DNA from: Gammaproteobacteria bacterium
Lineage (GTDB): Bacteria > Pseudomonadota > Gammaproteobacteria > Steroidobacterales > PWYM01
Direction: 5' to 3'
Assembly: GCA_007693855.1 (NCBI GenBank)
Contig: RECU01000044.1
Location: forward strand, 1-34,511
Length of the DNA: 34,511 nt
The position numbers and the translations under genes are program-made. How positions within the stretch are numbered: the first letter of the stretch is position 1; every line of letters begins with the position of its first letter. Below are positions 1 through 34,511 of the stretch, piece after piece. A model generated the notes under the pieces. The model did no database searches, was not told the DNA's origin, and saw only the letters and a program-made list of their open reading frames with translations.

Positions 1-270
1 ATTGGAACTCTCGGAGGGGTATCTCGTCGGTGCGTTCTCGAACGCAGGCTTTCTGAGTGGCCCATCACATCGGCGGGGCCGAACGGTCCGGATCGTGAAC
101 CGATGGTCAAGCAGCGCCAGACCGCTCTGAGTGCCCATCGCACGTCCCCGGACGCGACGGACCTGAGCTACGGCGCGGCGCGTCGCAGATTCAGTCCGCA
201 GTTCGAGGCAGAGTTCATCCGTGCCCGCCTGTGGGACAACCGCACTCTATTTCCAGCGCCCTGCTGGTAG
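1..270 (+). pseudogene. Open fragment at the left edge, unrecognised, probably decayed
   Basis: The plus-strand frame beginning at base 1 is open to a TAG at 268-270, giving 89 codons with no start inside the window. The segment around bases 172-255 reads like a charged region just before a membrane helix, but the frame then ends abruptly. No other frame continues convincingly before the vapC 3' end at 364, so bases 271-363 hold nothing I can identify. It lies beside another broken gene (1149-1335), which favours a decayed remnant. It could also be the genuine 3' end of a gene that starts outside the window. No function is assigned. Confidence 0.22.
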
Positions 271-363
271 TCGATCCCGGGTCCGGCGGATGGTCCACGG
301 CCTTCTATCTGCAGACGCCAGAGCACCAGCGTCTCACGGTCGAGGGGCAGCGCGGGCTAAGGG

Positions 364-801
364 TCAACTCGTCAAATGAACGATGTCGAACACACCGAAT
401 ATCCTGAAATCGCGCCAGTCGGTGGTCGCGATTTGCTTGATGCCCGCGCTGTGATAATTGGCGGCCAGCAGGGTATCGAGAACGCGCTTCCGGCCCGACC
501 GATGGCGCTGCATCCAGTCGACAAAAAGGGGAAAGGAATGCTGCGTCGGCTCGACAATGCGACATTCGCGCGCGTGCCACCACTGGTTGCTGATCTCGAG
601 TGCATCGTCCATCTCGAGAGGCTGGGAGAAACGCCGGCGATCGGTGACGACATGCGCAAACTCGCCCAGGACCTGCGCGCAGATCGCGGCACTCGATTCC
701 TTGCCTAGGATGCCGGTTTCGAAAAGCTTCATGCATGCCGAATGAGCAGGATGCTCGCGGATGGTCAGGCCGACCAGAAAGCTGGTATCCAGCCCGATCA
801 C
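364..801 (-). CDS. vapC: PIN-domain ribonuclease toxin (VapC type)
   Basis: This 145-residue protein has the size and acidic-residue layout of PIN-domain toxins, which are Mg2+-dependent ribonucleases that cut tRNA or rRNA sites when released from the antitoxin. The N-terminus gives the first acidic residue (Asp5 in IGLDTSFLV). Glu47 lies in VLGEF, Asp109 in KRVLDTLLAA, and Asp128 and Asp131 in the TTDWRDF segment. It begins at an ATG that overlaps the stop of the upstream antitoxin by four bases (798-801), the usual translational coupling of toxin to antitoxin. All expected catalytic acids are present, so the toxin looks active. The exact RNA target cannot be read from the sequence. The VapC family call is firm; the subgroup is not. 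Confidence 0.85.
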   Translation of the reverse strand: MIGLDTSFLVGLTIREHPAHSACMKLFETGILGKESSAAICAQVLGEFAHVVTDRRRFSQPLEMDDALEISNQWWHARECRIVEPTQHSFPLFVDWMQRHRSGRKRVLDTLLAANYHSAGIKQIATTDWRDFRIFGVFDIVHLTS

Positions 802-1037
802 GAATCACTATCCAGCATTTCGTCGAGCAGGTCATCGTCCGCGGTCAGTGGACGCAGTACCCGGCCGGCCGAGCGCGGTCGGAAGCCAGCCAGGTCGCCG
901 ACCGGACGCAGGCGTTCGCGTCGGTACAACTCCATGGCCTCGCGGATCAGTTCCGAGGTGGGTCGGCCAGCAGACTTGGAAGCGACCTTAAATTCCGCGT
1001 ACACAGGCTCAGATACATTGATCGTAATGGTTTTCAT
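798..1037 (-). CDS. vapB: Ribbon-helix-helix antitoxin (VapB type)
   Basis: This 79-residue protein opens with a short beta strand (MKTITINVSEPVYAEF) followed by two predicted helices (SAGRPTSELIREAMELYRRE), the pattern of ribbon-helix-helix antitoxins. Such proteins bind DNA as dimers through the N-terminal strand and neutralise the toxin with the C-terminal tail, here acidic (LTADDDLLDEMLDSDS). Its stop overlaps the vapC start, so the pair is one transcription unit. The start is the ATG at 1037, which lies inside an 8-bp inverted repeat and has no Shine-Dalgarno sequence upstream (see the regulatory entries). Autorepression by the antitoxin or the complex is typical for the family and fits this palindrome. 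Confidence 0.85.
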   Translation of the reverse strand: MKTITINVSEPVYAEFKVASKSAGRPTSELIREAMELYRRERLRPVGDLAGFRPRSAGRVLRPLTADDDLLDEMLDSDS

Positions 1038-1056
1038 ACATTTAAAGTAATGTATG
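1035..1056. promoter_or_regulatory. Palindromic operator over the vapB start
   Basis: CATACATT (1035-1042) and AATGTATG (1049-1056) form a perfect 8-bp inverted repeat with a 6-bp spacer. It covers the predicted -10 element and the vapB start codon, where ribbon-helix-helix antitoxins commonly bind to repress their own operon. The palindrome is seen directly; its binding by VapB is inferred. Confidence 0.6.
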
Positions 1057-1072
1057 TTTTTTGGTGTCGCAA
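1044..1072 (-). promoter_or_regulatory. Candidate vapBC promoter giving a leaderless mRNA
   Basis: On the minus strand TTGCGA (1072-1067) and TACTTT (1049-1044) are separated by 17 bp. Transcription would begin about 7 nt further on, at or next to the A of the vapB ATG (1037). No purine-rich ribosome site precedes that ATG, so a leaderless message is predicted. The -10 match is only moderate. Confidence 0.4.
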
Positions 1073-1148
1073 GTTCGGCCAGAGACTTGTTCTAAAGACA
1101 CGGCGCCCGGTGCCGTAGGCCGCCAATGACCCAAAGGAACGCTCGGCC

Positions 1149-1335
1149 ATGACCGAGCTATATGAATATATTGATTATTCCAGCGCGCCCGACCAGCTGA
1201 CTGGCGGCATCCGCCGTATCCCGATCACGACGCCAAAGGGCGAGTTGTCGGTCTGGGTCAAGCGCGTCGGCACACAACCCGAAGATCCGCCTTTTGCTGC
1301 TGCACGGCGGCCCCGGTGATCCAGTCGCTGAGCTT
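1149..1335 (+). pseudogene. Frameshifted remnant of a proline-iminopeptidase-like alpha/beta hydrolase
   Basis: From the ATG at 1149 the reading MTELYEYIDYSSAPDQLTGG, followed by a segment ending VWVKRVG, matches the N-terminus of proline-iminopeptidase-type hydrolases. Near base 1280 the frame is lost and the ORF stops at 1317-1319. In the +1 frame the sequence continues as NPKIRLLLLHGGPG, the family's HGGPG oxyanion-hole motif, so an indel of about one base has broken the gene. After the motif the similarity fades, and neither the Ser-Asp-His triad nor the rest of the roughly 300-residue domain is present. The gene is therefore also truncated, apparently by a deletion that ends near the transglutaminase gene at 1422. 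A perfect 6-bp hairpin (GCTCGG/CCGAGC, 1141-1158) overlaps the old start codon. Confidence 0.7.
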
Positions 1336-1421
1336 CGATACGTTCGACAAGCGTGCTGTTGGGGGTCTGCTGACCTCCGGGCGGAAACCTTGGGGCACGC
1401 TGCGGCTGCCGCAGGCCTGCA

Positions 1422-2327
1422 CTAGGCAATGGTGTTCGCCGCGAACGACGGGTCCAGGACCAGCGCTTCGGTGGCGGGGCGGTTCTGCAAGGCCGCGAGC
1501 ACCTCGTCTTCCCGGAGCGATTCATCCATCTCCTCGGTCCAGACCTTCATGCTCGCCAACCCATAGTCGCCGAACGCGGTCAGCATTGGCACGTCTGCCG
1601 CATCCCGACCGCGAACCATGAGAATCCGGCCGATGCGCGGCGAATTGTGCCTGGGGTCGAAGGCGTACCAGCGCCCCTCGAGGAATACCTCGCTCCATGC
1701 ACAGAAATCACCAGCGCCTTCGTCGTCGGTGCCGATGTCGCTGAGATACCCGCTGGCGTAGCGGGCGGGGATGTTCATTGCACGGCACAGCGCGATGAAC
1801 AGATGGGCGAAATCCCGGCAGACACCGGTGCCCTCACGGAAGACATCCACGGCGGTCTTGGTCGGGCGGCCGAAACGGTAGCCGAACAGGACATGGTTGT
1901 GCACCCAGTTCGAAATGGCCTGCACACGTGCCCAGCCAGGCGGCGTGCCGCCGAACAGCTGCCAGGCGTCCGTCACCAGTTCATCATTCTCGCAATAGCG
2001 GCTTGGTGTAAGGTAGGTGAGGGTGTCGGCCGGCAGGTCCATGATCTCGTGTTGCCGGGCGTTCCAGTTGTACTCATCCGGTGCGCCATCGTCGGCCACG
2101 ACACAGTCGGACCACAACGTGGTGGTGCCCAGCGCGGCGTGAATACGGGCAGTACGATTGCCGAAGGCGTCCGCGTATTCGTCAATCACCGTGTCAGGAT
2201 CTGTCCGGATGTGATCCGACCCGAGCATACGACGGCTATTGGACCGGTGCAGCCGCAGTGCCAGCAGCATCGGGGTCGCCTTGGGGCAGTCGACCGTGAT
2301 TTCAAATCCGATACGAATACGCATCAC
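1422..2327 (-). CDS. Transglutaminase-like cysteine-protease-fold protein
   Basis: This 301-residue protein has the two-part layout of bacterial transglutaminase-like proteins. The N-terminal beta-rich half (residues 1-125) includes the segment RLHRSNSRRMLGSD. The core follows, with the nucleophile in GTGVCRDFAHLFIALCRA (Cys170), then IPARYASGYL and the segment AWSEVFLEGRWYAFDPRHN (Asp224). In the classical triad a His sits just before the AW of this last motif. Here that position is Cys209 (DFCAW), so the enzyme may use a different residue or have lost activity. There is no signal peptide, so a cytoplasmic location is likely. Members are often annotated as transglutaminase-family proteins or putative proteases, and the substrate is unknown. 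The 3' end runs up against the decayed hydrolase region. Confidence 0.85.
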   Translation of the reverse strand: MMRIRIGFEITVDCPKATPMLLALRLHRSNSRRMLGSDHIRTDPDTVIDEYADAFGNRTARIHAALGTTTLWSDCVVADDGAPDEYNWNARQHEIMDLPADTLTYLTPSRYCENDELVTDAWQLFGGTPPGWARVQAISNWVHNHVLFGYRFGRPTKTAVDVFREGTGVCRDFAHLFIALCRAMNIPARYASGYLSDIGTDDEGAGDFCAWSEVFLEGRWYAFDPRHNSPRIGRILMVRGRDAADVPMLTAFGDYGLASMKVWTEEMDESLREDEVLAALQNRPATEALVLDPSFAANTIA

Positions 2328-2387
2328 TCGCTCCGTGGCTGATCTGCGTGTGCCTCCTGCGGTGCTCTGGCCCTCTTGCGCGATAAG

Positions 2388-2675
2388 CTACTTGAAGCGG
2401 GATCTCGCGCTCTCAAAAGCCTTGCCAATGCTGTCCCAGGCCTTGTCGAGTCCACTCTTGATGTCGTCCCAGGCATCATCGCTGCTGTCCTGCGCTTCGC
2501 GCAGCTTTCGCCGGGCTTCGTCGCGCTTGGCGCGTAGTGCTTCAAGCTGGTGCTGATACTCTATCCGGCTATCGGCCTGTGTTTCTTCCGCTTTGGCCTT
2601 CAGCCGGTCAATGTCCGCCTCCCATTGGTCGAGACGGGCTTTTGCCTTTTCGATATACAGATTTTTGTCAGTCAT
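2388..2675 (-). CDS. Small charged coiled-coil protein, unknown function
   Basis: This 95-residue protein begins MTDKNLYIEKAKARLDQWEA and is almost entirely heptad-like, rich in Lys, Glu, Arg and Ala. The second half has amphipathic repeats of the type DAWDDIKSGLDKAWDSIGKA. It resembles the small sll1863-type stress-response coiled-coil proteins of bacteria, but I place it there only by composition and pattern. A good ribosome site (GGAGG) stands a few bases before the ATG at 2675. It lies 60 bp upstream of the transglutaminase gene's start on the other side of a short gap, on the same strand, so the two may be cotranscribed. No membrane segment or catalytic motif is visible. Confidence 0.75.
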   Translation of the reverse strand: MTDKNLYIEKAKARLDQWEADIDRLKAKAEETQADSRIEYQHQLEALRAKRDEARRKLREAQDSSDDAWDDIKSGLDKAWDSIGKAFESARSRFK

Positions 2676-2871
2676 CGTTTGACCTCCATTCAGGGTACCA
2701 GCATAGCATCTGTGATCAGCCGGGAAACCTCATTGCGCGCCTCGCCCATGACGCTACCGGCTGCCGGAACTCGCGGGTTACCATCCTCGCGGCGACGGCG
2801 TTGGATACGTCGTTGGCATGAATTCCGTGGTCCACTGGCCTCCCAGGGCTTCTCCGCAGAGCAGGTACGGC

Positions 2872-3675
2872 ATGGCAGCAGCTTACCGATGTAAATCCCG
2901 AGGGCTGGCGGGCAGTCTGCTGCTGGTGTTGTGCCTGATGACGCTGCCCGGCGAGGCCCGTGCAGCGTCCGAGGCACCGCTGGTCGCGGCGGCGTCGGAT
3001 CTGCAGTTTGCACTGGCAGAGGTTGCTGAGGCGTTTTGGGCCGAAACGGGCCAGCGTGTCCGCGTGGCGACCGGCTCTACCGGTAATTTTACCCGCCAGA
3101 TCCGTGCGGGGGCCGGATTCGAGGTGTTCCTGGCGGCCGACGAGCAGTTCGTGTTCGATCTGTATCGGGACGGATTCACGCGCGATGAGGGCAGCCTCTA
3201 CGCTATCGGACGTCTGGTCATGCTGGTGCCGAGAGGCGGGACGCTGGCGGCAGACGGGTCTCTCGACGCACTGGCTGACGCGCTTGCTCAGGGCCGCCTC
3301 CGGCGCTTTGCCATTGCCAATCCCGATCATGCGCCATATGGGATGCGAGCCTTGGAGGCGCTGCGGCATCGGGGCCTGTGGGATGCCTTGCAGCCGATGC
3401 TGATCATGGGAGAGAACGTCAGCCAGGCGGCGCAGTTTGCGTTGTCCGGCAGTGCGCAGGGGGGCATTGTCGCCTATTCCCTCGCGCTCGCGCCGCCCGT
3501 CGCCGAGCGCGGCGAGTTTGCACTGATCCCGGAGTCCTGGCATGCCCCGCTGCGGCAGCGGATGGTTCTGCTGCAGAATGCTGGCCCGGTGGCCGAATCC
3601 TTCTATGAGTTCATGGAGACCGAGGCGGCACGGTCGATCATGATTCGTTACGGCTTCAGCGTGCCGGCAGGTTGA
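2872..3675 (+). CDS. modA: Molybdate ABC transporter periplasmic binding protein
   Basis: ModA captures molybdate or tungstate in the periplasm and delivers it to ModBC. From the ATG at 2872 the protein has a charged n-region, a hydrophobic core (LAGSLLLVLCLMTL) and an ARA-type signal-peptidase site, giving a mature chain that starts near ASEAPLVAAASDLQ. That last segment is the family's first ligand loop. GSTGNFTRQI and FEVFLAADEQF match the second and third conserved regions, and GENVSQAAQFALSG and GGIVAYSLAL match the C-terminal lobe. An upstream in-frame ATG at 2818 would put a non-signal stretch in front of the leader, so I chose 2872. modB begins 3 bases after the stop, and all three transporter genes form one operon. 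No modE regulator is in the window. Confidence 0.92.
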   Translation: MAAAYRCKSRGLAGSLLLVLCLMTLPGEARAASEAPLVAAASDLQFALAEVAEAFWAETGQRVRVATGSTGNFTRQIRAGAGFEVFLAADEQFVFDLYRDGFTRDEGSLYAIGRLVMLVPRGGTLAADGSLDALADALAQGRLRRFAIANPDHAPYGMRALEALRHRGLWDALQPMLIMGENVSQAAQFALSGSAQGGIVAYSLALAPPVAERGEFALIPESWHAPLRQRMVLLQNAGPVAESFYEFMETEAARSIMIRYGFSVPAG

Positions 3676-3678
3676 GCC

Positions 3679-4347
3679 GTGGATTGGACCGCGCTCTCGC
3701 TTTCCCTGCGCCTCGGCGGCTGGACGGTGCTGTTGCTGTTGCCGGTTGCCGTGTTTTTCGGTCGTTTCCTGGCGGTTCACCGCTTCCGGGGCAAGGGACT
3801 CGTGGAAGCACTGGTCATGCTCCCGCTGGTGCTGCCGCCGACCGTCCTGGGCTTCTATCTGCTGGTCGGGTTCGGTGGCGGCAGTGCCTTCGGTCGCGCC
3901 TGGGACAGCGTCTTCGACCAGTCGCTGGTGTTCAGTTTCCAGGGGCTGGTACTCGCCTCCCTGCTGGTCAATCTCCCGTTCGCCGTCCAGCCCGCGCAAC
4001 GCGCCTTCGAGACGATCGCCCCGGAACTTCGCGAGGCCGCGGCGTGCTGCGGGATGTCGTGGTGGCGATCATTGTGGAAAATCGAGTTGCCTCTGGCCTG
4101 GCCCGGCGTCGTGACGGCCATGGTCCTGTGCTTCGCCCATACGTTGGGCGAGTTCGGTGTCGTGCTCATGGTGGGCGGCGCCATCCCGGGTGAGACCCGC
4201 ACACTTTCGATCGCGATCTATGATCGGGTCCAGGCGTTCGACGAGACCTCTGCTGCGACGATGTCGATCGTGCTGGTCGTTATTTCAGTGGTGACGATCG
4301 TCACCACCCTGTGGTTGTCATCGCGGGTCGGACGCAGGCTGGGCTGA
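3679..4347 (+). CDS. modB: Molybdate ABC transporter permease
   Basis: This 222-residue inner-membrane protein is the channel-forming subunit of the molybdate importer. Several hydrophobic helices are evident, for example LLLLPVAVFFGRFLAV, LVMLPLVLPPTVLGFYLLVG and VTAMVLCFAHTLGEFGVVLM. The cytoplasmic EAA loop that docks onto the ATPase is present as ELREAAACCGMSWW, and the segment PGETRTLSIAIYD is a ModB hallmark. It starts with GTG at 3679, three bases after the modA stop. Its TGA overlaps the ATG of modC by one base, so the two are translationally coupled. Confidence 0.93.
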   Translation: MDWTALSLSLRLGGWTVLLLLPVAVFFGRFLAVHRFRGKGLVEALVMLPLVLPPTVLGFYLLVGFGGGSAFGRAWDSVFDQSLVFSFQGLVLASLLVNLPFAVQPAQRAFETIAPELREAAACCGMSWWRSLWKIELPLAWPGVVTAMVLCFAHTLGEFGVVLMVGGAIPGETRTLSIAIYDRVQAFDETSAATMSIVLVVISVVTIVTTLWLSSRVGRRLG

Positions 4348-5483
4348 TGGCGCTTGAGTTCGAGGCACACAACATTGCCCCTATACCCCTGGCGCTGAAG
4401 TTCGAAGTCGCCTCGGGAGAGTTGTTGGTCATTGCCGGGCGCTCGGGTGCCGGCAAGACGACCATTCTCCGCGCCATCGCCGGCCTGTGGCACCCAGCGA
4501 CTGGTCGAGTGGCCAGCAACGGACAGATCTGGCTGGATACCGCAGCGGGCCGGGCATGTCCCGCCCACCACCGGCGCGTCGGGGTGGTGTTGCAGGACTA
4601 CGCGCTGTTTCCGCATCTGACCGCGGCACAGAACGTCGCTGCGGCCATGGGCGATATCCCCAGGCGTCGGCGTGTGGCGGAGGCAGGTCGGCTGCTGGCC
4701 CTGGCCGGCTTGTCGGGTCTGGAGGCACGTCGTCCAGCCCAGCTCTCCGGCGGCCAGCAGCAGCGCGTGGCCATCGCGCGTGCGCTGGCCCGCCGCCCGG
4801 AGGTGTTGCTCCTGGATGAGCCGTTTTCCGCGTTGGATCCGGGCACACGTCACCAGCTGCAGACGCAGATCCTCGAGCTTCGCGAGCATCTGCGTATGCC
4901 GGTGATCCTCGTGACGCATGATCTGGAAGAGGCACGCGTGCTCGCTGATCGGGTGCTGGTACTCGAAGACGGTCGTGCCCTGCGGACGGGTACGACGGAC
5001 GAGGTGCTCTGCGAGCCGCCGGCGCTCAAGGCTTTGGGCCTGCGTGAGCTTTCGGTGTCGTTGACGGCATCGGTCAAACGCCATGAGGAGGATGGTCTGA
5101 CGCAACTGTCCAGCTCGGCGGGCGCGCTGTTCGTGCCGCGCATCGATGCGGCGCCGGGCCAGGCGGTCGAACTCCGGATTCCTGCGCACGAGGTATTGCT
5201 CTCGATCACGCGCCCCGATGACCTCTCCGCCCTGAACGTCCTGCCAGCGATCGTCGAACACGTCTCCCAAGGGGATGGGCCGGGCGCGGTGGTCCATCTT
5301 CGCTGCGGCGGGCAACGCTTACTGGCTCGGGTGACGCAGCGCTCGGTGCGCGCCCTTGCCCTGGTCGAAGGGGTGCGCTGTTTCGCGATTCTCAAGGCCC
5401 TGTCGTTGGCGCCGCGAGACATCTCTACTGCACGTTCACATGACGCCGCCGGGTTCGACGCGGGGGCAGCGTCGCAGGGCTGA
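4347..5483 (+). CDS. modC: Molybdate ABC transporter ATP-binding protein
   Basis: ModC hydrolyses ATP to drive molybdate import. Visible motifs are Walker A (GRSGAGKTT), the Q-loop (LQDYALFPH), the ABC signature ([15 protein letters not shown]), Walker B ([12 protein letters not shown]) and the switch His (VTHDLEEA). The C-terminal third, about residues 275-365, contains segments such as [14 protein letters not shown] and [14 protein letters not shown] and is the molybdate-binding TOBE/MOP-like regulatory domain of this subfamily. The start is the ATG at 4347, overlapping the modB stop; an in-frame GTG at 4311 would lie deep inside modB. The gene ends 10 bp from the convergent CBS gene, and I see no terminator hairpin in that gap. 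Confidence 0.93.
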
Positions 5484-5493
5484 CCGGCGGGAG

Positions 5494-5904
5494 TCAGATT
5501 TCCATTTTTTCAAGAATCGCGCCGACGATGTCGTTCACCGTGATGATGCCCTGAAGCTCGTTGTTGCTGGTCACAATCAGGCGTTTCACGCCGAAGTTCA
5601 GCATCATCTGCACCGCGTGTCGGACCTCGAGCTGGCGCGGGACCAGCAGGGCGGGTTTCAGCGCGATGTCGTAGACGTTGATCAGGTCGACATCGCCTTC
5701 TTCCTGGATGATGGCGCGCAGGATGGCTGTATAGGTGATCAGCCCGAAGGCATCGCCATCGCTGCGCTTCTCGACTACCAGCGACTTGACCTTTTTGTCG
5801 CGCATCATCTCCATGGCGTCGCGCAGCGTCGCCATGGGTGAAATACTGTGGACCTCGCTGATCATGAGGTCCGCGACCAGCTTGCGGGATTGCTCGTTAC
5901 TCAT
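5494..5904 (-). CDS. CBS-pair protein, last gene of the RND/DUF1538 operon
   Basis: This 136-residue protein consists of two CBS motifs. The first runs from VADLMISEVHSISP to about residue 70, and the second from DIALKPALLVPRQL to the LQGIITVNDIVGAI segment near the end. Paired CBS motifs form a Bateman module that usually binds adenine nucleotides and gates a partner protein. It starts 8 bases after the stop of the PII-like gene, so it is probably made from the same message as the DUF1538 transporter. The likely role is nucleotide sensing for that transporter. This is inferred from context, since stand-alone CBS pairs have many partners. Confidence 0.85.
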   Translation of the reverse strand: MSNEQSRKLVADLMISEVHSISPMATLRDAMEMMRDKKVKSLVVEKRSDGDAFGLITYTAILRAIIQEEGDVDLINVYDIALKPALLVPRQLEVRHAVQMMLNFGVKRLIVTSNNELQGIITVNDIVGAILEKMEI

Positions 5905-5912
5905 GGTGATTC

Positions 5913-6260
5913 CTATATTTCGTCTTCGATTTTACGGGTGAATTGCGTGACCTCGCGGGTGTCGATGCCACCGAGGTGCTCCAGCGGTACCGTGAAGGCG
6001 ATACCGCGGGAGTCATTATCGAGGTCCAGCTCCTTGGTAAGGCACTTCAGCACCTGAAGGGAAAGTTTCTTTTCCAGAACGAACAACAGCACCGACTGCG
6101 AACCTTCATACGTCAGACCAAAAAAGGTTTTTTTCTCGTCACCGGTGATGCCCCGTGCATTCAGTAGGGTGACTGCACCGGCACCGGACTCGCGTGCGAT
6201 ATCGATGGCACGATCCTCCATTTCCTCAGCCAGAATGGCTACCAGGACAGAAAACTTCAT
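5913..6260 (-). CDS. PII-like regulatory protein associated with a DUF1538 transporter
   Basis: This 115-residue protein has the ferredoxin-like pattern of the PII superfamily: strand (KFSVLVAILAEE), helix (EDRAIDIARESGAG), strand (AVTLLNARG) and a second half with SVLLFVLEKKLSLQVLKCL and a final strand. It lacks the classical uridylylated T-loop tyrosine motif of GlnB/GlnK and is best described as PII-like. PII proteins sense ATP, ADP and metabolites and clamp onto transporters. Its start overlaps the stop of the DUF1538 gene by four bases, the coupling expected of a dedicated regulator, much as GlnK sits with AmtB. The ligand is unknown. Confidence 0.82.
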   Translation of the reverse strand: MKFSVLVAILAEEMEDRAIDIARESGAGAVTLLNARGITGDEKKTFFGLTYEGSQSVLLFVLEKKLSLQVLKCLTKELDLDNDSRGIAFTVPLEHLGGIDTREVTQFTRKIEDEI

Positions 6261-7768
6261 GGCGTTGCACCTCGTTGTCTTGCTATGAAATCCGCAAGGA
6301 TGGCGTACAGCATGACGCTGACGATGGGAAAAATCGATGCGAAGGCGATCAGGCCGAAGCCGTCGATCATGACGCTGCGACCCTCGATATTGGTGGCGAG
6401 GCCGATGCCAAGCGCCGTGATCAATGGGACGGTGACCTCGGAGGTGGTGACGCCACCCAGATCATAGGCCAGCGCGATGATGTAGCGCGGCGCGAGGAAC
6501 GTCAGCAGGATGACGATTGCGTAGCCACCGATGATGTAGAGATGAATCGAGTCACCGGTGATGATGCGATGCACGCCGATGGTGATGCCGGTCGCCACGC
6601 CAAGCGCGACCACGAGCCGGATTGCGTTGCTGCGAATTCGTCCCGCCGAGGCCTCTTCAGCCTTGTCGCCGATGGCAATCAGTGCTGGCTCGGCCATGGT
6701 GGTGGCGAAACCGATTGAGAACGCAAACAGATAAAGCCAGCCAAGACTGCCATGCGCAATCAGTTGCTCGGCCATGTTCTCGCCGATCGGGAACAGGCCG
6801 AGCTTCAGGCCCACCACGAAGGCGTAAAGCCCGACAATGACCAGGACGAATCCGAAGGTCACCATCGGCAGATGCGGGATGCGCTTGCGAATGACGACGT
6901 ATTGAAAAACCAGCACCACCAGGATGATGGGCAGGACGTCGCGCATCATCCGGCCGAGATCGAGGAGCAGGCCTGTCGCCGTTCCCGGGACGACCGTCTC
7001 GGTCTGCTCCTCGAGCGTTGCGATGAGTTCGCTGCCGGCAGCGACGCTCGCCGGGTCGGCCAGCGTGAATACCACGACGCCATAGAGCTGGACGGTGATC
7101 ATGGGCACCATCACCGAGAGCGCGACGAGTCCGAACCCGTCGATCAGCGGGTTGCGTCCACGGATGGCGGCCGCCAGCCCGAGGCCGAGCGCGGCGATCA
7201 GGGGTACGGTCACGATGTTGGTGGTGACGCCGCCCGAGTCGTAGGCGAGGCCGACGATCTCCTCGGGCGCGAAAAACGTGACGATCACCACCGTGATGTA
7301 GCCGCCGATCATCATCCAGTGCAGTGGCAGCCCGAGAATGATGCGCAGCACACCGATCGCCACCACCGCACCGACCGAGGTCGCCACCAGAACGCGGAGT
7401 ATCAGTGGGTCGATGCGTCCCTCGCTGATCAGCTCGGCCTGCTCGGCGACCGCGATCAACGCGGGCTCGGCGATGACTGCGGAGAAGCCGATGAAGAACC
7501 CGAAGATCATCAGCCAGGGCAGCGAGCCCTTGGCGGTGAATTCATCGGCAAGACTTCGCGCGATGGGGAAAATGCCCATCTCCAGCCCTTGCAAAAACAG
7601 CGCCACGCCGATCACGACGATACCGAGCCCGATGATCATGGCGGTCAGCCCGTCGGGGACCTGGCGCAGCACCCCGAACTGGAACACGCTGACGACCAGG
7701 ACGATGGGCAGCAGATTGCGCAGCGCATGCAACAGCGTCGAGAAGAATTCTCTGGCCAGGCGCCTCAT
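6257..7768 (-). CDS. DUF1538 family integral membrane transporter, duplicated domain
   Basis: This 503-residue, very hydrophobic protein carries two copies of the same domain. AEPALIA occurs at residues 100-106 and 359-365, and YDxGGVTTxxVTVPLI at 176-191 and 435-450. Each is preceded by a hydrophobic block and followed by an IDGFGL motif. The repeats are joined by a polar linker at about 236-265. DUF1538 proteins are uncharacterised membrane proteins, thought to be transporters or channels and often encoded next to PII-like proteins, as here. The gene overlaps its downstream PII-like neighbour by four bases and its upstream RND pump gene by four bases (7765-7768). The conserved Glu and Asp residues within membrane segments suggest ion movement, but the substrate is not known. 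Confidence 0.85.
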   Translation of the reverse strand: MRRLAREFFSTLLHALRNLLPIVLVVSVFQFGVLRQVPDGLTAMIIGLGIVVIGVALFLQGLEMGIFPIARSLADEFTAKGSLPWLMIFGFFIGFSAVIAEPALIAVAEQAELISEGRIDPLILRVLVATSVGAVVAIGVLRIILGLPLHWMMIGGYITVVIVTFFAPEEIVGLAYDSGGVTTNIVTVPLIAALGLGLAAAIRGRNPLIDGFGLVALSVMVPMITVQLYGVVVFTLADPASVAAGSELIATLEEQTETVVPGTATGLLLDLGRMMRDVLPIILVVLVFQYVVIRKRIPHLPMVTFGFVLVIVGLYAFVVGLKLGLFPIGENMAEQLIAHGSLGWLYLFAFSIGFATTMAEPALIAIGDKAEEASAGRIRSNAIRLVVALGVATGITIGVHRIITGDSIHLYIIGGYAIVILLTFLAPRYIIALAYDLGGVTTSEVTVPLITALGIGLATNIEGRSVMIDGFGLIAFASIFPIVSVMLYAILADFIARQRGATP

Positions 7769-10700
7769 CGGTCGTAGACCAACGGCTCGTCAGCCGGAGT
7801 TGTCGGGCGGCGCAGCAGCAGGCGCGCCAGCCGGTCCACCAGTGTCTGGACGACCACGTAGAGACAGGGCACCAGGAACAGTGTCAGCAACATGGCTGTG
7901 ATCAGTCCACCCACCACACTCAGCGCCAGCGGCTGCATGATGTCGGCGCCGGCACCCATGCCAAGTGCCAGCGGCAACATGCCAGCGACCGTGGTCAGTG
8001 TTGTCATCAGGATTGGACGCAGGCGCACCCCGCCAGCTTCCAGCACAGCCTCGCGCATCTCCAGCCCCTGCCGCCGGCCGCGCTCGATGTATTCGACGAG
8101 CAGGATGGCGTTGTTTACAACGATGCCGATGAGCAGGATGACCCCGAGGAACACCGGAGCACTCGCAGGCGTGCCCGTGAGCCACAACAGGCCGACCACG
8201 CCGGCAAGCGCCAACGGCGCGCTGGCCATGATCACCACGGGGTTGCTCAGCCGCTCATACTGCACAGCAAGCACGACAAACACCAGAAACACCGCGAGGG
8301 CGATGACCAGCCGCAGCTCCCGGTTGGTCTCCTGGATCGTTTCCCACTGCCCGCCCAGGACCAGACTGTACTGCTCGGGCAGCGCCATGCCCCGCAGCCG
8401 GCGCTCCACTTCACGCATCACCGTACCGACGTCGGCGAGCTCCGGGTTGATCGAGCCGTTCACGCGCAGGATCCGCCCCTGGTTTTCGCGTTCGATGTGT
8501 GCCGGGCTCTCGCCCAGTCTGAATTCGGCCACTTCACGCAGCTGAATCGGTCCGGCAGGCCCGCGGTGGACGATGAGGTTGCCCAGGGCATCAGGATCGC
8601 GCGTATCGCGCCTGGGCAGGCGCACACGGACGTCATACTCAGCCCAGCCGGTGGCAAAGCGGGTGGGTACGGTACCGGTCACCCCATCGCGGAGCACCCG
8701 GGCGATGTCGCCGACGCTCAAGCCCAGAGCAGCGGCACGTTCGCGGTCGATATCGATGCCCAGGAGAGGTGTGCGGTCTTCACGCCCGATCTCGACGCCT
8801 TCGAGGCCGGGAATGCCTTCCAGCAGCACCAGGAGTTCGCGTCCGATCTGCTGCAGCTCCCCCAGTTCATCGCCCATGACACCGATCGAGAGATCATCGC
8901 CCGTGACCCCGAACTGCAGGCCCTGGATGCGCGGCGGCCGCACGGTCAGACGCGCCCCCGGCAGATCCAGGGCGTTGAGCCGCTCCTGGAGTTCCGCCAC
9001 CCAGCGCCCGGCACTCCAGTCGGGACGTTGTTCGGCAGGCGCCAGGCGTACGCGGATGTTTGCAGTGCCTGGCCGTTCGGAGATCACGCCCCCGGAGAGG
9101 TGGCCCCCGACCATGGCGAATACGCTCTCGACATGCGGCATCGTCTGGATTTCGCTTTCGATGGTTCTGGCCGCGGCGTCGTTGCGTGCCGGAGGGGTAC
9201 CTGGCGGCAGGCGCATGTGCACGGTCACCTGCCCGTCGTCCACCGGCGGCAGGAACTCGGTGCCGAGCGTGTCGAACAGCTGCAGCGCGCCGATAAACGA
9301 CGCCGCGGCCAGTCCGATTACCAGCCACCGCCAGCGCAGGATGCCGCCGAGCGCGAAGCGATAGCCCGCCACCAGACGATCGATGCCTGCGTCAAAGGCG
9401 CGAAACGCCCGGCTCCGATCAAGACCCGACCGGAACCGGATACCCGCGAGCCTGGCGGAAAGCATGGGGACGAGCGTCAGCGCTGCCGCCAGCGAAGCGA
9501 TGATGGCGAAGGAAATCGTCAGGATCAGTTCACGAAACACCAGCGAGGCCAGGCCGGTAATCAGTAGAAAGGGGGCCACTGCAGCGAGGTTGGTGAGTGT
9601 GCCGGCCGTGATCGCCGAAATGACCTCGTCCGCCCCTTCATGTGCGGCCTGCTGATCGTCTTTGCCGAGACGGTCGCGGTGTCTTGCGATGTTTTCCAGC
9701 ATGACGATGGCGTTGTCGAGCAGCAGCCCGACGCCGAGCGCCAGTCCGCCAAGGCTCATGATGTTCAGCGTCAGCCCGCTGACCCCCATGAGGGCGAACG
9801 TGGCCAGAACAGCCAGCGGGATCGACAGCCCGATCACGAAACTTTTGCGCAGACTGCCGAGGAAAGCCAGCACCACCAGCATCGCCAGCGCGCCGCCGAG
9901 AATGGCCGCGGTGGAGACCGCCGTCAACGATCCGCGGATGAAGAATGCGCTGTCCCGGGTAGCCTCGAAGCGGATATCTTCCGGGATGAAGCCGCTGGCC
10001 TCGAGACGGCTCAGGGTCGCATTCACCGCATCGACCACGCCGACGGTGTTGGCCTCGGGCAGCTTGAAGACCGATAACCGGGTCGCCGGTACCCCGTTCA
10101 GGCGGACGAACAGTCGCTGTTCGCGGTAGCCGTCGCGGACTTCGGCAATTTCGTCCAGCCGGATGCGTCGGTCGCTGCCCGGAATCGCGAGCAGGACCGT
10201 GGCGACATCTTCTGCCGAGCGGAAACGCCCGTCCGTTCGGGCCATCACATCGAAAGTGGGGGAGGTGACCTGGCCGGCCGCAATGTTGAGGTTCTCCCGC
10301 GCCAGCGCATCGGCCACGTGGCGCAGGCTGAGCCCATAGGAGTTCAGGCGGTCCTGGTCGACGATGACCTCAAGTTCACGCACCAGGCCACCGGCCGCCT
10401 CCACGCCAGCCACACCATGTAGCGACAGCAGTTGTGGCGCCAGCCGGTGTTCGACCCAGTCGCGCACCTCGCGTGGTGTCCTGACGCTGGAACTGAACCC
10501 GGCCTCGAAGACAGCGTCCTGAGAAGGATCGAATTTGTAGAGTCGCGGTGGATCGATATCCGAGGGCAGCTGTGTGCGTGCCAGTTCCATGAGCCGCGCG
10601 GCATCCTGGAGTGCGTGATCGAGATTGACGCCGTATTCGAACACCAGGTTGACGTTGGTGCGGCCTTCGGAGGCGCGGGAGTAGATCCGGCTCAGGTTTT

Positions 10701-10983
10701 CGGTGGCCGCCAGTTGTCGCTCCAGCACCCGCGTGACCTGCTCTTCCATCACCTCCGGCGCGACCCCTGGGTAATTGACCGTCACCCGGATATGCGGATA
10801 GATGATTTCAGGTAACAGATTGACGGGCAGTCGATCGATGAAGAACAGTCCCAGCACGAAGACCACCGAGGCGATCGCGAGCGTCCCCACGGGCCGGCGG
10901 ATGGCCGCATGCGTGAGCCCGCGGTAATAGCGGGTTCCACGGGCGGGCTCCGGGGAGACGGCGGGCCCGCTCATCCAGCCCAA
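7765..10983 (-). CDS. RND-family efflux pump inner-membrane subunit
   Basis: At 1072 residues this has the length and architecture of hydrophobe/amphiphile RND pumps. There is an N-terminal membrane helix, a large periplasmic porter domain (VTVNYPGVAPEVMEEQV and onward), and a membrane block of several helices including GLALGVGLLLDNAIVMLENI with the proton-relay Asp. A second helix then leads into a second periplasmic domain and a second six-helix block (SAPVFLGVILLIGIVVNNAI). These pumps use the proton gradient to expel drugs, detergents or metals through an adaptor and an outer-membrane channel. The adaptor gene overlaps its start by 13 bases; no outer-membrane factor is encoded nearby. ATG 10983 or the ATG three codons later could be the true start. 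The substrate class is not evident. Confidence 0.92.
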   Translation of the reverse strand: MGWMSGPAVSPEPARGTRYYRGLTHAAIRRPVGTLAIASVVFVLGLFFIDRLPVNLLPEIIYPHIRVTVNYPGVAPEVMEEQVTRVLERQLAATENLSRIYSRASEGRTNVNLVFEYGVNLDHALQDAARLMELARTQLPSDIDPPRLYKFDPSQDAVFEAGFSSSVRTPREVRDWVEHRLAPQLLSLHGVAGVEAAGGLVRELEVIVDQDRLNSYGLSLRHVADALARENLNIAAGQVTSPTFDVMARTDGRFRSAEDVATVLLAIPGSDRRIRLDEIAEVRDGYREQRLFVRLNGVPATRLSVFKLPEANTVGVVDAVNATLSRLEASGFIPEDIRFEATRDSAFFIRGSLTAVSTAAILGGALAMLVVLAFLGSLRKSFVIGLSIPLAVLATFALMGVSGLTLNIMSLGGLALGVGLLLDNAIVMLENIARHRDRLGKDDQQAAHEGADEVISAITAGTLTNLAAVAPFLLITGLASLVFRELILTISFAIIASLAAALTLVPMLSARLAGIRFRSGLDRSRAFRAFDAGIDRLVAGYRFALGGILRWRWLVIGLAAASFIGALQLFDTLGTEFLPPVDDGQVTVHMRLPPGTPPARNDAAARTIESEIQTMPHVESVFAMVGGHLSGGVISERPGTANIRVRLAPAEQRPDWSAGRWVAELQERLNALDLPGARLTVRPPRIQGLQFGVTGDDLSIGVMGDELGELQQIGRELLVLLEGIPGLEGVEIGREDRTPLLGIDIDRERAAALGLSVGDIARVLRDGVTGTVPTRFATGWAEYDVRVRLPRRDTRDPDALGNLIVHRGPAGPIQLREVAEFRLGESPAHIERENQGRILRVNGSINPELADVGTVMREVERRLRGMALPEQYSLVLGGQWETIQETNRELRLVIALAVFLVFVVLAVQYERLSNPVVIMASAPLALAGVVGLLWLTGTPASAPVFLGVILLIGIVVNNAILLVEYIERGRRQGLEMREAVLEAGGVRLRPILMTTLTTVAGMLPLALGMGAGADIMQPLALSVVGGLITAMLLTLFLVPCLYVVVQTLVDRLARLLLRRPTTPADEPLVYDR

Positions 10984-12044
10984 CCGACAATGCGCACACG
11001 GGTGCCAGGACTGAGATCCAGTGGGTTGGTGGCCACTACGCGTTCTCCGGGCGCCACCCCGCTGCGCAGTTCCTGCCAGCCCCCCCTGGTGACGCCCGGT
11101 TCTACCCGGCGCCGCTCCAGGCGATCATCTGCATTGATCAGCATCACGTAGAGCTCACCGCCATCGCCCTCCGCCAGGGCTGCCGCGGGGACGGCGAGGA
11201 CGTCGCTGCGCTGGTCGACAACCAGGCGGGCACGTGCCAGAAACCCGGGACGGACCCCGCGGGCGGCGGCATCGGGGAGATCCACCTCTACCGTGACCAG
11301 CCGGCTGCCGGCCTCCGCCGCCGGAAAAATCCGCCGCACCTGGCCGGTGAGTGCCGCCTCCGGGCCGAGCGCATCGACATGCACGTCGACGTGATGCCCG
11401 GACTCGAGCTCGCGCACATCCAGCTCGGAGACGCCGATTCGCAGGACCAGTGTGGTGAGGTCTGCCAGTTCAAACAGCGTCGCATGTCGCGACACGGCTT
11501 CACCCGGTTCGACATGGCGGGCCAGCACGACCCCGTCCACCGTGGCGCGCACCTCACCGAACCCGACACGGGTCCGCCATAGCTCCGCCTCGCTTGCGGC
11601 AATCCGCATCTGGGCGCGGGCCGAGTCCCGACTCGCGACATCGATATGGCCGGTGGCATGCAGCCGCTCAAGACGCTCGAAGGCAAGCTCGGCGTCTTCC
11701 TCGCGTGCCTCGGCTCGCGCCAGTTCAGCCTCCTGCTCGGATACGTCAAGTCGTGCGATCACCTGCCCAGGCGCGACACGGTCGCCGGTCTCAACCCCTA
11801 CGTAGGTGAGCACGCCGTCGGTGCGGGCGGCGAGCCTGACGCTGCGCATGGGCTCGATCGGCGCGGAGACCTGAACGCTGCGGGAGAGATCGCGCGGGCT
11901 GATTTCCACGGCCTGCACCGGCAGGCTCGGCGCTGCCGTGCGTTGCGGTTGCGTCTCCGCCGGTTCGCCTGAGCATGCGGACTGGCCTGCGGTGAGCACG
12001 ATCAGCACCCCCACAACCGCCGCACGCCGTCTCCACTTTCGCAC
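10971..12044 (-). CDS. RND efflux periplasmic adaptor (membrane-fusion protein)
   Basis: This 357-residue protein links the RND pump to an outer-membrane channel. The N-terminus is an export signal (RRRAAVVGVLIVLTAG) ending in AGQSAC, so Cys24 may be lipidated, although Gln at -3 makes the lipobox imperfect. The first lipoyl half (DGVLTYVGVETGDRVAPGQV) precedes a short alpha-helical hairpin (residues 100-145). The second lipoyl half (VDGVVLARHVEPGEAV), a beta-barrel (LVTVEVDLPDAAARGVRPG) and a membrane-proximal domain complete it. It is the first gene of the five-gene run. On the minus strand a TGcTATGGT extended -10-like sequence lies about 40-50 bases upstream of the start. The head-to-head lipoprotein gene at 12197 has its own start. 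Confidence 0.9.
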   Translation of the reverse strand: MRKWRRRAAVVGVLIVLTAGQSACSGEPAETQPQRTAAPSLPVQAVEISPRDLSRSVQVSAPIEPMRSVRLAARTDGVLTYVGVETGDRVAPGQVIARLDVSEQEAELARAEAREEDAELAFERLERLHATGHIDVASRDSARAQMRIAASEAELWRTRVGFGEVRATVDGVVLARHVEPGEAVSRHATLFELADLTTLVLRIGVSELDVRELESGHHVDVHVDALGPEAALTGQVRRIFPAAEAGSRLVTVEVDLPDAAARGVRPGFLARARLVVDQRSDVLAVPAAALAEGDGGELYVMLINADDRLERRRVEPGVTRGGWQELRSGVAPGERVVATNPLDLSPGTRVRIVGWAG

Positions 12045-12196
12045 GCGCGTGCCTCTCGCGTCCTTGCCAGACTGAATAAACTACCATAGCACCCGGAGTA
12101 CGGCATGCTGGCATGGTGACCTTGCGTCGTGGACGTTATCATGAGGGATCAGGACGTTGATCTAGCCGGCGATGCCGCGATACAGGAGCGAAGGGA

Positions 12197-12766
12197 ATGC
12201 CAGTGATTGTCACCAGAGCCGGATGGCTGGGCGCGTTTATGGCAGCAGCCGTGCTCGCTGGATGTGGTCAGCGAGTGGATGATCCCAGCCAGCAGCTGCC
12301 GCATGTGGTGCGTGGCATGGCCATACAGGACCTCCAACTGCGGTTGTCTACTCAATCGCGGGTGGTTGCCGAGCTGCTGGATGTCAGCGATGGGCTGGAA
12401 GACGCGCCGGTGATCAGCCGCCAGGAGCTGTCCCCCGCCGGGCAGTCGCCACTGCCCCTGGAGCTCCGCTACCGGCCTTCAGAGATCGACGCGGGCGTTC
12501 AGCTGGCTGTTCGCGTGACCGTTGAAGACCGCGACGAGGTGTTTTTCATTACCCCTGAGCCGCTACCCCGGGTGGATCGCCAGCAGGCGAGTGAGATTGT
12601 GGAAGTCCGGCTGGAGGCCACCGAAGCGGCTCACGCCTTCCTGGAGGCCATCCCCGACGAGTCCCCGGAAGACGCCCTGCCGGACATTCCCGAATTCGAG
12701 AGCGAAGTGCCAGACGAGCTGATGGAGACTCCGCCGGACGAGCTGGATTTAAGCCCGTCTCCTTGA
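12197..12766 (+). CDS. Acidic lipoprotein of unknown function
   Basis: This 189-residue protein starts MPVIVTRAGWLGAFMAAAVL and continues into AGC, a good lipobox (VLAGC), so it is predicted to be lipidated and anchored to a membrane. The middle has alternating strand-like segments (ELRYRPSEIDAGVQLAVRVTVEDRDEVF in part), and the last 40 residues are strongly acidic and proline-rich. I recognise no domain. It is transcribed divergently from the RND operon and its stop codon lies within the -35 element of the rimP promoter, so it is a separate unit from both sides. A purine-rich stretch (AGGAGCGAAGGGA) precedes the ATG. Confidence 0.75.
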   Translation: MPVIVTRAGWLGAFMAAAVLAGCGQRVDDPSQQLPHVVRGMAIQDLQLRLSTQSRVVAELLDVSDGLEDAPVISRQELSPAGQSPLPLELRYRPSEIDAGVQLAVRVTVEDRDEVFFITPEPLPRVDRQQASEIVEVRLEATEAAHAFLEAIPDESPEDALPDIPEFESEVPDELMETPPDELDLSPSP

Positions 12767-12792
12767 GTGACTCCGGCAGGATCAGGTATACT
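12763..12792 (+). promoter_or_regulatory. Sigma70-like promoter of the rimP-nusA-infB operon
   Basis: TTGAGT (12763-12768) and TATACT (12787-12792) are separated by 18 bp, close to consensus. Transcription would begin near 12799 and produce a leader of about 230 nt before rimP, holding two terminators. The -35 element overlaps the stop codon of the lipoprotein gene. Confidence 0.6.
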
Positions 12793-12910
12793 CAAGAGCG
12801 CAGTGGGCGGTTACCGGCTGCTGGCGTGAACGCAGGGCGGTCACTTTCACGGCCGCACGCCGAGGTGTAGGGCGTCAGGCGCTACAGCCTCGGAGGGTTG
12901 CTTATGACAG

Positions 12911-12934
12911 GCCCCCTTGCGGGGCTTTTTGTTT
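12911..12934 (+). terminator. Intrinsic terminator T1 in the rimP leader
   Basis: GCCCC (12911-12915) pairs with GGGGC (12921-12925) around a five-base loop and is followed by TTTTTGTTT. It lies about 110 bases after the predicted transcription start and about 95 bases before rimP, so it would attenuate the operon unless read through. Confidence 0.65.
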
Positions 12935-12960
12935 GCCCGGCGTGGATGCCGGTCATCTGG

Positions 12961-12989
12961 CCATGGACAGCCGCCGAGGTGGTCCATGG
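12961..12989 (+). promoter_or_regulatory. Hairpin between the two rimP-leader terminators
   Basis: CCATGGAC (12961-12968) pairs perfectly with GTCCATGG (12982-12989) around a 13-base loop. No T-run follows, so this is not a terminator by itself. Its place between T1 and T2 suggests part of a folded leader RNA. Confidence 0.45.
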
Positions 12990-12994
12990 GAGCG

Positions 12995-13017
12995 GTGGGC
13001 CTCGAGCCCACTTTTTT
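12995..13017 (+). terminator. Intrinsic terminator T2 directly before rimP
   Basis: GTGGGC (12995-13000) and GCCCAC (13006-13011) form a 6-bp stem with a five-base loop, followed by six T residues (13012-13017). It ends only 11 bases before the rimP ATG, so all rimP-nusA-infB transcription from the upstream promoter must pass it. In E. coli the leader of this operon also carries terminators, and NusA represses its own operon there. Confidence 0.75.
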
Positions 13018-13028
13018 GTTTGGGACGT

Positions 13029-13496
13029 ATGAACAAGGTAGCGATTTCGGACGCTGAGATGCTTGCTCGTCTCGAACCGCTGGTCGAGTCCCTGGGCTAT
13101 GAGCTCGTGGATGTCGAGTGTCGGGTCGGCGGCCGGGACGGCGTTTTGAGGGTGTTCATCGACGCCGAGGACGGGATCACCCTCGAGGATTGCGAGCGGG
13201 TCAGCCGCCAGGTGAGCGCGTGGCTGGATGTCGAGGACCCGATCCCGGGGCAGTACCGGCTGGAGGTGTCCTCGCCGGGGCTCGATCGGGTGTTGCGGAC
13301 GCCGGCACATTTCGCCCACTTCTCCGGAGAGGAGATCAAGGTGGAGCTGGCGCAGCCGCTTGAGGGTCGGAAACGGTTCCGCGGCCGCCTGGAAGCGCTG
13401 GATGGCGAGGTGATCGTGGTGCAGGTCGACGGTGTGCTCTGGCGTCTGCCGCTGGCGATGATCGAGCACGCGCGGTTGGTGCCGGTACTGGATTGA
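13029..13496 (+). CDS. rimP: Ribosome maturation factor RimP
   Basis: RimP helps the 30S subunit mature, acting on S12 incorporation and the 5' and central domains of 16S rRNA. The 155-residue reading from ATG 13029 contains the family landmarks LEPLVESLGYELVDVEC, LRVFIDAEDGITLEDCERVS and YRLEVSSPGLDRVLRTPAHF, followed by a small SH3-like C-terminal domain ending WRLPLAMIEHARLVPVLD. An upstream in-frame start at 12933 would translate through terminator T2 and is rejected. rimP is the first gene of the classic operon with nusA and infB. Confidence 0.95.
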   Translation: MNKVAISDAEMLARLEPLVESLGYELVDVECRVGGRDGVLRVFIDAEDGITLEDCERVSRQVSAWLDVEDPIPGQYRLEVSSPGLDRVLRTPAHFAHFSGEEIKVELAQPLEGRKRFRGRLEALDGEVIVVQVDGVLWRLPLAMIEHARLVPVLD

Positions 13497-13537
13497 ATGA
13501 ATTTTAGGGTTATCGATAGGCCCGGGGTGTCGCACAC

Positions 13538-15040
13538 ATGAACAAGGAAATCCTGATGGTGGTGGACGCCGTCTCCAACGAGAAAGGCGTCGAAAAAGAG
13601 GTCATCTTCGAGGCGATCGAGGCGGCGTTGGCCTCGGCCACCCGCAAGAAGCATGGTGACGAGATCGACGTGCGTGTCGCCATCGACCGCCACTCGGGTG
13701 ACTACGAGACCTTCCGGCGCTGGAAAGTCTTTGCTGATGACTCCACCGAACTCGAGGTGCCGGATCGCGAACTGCGGATGATCGATGCAGTGGATATCGA
13801 TCCCGCGGCGCAGCCGGAGGGGTATGTCGAGGTCCCGATGGAATCGGTCGACTTTGGCCGGATCGCCGCCCAGACGGCCAAACAGGTCATCGTTCAGAAG
13901 GTGCGCGAAGCCGAGCGTCGTCAGGTCGTCGAGGAATATGAGGCCCGGGTGGGCACACTCGTCAGCGGTTTGGTCAAGCGGGTGGACCGCAACGGCATTT
14001 TTGTCGATCTCGGCGGCAATGCCGAGGGCTTCATTCCGCGCGAGCATATGATTCTGCGCGAACCGGTGCGCTCTCAGGACCGGATCAAGGCCTATCTTTT
14101 CGAGGTCCGCTCCGAGCCGCGTGGACCACAGCTGTTCCTGACCCGGACTTCGCCAGAGTTTCTCATCGAGCTGTTCAAGCTTGAAGTGCCTGAGGTCGGC
14201 CAGGGCCTGATCGAGATCCTCGCCGCAGCGCGCGATCCCGGTCTGCGGGCCAAGATTGCAGTCAAGAGCAATGACCGGCGTATCGATCCGGTCGGCGCGT
14301 GCGTCGGCATGCGCGGGTCGCGCGTGCAGGCAGTGTCCAACGAGCTGGCCGGCGAGCGGGTCGACATCATCCTGTGGGATGACAACCCGGCGCAATTCGT
14401 GATCAACGCGATGTCGCCGGCCGACGTGCTGTCGATTGTCGTCGATGAAGACGCACACAGCATGGACGTGGCGGTGGACGAGGAAAAACTCTCCCAGGCG
14501 ATCGGACGTGGTGGCCAGAATATTCGCCTGGCGAGTGAGTTGTCCGGCTGGGAACTCAACGTCATGACCGACAAAGACGCCGAGGAGAAGAGCGAGCAGG
14601 AGGCCCGCGAGCTCGTCGAGTCTTTCATGCGCCAGCTCAATGTCGACGAGGAAGTGGCGATGATTCTCGCCCAGGAAGGGTTCTCGACGGTGGAAGAAGT
14701 GGCCTACGTGCCCGCCAGCGAGCTGGTCGCGGTCGAGGAGTTCGACGAGGATATGGTCAATGAGCTTCGTTCCCGGGCAAGGGACGTGCTCCTGACCCAG
14801 GCGATCGCCTCCGAGGAGCAGATCGATGAGGTCGAGCCGGCTGACGATCTGCTCAGCCTCGAGGGCATGGATCGCGGCCTCGCCTTCGTTCTGGCGAGCC
14901 GCGGGATTGTCACGCGGGAGGATCTCGCCGAGCAGGCGGTCGACGAGCTGTTGGAAATCGAGGAGCTCGACGAAGCGCGTGCAGCGGATCTCATCATGAA
15001 AGCCCGCGCGCACTGGTTCGAGACTGAAGCTCAGGGATAA
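13538..15040 (+). CDS. nusA: Transcription termination/antitermination factor NusA
   Basis: NusA binds RNA polymerase and nascent RNA, promoting pausing and termination and joining antitermination complexes. The 500-residue protein has the full gammaproteobacterial layout. The N-terminal polymerase-binding domain is followed by an S1 domain at about 135-200 ([20 protein letters not shown]) and two KH domains ([41 protein letters not shown]). Two C-terminal acidic repeats end at about residues 425 and 495 ([39 protein letters not shown]). The gene follows rimP by 41 bases. It probably controls its own operon through the leader terminators upstream of rimP, as in E. coli. Confidence 0.97.
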
Positions 15041-15051
15041 GGAGAGCGACT

Positions 15052-17565
15052 ATGGCGGACGTGACAGTCGCGGAGTTTGCGGCAACCCTCAAGGTGCCGG
15101 TGGAAAAACTGCTCAGTCAGCTCGACGAGGCTGGGATCAAGGTCGCTGGTGCCGAAGACCGGATCACCGATGATGCGAAGCTGGAACTGTTGAGCTATCT
15201 GCGCCGCAGTCACGGGCGCGGCGAACCTGAGCTGGCGGCACCACGCAAGATCACCCTGAAGCGCAAGTCGCATAGCGAGTTGCGGGTCGCGGCAGACAAG
15301 GGCCGGGCACGCACCGTGAATGTCGAGGTGCGCAAGAAGCGGACCTACGTGAAGCGCGAGGCGCTGGAAGCCGAAGCGCGCGAGAAGCAGGACGAACTCG
15401 AACAACAGCGCCGCGCCGAGCTGGAAGCACGCGAGGCCGAAGCCCGTGCCGAGCAGGACCGGCGTGAAGCCGAGGAGCGGGCGCGTCAGGAGGCCGAGGA
15501 GGAAGCCCGTCGCCTGGCCGAGGAGGAAGAGGCGCGCAAGCGGGCCGCCGATGACGAGGCCCGCCGGGTGCTGGCCGAGCAACAGGCGCGCGAGCAGGCC
15601 GAGCGCGAACGCGAGAAAGAGCGGCGCAAGCGCGAGGCGGAACGCGAATCCCGCAATCGCGCGGCCAAGCCGGAGCGCACCTTGCACGTTGCCGGGGACA
15701 AGTCCGGCAAGCGCCGCAAGCGCAAGCAGGCACCGGAGCGGGGTCGTGGTGGCCGTGTCAACGTCGAGTCACGCCACGGCTTCGAGCGTCCGACCGCACC
15801 GGTGGTGCGCGAGGTGGAGGTGCCGGAAACGATTACGGTCTCCGAGCTTGCGCAGCGCATGGCGGTCAAGGGCGCCGAAGTCATCAAGGTACTGATGAAC
15901 ATGGGCGCCATGGTGACCATCAACCAGCCCATCGATCAGGATACGGCGGTACTGGTGGTCGAGGAGATGGGGCACACGCCGAAGACCATGACAGAGACCG
16001 CGATCGAGGATGCCTTCCTCGAGAAAGTCAGCGCGGCGGTCGAGGGCGAGCCGGAACCGCGGCCGCCAGTCGTCACCATCATGGGTCATGTCGACCACGG
16101 TAAAACCTCCTTGCTGGATTTCATCCGGCGTACGCGGGTCGCAGCAGGCGAGGCCGGTGGCATTACCCAGCACGTCGGCGCGTATTCCGTGGGCACGCCC
16201 AAAGGCAAGGTCACGTTCCTGGATACACCGGGTCATGCGGCGTTTACCGCCATGCGCGCGCGCGGCGCCCAGGTCACCGATATCGTGGTGCTGGTGGTGG
16301 CGGCCAATGATGGCGTCATGCCGCAGACGGTCGAGGCGGTGGAGCACGCCAAGGCAGCTGGTGTGCCGATTATCGTGGCGGTCAACAAGATGGATCTGGA
16401 GGACGCCGATCCCGAGCGGGTCAAGAGCGGATTGTCGCAGCACGGCGTCATCGCTGAGGATTGGGGCGGGGAGAATCTTTTCGTCAACGTTTCGGCGAAG
16501 CAGGGCACCGGCATCGACGAGCTGCTGGATTCGATCCTGCTGCAGGCCGAGGTGCTGGATCTGCACGCTGTGGCCCAGGGTGCGGCCCAGGGTGTTGTGG
16601 TGGAGTCGAGCCTGGAGAAGGGGCGTGGCGCCGTAGCAACGGTCCTGGTGCAGAGCGGCGTTCTCAATGTCGGCGACGTATTGCTGGCGGGCCGCGAAAC
16701 CGGCCGCGTGCGGGCGATGTTCGACGAGTCCGGCAAGCCAGTGAAACAGGCAGGCCCGTCGTCGCCGGTGGTGGTGCTCGGTTTGTCCGGTACGCCACAG
16801 GCCGGTGACGAGGTGCTGGTCGTCACTGACGAGCGCAAGGCGCGCGAGGTGGCCGAGTTCCGCCAGAGCCGCGAGCGTGACGTCAAGCTGGCGCAGCAGC
16901 AGGCAGCCAAGCTCGAGGACGTCTTCAGCCAGATGACCGAGGGTGAGTCGGCCGCGGTGCAGTTGCTGATCAAGGCCGATGTGCATGGCAGTGCCGAGGC
17001 GCTGCGTGATGCGATGACCAAGCTCTCCAGCGATGAAGTGCGGGTCAAGGTCATCTCCACCGGCGTGGGTGGCATCACCGAGTCGGACATCAACCTGGCG
17101 GCAGCGTCGCAGGCCATCGTCATCGGCTTCAATGTCCGAGCAGATGCCGCCGCCCGGCAGGTGATCAAGGACACCGGGGTGGATGTGCGTTACTACAGCA
17201 TCATCTATCAGGCGATCGACGAGGTGAAGGCTGCGATCTCGGGGTTGATGATGCCGGAGATCCGCGAAAACATCGTGGGCCTGGCCCAGGTCCGCGAAGT
17301 GTTCAGTTCACCGAAATTCGGCGATATCGCCGGCTCCATGGTGCTCGAGGGGTACGTCCGTCGTGCCTTGCCGATCCGTGTGCTGCGCGACAATGTGGTG
17401 ATCTACGAGGGCGAACTCGAGTCACTGCGCCGCTTCAAGGACGATGTCGCCGAAGTGCGGGCGGGTACGGAGTGCGGCATTGGCGTGCGCAACTACAACG
17501 ATGTGCGCCCTGGTGATCAGATCGAATGCTATGAGCGCATCGAAGTTGCGCGCTCGCTGCAGTAA
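15052..17565 (+). CDS. infB: Translation initiation factor IF-2
   Basis: IF-2 is the GTPase that brings initiator tRNA to the 30S subunit and joins the subunits. The 837 residues begin with an IF2-N domain ([19 protein letters not shown]). A highly charged Glu/Arg/Ala coiled coil spans about residues 100-215, and a second IF2-N module begins at about 260. The G domain follows with GHVDHGKTS (from Gly345), DTPGHAAF and NKMD, and then domains II to IV end in the initiator-tRNA-binding C2 domain. The SD AAGGAGAG precedes the ATG, 11 bases after nusA. An internal start for a shorter isoform is known in E. coli; I did not identify one here. Confidence 0.97.
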
Positions 17566-17592
17566 CTTGGCCGCCTGGCGCCTGGAGTCACC

Positions 17593-17961
17593 GTGCATCG
17601 CGAGTTTTCCCGCAGCCAGCGTGTAGAACAGCAGATCCAGCGTACGCTGGGCGAGCTGCTGCTACTGGAAGTCAAGGATCCGCGGGTTCGTGGCGTGAGC
17701 GTCAGTGCCGTGGAAGTCAGCCGCGATCTCGGGGTGGCGCAGGTGTGGATCTCTCTGCTCGAGCCTGACGCCGATCCCGAGCAGGCGCTGGTCGGGCTGC
17801 GGGCGGCAGGCGGGTTTCTGCGCGCGCAGCTGGGCAAGCGGCTGAGCCTGCGGCGCGTCCCGGAATTGCGTTTCGGCCATGACAGCAGCATCCGCCGCGG
17901 CAGCGAACTCGGTCAACTGATCGACGAGGCCCGCCGACGCGACAGCGACAGCGACAGCTGA
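17593..17961 (+). CDS. rbfA: Ribosome-binding factor A
   Basis: RbfA is a small KH-fold protein that binds the 30S subunit during 16S rRNA 5'-end processing and cold adaptation. The 122-residue product shows the family's opening RSQRVEQQIQRTLGELLLLE, the signature DPRVRGVSVSAVEVSRDLG and the closing PELRFGHDSSIRRGSELGQL. It starts with GTG at 17593. The tail ends in an Arg-rich then Asp-Ser repeat sequence encoded by three GACAGC repeats, a small local expansion. It sits 27 bases after infB and 13 bases before truB, in the conserved order. Confidence 0.95.
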   Translation: MHREFSRSQRVEQQIQRTLGELLLLEVKDPRVRGVSVSAVEVSRDLGVAQVWISLLEPDADPEQALVGLRAAGGFLRAQLGKRLSLRRVPELRFGHDSSIRRGSELGQLIDEARRRDSDSDS

Positions 17962-17974
17962 GCGGTTTCGCGCG

Positions 17975-18934
17975 ATGCCCCGGCGCCGGCGCGGCCGCGA
18001 TCTCGACGCCATCCTGTTGCTCGACAAGCCTCTGGGGATGAGTTCCAACCGGGCGCTGCAGCGCGCCAAGGCACTGTTCGGTGCCGCCAAGGCCGGGCAT
18101 ACCGGTAGTCTCGATCCCCTGGCCACGGGAATGTTGCCGGTCTGCTTTGGCCAGGCGACCAAGCTTTGCGGTCTGCTGCTGGAGGCCTCCAAGGCCTATA
18201 CCTTCGAGGCGCAGCTCGGTGTAGCCACGGAAACCGGCGATGCCGAAGGGGCGGTGATTGGCGAGGCGCCAGTGCCGGATATCGGGCCTGCGAGGCTGGC
18301 GGCGGTCCTCGCTGATTTTCGGGGTCCCATCCGCCAGGTGCCGCCCATGTACTCTGCGCTGAAGCACCAGGGGCGGCGCCTCTACGCCCTCGCCCGGGCT
18401 GGTGAGTCGGTCGAGCGCGCGCCACGCGAGGTCACCATCCACGCGCTGGAAGCGGCCGGCAGTCCGGATACGGCCGGTCGGCTGAGGCTTTTTGTGCGCT
18501 GCTCTAAAGGTACCTACGTGCGCACGCTGGCCGAGGATGTCGCCCGGGCGCTGGGCACGCTGGCTCATCTCACGATGCTGCGGCGCGACTGGGTCGAGCC
18601 GTTCGAGGGGCTTCCGATGTATACATTGGAGCGCCTCGAGGCCATGGATGCCTCCGCTCGCGAGGCGTGTCTGCAGCCGCTGGCCCGCGGGCTGCGTCAT
18701 CTGCCGGCCGTGTCGGTGGATGACGATGCGGCGGCCTCCCTGCTCGATGGACGGGTGGTGATCGATCCGAGGCCACCGGCGGCACGTGAGCAGCCGGGGC
18801 GTCTGTGTGCCTACGGGCCGCATGACGTGCTGTTGGGACTGGTCGAGCCGACGGATGATGGCCGCCTGGCGCCCCGGCGCATGTTCCGAGGCGTATCAGA
18901 GCTCAGAGTTACGGATGGGCCAGACAGGGCTTGA
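17975..18934 (+). CDS. truB: tRNA pseudouridine(55) synthase TruB
   Basis: TruB converts uridine 55 of the T-loop of tRNAs to pseudouridine and also acts as a tRNA chaperone. The 319-residue enzyme has the catalytic Asp47 in GHTGSLDPLATGMLPVCFG, and the motifs LDKPLGMSSN, YTFEAQLGVATETGD and RCSKGTYVRTLAEDVARALG. It ends in a PUA-like C-terminal domain (about residues 245-315). It starts at ATG 17975, closely following rbfA. Confidence 0.96.
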   Translation: MPRRRRGRDLDAILLLDKPLGMSSNRALQRAKALFGAAKAGHTGSLDPLATGMLPVCFGQATKLCGLLLEASKAYTFEAQLGVATETGDAEGAVIGEAPVPDIGPARLAAVLADFRGPIRQVPPMYSALKHQGRRLYALARAGESVERAPREVTIHALEAAGSPDTAGRLRLFVRCSKGTYVRTLAEDVARALGTLAHLTMLRRDWVEPFEGLPMYTLERLEAMDASAREACLQPLARGLRHLPAVSVDDDAAASLLDGRVVIDPRPPAAREQPGRLCAYGPHDVLLGLVEPTDDGRLAPRRMFRGVSELRVTDGPDRA

Positions 18935-18960
18935 GCTGGCATGCCTGGACACGCTAAAAT
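18931..18960 (+). promoter_or_regulatory. Promoter for rpsO
   Basis: TTGAGC (18931-18936) and TAAAAT (18955-18960) are 18 bp apart. The -35 element overlaps the truB stop codon. The predicted start near 18967 gives a leader of about 72 nt for rpsO, matching the separate rpsO promoter known in related bacteria. Confidence 0.55.
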
Positions 18961-19003
18961 GCTGGGCTTCGCATGTAGTCAAGCGCCGAAGTAAATACCA
19001 GTG

Positions 19004-19021
19004 CTGCCGGGGCTCCGGCAG
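19004..19021 (+). promoter_or_regulatory. Hairpin in the rpsO leader
   Basis: CTGCCGG (19004-19010) and CCGGCAG (19015-19021) form a perfect 7-bp stem with a GGCT loop, ending two bases before the GGAG ribosome site. S15 represses its own translation in many bacteria by binding structured leaders, so this is a candidate S15 element. The structure is visible; the regulation is inferred. Confidence 0.45.
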
Positions 19022-19038
19022 TTGGAGAAGACAAGGTC

Positions 19039-19308
19039 ATGCCACTTAGTACAGAAAGCAAGAGCAGCATCATTTCGGAACACCAGCGGGGTACGAGCGA
19101 TACCGGCTCCCCCGAGGTACAGGTTGCCCTGATCACGGCCAGAATTACCGAGCTCACCCAGCATTTCGCGTCGCACAAGAAAGATCATCACTCGCGCCGC
19201 GGTCTGCTGCGGATGGTGAACCAGCGCCGCAAGCTGCTCGATTACCTCAAGGCGAAGGATCAGGAACGCTACCAGCAACTGATCCAGACCCTCGGCCTGC
19301 GTCGCTGA
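19039..19308 (+). CDS. rpsO: 30S ribosomal protein S15
   Basis: This 89-residue primary binding protein for the central domain of 16S rRNA has the expected length. Conserved segments are [40 protein letters not shown] and [16 protein letters not shown], the rRNA-contacting helices. The start is the ATG at 19039. Its own promoter and terminator flank it, with pnp downstream as in E. coli. Confidence 0.98.
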
Positions 19309-19322
19309 ATCGCACGCCTTCT

Positions 19323-19352
19323 GAAGCCGGCCTTTGCCGGCTTCTTTGGTTT
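19323..19352 (+). terminator. Intrinsic terminator after rpsO
   Basis: GAAGCCGGC (19323-19331) pairs with GCCGGCTTC (19336-19344) around CTTT, followed by TTTGGTTT. A perfect 9-bp stem with a short T-rich tail makes a good but leaky terminator, so some transcripts may continue into pnp. Confidence 0.75.
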
Positions 19353-19423
19353 AGGGCGCCGCCGGCACCCGCCGCCCGCGATTCGATGAATCACCGAACA
19401 CAGAGCCATCGCCGGGCGCCCTA
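19352..19423 (+). promoter_or_regulatory. Long-range stem in the pnp leader
   Basis: TAGGGCGC (19352-19359) pairs with GCGCCCTA (19416-19423), and after a two-base bulge CCGGC (19362-19366) pairs with GCCGG (19411-19415). The loop is about 44 bases. In E. coli a stem in the pnp leader is cut by RNase III and used for PNPase autoregulation; this stem is in the equivalent place. Confidence 0.5.
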
Positions 19424-19486
19424 GGGAGCGCGGCGTTCCAGTGCCATCTATTTTCCAAACAGGCAAACACAGTCAGGGATAGTGCA

Positions 19487-21568
19487 GTGACAGTAATCAG
19501 CAAGAGCTTTGAGTATGGCGGCCACACCGTCACCATCGAAACCGGGGGCATCGCACGTCAGGCCGATGGGGCCGTACTGGTCCGGATGTCGGATACCGTG
19601 GTACTGGTCACCGCTGTCGGTCAGAAAGGCGTTTCCGGTAACCGCGATTTCTTTCCCCTGACGGTCAACTACCAGGAGAAGACTTACGCAGCGGGCAGGA
19701 TTCCCGGCGGCTTTTTCAAGCGCGAAGGTCGGCCGAGCGAAAAAGAGACGCTGACCTGCCGCCTGATCGACCGGCCGATTCGTCCACTGTTCCCGAAGGG
19801 GTTCTACAACGAGGTCCAGGTCATCGCGACCGTGATCTCGCTCAATCCGGAAGTCGATCCTGACATTCCTTCGCTGATCGGCGCCTCGGCGGCCCTTGCA
19901 CTCTCCGGAATGCCCTTCGCGGGTCCGATCGGTGCCGCCCGGGTGGGCTACATCAACGGCGACTATGTGCTGAATCCGACGTTCAGTCAGCTCGACGAGT
20001 CTCAGCTCGACCTGGTCGTGGCGGGTACCGACAAGGCTGTGCTGATGGTGGAATCCGAAGCCAAAGGCCTCAATGAGGATGTCATGCTGGGCGCCGTGCT
20101 GTTCGGCCATGAGCAGATGCAGGCGGCCATCGAGGTGATCAAGGCGCTGGTCGCCGAGGCGGGTAAGCCCGCCTGGGATTGGACGCCACCGCCCACCGAC
20201 GAAGAGCTCATCGAGGCGGTGCGTGCAGCGGCAGAGAGCGGTCTTACCGAGGCCTATCAGATATCCGACAAGCAGGAACGATACGGGCGTGTGGGTCAGC
20301 TTCGCGCCTCGGTCGTCGAGCAGCTTGCGGGCGGCGAGGATGCCCGCTTTGCGGCTGACAAGGTGGCTGGGGCGTTCGGGAAGCTGGAACGCAAGATCGT
20401 ACGCGAGCGAATTCTTGCCGGTGAGCCGCGCATCGATGGCCGCGACACCCGCAAGGTCCGTCCGATCGACATCCAGGTGGGCTTGCTGCCGCGAACCCAC
20501 GGTTCGTCGTTGTTCACCCGTGGCGAAACACAGTCGATCGTAGTGACGACGCTGGGTACCGGCCGTGACGCCCAGATCATCGACGCGCTGGAGGGTGAAC
20601 GCAAGGATCCCTTCATGTTGCATTACAACTTCCCGCCGTATTGTGTCGGCGAGACCGGGTTCATCGGCTCGCCCAAGCGTCGCGAAATCGGCCATGGTCG
20701 ACTGGCGCGCAGGGGTATCCAGGCGGTGATGCCAAGTGTCGAGGAGTTCCCCTACGTGATTCGTGTGGTCTCGGAGATCACCGAGTCCAACGGGTCGAGC
20801 TCGATGGCGACGGTCTGCGGTACCAGTCTCTCGCTGATGGACGCCGGTGTGCCGATCAAGGCACCGGTGGCCGGTGTTGCCATGGGCCTGGTCAAGGAAG
20901 GTGACCGGTTTGCGGTGCTGACCGACATCCTGGGTGACGAAGACCATCTCGGCGACATGGACTTCAAGGTGGCCGGGACGGCTGAGGGCATCACGGCGCT
21001 GCAGATGGACATCAAGATCGATGGCATCACGCGCGACATCATGAGCCAGGCGCTGGATCAGGCACGTGATGGCCGGTTGCACATCCTCGAGTGCATGAAC
21101 CAGATTATCGATAAGCCACGTGCCGAAATGTCCGACTGGGCCCCGACAATCATCACGATGCGCATCGATCCTGAAAAAATCCGCGATGTCATCGGCAAGG
21201 GCGGTGCGGTCATTCGCTCCATCACCGAAGAGACTGGTGCGAACATCGATATCGACAACGATGGCACGGTGAAAATCGCCTCGGTGGACGCTGCCTCCGG
21301 ACGGGAGGCGCGTCAGCGCATCGAGCTGATCACCGCGGAGGTCGAGGTTGGTCAGGTCTACGAGGGCAAGGTGGCGCGGCTGATGGATTTTGGTGCCTTT
21401 GTCACCATCCTGCCTGGCAAGGACGGACTGGTGCACATTTCGCAGATCTCCGATGAGCGTGTCGAGCGTGTCAGCGACACACTCCAGGAAGGCCAGACCG
21501 TGCGCGTGAAGGTTCTGGAGGTCGATCGCCAGGGCCGTGTGCGGCTGTCGATGCGCGACGTCGACTGA
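19487..21568 (+). CDS. pnp: Polyribonucleotide nucleotidyltransferase (PNPase)
   Basis: PNPase is the phosphorolytic 3'-to-5' exoribonuclease of the degradosome. The 693-residue protein contains two RNase PH-like domains. The first holds [18 protein letters not shown], and the second, catalytic one holds [19 protein letters not shown] and the segment [20 protein letters not shown] after it. A KH domain ([20 protein letters not shown], at about 563-582) and an S1 domain ([20 protein letters not shown]) close the protein. It starts with GTG at 19487, with no clear alternative. The only hairpin after the stop (21595-21620) has no T-run on this strand and serves the opposite strand better. Confidence 0.97.
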
Positions 21569-21588
21569 GCAGGAGCCTCAGGGGGCCA

Positions 21589-21684
21589 GAAAAAAGGCCC
21601 CTGCCTTGCGGCAGGGGCCTCGCTGGCGCTTCTCTGGGGGAGATTTGCCGTGCAGCAGACACTGGGGGAGTTGCGTCGTGCTGC
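21589..21684 (-). ncRNA. Candidate small RNA with two CUCCCCC motifs (pnp-phaR intergenic)
   Basis: No gene is open here, yet the minus strand has every part of a small-RNA gene. A strong promoter (21719-21691) places the start near 21684, and an intrinsic terminator ends it near 21589, giving about 96 nt. Hairpin 1 pairs GCAGCA (21684-21679) and GAC (21677-21675) with GTC (21660-21658) and TGCTGC (21657-21652). Its 14-base loop contains CTCCCCC (21670-21664). A second CTCCCCC (21642-21636) lies in a mostly unpaired stretch before the terminator. C-rich loops of this kind are used by several bacterial small RNAs to pair with ribosome-binding sites. The phaR ribosome site GGGGGAG is exactly complementary. 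phaR has no terminator of its own before this one, so an RNA processed from the phaR 3' UTR is also possible. Confidence 0.6.
21590..21620 (-). terminator. Intrinsic terminator of the small RNA and phaR
   Basis: Read on the minus strand, AGGCCCCTGCC (21620-21610) pairs perfectly with GGCAGGGGCCT (21605-21595) around a GCAA tetraloop and is followed by TTTTT (21594-21590). On the plus strand there is no T-run after the stem, so pnp would not terminate efficiently here by this element. Confidence 0.85.
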
Positions 21685-21741
21685 GATGCAACAATACGAA
21701 ATCCCCCCTGCCGTGTCAAGCGGTTTTTTGCATTGCAGCAG
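21679..21741. promoter_or_regulatory. Inverted TTGC/GCAGCA boxes flanking the small-RNA promoter
   Basis: TTTTGCATTGCAGCAG at 21726-21741 sits just upstream of the -35 element. Its near inverse TGCTGCGATGCAA at 21679-21691 (12 of 13 matching) covers the end of the -10 element and the predicted start. Reported PhaR operators in Paracoccus and Ralstonia are TGC-rich. A near-identical copy lies upstream of phaR (22335-22350), so I propose PhaR as the binding protein. Confidence 0.5.
21691..21719 (-). promoter_or_regulatory. Sigma70 promoter of the candidate small RNA
   Basis: On the minus strand a perfect TTGACA (21719-21714) is followed, after exactly 17 bp, by TATTGT (21696-21691). It lies 37 bases downstream of the phaR stop and has no coding gene to serve in this direction. 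Confidence 0.65.
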
Positions 21742-21755
21742 AAGCGTCGGGGCCG

Positions 21756-22262
21756 CTACTTCTTGTCTTTGCGCGACGCATCATGGGTATCGGTGTCACG
21801 GCCAGCGCGCGGCTGACCGAGCATGGCCTGCCACATTTCCTGCTGCATATTGACCCATTGGTTCCAGTTCTGCTGAGCCATGTCGCGGACCGGCGCCATC
21901 GGATCCACGCCGCCCATCATGTTGGACATCTGGCTGCGCAGTTGCTGTTGCTGGCGCAGAAACACCCTCAGGCTCTGCTCCAGATAGTTGCCGATAAACC
22001 CGGGCATACTCTTGCTGTAGGCGCGGATCATCTCTGACAGGAAGTCCTGCGTGAGAATAGGGTCCCCGTGGCTCTCCTCCTCGCTGATGACCTGCAGGAG
22101 AATACTGCGTGTGATGTCGTCGCCGCTTTTCTGGTCGATGACTGTGAAGGGAAGATCCTCGAGCACCAGCCGACGGATGTCTGCGAGGGTGATGTAGCGA
22201 CTCTCTTCGGTGTCATAGAGCCTGCGGTTCGGATACTTCTTGATGGTGCGTGGCTCGCTCAT
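21756..22262 (-). CDS. phaR: Polyhydroxyalkanoate synthesis repressor PhaR
   Basis: PhaR represses phasin and PHA-synthesis genes and its own gene, and leaves DNA when it binds PHA granules. From ATG 22262 the protein is 168 residues. The N-terminal DNA-binding domain has the diagnostic TIKKYPNRRLYDTEESRYIT, followed by ITLADIRRLV, VIDQKSGDDITRSILLQVIS and a PHA-accumulation domain (QDFLSEMIRAYSKSMPGFIG). The tail is Gln- and Met-rich. A GTG eleven codons upstream (22295) is possible, but family members normally start right before SEPR, and the GGGGGAG ribosome site (22272-22266) serves the ATG. A 16-base TTGC/GCAGCA box lies 73-88 bases upstream. Whether the host makes PHA cannot be seen here, since no phaC or phaP is in the window. 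Confidence 0.93.
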   Translation of the reverse strand: MSEPRTIKKYPNRRLYDTEESRYITLADIRRLVLEDLPFTVIDQKSGDDITRSILLQVISEEESHGDPILTQDFLSEMIRAYSKSMPGFIGNYLEQSLRVFLRQQQQLRSQMSNMMGGVDPMAPVRDMAQQNWNQWVNMQQEMWQAMLGQPRAGRDTDTHDASRKDKK

Positions 22263-22334
22263 GGGCTCCCCCGGTCCTGGCTGTGGCACGAGCACCTGCC
22301 CGCGCCATGGACGTCAGCGTCCTACCTTAGCTGA

Positions 22335-22350
22335 TTTTGCGTTGCAGCAG
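22335..22350. promoter_or_regulatory. TTGC/GCAGCA box upstream of phaR
   Basis: TTTTGCGTTGCAGCAG matches the box at 21726-21741 at 15 of 16 positions. It lies in the phaR promoter region, next to a weak -10-like TAAGGT on the minus strand. This fits the phaR autorepression known in other bacteria. Confidence 0.45.
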
Positions 22351-22357
22351 TAGACGC

Positions 22358-23281
22358 TCAGGGCATGCTGTGCGCCAGTGTCCGGACGCCGGCCAGCGCG
22401 GTGAACCGACTATCCCCGGCAGCCGCTGCCAGCAAGACACCCGCGGGGGCGCCGTCCAGATCACGGGGTGTTGTCCAGCCCAGCCAGCCCAGGCATCGGG
22501 CCATCGCAGCGTCCAGGTCCTGTAAACGAAGTTCGGTGGCTCCCGTCTGCTTGCTGAGTTTGGCGCCGTGCGAGTCGACCAGCACGGGTACATGCAGATA
22601 GTCCGGAGTCGGGAGCTGCAGGCGTCGCTGAAGTTCGCGGTGCGGGTGAGTGGCCTCCAGCAGATCGGTGCCGCGGACGATTTCCGTCACCCCCTGCTCG
22701 GCATCGTCGATGACCACAGCGAGATGATAAGCAGGCAGGTCGTCCTTGCGCCAGATGACGAAGTCGCCTGTCTCCGTGGCCAGGTCGCAGGCCTGTCTGC
22801 CCTGGAGTTGATCCATGAAGGCCTGTGTGCCGTGGGACACCCGCAGTCTCAATGCATGCGGTCCACGCCGACTGCGCGGTGCGGTGCGGCAGGTTCCCGG
22901 ATAACGGGTGCCGCGTGGGCCGGAGGCGGGGTCTGCCGCAATCTCGCGGCGGCTGCAGCTGCATGGAAAGGCTGCCCGCGTCTCGACCAGCGAGTGGGCG
23001 ATGTCCCGGTAGCGTGCCAGCCGGGTGCTCTGCCGCACGACTTCGCCGTCCCAGTGCAGTCCGGCGGCCTCCAGCTGGCGCAGGATGTCGTCAGCGGCGC
23101 CGGGCACCTCGCGTGGCGGATCGATGTCTTCGATGCGAACCAACCATTGCCCACCGCAGGCGTGTGCCCTGAGCCAGCTCGCCGTCGCCGTGAACAGGGA
23201 ACCGATGTGGAGGCGCCCGGTAGGTGAGGGCGCGAAACGACCGCGTGAAGGCTCAGCGGTAGCGGTCGTCGCGTTCCCCAT
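22358..23281 (-). CDS. gluQ: Glutamyl-Q tRNA(Asp) synthetase
   Basis: GluQ attaches glutamate to the queuosine at position 34 of tRNA-Asp. It is a catalytic-core-only relative of GluRS, and this 307-residue protein has that short length. It shows FAPSPTGRLHIGSL (HIGH variant at residues 25-28) and RIEDIDPPRE. The zinc ligands are CSCS plus RYPGTC, and KLSKQTG is the KMSKS variant. No anticodon-binding domain follows. The start is the ATG at 23281, inside the last 29 bases of dksA; no start codon lies between that point and the essential FAPSPTG motif. The upstream open reading has no family similarity. dksA-gluQ order is conserved in gammaproteobacteria. Its substrate needs queuosine, and queF upstream belongs to that pathway. 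Confidence 0.92.
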   Translation of the reverse strand: MGNATTATAEPSRGRFAPSPTGRLHIGSLFTATASWLRAHACGGQWLVRIEDIDPPREVPGAADDILRQLEAAGLHWDGEVVRQSTRLARYRDIAHSLVETRAAFPCSCSRREIAADPASGPRGTRYPGTCRTAPRSRRGPHALRLRVSHGTQAFMDQLQGRQACDLATETGDFVIWRKDDLPAYHLAVVIDDAEQGVTEIVRGTDLLEATHPHRELQRRLQLPTPDYLHVPVLVDSHGAKLSKQTGATELRLQDLDAAMARCLGWLGWTTPRDLDGAPAGVLLAAAAGDSRFTALAGVRTLAHSMP

Positions 23282-24122
23282 ACTGGCGCTCCGCCAGCTC
23301 CCGTCTCTCCTGTGCCTCCAGACACAGCGTCGCGACGGGACGCGCCTCAAGGCGTCTCAGGCCTATCTCCTCGCCGGTTTCCTCGCAGAAGCCGTACTCG
23401 CCATTCTCGATTCGCAGCAGCGCAGAATCGATTTTACGCAGGAGTTTACGTTCGCGATCGCGGGTGCGGAGCTCCAGGCTGAACTCCGATTCCTGGGTCG
23501 CCCGGTCATTCGGGTCGGGGAAATTCGCCGCTTCGTCCTGCATGTGATGGACGGTCCGATCGACCTCCTCCATGAGCTGGCGTTTCCAGGTCTGCAGGAT
23601 CTGCCGGAAGTGTTCCAGCTGCGCCGAACCCATGTACTCCTCGCCCGCTTGCGGCTGGTACGGCTTGAACCCGTGCATCGGGCCTGCCAGGAGACTCACG
23701 GTGGTTTTGCGGCCTGAAGTGGCGGTGGACTGTGACTGTTTGGCCGTCGCCGCCTTCGCCGCGGGCTTTTTCGCCGGAGCGCTCTTCGCCGGAGCTTTTT
23801 TCGTTGCGGTGGCCTTGGCCGCAGTCTTCTTGGCCGCAGTCTTCTTGGCCACTGCCTTCTTGCCGGCAGCCGCTTTTTTCGCCGTTGACTTGGCCGCGGT
23901 TTTCTTCGCGGTTGCCTTTTTTGCCGATGTCTTCTTCACGGAAGTCTTCTTTACAGTGGTTGCGGCCTTGCGGGCCGGGGACTTGGCGGAACTTGTCTTG
24001 CTGGCTTTGGTTTTGCCGGACGATGCTGAGCGCTTGGCGCTGGCCGAACTCTTGCCCCGGCCAGTAACCACCCCGTCCGTCTTCGCCTGCTTCGCCTTCG
24101 GAGCCTTCTGCTTCGACGCCAT
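23253..24122 (-). CDS. dksA: DksA-family RNA-polymerase regulator with a histone-H1-like N-terminal tail
   Basis: DksA enters the secondary channel of RNA polymerase and, with ppGpp, tunes rRNA and amino-acid promoters. The C-terminal half (residues 150-289) is a clear DksA. The coiled-coil tip is DPNDRATQESEFSLELR, with Asp203 and Asp206 as the key acids, and then RDRERKLLRKID. The zinc-finger region holds Cys246, Thr249, Cys267 and Ala270 (CxxT, 17 residues, CxxA) in place of four cysteines. That is the pattern of the zinc-independent DksA2 of Pseudomonas aeruginosa. Residues 1-140 are an added Lys/Ala/Thr/Ser tail with about ten repeats of the type AKKTA, like bacterial histone-H1 homologues. 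I start at ATG 24122 (MASKQKAPKAKQ); 25 upstream codons read as non-family sequence. Confidence 0.9.
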   Translation of the reverse strand: MASKQKAPKAKQAKTDGVVTGRGKSSASAKRSASSGKTKASKTSSAKSPARKAATTVKKTSVKKTSAKKATAKKTAAKSTAKKAAAGKKAVAKKTAAKKTAAKATATKKAPAKSAPAKKPAAKAATAKQSQSTATSGRKTTVSLLAGPMHGFKPYQPQAGEEYMGSAQLEHFRQILQTWKRQLMEEVDRTVHHMQDEAANFPDPNDRATQESEFSLELRTRDRERKLLRKIDSALLRIENGEYGFCEETGEEIGLRRLEARPVATLCLEAQERRELAERQYGERDDRYR

Positions 24123-24214
24123 GACGACCCTCCCACCGGGTTCACCAAGCCGACGATTATACCGACGCAACCGGTCATGGGAAGGATTGATGGGCATTGA
24201 TCGCCGAGTGACGA

Positions 24215-24232
24215 GGGCGGCGAAAGCCGCCC
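24215..24232. repeat. Perfect GAAA-loop hairpin between queF and dksA
   Basis: GGGCGGC (24215-24221) and GCCGCCC (24226-24232) close over GAAA on the plus strand. No T-run follows on either strand, so it is probably not an efficient terminator. It may stabilise the 3' end of queF mRNA or lie in the dksA leader. Confidence 0.35.
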
Positions 24233-24252
24233 GATTGCCCGTTGGTGGGGGG

Positions 24253-24672
24253 TCAGCCGGCTGGCGGCGGCGCCGGCAGCGTCACTGCCGAAGCGGGCTC
24301 CCAGCCCGGGGCCCGATGTTCGGCCACCACGTGGGTATAAATGCCGCCGCGAACATTGAAATCGGCCGTCAGGCGCATGAATCGGGGCTCGGTGGCCGCC
24401 ACCAGATCGTCGAGGATCCGGTTGGTTACAGCCTCGTGATAGGCCCCTTCGTCCCGGTACGACCATACGTAGAGTTTCAAGGACTTGAGCTCGACGCAGC
24501 GCTCCGCGGGGATGTACTCGAGGTACAGCGTGGCGAAATCCGGCTGTCCGGTCTTCGGGCAGAGGCAGGTGAACTCCGGCATCCGCATGCGGATGAGGTA
24601 ATCCCGGCCTGCATTGGGGTTCGGAAAGGTTTCCAGCTCGCGGCTGGCTGCGGTTCCCGCGCGTGTGTTCAT
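24253..24672 (-). CDS. queF: NADPH-dependent 7-cyano-7-deazaguanine reductase
   Basis: QueF reduces the nitrile preQ0 to the amine preQ1 in queuosine biosynthesis. At 139 residues this is the short, unimodular type. The catalytic Cys38 lies in [13 protein letters not shown], with Asp45 nearby. The family motif ELKSLKLY (residues 61-68) precedes [12 protein letters not shown], and the T-fold ends with [15 protein letters not shown]. It lies upstream of dksA and gluQ on the same strand. As GluQ modifies queuosine-34 of tRNA-Asp, two queuosine-pathway genes sit close together, though a 130-bp gap separates queF from dksA. Confidence 0.94.
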
Positions 24673-24841
24673 CAGCGTTGCATCCCTGTACCGCCTGAGG
24701 TTGGCGGATCGTCCCGCCAGCTGTTTTACTTTACACTAGCGCCCTTCTGACGGCCACGGGGCCAGGCGTCGGCACCCGCTGCCGGCCCAGGCGTCATCGT
24801 CTGCGCCCGCGTGCCGCATCATCCCGGAGAACAGTTACTCG

Positions 24842-27800
24842 ATGCGTCTGAGCAAGATCAAGCTGGCCGGCTTCAAGTCGTTCGTCGATCCCACGACCGT
24901 CCACTTCCCCGGCAACCTGCTGGGGGTGGTGGGCCCGAACGGCTGTGGCAAGTCGAACATCATCGATGCCGTGCGCTGGGTCATGGGCGAAAGCTCAGCC
25001 AAGAATCTGCGTGGCGAGTCGATGGCCGATGTGATTTTCAATGGCTCCAGCGCCCGAAAACCTGTCGGTACCGCTTCGATAGAACTCATTTTCGACAATT
25101 CTGACGGCACGATAGGCGGTCAGTATGCCCAGTACGCGGAGATTTCCATCCGCAGGGTCGTGTCCCGCGACGGGACCTCGGATTACTTCCTCAACAATAC
25201 CCGCTGCCGCCGCAAAGACATCACGCATATTTTTCTGGGTACGGGCCTGGGGCCCCGCAGTTATTCCATCATCGAGCAGGGGATGATCTCGCGACTCGTC
25301 GAAGCGCGGCCGGAAGAGCTTCGGACCTTTCTGGAAGAGGCCGCCGGAATTTCCAAATACAAAGACCGTCGCAAGGATACCGAACACCGGATTCGGCATA
25401 CGCGTGAAAATCTCGAGCGGCTGACTGATCTGCGGGATGAGGTGGAGAAGCAGATTCGCCACCTGCAGCGCCAGGCACGCACAGCCGAGCGCTACCGGGA
25501 GCTTCGGACGGAGGAGCGTCAGGTCGGCGCCGAGTTGCTGGTGCTGCGCCTGACTGGCATGGACGAGGCGCTCGGCGCGGTAAGGGCTCGCCAGGAGAGT
25601 GCGGAGACGGCACTCCAAGGTGCCCTGGCCGACCAGCGTGGCCACGAAAGCGCGATCGAGAAATCCCGCGCTGAGCAGGCGGAACTCGGGGATGCCTTCA
25701 ACGAAGTCCAGGCCCATTACTATCGCGAAGGCTCCGAGATCGCGCGGCTCGAGCAGGGTATCCACCACGGCAAACAGATGCGCCAGCGCCAGATCGAGGA
25801 TCTCGAGGAGGTTCGCAACACCGTACTGGAGTTGCGCCAGCACATCGAGCGCGATGAGGCTGATCTCCGGGAGCTCGACCAGGTGCTCGCCTCACTGGGT
25901 CCTGATCATGAGCGGGCGACCAATGCCGAACAGGCCTCGGCCAAGGCCCTGGCTGAGGCCGAGGAGGCCAGACGACGCTGGCAGGAAGCCTGGGACGCGT
26001 TCAACCAGGACGTCAGCGGCGTCCAGCAGGCCGGCCAGGTGGAGCGCGCCCGTATCGAACAGTTGGAGGGACAGCTGCAACGCCAGCTCGCCCGCCGTGA
26101 TCGCCAGGAAGAGGAGTTGGCGTCCGTTGACGTCGCCGCCATGGAGCGCGAGTTGGCTGAGCTGTTGCGCGAGCTCGAGCAGCGTCAGACCGCGCGCGAC
26201 CAGGCCCGTGCGGCGCTGGAGGATCTCGGCAAACGAATTGGTGAGCTCCGGGGACGCGATGGCGAGCTGAGTTCGGAACTCGACGGAGTACGCAACGCGC
26301 TGCAGCAGGCACGCGGGCGCATGGCCTCAATGGAGGCGCTGCAGCAGGCGGCGCTTGGCAAGACCGACGAGAAGATCACCCGTTGGCTCGAGGGACAGGG
26401 ACTCGGGGAGAGTCAACGGCTCGCCCAGGTCCTGCATGTGGCTCCAGGCTGGGAACGGGCCGTCGAAACGGTGCTTGGCGAGTATCTCCAGGCGGTGTGT
26501 GTTGCCGGCATCGATCCTCTCGCCGAGGCGGTCGGTGCGCTGGAGGAGGCGAATGTCGGCTTCTTCGAGCTCGGTTCGGCCCCGCCGGAGGCTGGCCCCG
26601 ACACCCTGGCGTCAAAGGTTCAGAGCGATCACGGGGTGTCTTCGCTGCTCGCCAACGTGCATACCGCCGATGACCTGCCCTCGGCGCTTGCCATGCGCCC
26701 GGCGCTGGCGCCGGGGCACTCGGTGGTCACGCCTGATGGCCTCTGGCTGGGTCGTGAGTGGCTGAGGGTTCGGCGCAGCCGGGATGCCGCGGCCGGCGTG
26801 ATCGCCCGCGAGGAGGAAATCCGTCGCCTGAAAAGGACGATCGAGGCGACAGCCCAACGGGCCGAGACGCTCGCCGCGGAACACGCAGATGTCCGCCGGG
26901 CACTCGCCGAGCTCGAGAGCTCGCGCAGTGAGGTGCAACGCGAGGCTGCGACGCAGACCGACGCACATGCCAAGGTGCAGAGCCGCTCGGACAGCGTTCG
27001 TACCCGCCTCGAGCAGGCCAGGCAACGCATAGAACGTCTGGCACAGGAAGCCCGCGAGCTGACCGACGAGATTACCGCGGCCGAGGAGCGGTTGCGCGGT
27101 GCGCGCGCTCGACTCGAGCAGTCGATGACAGAGATGGCTCGGCTCCAGGATAAACGTGATGCGCTGGCAGAGATGCGCGAACAGGTGGCCACCGAACTTG
27201 CGGGCTGTCGTGAGCGTCATGACAGTGACCGGCGCAGCGCCCAGGAATTCGCCATCCGGATCGAGTCACGGAAGACGGCCCGCGAGTCTGCCCGGGTGAA
27301 CCTTGAGCGTATGCGCTATCAGTACACCCAGTCGGCCGGTCGGGAACAAGACCTGCAGCGGCAGCTCGCGGAGGGCGATGCGCCCCTGGTGGAGCAGGAG
27401 AAGAAGCTCAAGGAATTGCTCGAGCGCAGGGTGGATACCGAAGCCAGACTTGGCGCTGCGCGGCGGGCGGTAGAAGAACTCGATGAGCGTCTCCGGGGTC
27501 TCGAACAGAAACGCGCGGAGGCGGAAAACCGTGTGGGCGTGGCGCGCGAGGCAGTGGATGAAGTCCGCCTGGAGCAGCGTGAGCTGAGCGTTCGCCGGGA
27601 AGCGCTGGTCGAGCAGTTCCGGGCCACTGGGCTTGCGCTGGAGAGCGTCCGGGAAACATTGCCCGAGGAGGCGACCCAGGAGGCCTGGGCGGAGCGGCTG
27701 GCAGCGCTCGGTGAGCGAATTCAACGGCTGGGTCCCATCAACCTCGCATCCATCGACGAGCTGAAGGAGCAGTCGGAGCGCAAGGAATACCTTGATTCCC

Positions 27801-28342
27801 AGCACGCTGATCTCACTTCAGCGCTGGAGACGCTCGAGGGTGCGATCCGCAAGATTGATCGGGAGACGCGGACGCGGTTCAAGGAGACCTATGACCGTGT
27901 CAACAGCGGGCTCGGTGAGCTGTTCCCACGTCTGTTCGGTGGTGGGCACGCCTACCTGGAGCTCACTGGCGAAGACCTGCTGGAGTCCGGGGTGACGGTG
28001 ATGGCCAGGCCTCCCGGGAAGCGTAACAGCAGTATTCACCTGCTTTCCGGTGGTGAAAAAGCGCTCACCGCGGTGGCTCTGGTATTCTCGATCTTCCGCC
28101 TGAATCCGGCACCGTTCTGCATGCTCGATGAGGTCGATGCGCCGCTGGACGATGCCAACGTGGGGCGCTTTTGCGATATCGTCAAAGAGATGTCGGAGCA
28201 GGTGCAGTTCATTTTCATCACGCATAACAAGACGACCATGGAGATGGCCTCGCAACTCGCCGGCGTCACCATGTATGAACCCGGTGTATCGCGGCTGGTC
28301 GCCGTGGATATCGACGAGGCCGTCAAGATGGCTGCGATGTAG
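24842..28342 (+). CDS. smc: Chromosome segregation ATPase SMC
   Basis: SMC dimers organise and segregate the chromosome, with ScpA and ScpB as partners. The 1166-residue protein has the N-terminal head with Walker A (GPNGCGKSN, from residue 31), a first long coiled coil (about 165-500) and the hinge (about 520-640, including GWERAVETVLGEYLQAVCVA). A second coiled coil (about 665-1000) leads to the C-terminal head with the signature LSGGEKALTAVALVF (from Leu1068) and Walker B CMLDEVDAPLDD. It starts at ATG 24842. zipA follows after two bases. Many gammaproteobacteria use MukB instead, so a canonical SMC argues against the enteric branch. Confidence 0.97.
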   Translation: MRLSKIKLAGFKSFVDPTTVHFPGNLLGVVGPNGCGKSNIIDAVRWVMGESSAKNLRGESMADVIFNGSSARKPVGTASIELIFDNSDGTIGGQYAQYAEISIRRVVSRDGTSDYFLNNTRCRRKDITHIFLGTGLGPRSYSIIEQGMISRLVEARPEELRTFLEEAAGISKYKDRRKDTEHRIRHTRENLERLTDLRDEVEKQIRHLQRQARTAERYRELRTEERQVGAELLVLRLTGMDEALGAVRARQESAETALQGALADQRGHESAIEKSRAEQAELGDAFNEVQAHYYREGSEIARLEQGIHHGKQMRQRQIEDLEEVRNTVLELRQHIERDEADLRELDQVLASLGPDHERATNAEQASAKALAEAEEARRRWQEAWDAFNQDVSGVQQAGQVERARIEQLEGQLQRQLARRDRQEEELASVDVAAMERELAELLRELEQRQTARDQARAALEDLGKRIGELRGRDGELSSELDGVRNALQQARGRMASMEALQQAALGKTDEKITRWLEGQGLGESQRLAQVLHVAPGWERAVETVLGEYLQAVCVAGIDPLAEAVGALEEANVGFFELGSAPPEAGPDTLASKVQSDHGVSSLLANVHTADDLPSALAMRPALAPGHSVVTPDGLWLGREWLRVRRSRDAAAGVIAREEEIRRLKRTIEATAQRAETLAAEHADVRRALAELESSRSEVQREAATQTDAHAKVQSRSDSVRTRLEQARQRIERLAQEARELTDEITAAEERLRGARARLEQSMTEMARLQDKRDALAEMREQVATELAGCRERHDSDRRSAQEFAIRIESRKTARESARVNLERMRYQYTQSAGREQDLQRQLAEGDAPLVEQEKKLKELLERRVDTEARLGAARRAVEELDERLRGLEQKRAEAENRVGVAREAVDEVRLEQRELSVRREALVEQFRATGLALESVRETLPEEATQEAWAERLAALGERIQRLGPINLASIDELKEQSERKEYLDSQHADLTSALETLEGAIRKIDRETRTRFKETYDRVNSGLGELFPRLFGGGHAYLELTGEDLLESGVTVMARPPGKRNSSIHLLSGGEKALTAVALVFSIFRLNPAPFCMLDEVDAPLDDANVGRFCDIVKEMSEQVQFIFITHNKTTMEMASQLAGVTMYEPGVSRLVAVDIDEAVKMAAM

Positions 28343-28344
28343 CT

Positions 28345-31187
<2,843 letters not shown>

Positions 31188-31208
31188 CGAGGGATCGCGC
31201 ATGTGCAC

Positions 31209-31237
31209 CTCTAACGCCAAAACCTTTAGAGTTTTGG
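31209..31237 (+). promoter_or_regulatory. Two competing hairpins over the ribosome site of the first DUF6502 gene
   Basis: CTCTAA (31209-31214) can pair with TTAGAG (31226-31231), and CCAAAAC (31217-31223) with GTTTTGG (31231-31237). The stems interleave and with no spacer between their 3' arms probably cannot coexist. The second takes in the first two bases of GGAGG (31236-31240), the likely ribosome site. This is a possible on/off switch for translation. Confidence 0.45.
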
Positions 31238-31253
31238 AGGCAGAAGATCTCTC

Positions 31254-32075
31254 GTGAGCACTTTTAAACACAAGTTACTCGCAATCCTTCTCGACGTTAT
31301 GCGGCCTTTTGCAAGGCTGATGATCAATGCTGGTGTGTCTTATAGAGAATTTGAAGAACTTTCTCGTAAAGCCTTTGTGGATGTGACGTGGAGAGATCAG
31401 GCCGCGGCCGGAAAAACAACAAGCTCTGGGAAGATATCGTTAATCACAGGCCTCTCTCGACAGGAAGTTGTAGCGATTCAGTCGATGCTTGACGCTGAGG
31501 ATGGAGGACGCGTCTCCCTTAGATCTGTGCCTTCCGATGTCCTGCATTTTTGGCAACATGACTCTGATTATCTTTCAGAGTCTGGTGTTCCACTTTTATT
31601 GACATTCGAGGGTGAGAAGCCGAGCTTTCGTTCCCTAGTCGACTCCTATGCTGCCGGTTCAAGTGCCGCAGCTATCAGGGATGCTTTGCTAGAGGTGGGG
31701 TCAATCGCAAAAACAGAGGAAGGACAACTCCGTTTCGTGAAGGCCTACTTTATCCCTGCGGCTAGTGAGGAGCGATTGCTGATTTCATTAAGACAGAATA
31801 TTCGGGCTTTGCTTTCTACTGTGGCTTACAACTCTGATGTGCCGAGAAAAAGGCCTGGCAGAATCGAGCGGTTCGTTTACACCGACGGTCTTACCGATGC
31901 ACAGATCAAGGAATTTAGTTCTGCGATCCGTGACAACGTCAAGAAGTACACAGAAGATGTGGATAAAGAGTTTTCAAAGTTGGAAGAGCTGAATCGACAA
32001 AAAGGGCAACAGCCTGCCGGTAGGACGGTAGCGGTTGGTGTGTATTTTTTCGAGGAGGACGAGTACTCGAAATAG
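31254..32075 (+). CDS. DUF6502-type protein, first copy
   Basis: This 273-residue cytoplasmic protein has no signal peptide or membrane helix. The N-terminus (LLDVMRPFARLMINAGVSYR, then EFEELSRKAFVDV) and the segment SGKISLITGLSRQEVVAIQS match the second gene downstream (ILTGLTRKEVARLK) and look like a helix-turn-helix region. The C-terminal part contains a helical segment (GLTDAQIKEFSSAIRDNVKK) and ends with a strand, VAVGVYFFEED. I place it with the DUF6502 family by pattern memory; its biochemistry is unknown. It starts with GTG at 31254, 66 bases after ligA, and might receive ligA read-through. Codon use and base composition differ from the upstream genes, suggesting acquisition. A DNA-binding regulator is the best guess. 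Confidence 0.75.
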   Translation: MSTFKHKLLAILLDVMRPFARLMINAGVSYREFEELSRKAFVDVTWRDQAAAGKTTSSGKISLITGLSRQEVVAIQSMLDAEDGGRVSLRSVPSDVLHFWQHDSDYLSESGVPLLLTFEGEKPSFRSLVDSYAAGSSAAAIRDALLEVGSIAKTEEGQLRFVKAYFIPAASEERLLISLRQNIRALLSTVAYNSDVPRKRPGRIERFVYTDGLTDAQIKEFSSAIRDNVKKYTEDVDKEFSKLEELNRQKGQQPAGRTVAVGVYFFEEDEYSK

Positions 32076-32227
32076 GGGGGACGGCGGGTGCCCTGCCCGC
32101 GACCATGTTGTGCTGCGTGGCATCTAAATTTGCGGCTCGGCCGAGGAACCTGAGTCTAGTAAAGGTTTAGGTAGCTTGGATTGTGGCTGTCTTCGGCGCT
32201 GTTCCGTCGTCTTGAATAGCTTAAAAA

Positions 32228-32258
32228 AAAGCGCATAAAAAAAATAAAGCGCATAAAA
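32228..32258 (+). repeat. AT-rich 13-bp direct repeat before the second DUF6502 gene
   Basis: AAAGCGCATAAAA occurs at 32228-32240 and again at 32246-32258, a spacing of 18 bp. It lies in the most AT-rich part of the window, in the 264-bp gap between the two DUF6502 genes. It could be a binding site for a regulator or a promoter UP-like region. I see no gene in this gap. Confidence 0.6.
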
Positions 32259-32301
32259 TATAAATCTCTCGCATTTTCTGTGTCTTGACCCGACAAAGCG
32301 A

Positions 32302-32331
32302 TTGGGAAGAGAATCCCAAAACACGTATTAT
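32302..32331 (+). promoter_or_regulatory. Promoter with palindrome for the second DUF6502 gene
   Basis: TTGGGA (32302-32307) and TATTAT (32326-32331) are 18 bp apart. TTGGGA is also the left arm of an inverted repeat with TCCCAA (32314-32319), so a dimeric regulator could cover the -35 element. The predicted start is at 32338-32340, next to the ATG at 32340, and no ribosome site lies between, so the message may be leaderless. Confidence 0.45.
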
Positions 32332-32339
32332 GTCTATTC

Positions 32340-33176
32340 ATGGCAGATTCTGTTAAAAACGAGTTTCTGGACGCGTACCGACGCTTCCTGAGACCGCTAG
32401 TTCGAATTTTGATCAGACACGGCATCGCTATCGGGGAGTTTTACGAGGTAGTCAAGGCGGTTTATGCCGAGGTGGCGGACACGGAGTTTGACTTGCCTGA
32501 TAAGGCTCAGTCGCAATCTCGAGTGGCGATCCTCACTGGGTTGACCCGGAAGGAAGTAGCGCGGCTGAAAGCGACCGATTTTGGAAGGGTAGGGGATCAA
32601 AGGAAAAAAGACATTCACCGTGTAGCCAGAGTTCTGGACGGCTGGCATACGGACCCGGAGTACACAGGACCGTACGGGATGCCGCTAGAAGTTCCTTTCG
32701 AGTCGGATAGCGGACCTAGTTTTAGTGAATTGGTCCGACGTTACAGCGGTGATATGGCTCCACGGGCAATGTTAGATGAATTGTTACGAGTGGAAGCTGC
32801 ACGAGAACTGCATGGTGAGTGGATAAGAGTTTTAAGCCGTGCATACATTCCGGAGCAACTCGCTCCCGAGGCTCTGCAACGTATGGCCAGGGTCGTTGAA
32901 AACTTTCTCAATACGCTGGAGATAAATCTCCACAAAGAGAAGGTCGGTTCCGGGCGGTTTGAAAGGATTGTGTTGTCGGATAGAGGGCTAAACGACGAGC
33001 AGATGGCGATGTTCGATGAGGTGGTCAGAAGGCGAGGGCAAGAACTCTTGGAAGAGCTTGATGACTGGCTGAATTCGAACATAAAGGGTGAAGAGCAGGA
33101 AGGTACTCCTATAGCTGGGGTAGGGATTTTTCACTTCATTGAAGGCGAACGGGCTCCAAGAGAAAACCAAGACTAG
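32340..33176 (+). CDS. DUF6502-type protein, second copy
   Basis: This 278-residue protein is a diverged paralogue of the previous gene. Shared landmarks are FLRPLVRILIRHGIAIGEFY near the start, SRVAILTGLTRKEVARLK at about residues 60-77, a mid-region of the form WHTDPEY, RFERIVLSDRGLNDEQ, and a final strand IAGVGIFHFIEGE. The helix-turn-helix-like segment is again present. There is no export signal. It starts with ATG at 32340, probably from the promoter directly upstream, and its stop lies 77 bases before the secreted repeat protein. Two paralogues in tandem suggest either duplication or a heterodimer. The function is unknown. Confidence 0.75.
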   Translation: MADSVKNEFLDAYRRFLRPLVRILIRHGIAIGEFYEVVKAVYAEVADTEFDLPDKAQSQSRVAILTGLTRKEVARLKATDFGRVGDQRKKDIHRVARVLDGWHTDPEYTGPYGMPLEVPFESDSGPSFSELVRRYSGDMAPRAMLDELLRVEAARELHGEWIRVLSRAYIPEQLAPEALQRMARVVENFLNTLEINLHKEKVGSGRFERIVLSDRGLNDEQMAMFDEVVRRRGQELLEELDDWLNSNIKGEEQEGTPIAGVGIFHFIEGERAPRENQD

Positions 33177-33253
33177 TCGTCGGCTGAGTCCCGGCAGACA
33201 AGCAGGTCGGTCGCCATAGTTTTTGAATTCATGAACTAAGGGTTGGAGGTCAA

Positions 33254-34417
33254 ATGAATAACCGAGATGGGCGTGTTGCTGCACGCAGGATCTTGCTGGG
33301 TTTGTCGCTCGCGGCACCGTTCTGTTTAAGCGGGGCAGTAGCCAATGAACGTCTTGTGTATCAAGAGCTATCACGTTTGGCCATCGGCCCGATAAGCTTT
33401 GTTGATACGGACGCAGGCGTTATTGACGTCTTGGGTCAGCGATTCAAGATGACTCCGGCTACTCGTCAAATTGGTTGGAGTGATTACTCAATTCCCGCGG
33501 TTGGAGATTACGTGCTCACCGTTGGATTACAGGCGGATCAAGGTATCGCGACCGCAGTAGTTGCTCGTATCTCTGATCAGTATGCTCCAGGTGCCTCGCC
33601 GGTTTTTTTGCGGGCGAGTGTCGAGTCGTGGCGAGACGGCATAGCAAAAATCCCGGATAGCCCAGTCACGATTGACTTCACGCCCGCAATGTTTCAACTA
33701 AGCATGGATGCTTCTGGTGATAGGCGGACAGTCGATATTCTGGGCTTTCAACCTCAGCCAGGGGGGGCAGTGATCGCTGCGTCGATTGCCCAGGCGGAGT
33801 TTGATTCTCATGCTGGGCGGGGGACAGGAGCGCTTCTTGATATCTCAGCAAGTGACCTAGAACTGCTGTCGATATCTGGTAGCGACTACTCAGCTTTGAG
33901 CATCTCGGGTGTCGAGCTGGCGAGCCTTTTAGGCCACCAATCTATTGCGGTGCCTATGGGTACGCTGCTGAGTATTACGGGCAGCGACAGCGCAGGGTTG
34001 TCGATTTCGGGTAGCGACAACGCGGGCCTGTCGATTTCTGGCAGTGACAGTGCGCAGTGGTCGATTTCGGGTAGTGACAACGCTGGCCTGTCGATTTCTG
34101 GCAGTGACAGTGCGCGGCTATCGATTTCAGGTAGCGACAGTGCGCAGTGGTCGATTTCGGGTAGTGACAACGCTGGCCTGTCGATTTCTGGCAGTGACAG
34201 TGCGCGGCTATCGATTTCAGGTAGCGACAGTGCGCAGTGGTCGATTTCGGGTAGTGACAACGCTGGCCTGTCGATTTCTGGCAGTGACAGTGCGCGGCTA
34301 TCGATTTCAGGTAGCGACAGTGCGCAGTGGTCGATTTCGGGTAGTGACAACGCTGGCCTGTCGATTTCTGGCAGTGACAGTGCGCGGCTATCGATTTCAG
34401 GTAGCGACAGGCGATAG
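33254..34417 (+). CDS. Secreted protein with DUF5666-like region and decapeptide repeats
   Basis: This 387-residue protein starts with a signal peptide (RILLGLSLAAPFCLSGAVAN). Residues 35-200 are beta-rich, with a pattern like the DUF5666 barrels (VDTDAGVIDVLGQRFKMTP, then VGDYVLTVGLQADQGIATAV). After a degenerate stretch (SISGSDYSAL, SISGVELASL), residues 240-387 are 15 units of a ten-residue repeat SISGSDxAxx. Fourteen are complete, and the last ends in Arg-Arg. The units alternate as NAGL, SARL and SAQW, with a 30-residue super-repeat. The array resembles a beta-solenoid surface, and the regular Gly-Ser-Asp could bind ions, but this is inference. It follows the DUF6502 pair in the same direction and has a good ribosome site (GGAGG, 6 bases before the ATG). 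Confidence 0.8.
   Translation: MNNRDGRVAARRILLGLSLAAPFCLSGAVANERLVYQELSRLAIGPISFVDTDAGVIDVLGQRFKMTPATRQIGWSDYSIPAVGDYVLTVGLQADQGIATAVVARISDQYAPGASPVFLRASVESWRDGIAKIPDSPVTIDFTPAMFQLSMDASGDRRTVDILGFQPQPGGAVIAASIAQAEFDSHAGRGTGALLDISASDLELLSISGSDYSALSISGVELASLLGHQSIAVPMGTLLSITGSDSAGLSISGSDNAGLSISGSDSAQWSISGSDNAGLSISGSDSARLSISGSDSAQWSISGSDNAGLSISGSDSARLSISGSDSAQWSISGSDNAGLSISGSDSARLSISGSDSAQWSISGSDNAGLSISGSDSARLSISGSDRR
34051..34410 (+). repeat. Four identical 90-bp tandem repeats
   Basis: Copies begin at 34051, 34141, 34231 and 34321. I compared them line by line and saw no difference, synonymous sites included. Each encodes three decapeptides (SAQW, NAGL and SARL types). As 90 is a multiple of three, copy-number change keeps the frame. 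Less regular units precede them from 33971. Confidence 0.97.
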
Positions 34418-34431
34418 CGGCAAATTTGCGA

Positions 34432-34511
34432 TTATGCTTGCTCTGAATTGGTAGATGCCTTAATCGCCAACGCATGCACGTCAGTCTTCATCAGGTCGCC
34501 CACGGCCTGGT
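34432..34511 (-). CDS. Possible 3' end of a gene entering from the right
   Basis: On the minus strand one frame is open from the right edge to a TAA at 34434-34432, reading in part AVGDLMKTDVHALAIKA. The length is only about 26 codons and no family is recognisable. If real, it converges on the repeat-protein gene with a 14-base gap. Evidence is weak because the reading is so short. Confidence 0.3.
   Translation of the reverse strand, partial: QAVGDLMKTDVHALAIKASTNSEQA

Follow-up and report, generated by a model that had tools for sequence, protein, structure and literature searches.

The window, i.e. the whole stretch of 34,511 nucleotides that was analysed, contains the convergent genes pnp (19487 to 21568, plus strand) and phaR (21756 to 22262, minus strand), the latter coding for a protein with PHB_acc_N and PHB_acc domains that is considered below both as a proposed repressor and as a proposed target. 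Between them, and on the same strand as phaR, lies an element that is supported as a small RNA (sRNA) gene by the sequence tests applied. As stated in the initial annotation, it has a sigma-70 promoter (21691 to 21719, minus strand) made up of a TTGACA hexamer (21719 to 21714), a 17-base spacer and a TATTGT hexamer (21696 to 21691), which is the only promoter-like site in the 1401 bases from 21000 to 22400, where shuffled sequences have 0.2 such sites on average. With a start at about 21685, as judged from the position of the -10, and an end at the terminator, the predicted RNA (body and terminator at 21589 to 21686, minus strand) would be about 96 nt long, in agreement with the length first proposed.

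This RNA would fold into two hairpins followed by an intrinsic terminator, all encoded on the minus strand. Hairpin 1 (21652 to 21684) indeed presents a CUCCCCC motif (21670 to 21664) in its loop (AACUCCCCCA), its stem having 11 pairs with one bulge instead of the nine pairs given earlier. A second CUCCCCC (21642 to 21636) had been recognised as well, but not that its C-run, too, lies in a hairpin loop, namely in that of hairpin 2 (21625 to 21649), which has an inner stem UCUC/GAGA. The terminator stem (21594 to 21621) has the expected GNRA-type loop (GCAA) and subsequent T-run, with 12 pairs rather than 11. The folding z-score amounts to -6.8 for the whole sRNA and to -4.7 for its body without the terminator, and in neither case did any of 200 shuffles fold equally well. 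Among the minus-strand open reading frames of at least 80 amino acids listed, a single one overlaps the sRNA, an 82-codon frame with a TTG start, and the transcript might accordingly code for a small protein. However, this frame extends through and past the terminator, and indels and compensatory changes in relatives seem to ignore it, as judged by eye; a coding function is very improbable, and the earlier statement that no open reading frame fits holds to the extent that the upkeep of the frame in relatives can be judged in this way.

The initial annotation had made its proposal dependent on whether close relatives keep the promoter, the motifs and the hairpin, and all of these are conserved in 5/5 genomes of the genus, although in one of them the contig ends ahead of the terminator. 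Invariant across the genus are the -10, both loop motifs and the TGC and GCA halves of two palindromes at the promoter (see below); variable are the spacer bases of the palindromes and parts of hairpin 1. A covariance model built on 21 sequences (unit types A and B, see below, and the form found in family f5) matches the window from 21590 to 21690 with 72.6 bits. In the underlying alignment 97.0% of the cells are paired and both sides change in 8 of 16 pairs, and the covariation score of hairpin 1 and terminator is reached by 0/500 shuffles; covariation in these two elements is seen in the genus alone (4 sequences), too. As no changes occur in the inner stem of hairpin 2, it provides no covariation evidence. 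Unlike the stems, which vary, loop 1 keeps its CUCCCCC in all 21 sequences. The compensatory changes that had been anticipated for the intergenic regions between pnp and phaR were found in hairpin 1 and in the terminator; as judged by eye, the unit is missing from many phaR-pnp pairs of family f10.

An alternative explanation holds that there is no separate sRNA and that the stretch represents the 3' end of the phaR mRNA with its terminator, the latter being possibly shared with pnp. As just 36 nt separate the stop of phaR (ending at 21756) from the -35 (from 21719) and a scan lists no terminator on the minus strand in the interval from phaR to the sRNA, readthrough from phaR is indeed likely. 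Yet the conserved promoter, the conserved loop motifs and the covarying hairpin 1, together with the presence of the element in genomes of family f6 that have no PhaR match (see below), argue against this explanation, which we regard as improbable.

With respect to its distribution, the model matches 82/296 genomes of the order at E<=0.001, comprising the 5 genomes of the genus, 69 of family f6, which we take to be the Woeseiaceae, 3 of family f5, and 5 with weak matches of 28 to 32 bits (families f4, f10 and f15). A single f6 genome (G083, locus L115) has PhaR and no model match to the sRNA. A class-wide search of 369 genomes gave 35 matches at E<=0.01, of which the strong ones were the two from genomes of the same order (101 and 72.6 bits). 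Outside the order nothing exceeded 32.1 bits in these 369 genomes, under stricter filters that may miss weak relatives, and a class-wide spread was rejected, the other 33 matches, all at or below 32.1 bits, being taken as matches to the terminator though not each was inspected. From this search 30 loci were kept, 28 of them outside the order; a PhaR peptide was found near 0/28 of the latter, and CTCCCC lies within the match in 2/28 (L226 and L242). In the first, the match corresponds by eye to the T-arm and terminator of an apparent tmRNA beside an smpB-like frame, and the second (genome G624) is a weak match of 25.3 bits that contains CTCCCCCC.

The sRNA gene tracks phaR and not pnp. Its placement between these two genes, as first described, is true of this lineage, where pnp is the convergent neighbour, but it is local and not general across families: in f6 and f11 the sRNA likewise lies downstream of phaR, and the next gene resembles by eye a yheT-type hydrolase, while most of the f10 stretches read are convergent phaR-pnp pairs without the sRNA unit (by eye). 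PhaR (PF07879) is found in 169/296 genomes of the order. Downstream of phaR, the unit was present in 19/30 loci of a first set (10 by script and 9 by model or loop motif, one of them truncated) and in 21/60 stretches of a second (11 by script and, among the 49 script negatives, 10 by eye, i.e. 8 of type B and 2 of type D). Type A is the unit of this genus; type B, of family f6, has one loop CUCCCCCGCCCCC followed by a GGAGU/ACUCC hairpin; type C, of family f11, carries CUCCUCC; type D belongs to family f8, and one further form occurs in f5. The homology of types C and D to types A and B is a judgement from position and layout. Among the f6 genomes with the sRNA, 31/69, some of them incomplete, have no PF07879 match; in one that is 99% complete (G009, locus L220) the sRNA scores 101 bits and phaR was not found, and other f6 genomes without PF07879 likewise keep the sRNA at high score. 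The second phaR copies of G004 (L133) and G002 (L134) have no sRNA model match alongside. Both lie by eye directly upstream of an aldehyde-dehydrogenase-like frame, and a similar frame lies downstream of phaP in G000.

PhaR is a PHB-granule-sensing protein that controls phasins. For its homologue PhbF, the operator TG[N]TGC[N]3GCAA is supported by a DNase I footprint, and Ralstonia PhaR was reported to bind phaP at two sites, the start site and a second one 5' of the -35, according to the excerpted text of PMC3206438. The same operator motif is found at the sRNA promoter. One predicted PhaR operator, an exact match to the motif, lies 5' of the -35 (21728 to 21740, minus strand; TGCTGCAATGCAA), and its TGC and GCA halves are invariant in 5/5 species of the genus, while two of its three spacer bases vary. 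A second exact match covers the start site (21679 to 21691, plus strand), with the core TGCATCGCA at 21690 to 21682 of the minus strand, and this TGCN3GCA core is present in 5/5 genus members and at 9/43 f6 loci. A third predicted operator is located upstream of phaR itself (22337 to 22349, minus strand; TGCTGCAACGCAA), where autoregulation is proposed. In total, the 3.28 Mb genome has 66 exact operator matches, of which 4 fall within 705 bases at the sRNA locus, compared to about 0.014 matches expected by chance; one of the 4, inside hairpin 1, may be fortuitous.

In this genome the phasin gene (PF09361) adjoins phaC and a MaoC-type phaJ, and its promoter, as read by eye, has TTGCATTGCA over the presumed -35 and TGCACCGCA where the presumed -10 ends, so that the two-operator layout of the sRNA promoter is similar to that of the genome's own phaP. 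At this locus (L181; G000, C58, 22142 to 26500) phaC is divergent from phaJ-phaP, a further TGCN3GCA box lies just past phaJ, and a TonB receptor plug match is located near phaC. When 11 of the other operator matches in the genome were inspected, phaJ-phaP was the only locus with a PHB gene (genes assigned by eye), and several of the matches fall within unrelated coding sequence. At three f11 loci with a second phaR (L110, L143 and L144), a phasin-like frame follows by eye, and the sequence upstream of it contains TTGCA-N-TGCAA, which is the PhaR operator in a symmetrical version.

In family f6, where 43 of the 69 loci were examined for the start-site box, the latter is present at 9/31 loci from genomes with PhaR and at 0/12 from genomes without it (p = 0.044, Fisher's exact test, uncorrected for phylogeny). 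All 9 loci with the box adjoin phaR, and 19 of the 28 phaR-adjacent f6 loci are without it; altogether, it is missing from 22/31 loci of PhaR genomes. Given this number and the 31/69 sRNA-bearing f6 genomes in which PhaR was not matched, control by PhaR does not make up the core function of the sRNA. Our reading of these sequence patterns is that PhaR control is either ancestral or recurrent and was lost in part of f6. The 31/69 genomes without a PhaR match, the phaR-adjacent loci without box and the fact that the start-site box shares one of its halves with the conserved stem could also be taken to mean that the sRNA represses mRNAs with G-rich leaders while PhaR control is physiologically unimportant, its place beside phaR being ancestral and the boxes partly coinciding with a GCA of the stem. 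This would, however, leave aside the second operator 5' of the -35, with its fixed halves and changing spacer, the similar layout at phaP, and the box missing in 12/12 loci of PhaR-less genomes; we consider it unlikely, if far from negligible.

As to potential targets of the loops, the Shine-Dalgarno sequence of phaR, GGGGGAG (22266 to 22272, minus strand), is complementary to CUCCCCC, the duplex having a predicted energy of -17.1 kcal/mol; pairing as strong is found for 4/287 other leaders at the first ATG and for 11/287 at any candidate start. GGGGGAG precedes phaR in 4/5 species of the genus, G002 being the exception, and it is absent from the type B and type C phaR leaders read. Feedback on phaR was for this reason rejected as a family-wide function and would be local to the genus. 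Elsewhere in the genus, TGGGGGAG before an ATG precedes, by eye, TonB receptors, acyl-CoA ligases, E1-alpha dehydrogenases, SDRs and other genes, but also some short non-genic frames.

TonB-dependent receptors were compared as a class, with no selection by motif, taking all 45 plug-domain matches of G000 with starts set by signal peptide, the motif GGGGAG or GGGGGA, and, as background, ORFs with any candidate start from sampled genome stretches excluding the window. The motif is found before 13/45 receptors of G000 in comparison to 19/268 background ORFs (p = 9.7e-5) and 4/89 exported-like ORFs (p = 1.4e-4), this larger background superseding an earlier comparison of 13/45 with 0/41. In G064, a type B genome from a second family, it is found before 11 of the 48 receptors read out of 61 plug-domain matches, in comparison to 9/269 background ORFs (p = 1.9e-5) and 4/84 exported-like ORFs (p = 0.0024), and since the motif classes were fixed after the first hits had been seen, the result for G064 is the cleaner one. 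Of the receptor leaders read in these two genomes, roughly one in four has an unusually G-rich Shine-Dalgarno sequence; some of these sequences are very long, as in L410 with nine G followed by AG. On the other hand, the abundance of GGGGGAG Shine-Dalgarno sequences genome-wide is not related to whether the sRNA is present, and a rule coupling the base next to GGGGGAG to the loop type (T in the genus, C in f6) was rejected. In two genomes without a model match, the motif was found before 0/15 and 2/15 receptors (a small sample), and before 2/15 and 1/15 of the equally top-scoring receptors of two sRNA genomes; the control counts being no lower, this comparison does not discriminate between genomes with and without the sRNA, and the link to receptors is supported within sRNA genomes.

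In line with the initial annotation, which knew of no described family for this RNA, every Rfam family stayed below its cut-off, both in the window and in 20 relative loci. Near-hits were rejected as far below their cut-offs (for example Betaproteobacteria_toxic_sRNA with 21.7 of 50 bits, Spot_42 with 15 of 80, suhB with 13 of 41), and in the four cases with an alignment it is largely the terminator stem that matches. By its sequence, the C-rich sRNA beside phaR is a previously unnamed one that fits no Rfam family. The 6C RNA of actinobacteria, to which it had been likened, has C-rich loops in two hairpins ahead of a terminator. The same arrangement is seen here, and as a hint at the mode of action the comparison was apt; however, phylum and locus differ, and membership was rejected because the 6C model gave no match at its gathering score or even at E<=10.

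A better comparison is sX13 of Xanthomonas, in the excerpted text of PMC3771888 a structured sRNA whose C-rich loop motifs serve to repress mRNAs carrying G-rich motifs close to the start codon, and which depends on both the loops and the mRNA motifs, has hfq among its repressed targets, acts without Hfq and is encoded downstream of polA in Xanthomonadaceae. Common to both, as far as that text goes, are C-rich motifs in hairpin loops, found here as well, and a regulator gene as target (phaR, as proposed, versus hfq), whereas the RNA described here is encoded behind phaR and in other families, has CUCCCCC instead of CCCC/CCCCC loops and predicted PhaR operators. As its locus is phaR and not polA, it is not filed as sX13, the likeness being one of descriptions and not of compared sequences. 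An invariant CUCCCCC in loop 1 among varying stems would also fit a protein-binding site, and the loops might act as a sponge or decoy on a protein or the ribosome rather than on mRNA leaders, which would be compatible with genome-wide G-rich leaders not tracking the sRNA. In view of the sX13 precedent, for which G-rich mRNA motifs are needed (PMC3771888, as excerpted), and of the enrichment of the complement in receptor leaders of two families, such a role is hardly probable.

Three further systems share single traits with the sRNA. ChvR of Caulobacter represses one TonB-dependent receptor, with whose mRNA it pairs at the start region and above it, is under ChvI-ChvG control, is Hfq-independent and was reported only in C. 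crescentus (PMC6237742, excerpted text). Like ChvR, the present RNA is a structured sRNA directed, as proposed, against TonB-dependent receptors; ChvR, however, has a single target, and PMC6237742 nowhere uses the term 'C-rich'. MmgR (alpha-r8) of Sinorhizobium, which is controlled by NtrC and AniA and represses phasins (PMC8401924, excerpted text), is likewise an sRNA tied to PHB metabolism, but the suhB/mmgR model (RF00519) yields just the 13 bits mentioned above. With the PhaR/PhbF regulon, finally, the sRNA has in common the operator TG[N]TGC[N]3GCAA and the two sites known from phaP, whereas the members described in the excerpted text of PMC3206438 are protein genes; no sRNA in a PhaR regulon was found in the literature searched, most of it non-subscription.

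From the anatomy, conservation and covariation of the element, its operator motifs, its complementarity to leaders and the enrichment among receptor leaders, all of which are read directly from sequence, we infer how transcription, PhaR binding, repression and physiology might be connected. With a probability of about 0.58, the gene encodes a trans-acting sRNA with C-rich loops that is switched by PhaR where the operators have been kept and represses uptake mRNAs with G-rich Shine-Dalgarno sequences. It would be transcribed from its own promoter directly downstream of phaR. In operator-keeping species, free PhaR would occupy the flank of the -35 and the start site and thereby repress the sRNA, until PHB granules bind PhaR and draw the repressor off the DNA, upon which the sRNA would be made. 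Through its CUCCCCC loops the RNA would then bind G-rich Shine-Dalgarno sequences, keeping ribosomes from translating TonB-dependent receptors and some catabolic enzymes, for which acyl-CoA ligases, E1-alpha dehydrogenases and SDRs are candidates. In this genus the sRNA would also repress phaR itself, resulting in a double-negative loop. A wider and more doubtful extension, which we put forward tentatively, is a switch for storage satiety, in which PhaR titrated by PHB would free the sRNA to silence outer-membrane nutrient receptors, catabolic genes and phaR by means of its anti-Shine-Dalgarno loops, and in which part of the order would have kept the sRNA as a general regulator of uptake after the loss of phaR.

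If it is true that an sRNA belongs to the PhaR regulon, this would add another locus and another repressor to the class of sRNAs with C-rich loops, and the PhaR-less relatives would offer a natural test of the role of the sRNA without the sensor. There would then be a direct route from the granule to the silencing of uptake and catabolic genes in trans, acting in bacteria with dozens of TonB receptors, as indicated by the 45 and 61 plug-domain matches of the two genomes, and the carbon reserve of the cell would be linked to its appetite for nutrients.
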